Shown here: positions 1-5,840 of the stretch, in pieces
Layout of the letters: every line of letters begins with the position of its first letter
Numbering within the stretch: the stretch's first letter is position 1
Source of the DNA: an uncultured Caulobacteraceae bacterium
GTDB taxonomy: Bacteria; Pseudomonadota; Alphaproteobacteria; Caulobacterales; Caulobacteraceae
Length of the DNA: 5,840 nt
Direction of reading: 5' to 3'
Assembly: GCA_946480495.1 (NCBI GenBank)
Contig: CAMLKO010000076.1
Location: forward strand, 1 to 5,840
Position numbers and translations under genes: made by a program
The notes under the pieces: generated by a model
Told to the model about the DNA's origin: nothing
Seen by the model: only the letters and a program-made list of their open reading frames with translations
Database searches by the model: none

Positions 1-55
1 AGCATCGTCCCTGCCTAGCACTGGCCCGCCTTGGGCCGATTGATCTGCCGCAAGC

Positions 56-1048
56 TCACGGGACCAGCACCGCCGCGCCCGCGAACGCGCCCGAGCGCAG
101 GTCGTCCAGCGCCTCGTTGGCCTGATCCAGCCGATAGGTGTCGACGTGCGGTCTGACCCCGGCGCGGGCGGCTCTCGGCAGATACTCCAGCGCGTCCCGC
201 CGGGTCAGGTTGGCCACCGACACGATCCGCCGCTCTTCCCAGAGGATGTCGTAGGGAAACGACGGGATGTCGCTCATGTGGATGCCGCCGCAGACCACCG
301 TCCCGCCCTTGCGCACCGCCTTCAGCGCGGTGGGGACGAGCGCGCCGACCGGGGCGAAGATGATGGCGGCGTCCAGCGCCTCCGGCGGCGTCTCCTCCGA
401 CCCGCCGGCCCAGGCGCACCCCAGCTCCCGCGCCAGCCTCTGCGCACCCTCGTCGCCGGACCGGGTAAAGGCATAGACCGACTGGCCCTCGAAGATCGCC
501 AGTTGCGCCAGCAGGTGCGCCGCCGCGCCGAAGCCATAGAGGCCAAGCCGCTTGACCGGCCGCGCCTCCTGCGCCTTGCGCCAGGAGCGATAGCCGATCA
601 GCCCCGCGCACATCAGCGGCGCGGCCTGCGCGTCCGAAAAACCCTCCGGTATCGGAAAGCAGTAGTCGGCCCGCGCGATCACCACGTCCGCATAGCCGCC
701 GTCCCGCGTCCAGCCGGTGAAGCCCGGGTGGTCGCAGAGGTTCTCCTCGCCTTCGAGGCAGTAGCGGCAATGCCCGCAGGTCTCGCCCAGCCACGGCACG
801 CCCATCCGTTGGCCGGCCTCGACGCCGGTCACGCCATCGCCCATCGCCTCCACCACGCCCACGATTTCGTGGCCGAGGATCACCGGCGAGCGGCGCGGCG
901 GCAGCTCCCCGTCGGCGATGTGGAGATCGGTGCGGCAGACCCCGCAGGCCTTCACCCGAAGCCGAAGCTCGCCCGGCCCCGGCTCCGGATCGGACCGTGT
1001 CTCTTCGGCAAGCCGTGCGCCCGGCGAGGCGAGGATCATCGCGCGCAT
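56..1048 (-). CDS. Zinc-dependent alcohol dehydrogenase (MDR superfamily), 330 aa
   Basis: Medium-chain, zinc-dependent dehydrogenase expected to interconvert a primary alcohol and its aldehyde in the cytoplasm. The N-terminal GroES-like domain (about 1-150) shows all the expected metal ligands: catalytic zinc at C38 (GVC), H60-E61 (GHE) and C147 (LMCAG), and structural zinc at C91, C94, C97 and C105. The Rossmann domain starts near 168 with YGFGAAAH in place of a strict GxGxxG, a variant I associate with a bacterial ADH subgroup often found near pta/ackA. The second strand ends VYAFTRS, without the acidic residue typical of NAD preference, so NADP(H) use is possible (inference). The ATG at 1048 has no clear Shine-Dalgarno; a second ATG lies three codons in. 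Length is normal and the frame intact. It is divergent from the pta-ackA operon, which suggests shared control and a role in acetaldehyde/ethanol metabolism. The exact substrate cannot be read from sequence. Confidence 0.93.
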   Translation of the reverse strand: MRAMILASPGARLAEETRSDPEPGPGELRLRVKACGVCRTDLHIADGELPPRRSPVILGHEIVGVVEAMGDGVTGVEAGQRMGVPWLGETCGHCRYCLEGEENLCDHPGFTGWTRDGGYADVVIARADYCFPIPEGFSDAQAAPLMCAGLIGYRSWRKAQEARPVKRLGLYGFGAAAHLLAQLAIFEGQSVYAFTRSGDEGAQRLARELGCAWAGGSEETPPEALDAAIIFAPVGALVPTALKAVRKGGTVVCGGIHMSDIPSFPYDILWEERRIVSVANLTRRDALEYLPRAARAGVRPHVDTYRLDQANEALDDLRSGAFAGAAVLVP

Positions 1049-1064
1049 GGTTTCAGACTAGCAG

Positions 1065-1110
1065 AAAAGAAAAGCCCCGCGGCGATCTGGGGGGAGTGGG
1101 GCCGCGGGGC
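1065..1110 (-). terminator. Terminator- or attenuator-like hairpin with U-tract in the dehydrogenase leader
   Basis: Read on the minus strand, a perfect 10-bp GC-only stem (arms 1110-1101 and 1083-1074, 17-base C-rich loop) is followed directly by TTTTCTTTT (1073-1065). This is the layout of an intrinsic terminator. It ends 16 bases before the dehydrogenase start codon at 1048, so it does not sit at a gene end. It could stop or attenuate transcription entering the dehydrogenase from the right, or the A/T-rich tract could instead belong to a promoter that starts downstream of the hairpin. On the plus strand no T-tract follows the hairpin. The structure is seen directly; the regulatory role is inference. 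Confidence 0.45.
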
Positions 1111-1162
1111 GTCATCAGGGGTAGGCCCCCACGGCGATTGGGGGGAGTGTCCGTGGGGGCCT
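1074..1162. repeat. Two tandem palindromic hairpin elements sharing a G-rich loop
   Basis: Copy A (1074-1110) has perfectly complementary 10-base arms GCCCCGCGGC and GCCGCGGGGC. Copy B (1123-1162) has perfectly complementary 12-base arms AGGCCCCCACGG and CCGTGGGGGCCT. The copies share the core CGGCGAT-(C)-TGGGGGGAGTG at 1080-1098 and 1132-1149, identical except for one inserted C, about 52 bases apart. Within the stem one position is G:C in A (1079) and A:T in B (1131 with 1154), a compensatory change that keeps pairing. The plus strand shows G6 loops; the minus strand shows C-rich loops (CACTCCCCCC). The element could be a structured leader RNA, a protein-binding palindrome, or two copies of a dispersed REP-like repeat. 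I cannot assign it to a named family. Confidence 0.8.
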
Positions 1163-1180
1163 CTGCATGTCAGGCCGGGT

Positions 1181-1203
1181 TGAGGTGCCTTTATGCACAC
1201 TCA
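1181..1203. promoter_or_regulatory. Bulged inverted repeat, possible operator
   Basis: Left arm TGAGGTGC (1181-1188) pairs with right arm GCAC-a-CTCA (1195-1203), giving 8 pairs with a single bulged A at 1199 and a 6-base centre CTTTAT. It lies in the divergent intergenic region, between the tandem hairpins and the pta start. The symmetry is visible, but whether it is a DNA operator, an RNA hairpin or chance is not decided. No regulator gene lies in the window. Confidence 0.3.
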
Positions 1204-1230
1204 CGTTGCATCGGCCGCGACGCTTCGTCT

Positions 1231-1244
1231 TTGCGCGCGATCAA
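1231..1244. promoter_or_regulatory. FixK/FNR-type box candidate
   Basis: The 14-mer TTGCGCGCGATCAA matches the alphaproteobacterial FixK2 consensus TTG(A/C)-N6-(T/G)CAA in full, and the classical FNR palindrome TTGAT-N4-ATCAA at 8 of 10 fixed positions. It is centred 43 bases upstream of the pta ATG and about 190 bases upstream of the dehydrogenase ATG. Microoxic induction would suit an acetate/ethanol fermentation module. However, a class II site (centre near -41.5) would put the pta transcript start at about 1279, downstream of its ribosome binding site, so the box may serve the dehydrogenase, use other spacing, or be coincidental. No convincing -35/-10 pair was found. Confidence 0.4.
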
Positions 1245-1270
1245 ATCTTGGGGCCTTCTTACCGACGAAA

Positions 1271-1276
1271 AGGAGG
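1271..1276 (+). promoter_or_regulatory. Strong ribosome binding site of the phosphate acetyltransferase gene
   Basis: AGGAGG, a full match to the Shine-Dalgarno core, lies 4 bases before the ATG at 1281. This decides the start against the longer open frame that extends upstream to 1167, whose extra residues run through the 1181-1203 inverted repeat and the FixK-like box and look non-coding. Confidence 0.88.
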
Positions 1277-1280
1277 CCGC

Positions 1281-2222
1281 ATGACCAAAGCCCCGCCCGC
1301 CCGCCTGGACGACCTCATCGCCAGGGCCCGGAACCTGCCCAAGCTGACCGCCGCCATCGCCCATCCCTGCGATCCGGCCTCGATCGAAGGCGCGGCCGAA
1401 GCGGCGCGGCTGGGCTTCATCGAGCCGGTGCTGATCGGGCCGGAGGCGAAGATTCGCGCCGCCGCGGAGGAGGCGAAGACCGACATCTCCGCCTTCCGCC
1501 TCGTCGTCACGCCCCACAGCCACGCCGCCGCCGCGCAGGCCGTCGCCATGGTGCGGGCCGGGGAGGCCGAGATCCTCGTGAAGGGCTCGCTGCACACCGA
1601 CGAGCTGATGAGCTGCGTGGTCGACGCCGAGTGTGGCCTGCGCACCGACCGGCGGATCAGCCATGTGTTCGTCATCGACCTGGCCGCCTATCCGCGCCTG
1701 CTGCTGATCACCGACGCGGCGGTGAACATCGCCCCCACGCTCGAGGAGAAGCGCGACATCGTCCAGAACGCCATCGACCTCGCCCGGGCCATCGGCGTGG
1801 CGCGGCCGAAGGTGGCGATCCTCTCGGCCGTCGAGACGGTCACCTCCAAGCTGAAGTCGACCATCGACGCCGCCGCGCTCTGCAAGATGGCCGACCGCGG
1901 CCAGATCACCGGCGGCGACCTGGAAGGCCCACTCGCCTTCGACAACGCCATCAGCCTGGAAGCGGCGAAGGAAAAGCACATCGACGGCGACGTCGCCGGA
2001 CAGGCCGACATCCTCGTCGTGCCCGACCTGGAGGCCGGCAACATGCTGGCCAAGCAGCTGACCTTCCTGGGCGGCGCGGAATCGGCGGGCATCGTGCTCG
2101 GCGCCCGCGCGCCCATCGCGCTGACCAGCCGGGCCGACAGCGTCGAGGCGCGGGTGGCGTCGTATGCGCTGGCGGCCCTGCTCGCGCACCGGCGCCCGCA
2201 CGACAAGCCCGTCGCCGGATGA
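1281..2222 (+). CDS. pta: Phosphate acetyltransferase (PTA/PTB family), 313 aa
   Basis: Catalyses acetyl-CoA + phosphate to acetyl phosphate + CoA in the cytoplasm, the first step of the Pta-AckA pathway. The whole protein is one PTA/PTB domain. Recognisable segments are ILVKGSLHT (98-106), the core around LLLITDAAVNIAPTLEEKRD (140-159), the PKVAILSAVE stretch (176-185), ADRGQITGG and GPLAFDNAISLEAA (204-229), the ADILVVPDLEAGNMLAKQL stretch (242-260), and LTSRADS (281-287) with the Ser-Arg pair typical of the active site. It resembles the C-terminal half of 'bifunctional enoyl-CoA hydratase/phosphate acetyltransferase' proteins but lacks their N-terminal MaoC-like hydratase domain, and it lacks the N-terminal regulatory domains of E. 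coli Pta. Its TGA overlaps the ackA ATG (ATGA), so the two are co-translated. A phosphate butyryltransferase or propionyl-CoA activity cannot be excluded from sequence, but the acetate kinase partner favours acetyl-CoA. Confidence 0.92.
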   Translation: MTKAPPARLDDLIARARNLPKLTAAIAHPCDPASIEGAAEAARLGFIEPVLIGPEAKIRAAAEEAKTDISAFRLVVTPHSHAAAAQAVAMVRAGEAEILVKGSLHTDELMSCVVDAECGLRTDRRISHVFVIDLAAYPRLLLITDAAVNIAPTLEEKRDIVQNAIDLARAIGVARPKVAILSAVETVTSKLKSTIDAAALCKMADRGQITGGDLEGPLAFDNAISLEAAKEKHIDGDVAGQADILVVPDLEAGNMLAKQLTFLGGAESAGIVLGARAPIALTSRADSVEARVASYALAALLAHRRPHDKPVAG

Positions 2223-3376
2223 AGACGGTCCTGGCCCTCAACGCCGGTTCGGCCACGCTGAAGTTCGCGCTCTACCGTGCGGACAGGCTTCAGCTTTTGG
2301 CGCGAGGGCTGGTCGACCACTGGGGCGCGGACGGCCAGCATCTGGTCATCACCGGCGGCGCCCACGCGCCGCTCTTCGAGGGCGAAATCGCGGGCGACGC
2401 CGAGGCCGCCATCGTCTTCATCCTGGACTGGCAACACCGCCAGTGGCCGGACGCCGAGGTCGCCGTCGTCGGCCACCGCATCGTCCATGGCGGCGCCGAC
2501 TATCGCGGCCCCGTCCTGGTCACGCCGGACGTCATGGAAAGGCTGGAGGCCCTCACCTCGCTCGCGCCCCTGCACCAGCCCGCCGGCCTCGCGGGTCTTA
2601 GGCTCGCCCAGCACGCCTGCCCGGGCGTTCCGCAGGTGGCGAGCTTCGACACCGCCTTCCACCACACCATGTCGGACACCGCCGCCCGCATTGCGCTCCC
2701 TCGTGAGTTCGAGGCGCAGGGCATCCGCCGCTACGGCTTCCACGGCCTCTCCTACGCCTACATCGCCGGCCGGCTGCAGGCGCTCGATCCCGCGCTGGCG
2801 AAGGGCCGCGTCATCGTCGCCCACCTGGGCAGCGGCGCCAGCCTCTGCGCCATGCACGAGGGCCGCAGCGTCGATACGACCATGGGCTTCTCGGCGCTGG
2901 ACGGCCTCGTCATGGGCACGCGCACCGGCAGCATCGACCCCGGCGTCCTCCTCCACCTGCTCGACCACGGCATGTCGGCGAGCCAGCTTTCCAACCTGCT
3001 CTATCGCCGCTCGGGCCTGCTCGGCGTCTCGGGGATCAGCGCCGACATGCGCGTGCTGCTGGCCAGCGATCAGGTGCATGCGAAGGAAGCCATCGACCTC
3101 TACGTCCGCCGCATCGTCCGCGAGACCGGCGCGCTCACCGCCCTGCTCGGCGGCCTCGACGGCCTCGTCTTCACCGCCGGCGTCGGGGAGAACGCCCAAT
3201 TCATACGAACTCTCGTCTGCAAGAAGCTGGAATGGCTTGGCTTTTCCATTGATGAAGCTGCCAACGCACAAGGCGGCGAACGCCAGATCGGCGCCGCAGG
3301 CTCAAAGCCCGTCTGGATCATCCCGACCGACGAGGAACAGGTCATCGCGCGCGAGGCCGTCGCCACCCCAATCTGA
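2219..3376 (+). CDS. ackA: Acetate kinase (acetate/propionate kinase family), 385 aa
   Basis: Transfers phosphate from acetyl phosphate to ADP, giving acetate and ATP (reversible); second enzyme of the Pta-AckA pathway. The ASKHA-fold motifs occur in order: NAGSATLKF (8-16, with N8), GHRIVHGG (85-92, R87), APLHQPAG (116-123, H119), FDTAFH (143-148, D144), GFHG (173-176, H175), HLGSGAS (202-208), GTRTGSIDPG (233-242, R235), AGVGEN (320-325) and IPTDEE (368-373, carboxylate near E372). These align with the catalytic Asn, Arg, His, Asp, His, Arg and Glu known from Methanosarcina acetate kinase. Some flanking residues differ from the textbook signature (NAGSAT for NxGSSS, HQPAG for HNPxN, HGLSY for HGTSH). 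The last resembles alphaproteobacterial acetate kinases as I recall them. No clear Shine-Dalgarno precedes the ATG, fitting translational coupling to pta. Near the 3' end a stretch is unusually AT-rich. The gene ends 3 bases from the convergent ABC exporter. Confidence 0.95.
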   Translation: MKTVLALNAGSATLKFALYRADRLQLLARGLVDHWGADGQHLVITGGAHAPLFEGEIAGDAEAAIVFILDWQHRQWPDAEVAVVGHRIVHGGADYRGPVLVTPDVMERLEALTSLAPLHQPAGLAGLRLAQHACPGVPQVASFDTAFHHTMSDTAARIALPREFEAQGIRRYGFHGLSYAYIAGRLQALDPALAKGRVIVAHLGSGASLCAMHEGRSVDTTMGFSALDGLVMGTRTGSIDPGVLLHLLDHGMSASQLSNLLYRRSGLLGVSGISADMRVLLASDQVHAKEAIDLYVRRIVRETGALTALLGGLDGLVFTAGVGENAQFIRTLVCKKLEWLGFSIDEAANAQGGERQIGAAGSKPVWIIPTDEEQVIAREAVATPI

Positions 3377-3379
3377 CGC

Positions 3380-5248
3380 TCAGGCCTGCTCCAGCTGCTC
3401 CCGTTCCCGCGTCTGACGCCGCCAAAGCGCGGCGTACTCGCCCGGGCGGGCCAGCAGGTCTTCGTGGCGGCCGCGCTCGACGATCTTGCCGCGGCGCAGG
3501 ACGACGATCTCGTCGGCGTCGGCGATGGTGGAGAGGCGGTGGGCCACCACCAGCATCGTGCGGCCCGCCTTCGCCTTGCGCAGGGTGGCCTGGATGGCGG
3601 CTTCCGTGCGGCTGTCGAGCGCGCTGGTCGCCTCGTCCAGGATCAGCACGCGCGGATCGGCCAGCAGCGCCCGCGCCAGCCCCACCCGCTGGCGCTCGCC
3701 GCCGGAGAGCTTCAGCCCCCGCTCGCCGACCTTGGTCGCCATGCCTTCCGGCAACGCCTCGATGAAGTCGCCGAGCTCGGCGGCCCGCGCGGCGTCCCAG
3801 ACTTCTTCCTCCGTTGCGCCCGGCCGTCCGAAGGCGATGTTGTGGTAGAGGGTGTCGTTGAACAGCGCCACGTCCTGCGGCACCAGCGCCATCGCCCGCC
3901 TCAGCGCCGGACCCTTGAGGTGGCGCAGGTCGACGCCGTCGATCGTCACGCGGCCCTCCTGCGGATCGATCAGCCGCAGCGCCAGCCTGACCAGCGTCGT
4001 CTTGCCCGCGCCCGAAGGCCCGACCAGCGCCACCGTCTGCCCCGGCTCGGCGTGGAAGCTCACGTCCCGCAGGCCCTCCGCCCGTGCGCCGTGGCGGAAG
4101 GAGACGTGCTCGAACACCACCTCCCCGCCCCGGCGACCCGTCGCCGGCAGGTCGACGGCGTCGGGCGCCTCCACGATGTCCGGCTTCTGCCGCTGCAGCT
4201 CGAGCATGGCCTCCATGTCGATCAGCGACTGGCGGATCTCGCGATAGGCGAAGCCCAGGATGTTCAGCGGCCCATACAGGCCGATCAGGATCAGGATGGA
4301 GGCGGTCACGTCCCCCGGCCCCATCTTCCCCGCCGCCGCCTCGAACCCGGCCAGCACCGCCATGATCGCCAGGCCCACGCTCATGATCGCCGTCTGCACC
4401 ACGTTCAGCAGCGACAGCGAGGTCGTCGCCTTCACCTGGGCGTTGGCGTAGGCCGTCAGCGACTGGTTGTAGGTGGCGACCGCCCGGTCCTCGGCCCCGA
4501 AGGCCTTCACCGTCTCGTAGTTCAAGAGCGCATCCACCGCCCGGCCGGACGCCTCCGCGTCGGCCTCGTTGAGCGCGCGGCGGTGGGCAATGCGCCAATC
4601 CGAAATGGCGAAGGTGATCGCGCCGTAGATCACCACCGTCACCACCGCCGTTACAGCGAACCGCCAGTCGTACTTCTTGGCCAGCACGACCGCGGCGATG
4701 ACCAGCTCGATGGCCGTGGGGCCGAGGTTGAAGATCAGGCTGCGCAGCAGGAAATCGATCGACCGCGCGCCCCGCTCGATCACCCGCGACAGCGAACCGG
4801 TCCGCTTGGTCTGGTGAAAGTCCACCGACAGCGCCAGCGCATGGGCGAAGGTCTCGGCCGCCGAGCGGTTCTGAGCCGCCTGCGCCACCGGCGTGAAGAT
4901 CGCATCCCGCGCCTGCGGCGCCGCCGCCGACAGGAACCGGATCATCGCCCAGCCGATCGCCAGCCCGCCGAAGGCCGCGCTCACCTGCACCGCCGTGCTC
5001 TGCCCGTGCCCCAGCTTGTTCACCGCCGCGCCGAGCAGGAGCGGCGCCATCACGCCCAGCACCTTGCCCGCCAGCGTCAGGCCCAGCGCCACGGTCAGCC
5101 GCCACCGCAGCCCCGGCGCGCGCGAGCGCAGCACCAGCCGGATCAGGTCCGCCATCGCCGGGAAGAAACGGATCGAAGCCCCGGCCGGCGCGACGGCGCC
5201 GTGAGCCGCTTCACGCCGCGACGGCGCCGAGGCGCGGACGTGGCTCAA
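3380..5248 (-). CDS. Atm1/ABCB7-type ABC exporter (fused permease and ATPase), 622 aa
   Basis: Inner-membrane half-transporter that should work as a homodimer. Numbering is from a TTG at 5248. Transmembrane segments occupy about 50-340. The part around HQTKRTGSLSRVIERG (145-160), the FLLRSLIFN stretch (166-174) and LLNYETVKAFG (241-251) is characteristic of the Atm1/ABCB7/HMT1 group rather than lipid A or multidrug exporters. The ATPase domain follows: Walker A GPSGAGKTT (410-418), Q-loop Q458, signature LSGGERQ (514-520), Walker B VLILDEA (534-540), H-loop H570. Characterised members export glutathione-derived compounds and link to Fe-S or metal homeostasis; W218-R219, R223/R224 and N282/Q285 lie where that family binds glutathione (inference). 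Start choice is open: TTG at 5248 overlaps the upstream stop as TTGA and has AAAGG 8 bases before it, and the following codons are G/C-rich at position 3; ATG at 5155 (MADLIRLV) has no ribosome site. It is last in its operon. Confidence 0.9.
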   Translation of the reverse strand: MSHVRASAPSRREAAHGAVAPAGASIRFFPAMADLIRLVLRSRAPGLRWRLTVALGLTLAGKVLGVMAPLLLGAAVNKLGHGQSTAVQVSAAFGGLAIGWAMIRFLSAAAPQARDAIFTPVAQAAQNRSAAETFAHALALSVDFHQTKRTGSLSRVIERGARSIDFLLRSLIFNLGPTAIELVIAAVVLAKKYDWRFAVTAVVTVVIYGAITFAISDWRIAHRRALNEADAEASGRAVDALLNYETVKAFGAEDRAVATYNQSLTAYANAQVKATTSLSLLNVVQTAIMSVGLAIMAVLAGFEAAAGKMGPGDVTASILILIGLYGPLNILGFAYREIRQSLIDMEAMLELQRQKPDIVEAPDAVDLPATGRRGGEVVFEHVSFRHGARAEGLRDVSFHAEPGQTVALVGPSGAGKTTLVRLALRLIDPQEGRVTIDGVDLRHLKGPALRRAMALVPQDVALFNDTLYHNIAFGRPGATEEEVWDAARAAELGDFIEALPEGMATKVGERGLKLSGGERQRVGLARALLADPRVLILDEATSALDSRTEAAIQATLRKAKAGRTMLVVAHRLSTIADADEIVVLRRGKIVERGRHEDLLARPGEYAALWRRQTREREQLEQA

Positions 5249-5840
5249 GCGGCCGGCCTTTCGAACAGCAGCGTGGTCTGCTCGCCGCCCCCCGGCGTCA
5301 TCCAGTCCACCCGCCAGCCGAAATCGGTCCGCTCGCCGGCGTAGGGGCCCGACTCCAGCCGCCTTGGCATGGTGATGTCGACCTGGCGGCGGTCCTCGCC
5401 GCCCCGCCCTGAGACCTCGAAATCGTGCGGGCCGGGCTTCAGCGGCTCGGCCAGGGCGATCAGGAAGCGGCCCTTGGCGTCCGACTTGGTTTCGCCCCGC
5501 GAGGCGCGGTCGACGCGCAGCGCCAGCTCCACCCCCGGCGCGGCGACGCCCGAGACCACCGCCCCGCCGTCGCGGTCATAGTCGATGGCGAGGATCCGCG
5601 GCGCGTTGGACGACTTGGACAGCGCCACCGCCCCCGACCCGCCGCGCAGCTGCGCCACCCCGCCGTCCGCGGTGACCAGGATGTAGCCCTCCGCCTGCGC
5701 CATCCGCTCGCTGTTCTTCATGGACAGCCCGTAGAGGTTCACCGCCTGCGCCGGCGCGACGCGGGCGTTCCAGCGGCCCGCCGCGTCGGCCTGGGCGAAG
5801 ATCGCGTCTCCGGCGGGCGAGGCGATGCGCACCTTCGCGT
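5245..5840 (-). CDS. Unrecognised protein, C-terminal part, with Ig-like/carboxypeptidase-regulatory-like segments (5' end outside window)
   Basis: The frame is open to the right edge, so the start lies outside the window; the GTG at 5832 is internal-looking because the reading continues upstream (Ala-Lys before it). About 198 residues are visible. Two segments look like short beta-sandwich modules: one around IASPAGDAIFAQADAAGRWN near the edge, and a clearer one reading VSGVAAPGVELALRVDRAS, then SDAKGRFLIAL, then KPGPHDFEVSGRG, which follows the 'gain a value, add a decoration, show it in each unit' pattern of Ig-like or CarboxypepD_reg-like folds. Such proteins are usually surface or periplasmic, but any signal peptide would be outside the window. 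No catalytic motif is visible. Its TGA overlaps the candidate TTG of the ABC exporter, so the two probably form an operon. I do not recognise the family and assign no function. Confidence 0.75.
   Translation of the reverse strand, partial: AKVRIASPAGDAIFAQADAAGRWNARVAPAQAVNLYGLSMKNSERMAQAEGYILVTADGGVAQLRGGSGAVALSKSSNAPRILAIDYDRDGGAVVSGVAAPGVELALRVDRASRGETKSDAKGRFLIALAEPLKPGPHDFEVSGRGGEDRRQVDITMPRRLESGPYAGERTDFGWRVDWMTPGGGEQTTLLFERPAA

Follow-up and report, generated by a model that had tools for sequence, protein, structure and literature searches.

Between the divergent genes for an alcohol dehydrogenase (adh) and a pta-type phosphate acyltransferase, the window (the whole 5,840-nt stretch of DNA analysed here) carries two adjacent hairpins whose loops are nearly identical and whose stems differ. 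This raises the question of what kind of element the hairpins form, on which strand it is read, and which of the two genes, if either, it belongs to. Judging from its sequence, the element is probably a short regulatory RNA with C-rich loops that could grip G-rich ribosome-binding sites. Coordinates are collected in Table 1. The fifth gene of the window encodes a hypothetical protein whose named relatives come mainly from Caulobacter and Caulobacteraceae, its best named match being from a MAG labelled Ignavibacteriales.

Table 1. Genes and sequence features of the window, with predicted features marked as such
Feature	Position	Strand	Remarks
adh, zinc-dependent alcohol dehydrogenase gene (TIGR02822)	56..1048	-	Same strand as the hairpin element and 3' of it
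pta-type phosphate acyltransferase gene	1281..2222	+	Divergent from adh
Acetate/propionate kinase gene	2219..3376	+	
ABC transporter gene	3383-5248	-	
First hairpin of the putative RNA	1123..1162	-	12-bp stem, 16-nt loop ACACUCCCCCCAAUCG
Second hairpin, stem of the intrinsic terminator	1074..1110	-	10-bp stem, 17-nt loop CCCACUCCCCCCAGAUC
U-run UUUUCUUUU completing the terminator	1065..1073	-	Read from the sequence; L118 has the same tail
Spacer between the hairpins, ACCCCUGAUGAC	1111..1122	-	12 nt; the L118 terminator is preceded by the similar spacer ACCCCGGAAGAC
FixK/FNR-type box TTGATCGCGCGCAA	1231..1244	-	Match to the assumed consensus; similar box TTGATCCAGCGCAA 5' of the related element in L236
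Candidate -10 box CAACGT of a class II FixK/FNR promoter	1203..1208	-	Predicted
Alternative -10, CATAAA	1195-1190	-	

Structure and strand of the hairpins

The sequence confirms both perfect hairpins where the original prediction had placed them. Read on the plus strand, the hairpin at 1074-1110 consists of GCCCCGCGGC, a 17-nt loop and GCCGCGGGGC, and that at 1123-1162 of AGGCCCCCACGG, a 16-nt loop and CCGTGGGGGCCT; the common core CGGCGAT(C)TGGGGGGAGTG begins at 1080 and again 52 bases further on, at 1132. The compensatory swap that had been proposed is also present (G1079:C1105 versus A1131:T1154) and is the sole pair changed on both sides, a second compensated difference being one extra C:G pair in one of the stems. 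Given that 231 of 500 shuffles reach this swap, the two copies alone lend no statistical support to covariation. No other perfect Watson-Crick hairpin of at least 10 bp (loop up to 20) exists in all 5,840 bases, and 300 dinucleotide shuffles, a control that left loop identity outside its criteria, gave a mean of 0.47 such hairpins per window and zero pairs within 60 nt. Repeat finding with default seeds misses the hairpin at 1074-1110.

On the minus strand the order is hairpin (1162-1123), 12-nt spacer, hairpin (1110-1074) and U-run (1073-1065), and the loops read CACUCCCCCCAAUCG and CACUCCCCCCAGAUC, with CACUCCCCCC as their common part. The U-run, which the original prediction had overlooked, stands behind a hairpin on the minus strand only; on the plus strand it is absent behind either one. 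Our consensus terminator scan, with its loop limit of 8, is blind to this terminator. The folding z-score over 1060-1180 is -5.2 for the minus strand versus -2.4 for the plus strand. We conclude that the RNA of the element most likely derives from the minus strand.

Because the terminator lies on the minus strand, the earlier suggestion of Shine-Dalgarno-like loops on the plus strand is disfavoured. Its most explicit form would be a pta leader with G-rich loops that sponge C-rich sRNAs, comparable to the G/A-rich loop of CrfA, for which sponging is documented (excerpt of PMC12559287). The plus strand does fold into both hairpins too, more weakly (-2.4 sd) and with no terminator of its own.

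Covariance-model and pattern searches

No Rfam family reaches threshold on the window. The top three scores on 1040-1290 belong to Scr3202 (RF02833; 31.9 bits against a gathering score of 52), ar14 (27.5 bits, far under its gathering score of 58.8) and 6C (RF01066; 23.8 against 47 bits), all on the minus strand, all below threshold and all sRNAs with C-rich loops. Weaker matches in this interval include NsiR1 and suhB; CcsR1 gives no match there, and CC3664 is unlisted even at E<=10. That families with C-rich loops score best is in keeping with the loose minus-strand likeness to CcsR-type sRNAs noticed earlier.

Of 388 Caulobacteraceae genomes, a tandem model (R2) matched 44 with a cut-off of E<=0.1 and 18 with a cut-off of E<=1e-3, its best E-value being 2.7e-6; a reversed decoy (R3) matched 12 and 0. 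These E-values are rough, and the contrast between model and decoy is the point. Reversed sequence served as the decoy because the reverse complement is equivalent on double-stranded DNA. Among 200 genomes drawn from the order, R2 matched seven at E<=1e-3. The search of the 388 genomes with R2 is lossy, as G169, the genome containing L236, went unreported. C-rich-loop hairpins occur in 13 of the 18 stronger Caulobacteraceae matches, namely seven homologues of the sRNA CC3664 (L118, L122-L124 and L129-L131) and L114, L116, L117, L119, L120 and L121; the remaining five (L115, L125-L128) are without a C-rich loop. A single-hairpin model (R1) found the window alone among four sources, and later L124 and L236 as well.

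To gauge the background, we scanned 1.2 Mb from a single Caulobacteraceae genome. Of its 68 terminator-like sites, one has a loop of at least 8 with a C-run of at least 4, and one such a loop with a G-run; tails disregarded, the same DNA has 27 C-loop hairpins on its two strands. Across 114 sources (783 kb) we counted 22 C-loop hairpins versus 12 in reversed sequence; the excess is accounted for by the window, with two, and L081-L083, with nine.

These searches also bear on the view that the locus is a REP-like or protein-binding palindrome in intergenic DNA, which the presence of two palindromes within the intergenic region would fit. Against it, the U-run is one-sided, the likeness to RNA families is confined to one strand, and the exact pattern ACTCCCCCC-N1-2-ATCG occurs outside the window just once in 2.35 Mb of loci, inside an sRNA locus. 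Neither the REP element nor the regulator-bound palindrome of the original prediction gained support, and we hold this explanation to be very improbable.

Relation to the Caulobacter sRNA CC3664

The seven CC3664 homologues (RF01530) score 31-61 bits: L122 60.9, L130 60.3, L118 55.5, L129 49.4, L124 48.0, L123 44.0 and L131 31.1, so that two of the seven reach the gathering score of 60. In an alignment of six of them (L124, found later, was left out), both partners differ in 7 of 40 predicted pairs, while one or two sequences break several of the pairs.

In L124 the loop of the CC3664 terminator, CACTCCCCCCAATCG, matches that of the window hairpin at 1123-1162 exactly across 15 nt and sits on a different stem. 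A given 15-mer is expected 0.002 times per 4-Mb genome, and about 0.8 chance occurrences would be expected anywhere across 388 genomes, so the telling part is its location in a CC3664 terminator loop. One stem pair of L124 is A-C on the C-loop strand and G-T on the opposite strand. This pair favours the plus strand, and with it the sponge in a pta leader, whereas the annotation of CC3664 places it on the strand with the C-rich loops.

The window element has in common with CC3664 the bacterial family, a C-rich-loop terminator hairpin and a U-rich tail. Its hairpin at 1074-1110 resembles the terminators in L118 and L236, and L118 is similar in spacer and tail as well. The two differ in that the first hairpin of CC3664 is long and has loop CCUGAACAGCCCCCCCAGCCCC, its place in the window being taken by a second small module; CCUGAACAGCCCCCCCAGCCCC or a close variant is present in all seven CC3664 loci and absent from window positions 1040-1290, and the window element gives no RF01530 match. 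They also differ in setting, as CC3664 has a DUF2794 gene close by (confirmed in L118 and L124) and the neighbours of the window element are adh and pta. The gene on the terminator side varies among the CC3664 loci. We met no report on CC3664 in Caulobacter in the literature searched.

Conservation upstream of adh and pta

Relatives of adh were found in 54 of 318 genomes. We took 30 of these loci, 29 with upstream DNA, and added 20 shorter stretches (L274 with only about 100 nt), which gave 49 examined relatives; another five matches, which were partial or distant, were not included. A C-loop hairpin lies near the adh start and on the strand of adh in two of the 49, L236 (46 nt) and L239 (66 nt), compared with a chance expectation of about 0.14 in 49 stretches of 260 nt (from the density of 27 per 1.2 Mb on two strands). 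The other 47 are without the element; the 20 shorter stretches have neither a C-loop hairpin by the criteria applied nor an R2 match, and L234 has a weak C-loop hairpin 401 nt from adh.

The adh of L236 is 76% identical to that of the window, and the locus scores 21.3 bits with R2 (E 4.6e-4 over 31 sources). Both of its hairpins have C-rich loops: the first (2611-2582) consists of CCGGTC, loop CAGCCAATCTCCCCCCGA and GACCGG, and the second (2572-2534) has 11 bp and loop ATCCTCTCCCCCACCTC, followed by GCCUUUUCCUU. Here the first stem, of 6 bp, is missing from the lowest-energy fold, and the U-rich tail begins 3 nt past the second stem. L236 and the window also have in common TTTGATC--GCGCAAAG at the box and AGTCTGA--CCATG in the bases before the ATG. 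In L239, with an adh 75% identical to that of the window, a 10-bp C-loop hairpin (2590-2554, loop ACATCACTCCCCCGTGA) precedes a terminator (2549-2521) with 12 bp, a plain loop that is not C-rich, and six U.

Upstream of pta, no tandem C-loop hairpins occur in 110 loci (L020 being without upstream DNA). The element thus retains its position relative to adh and not to pta. Of the conservation expected upstream of either gene, only the part concerning adh was found, in 2 of 49 relatives, so that the refuting condition named with the original prediction did not come about. With nothing similar before pta we consider a plus-strand pta leader the least probable of the readings weighed here. The leader position proposed for the element stands, given the related element directly before adh in two relatives. 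Likewise, selection on an RNA structure is upheld by the contrast of R2 with its decoy, the link to CC3664, the Rfam likeness and the adh relatives.

FixK/FNR boxes and a candidate promoter

We take the FixK/FNR box to follow the consensus TTG[AC]-N6-[TG]CAA. The 260 nt before adh contain such a box in the window, in 15 of 29 relatives and in 2 of the 20 further ones, against a background of 0.006 per 260 nt (1.2 Mb of one genome); a 35% identical adh paralogue has no box upstream. Among the adh loci with a FixK/FNR-type box are L234, L235, L245, L251, L255-L257 and L261. The boxes in 15 of 29 Caulobacteraceae loci suggest that oxygen control of this dehydrogenase is common.

In the window, L236 and L239, the box is placed where it would be able to drive the RNA, that of L239 being inexact (TTGATCTGGATCAT, one base off the searched pattern and picked by eye). 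With what we take to be the spacing of class II FixK/FNR promoters, transcription in the window would start near 1196, and an RNA of about 132 nt (1196-1065) is predicted. In L236 and L239 the start predicted in this way is at most 5 nt from the first hairpin. A scan for sigma-70 consensus promoters gave no match here. FixK of C. crescentus is described as a hypoxia regulator in an excerpt of PMC3751524, and the literature searched, partly in excerpts, yielded no FixK-controlled sRNA of Caulobacter.

Since the terminator before adh would fit an attenuator as well, we keep as the main rival an attenuator in the adh leader, in which the FixK/FNR-driven transcript ends at the terminator unless a factor or a loop-bound RNA opens it. 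In its favour, each of three loci (the window, L236 and L239) has a terminator between box and adh on the adh strand, and the position is retained at adh rather than pta. However, 47 of 49 adh relatives are without such a leader, no competing anti-terminator fold is apparent, and the same loop recurs in the sRNA CC3664, whose neighbour on the terminator side varies by locus. We regard an attenuator as unlikely, and less likely than a trans-acting sRNA, which we consider the most likely function.

Proposed function

We read the element as an anti-Shine-Dalgarno-like C-loop RNA encoded between the promoter of adh and adh itself and presumably regulated by oxygen. The hairpins, the identity of their loops, the polarity of the terminator, the excess over the decoy, the relation to CC3664, the boxes and the adh-linked element in two relatives are features of the sequences; transcription, oxygen control, read-through, action in trans, targets and the sign of regulation are proposed on that basis. 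Taken together, it seems to us reasonably likely that a minus-strand C-loop RNA of about 130 nt is driven by FixK/FNR, ends at 1065 and acts in trans.

In this trans-acting scenario, the RNA would start at the FixK/FNR-type promoter (box 1244-1231) and end at the terminator before adh. It would be made along with adh when oxygen is scarce, adh being reached through partial read-through. The two hairpins may have diverged from a single module in which a strong stem presents the open loop CACUCCCCCC, and the second would double as terminator and second seed. Acting in trans, the loops could bind translation initiation regions at G-rich sequences (GGGGAGU or GGAG-like). Three precedents are described in excerpts of published work: NfeR1, with three redundant CCUCCUCCC loops, pairs with translation initiation regions (PMC10746234), GsrN pairs with a G-tract of katG (PMC5869019), and a CCCC loop of CcnA pairs with GGGG of the ctrA and gcrA leaders (PMC8959179). 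By analogy, the RNA would present two ACUCCCCCC seeds at low oxygen, and pairing would mostly block translation, as in NfeR1/ar14, and at times free it, as with GsrN on katG.

The general plan of the element is already known. In Alphaproteobacteria, the cuckoo RNAs (ar14/NfeR1, RF02344; CcsR1, RF02791; SmelA075/A099) consist of hairpins in tandem whose C-rich loops are constant and whose stems vary, according to excerpts of PMC3927594, PMC10746234 and PMC7143759. The window is like them in its tandem hairpins, near-identical loops and variable stems. It differs in the loop, as the cuckoo motif CCUCCUCCC is absent from the window, where the loops share CACUCCCCCC. The five genes scanned (NCBIfam; listed ORFs of at least 80 aa) do not include DUF1127, a gene reported beside many cuckoo RNAs. 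The families 6C and Scr3202, which we take to be actinobacterial and thus of another phylum, resemble the window in two hairpins with C-rich loops, a likeness that is likely convergent. In Caulobacter crescentus, GsrN and CcnA can be likened to the window by description only, for C-rich loops that pair with G-rich mRNA leaders (excerpts of PMC5869019 and PMC8959179).

As loop motif, score or synteny fails for each family, the element appears to be a fresh variant of the tandem C-loop plan that belongs to no single one. The original statement that it has no named family thus holds for the exact element; its kind does have named relatives, CC3664 and ar14. As a whole, the original interpretation is partly supported.

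FnrS of Escherichia coli, a member of another class of bacteria, is an sRNA under an FNR-type regulator. It is named in an excerpt of PMC11475020, and the window RNA would be like it in having an FNR-type regulator, with oxygen control predicted from the box. A bolder and distinctly tentative extension is that in Caulobacteraceae the adh promoter gives rise to a hypoxia-induced C-loop sRNA, an alphaproteobacterial functional counterpart of FnrS, whose seed-bearing terminator hairpin is a portable module that also forms the 3' end of CC3664 and occurs behind other genes; new sRNAs could then arise by capture and duplication of the module.

If correct, our reading would add Caulobacterales, with a different loop motif, to the bacteria that use the tandem C-loop sRNA plan and tie this plan to CC3664 through an exact loop match. 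It would also place a tandem C-loop RNA under oxygen control beside a fermentation gene. The seed ACUCCCCCC is defined sufficiently for target tests in the model genus.

Other loci with C-rich loops

The searches also returned loci of separate interest. The exact tandem pattern ACTCCCCCC-N28-58-ACTCCCCCC is present in 3 of 299 Caulobacteraceae genomes (L081-L083), which we set aside as a separate locus with three C-loop hairpins and no U-run. The three tandem hairpins are kept in all three genomes (L081 1536-1641, L082 1538-1643 and L083 1537-1642, plus strand); the strand with the C-rich loops has G-T pairs, and Rfam gives weak matches to 6C (L081, L082) and CcsR1 (L081). Among 12 stretches of viral contigs (L144-L155), ACTCCCCCCA recurs in several, spaced or inverted (e.g., L147, L149 and L151); these contigs were rejected as carriers of the element, as they have repeated motifs and the terminator/sRNA plan is absent.

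In L114, L116, L117 and L119 (e.g., L117 1484-1589, plus strand), C-loop hairpins and a terminator lie directly 3' of a response regulator gene, which was scanned in L117 only. The L117 locus has a weak CcsR1 match (27 bits, E 0.007), and the element of this group is possibly a 3'-UTR-derived sRNA. Finally, in L142 a C-loop terminator (1512-1552, minus strand) is located between genes of the AhpC/TSA and carboxymuconolactone-decarboxylase families, on the same strand.
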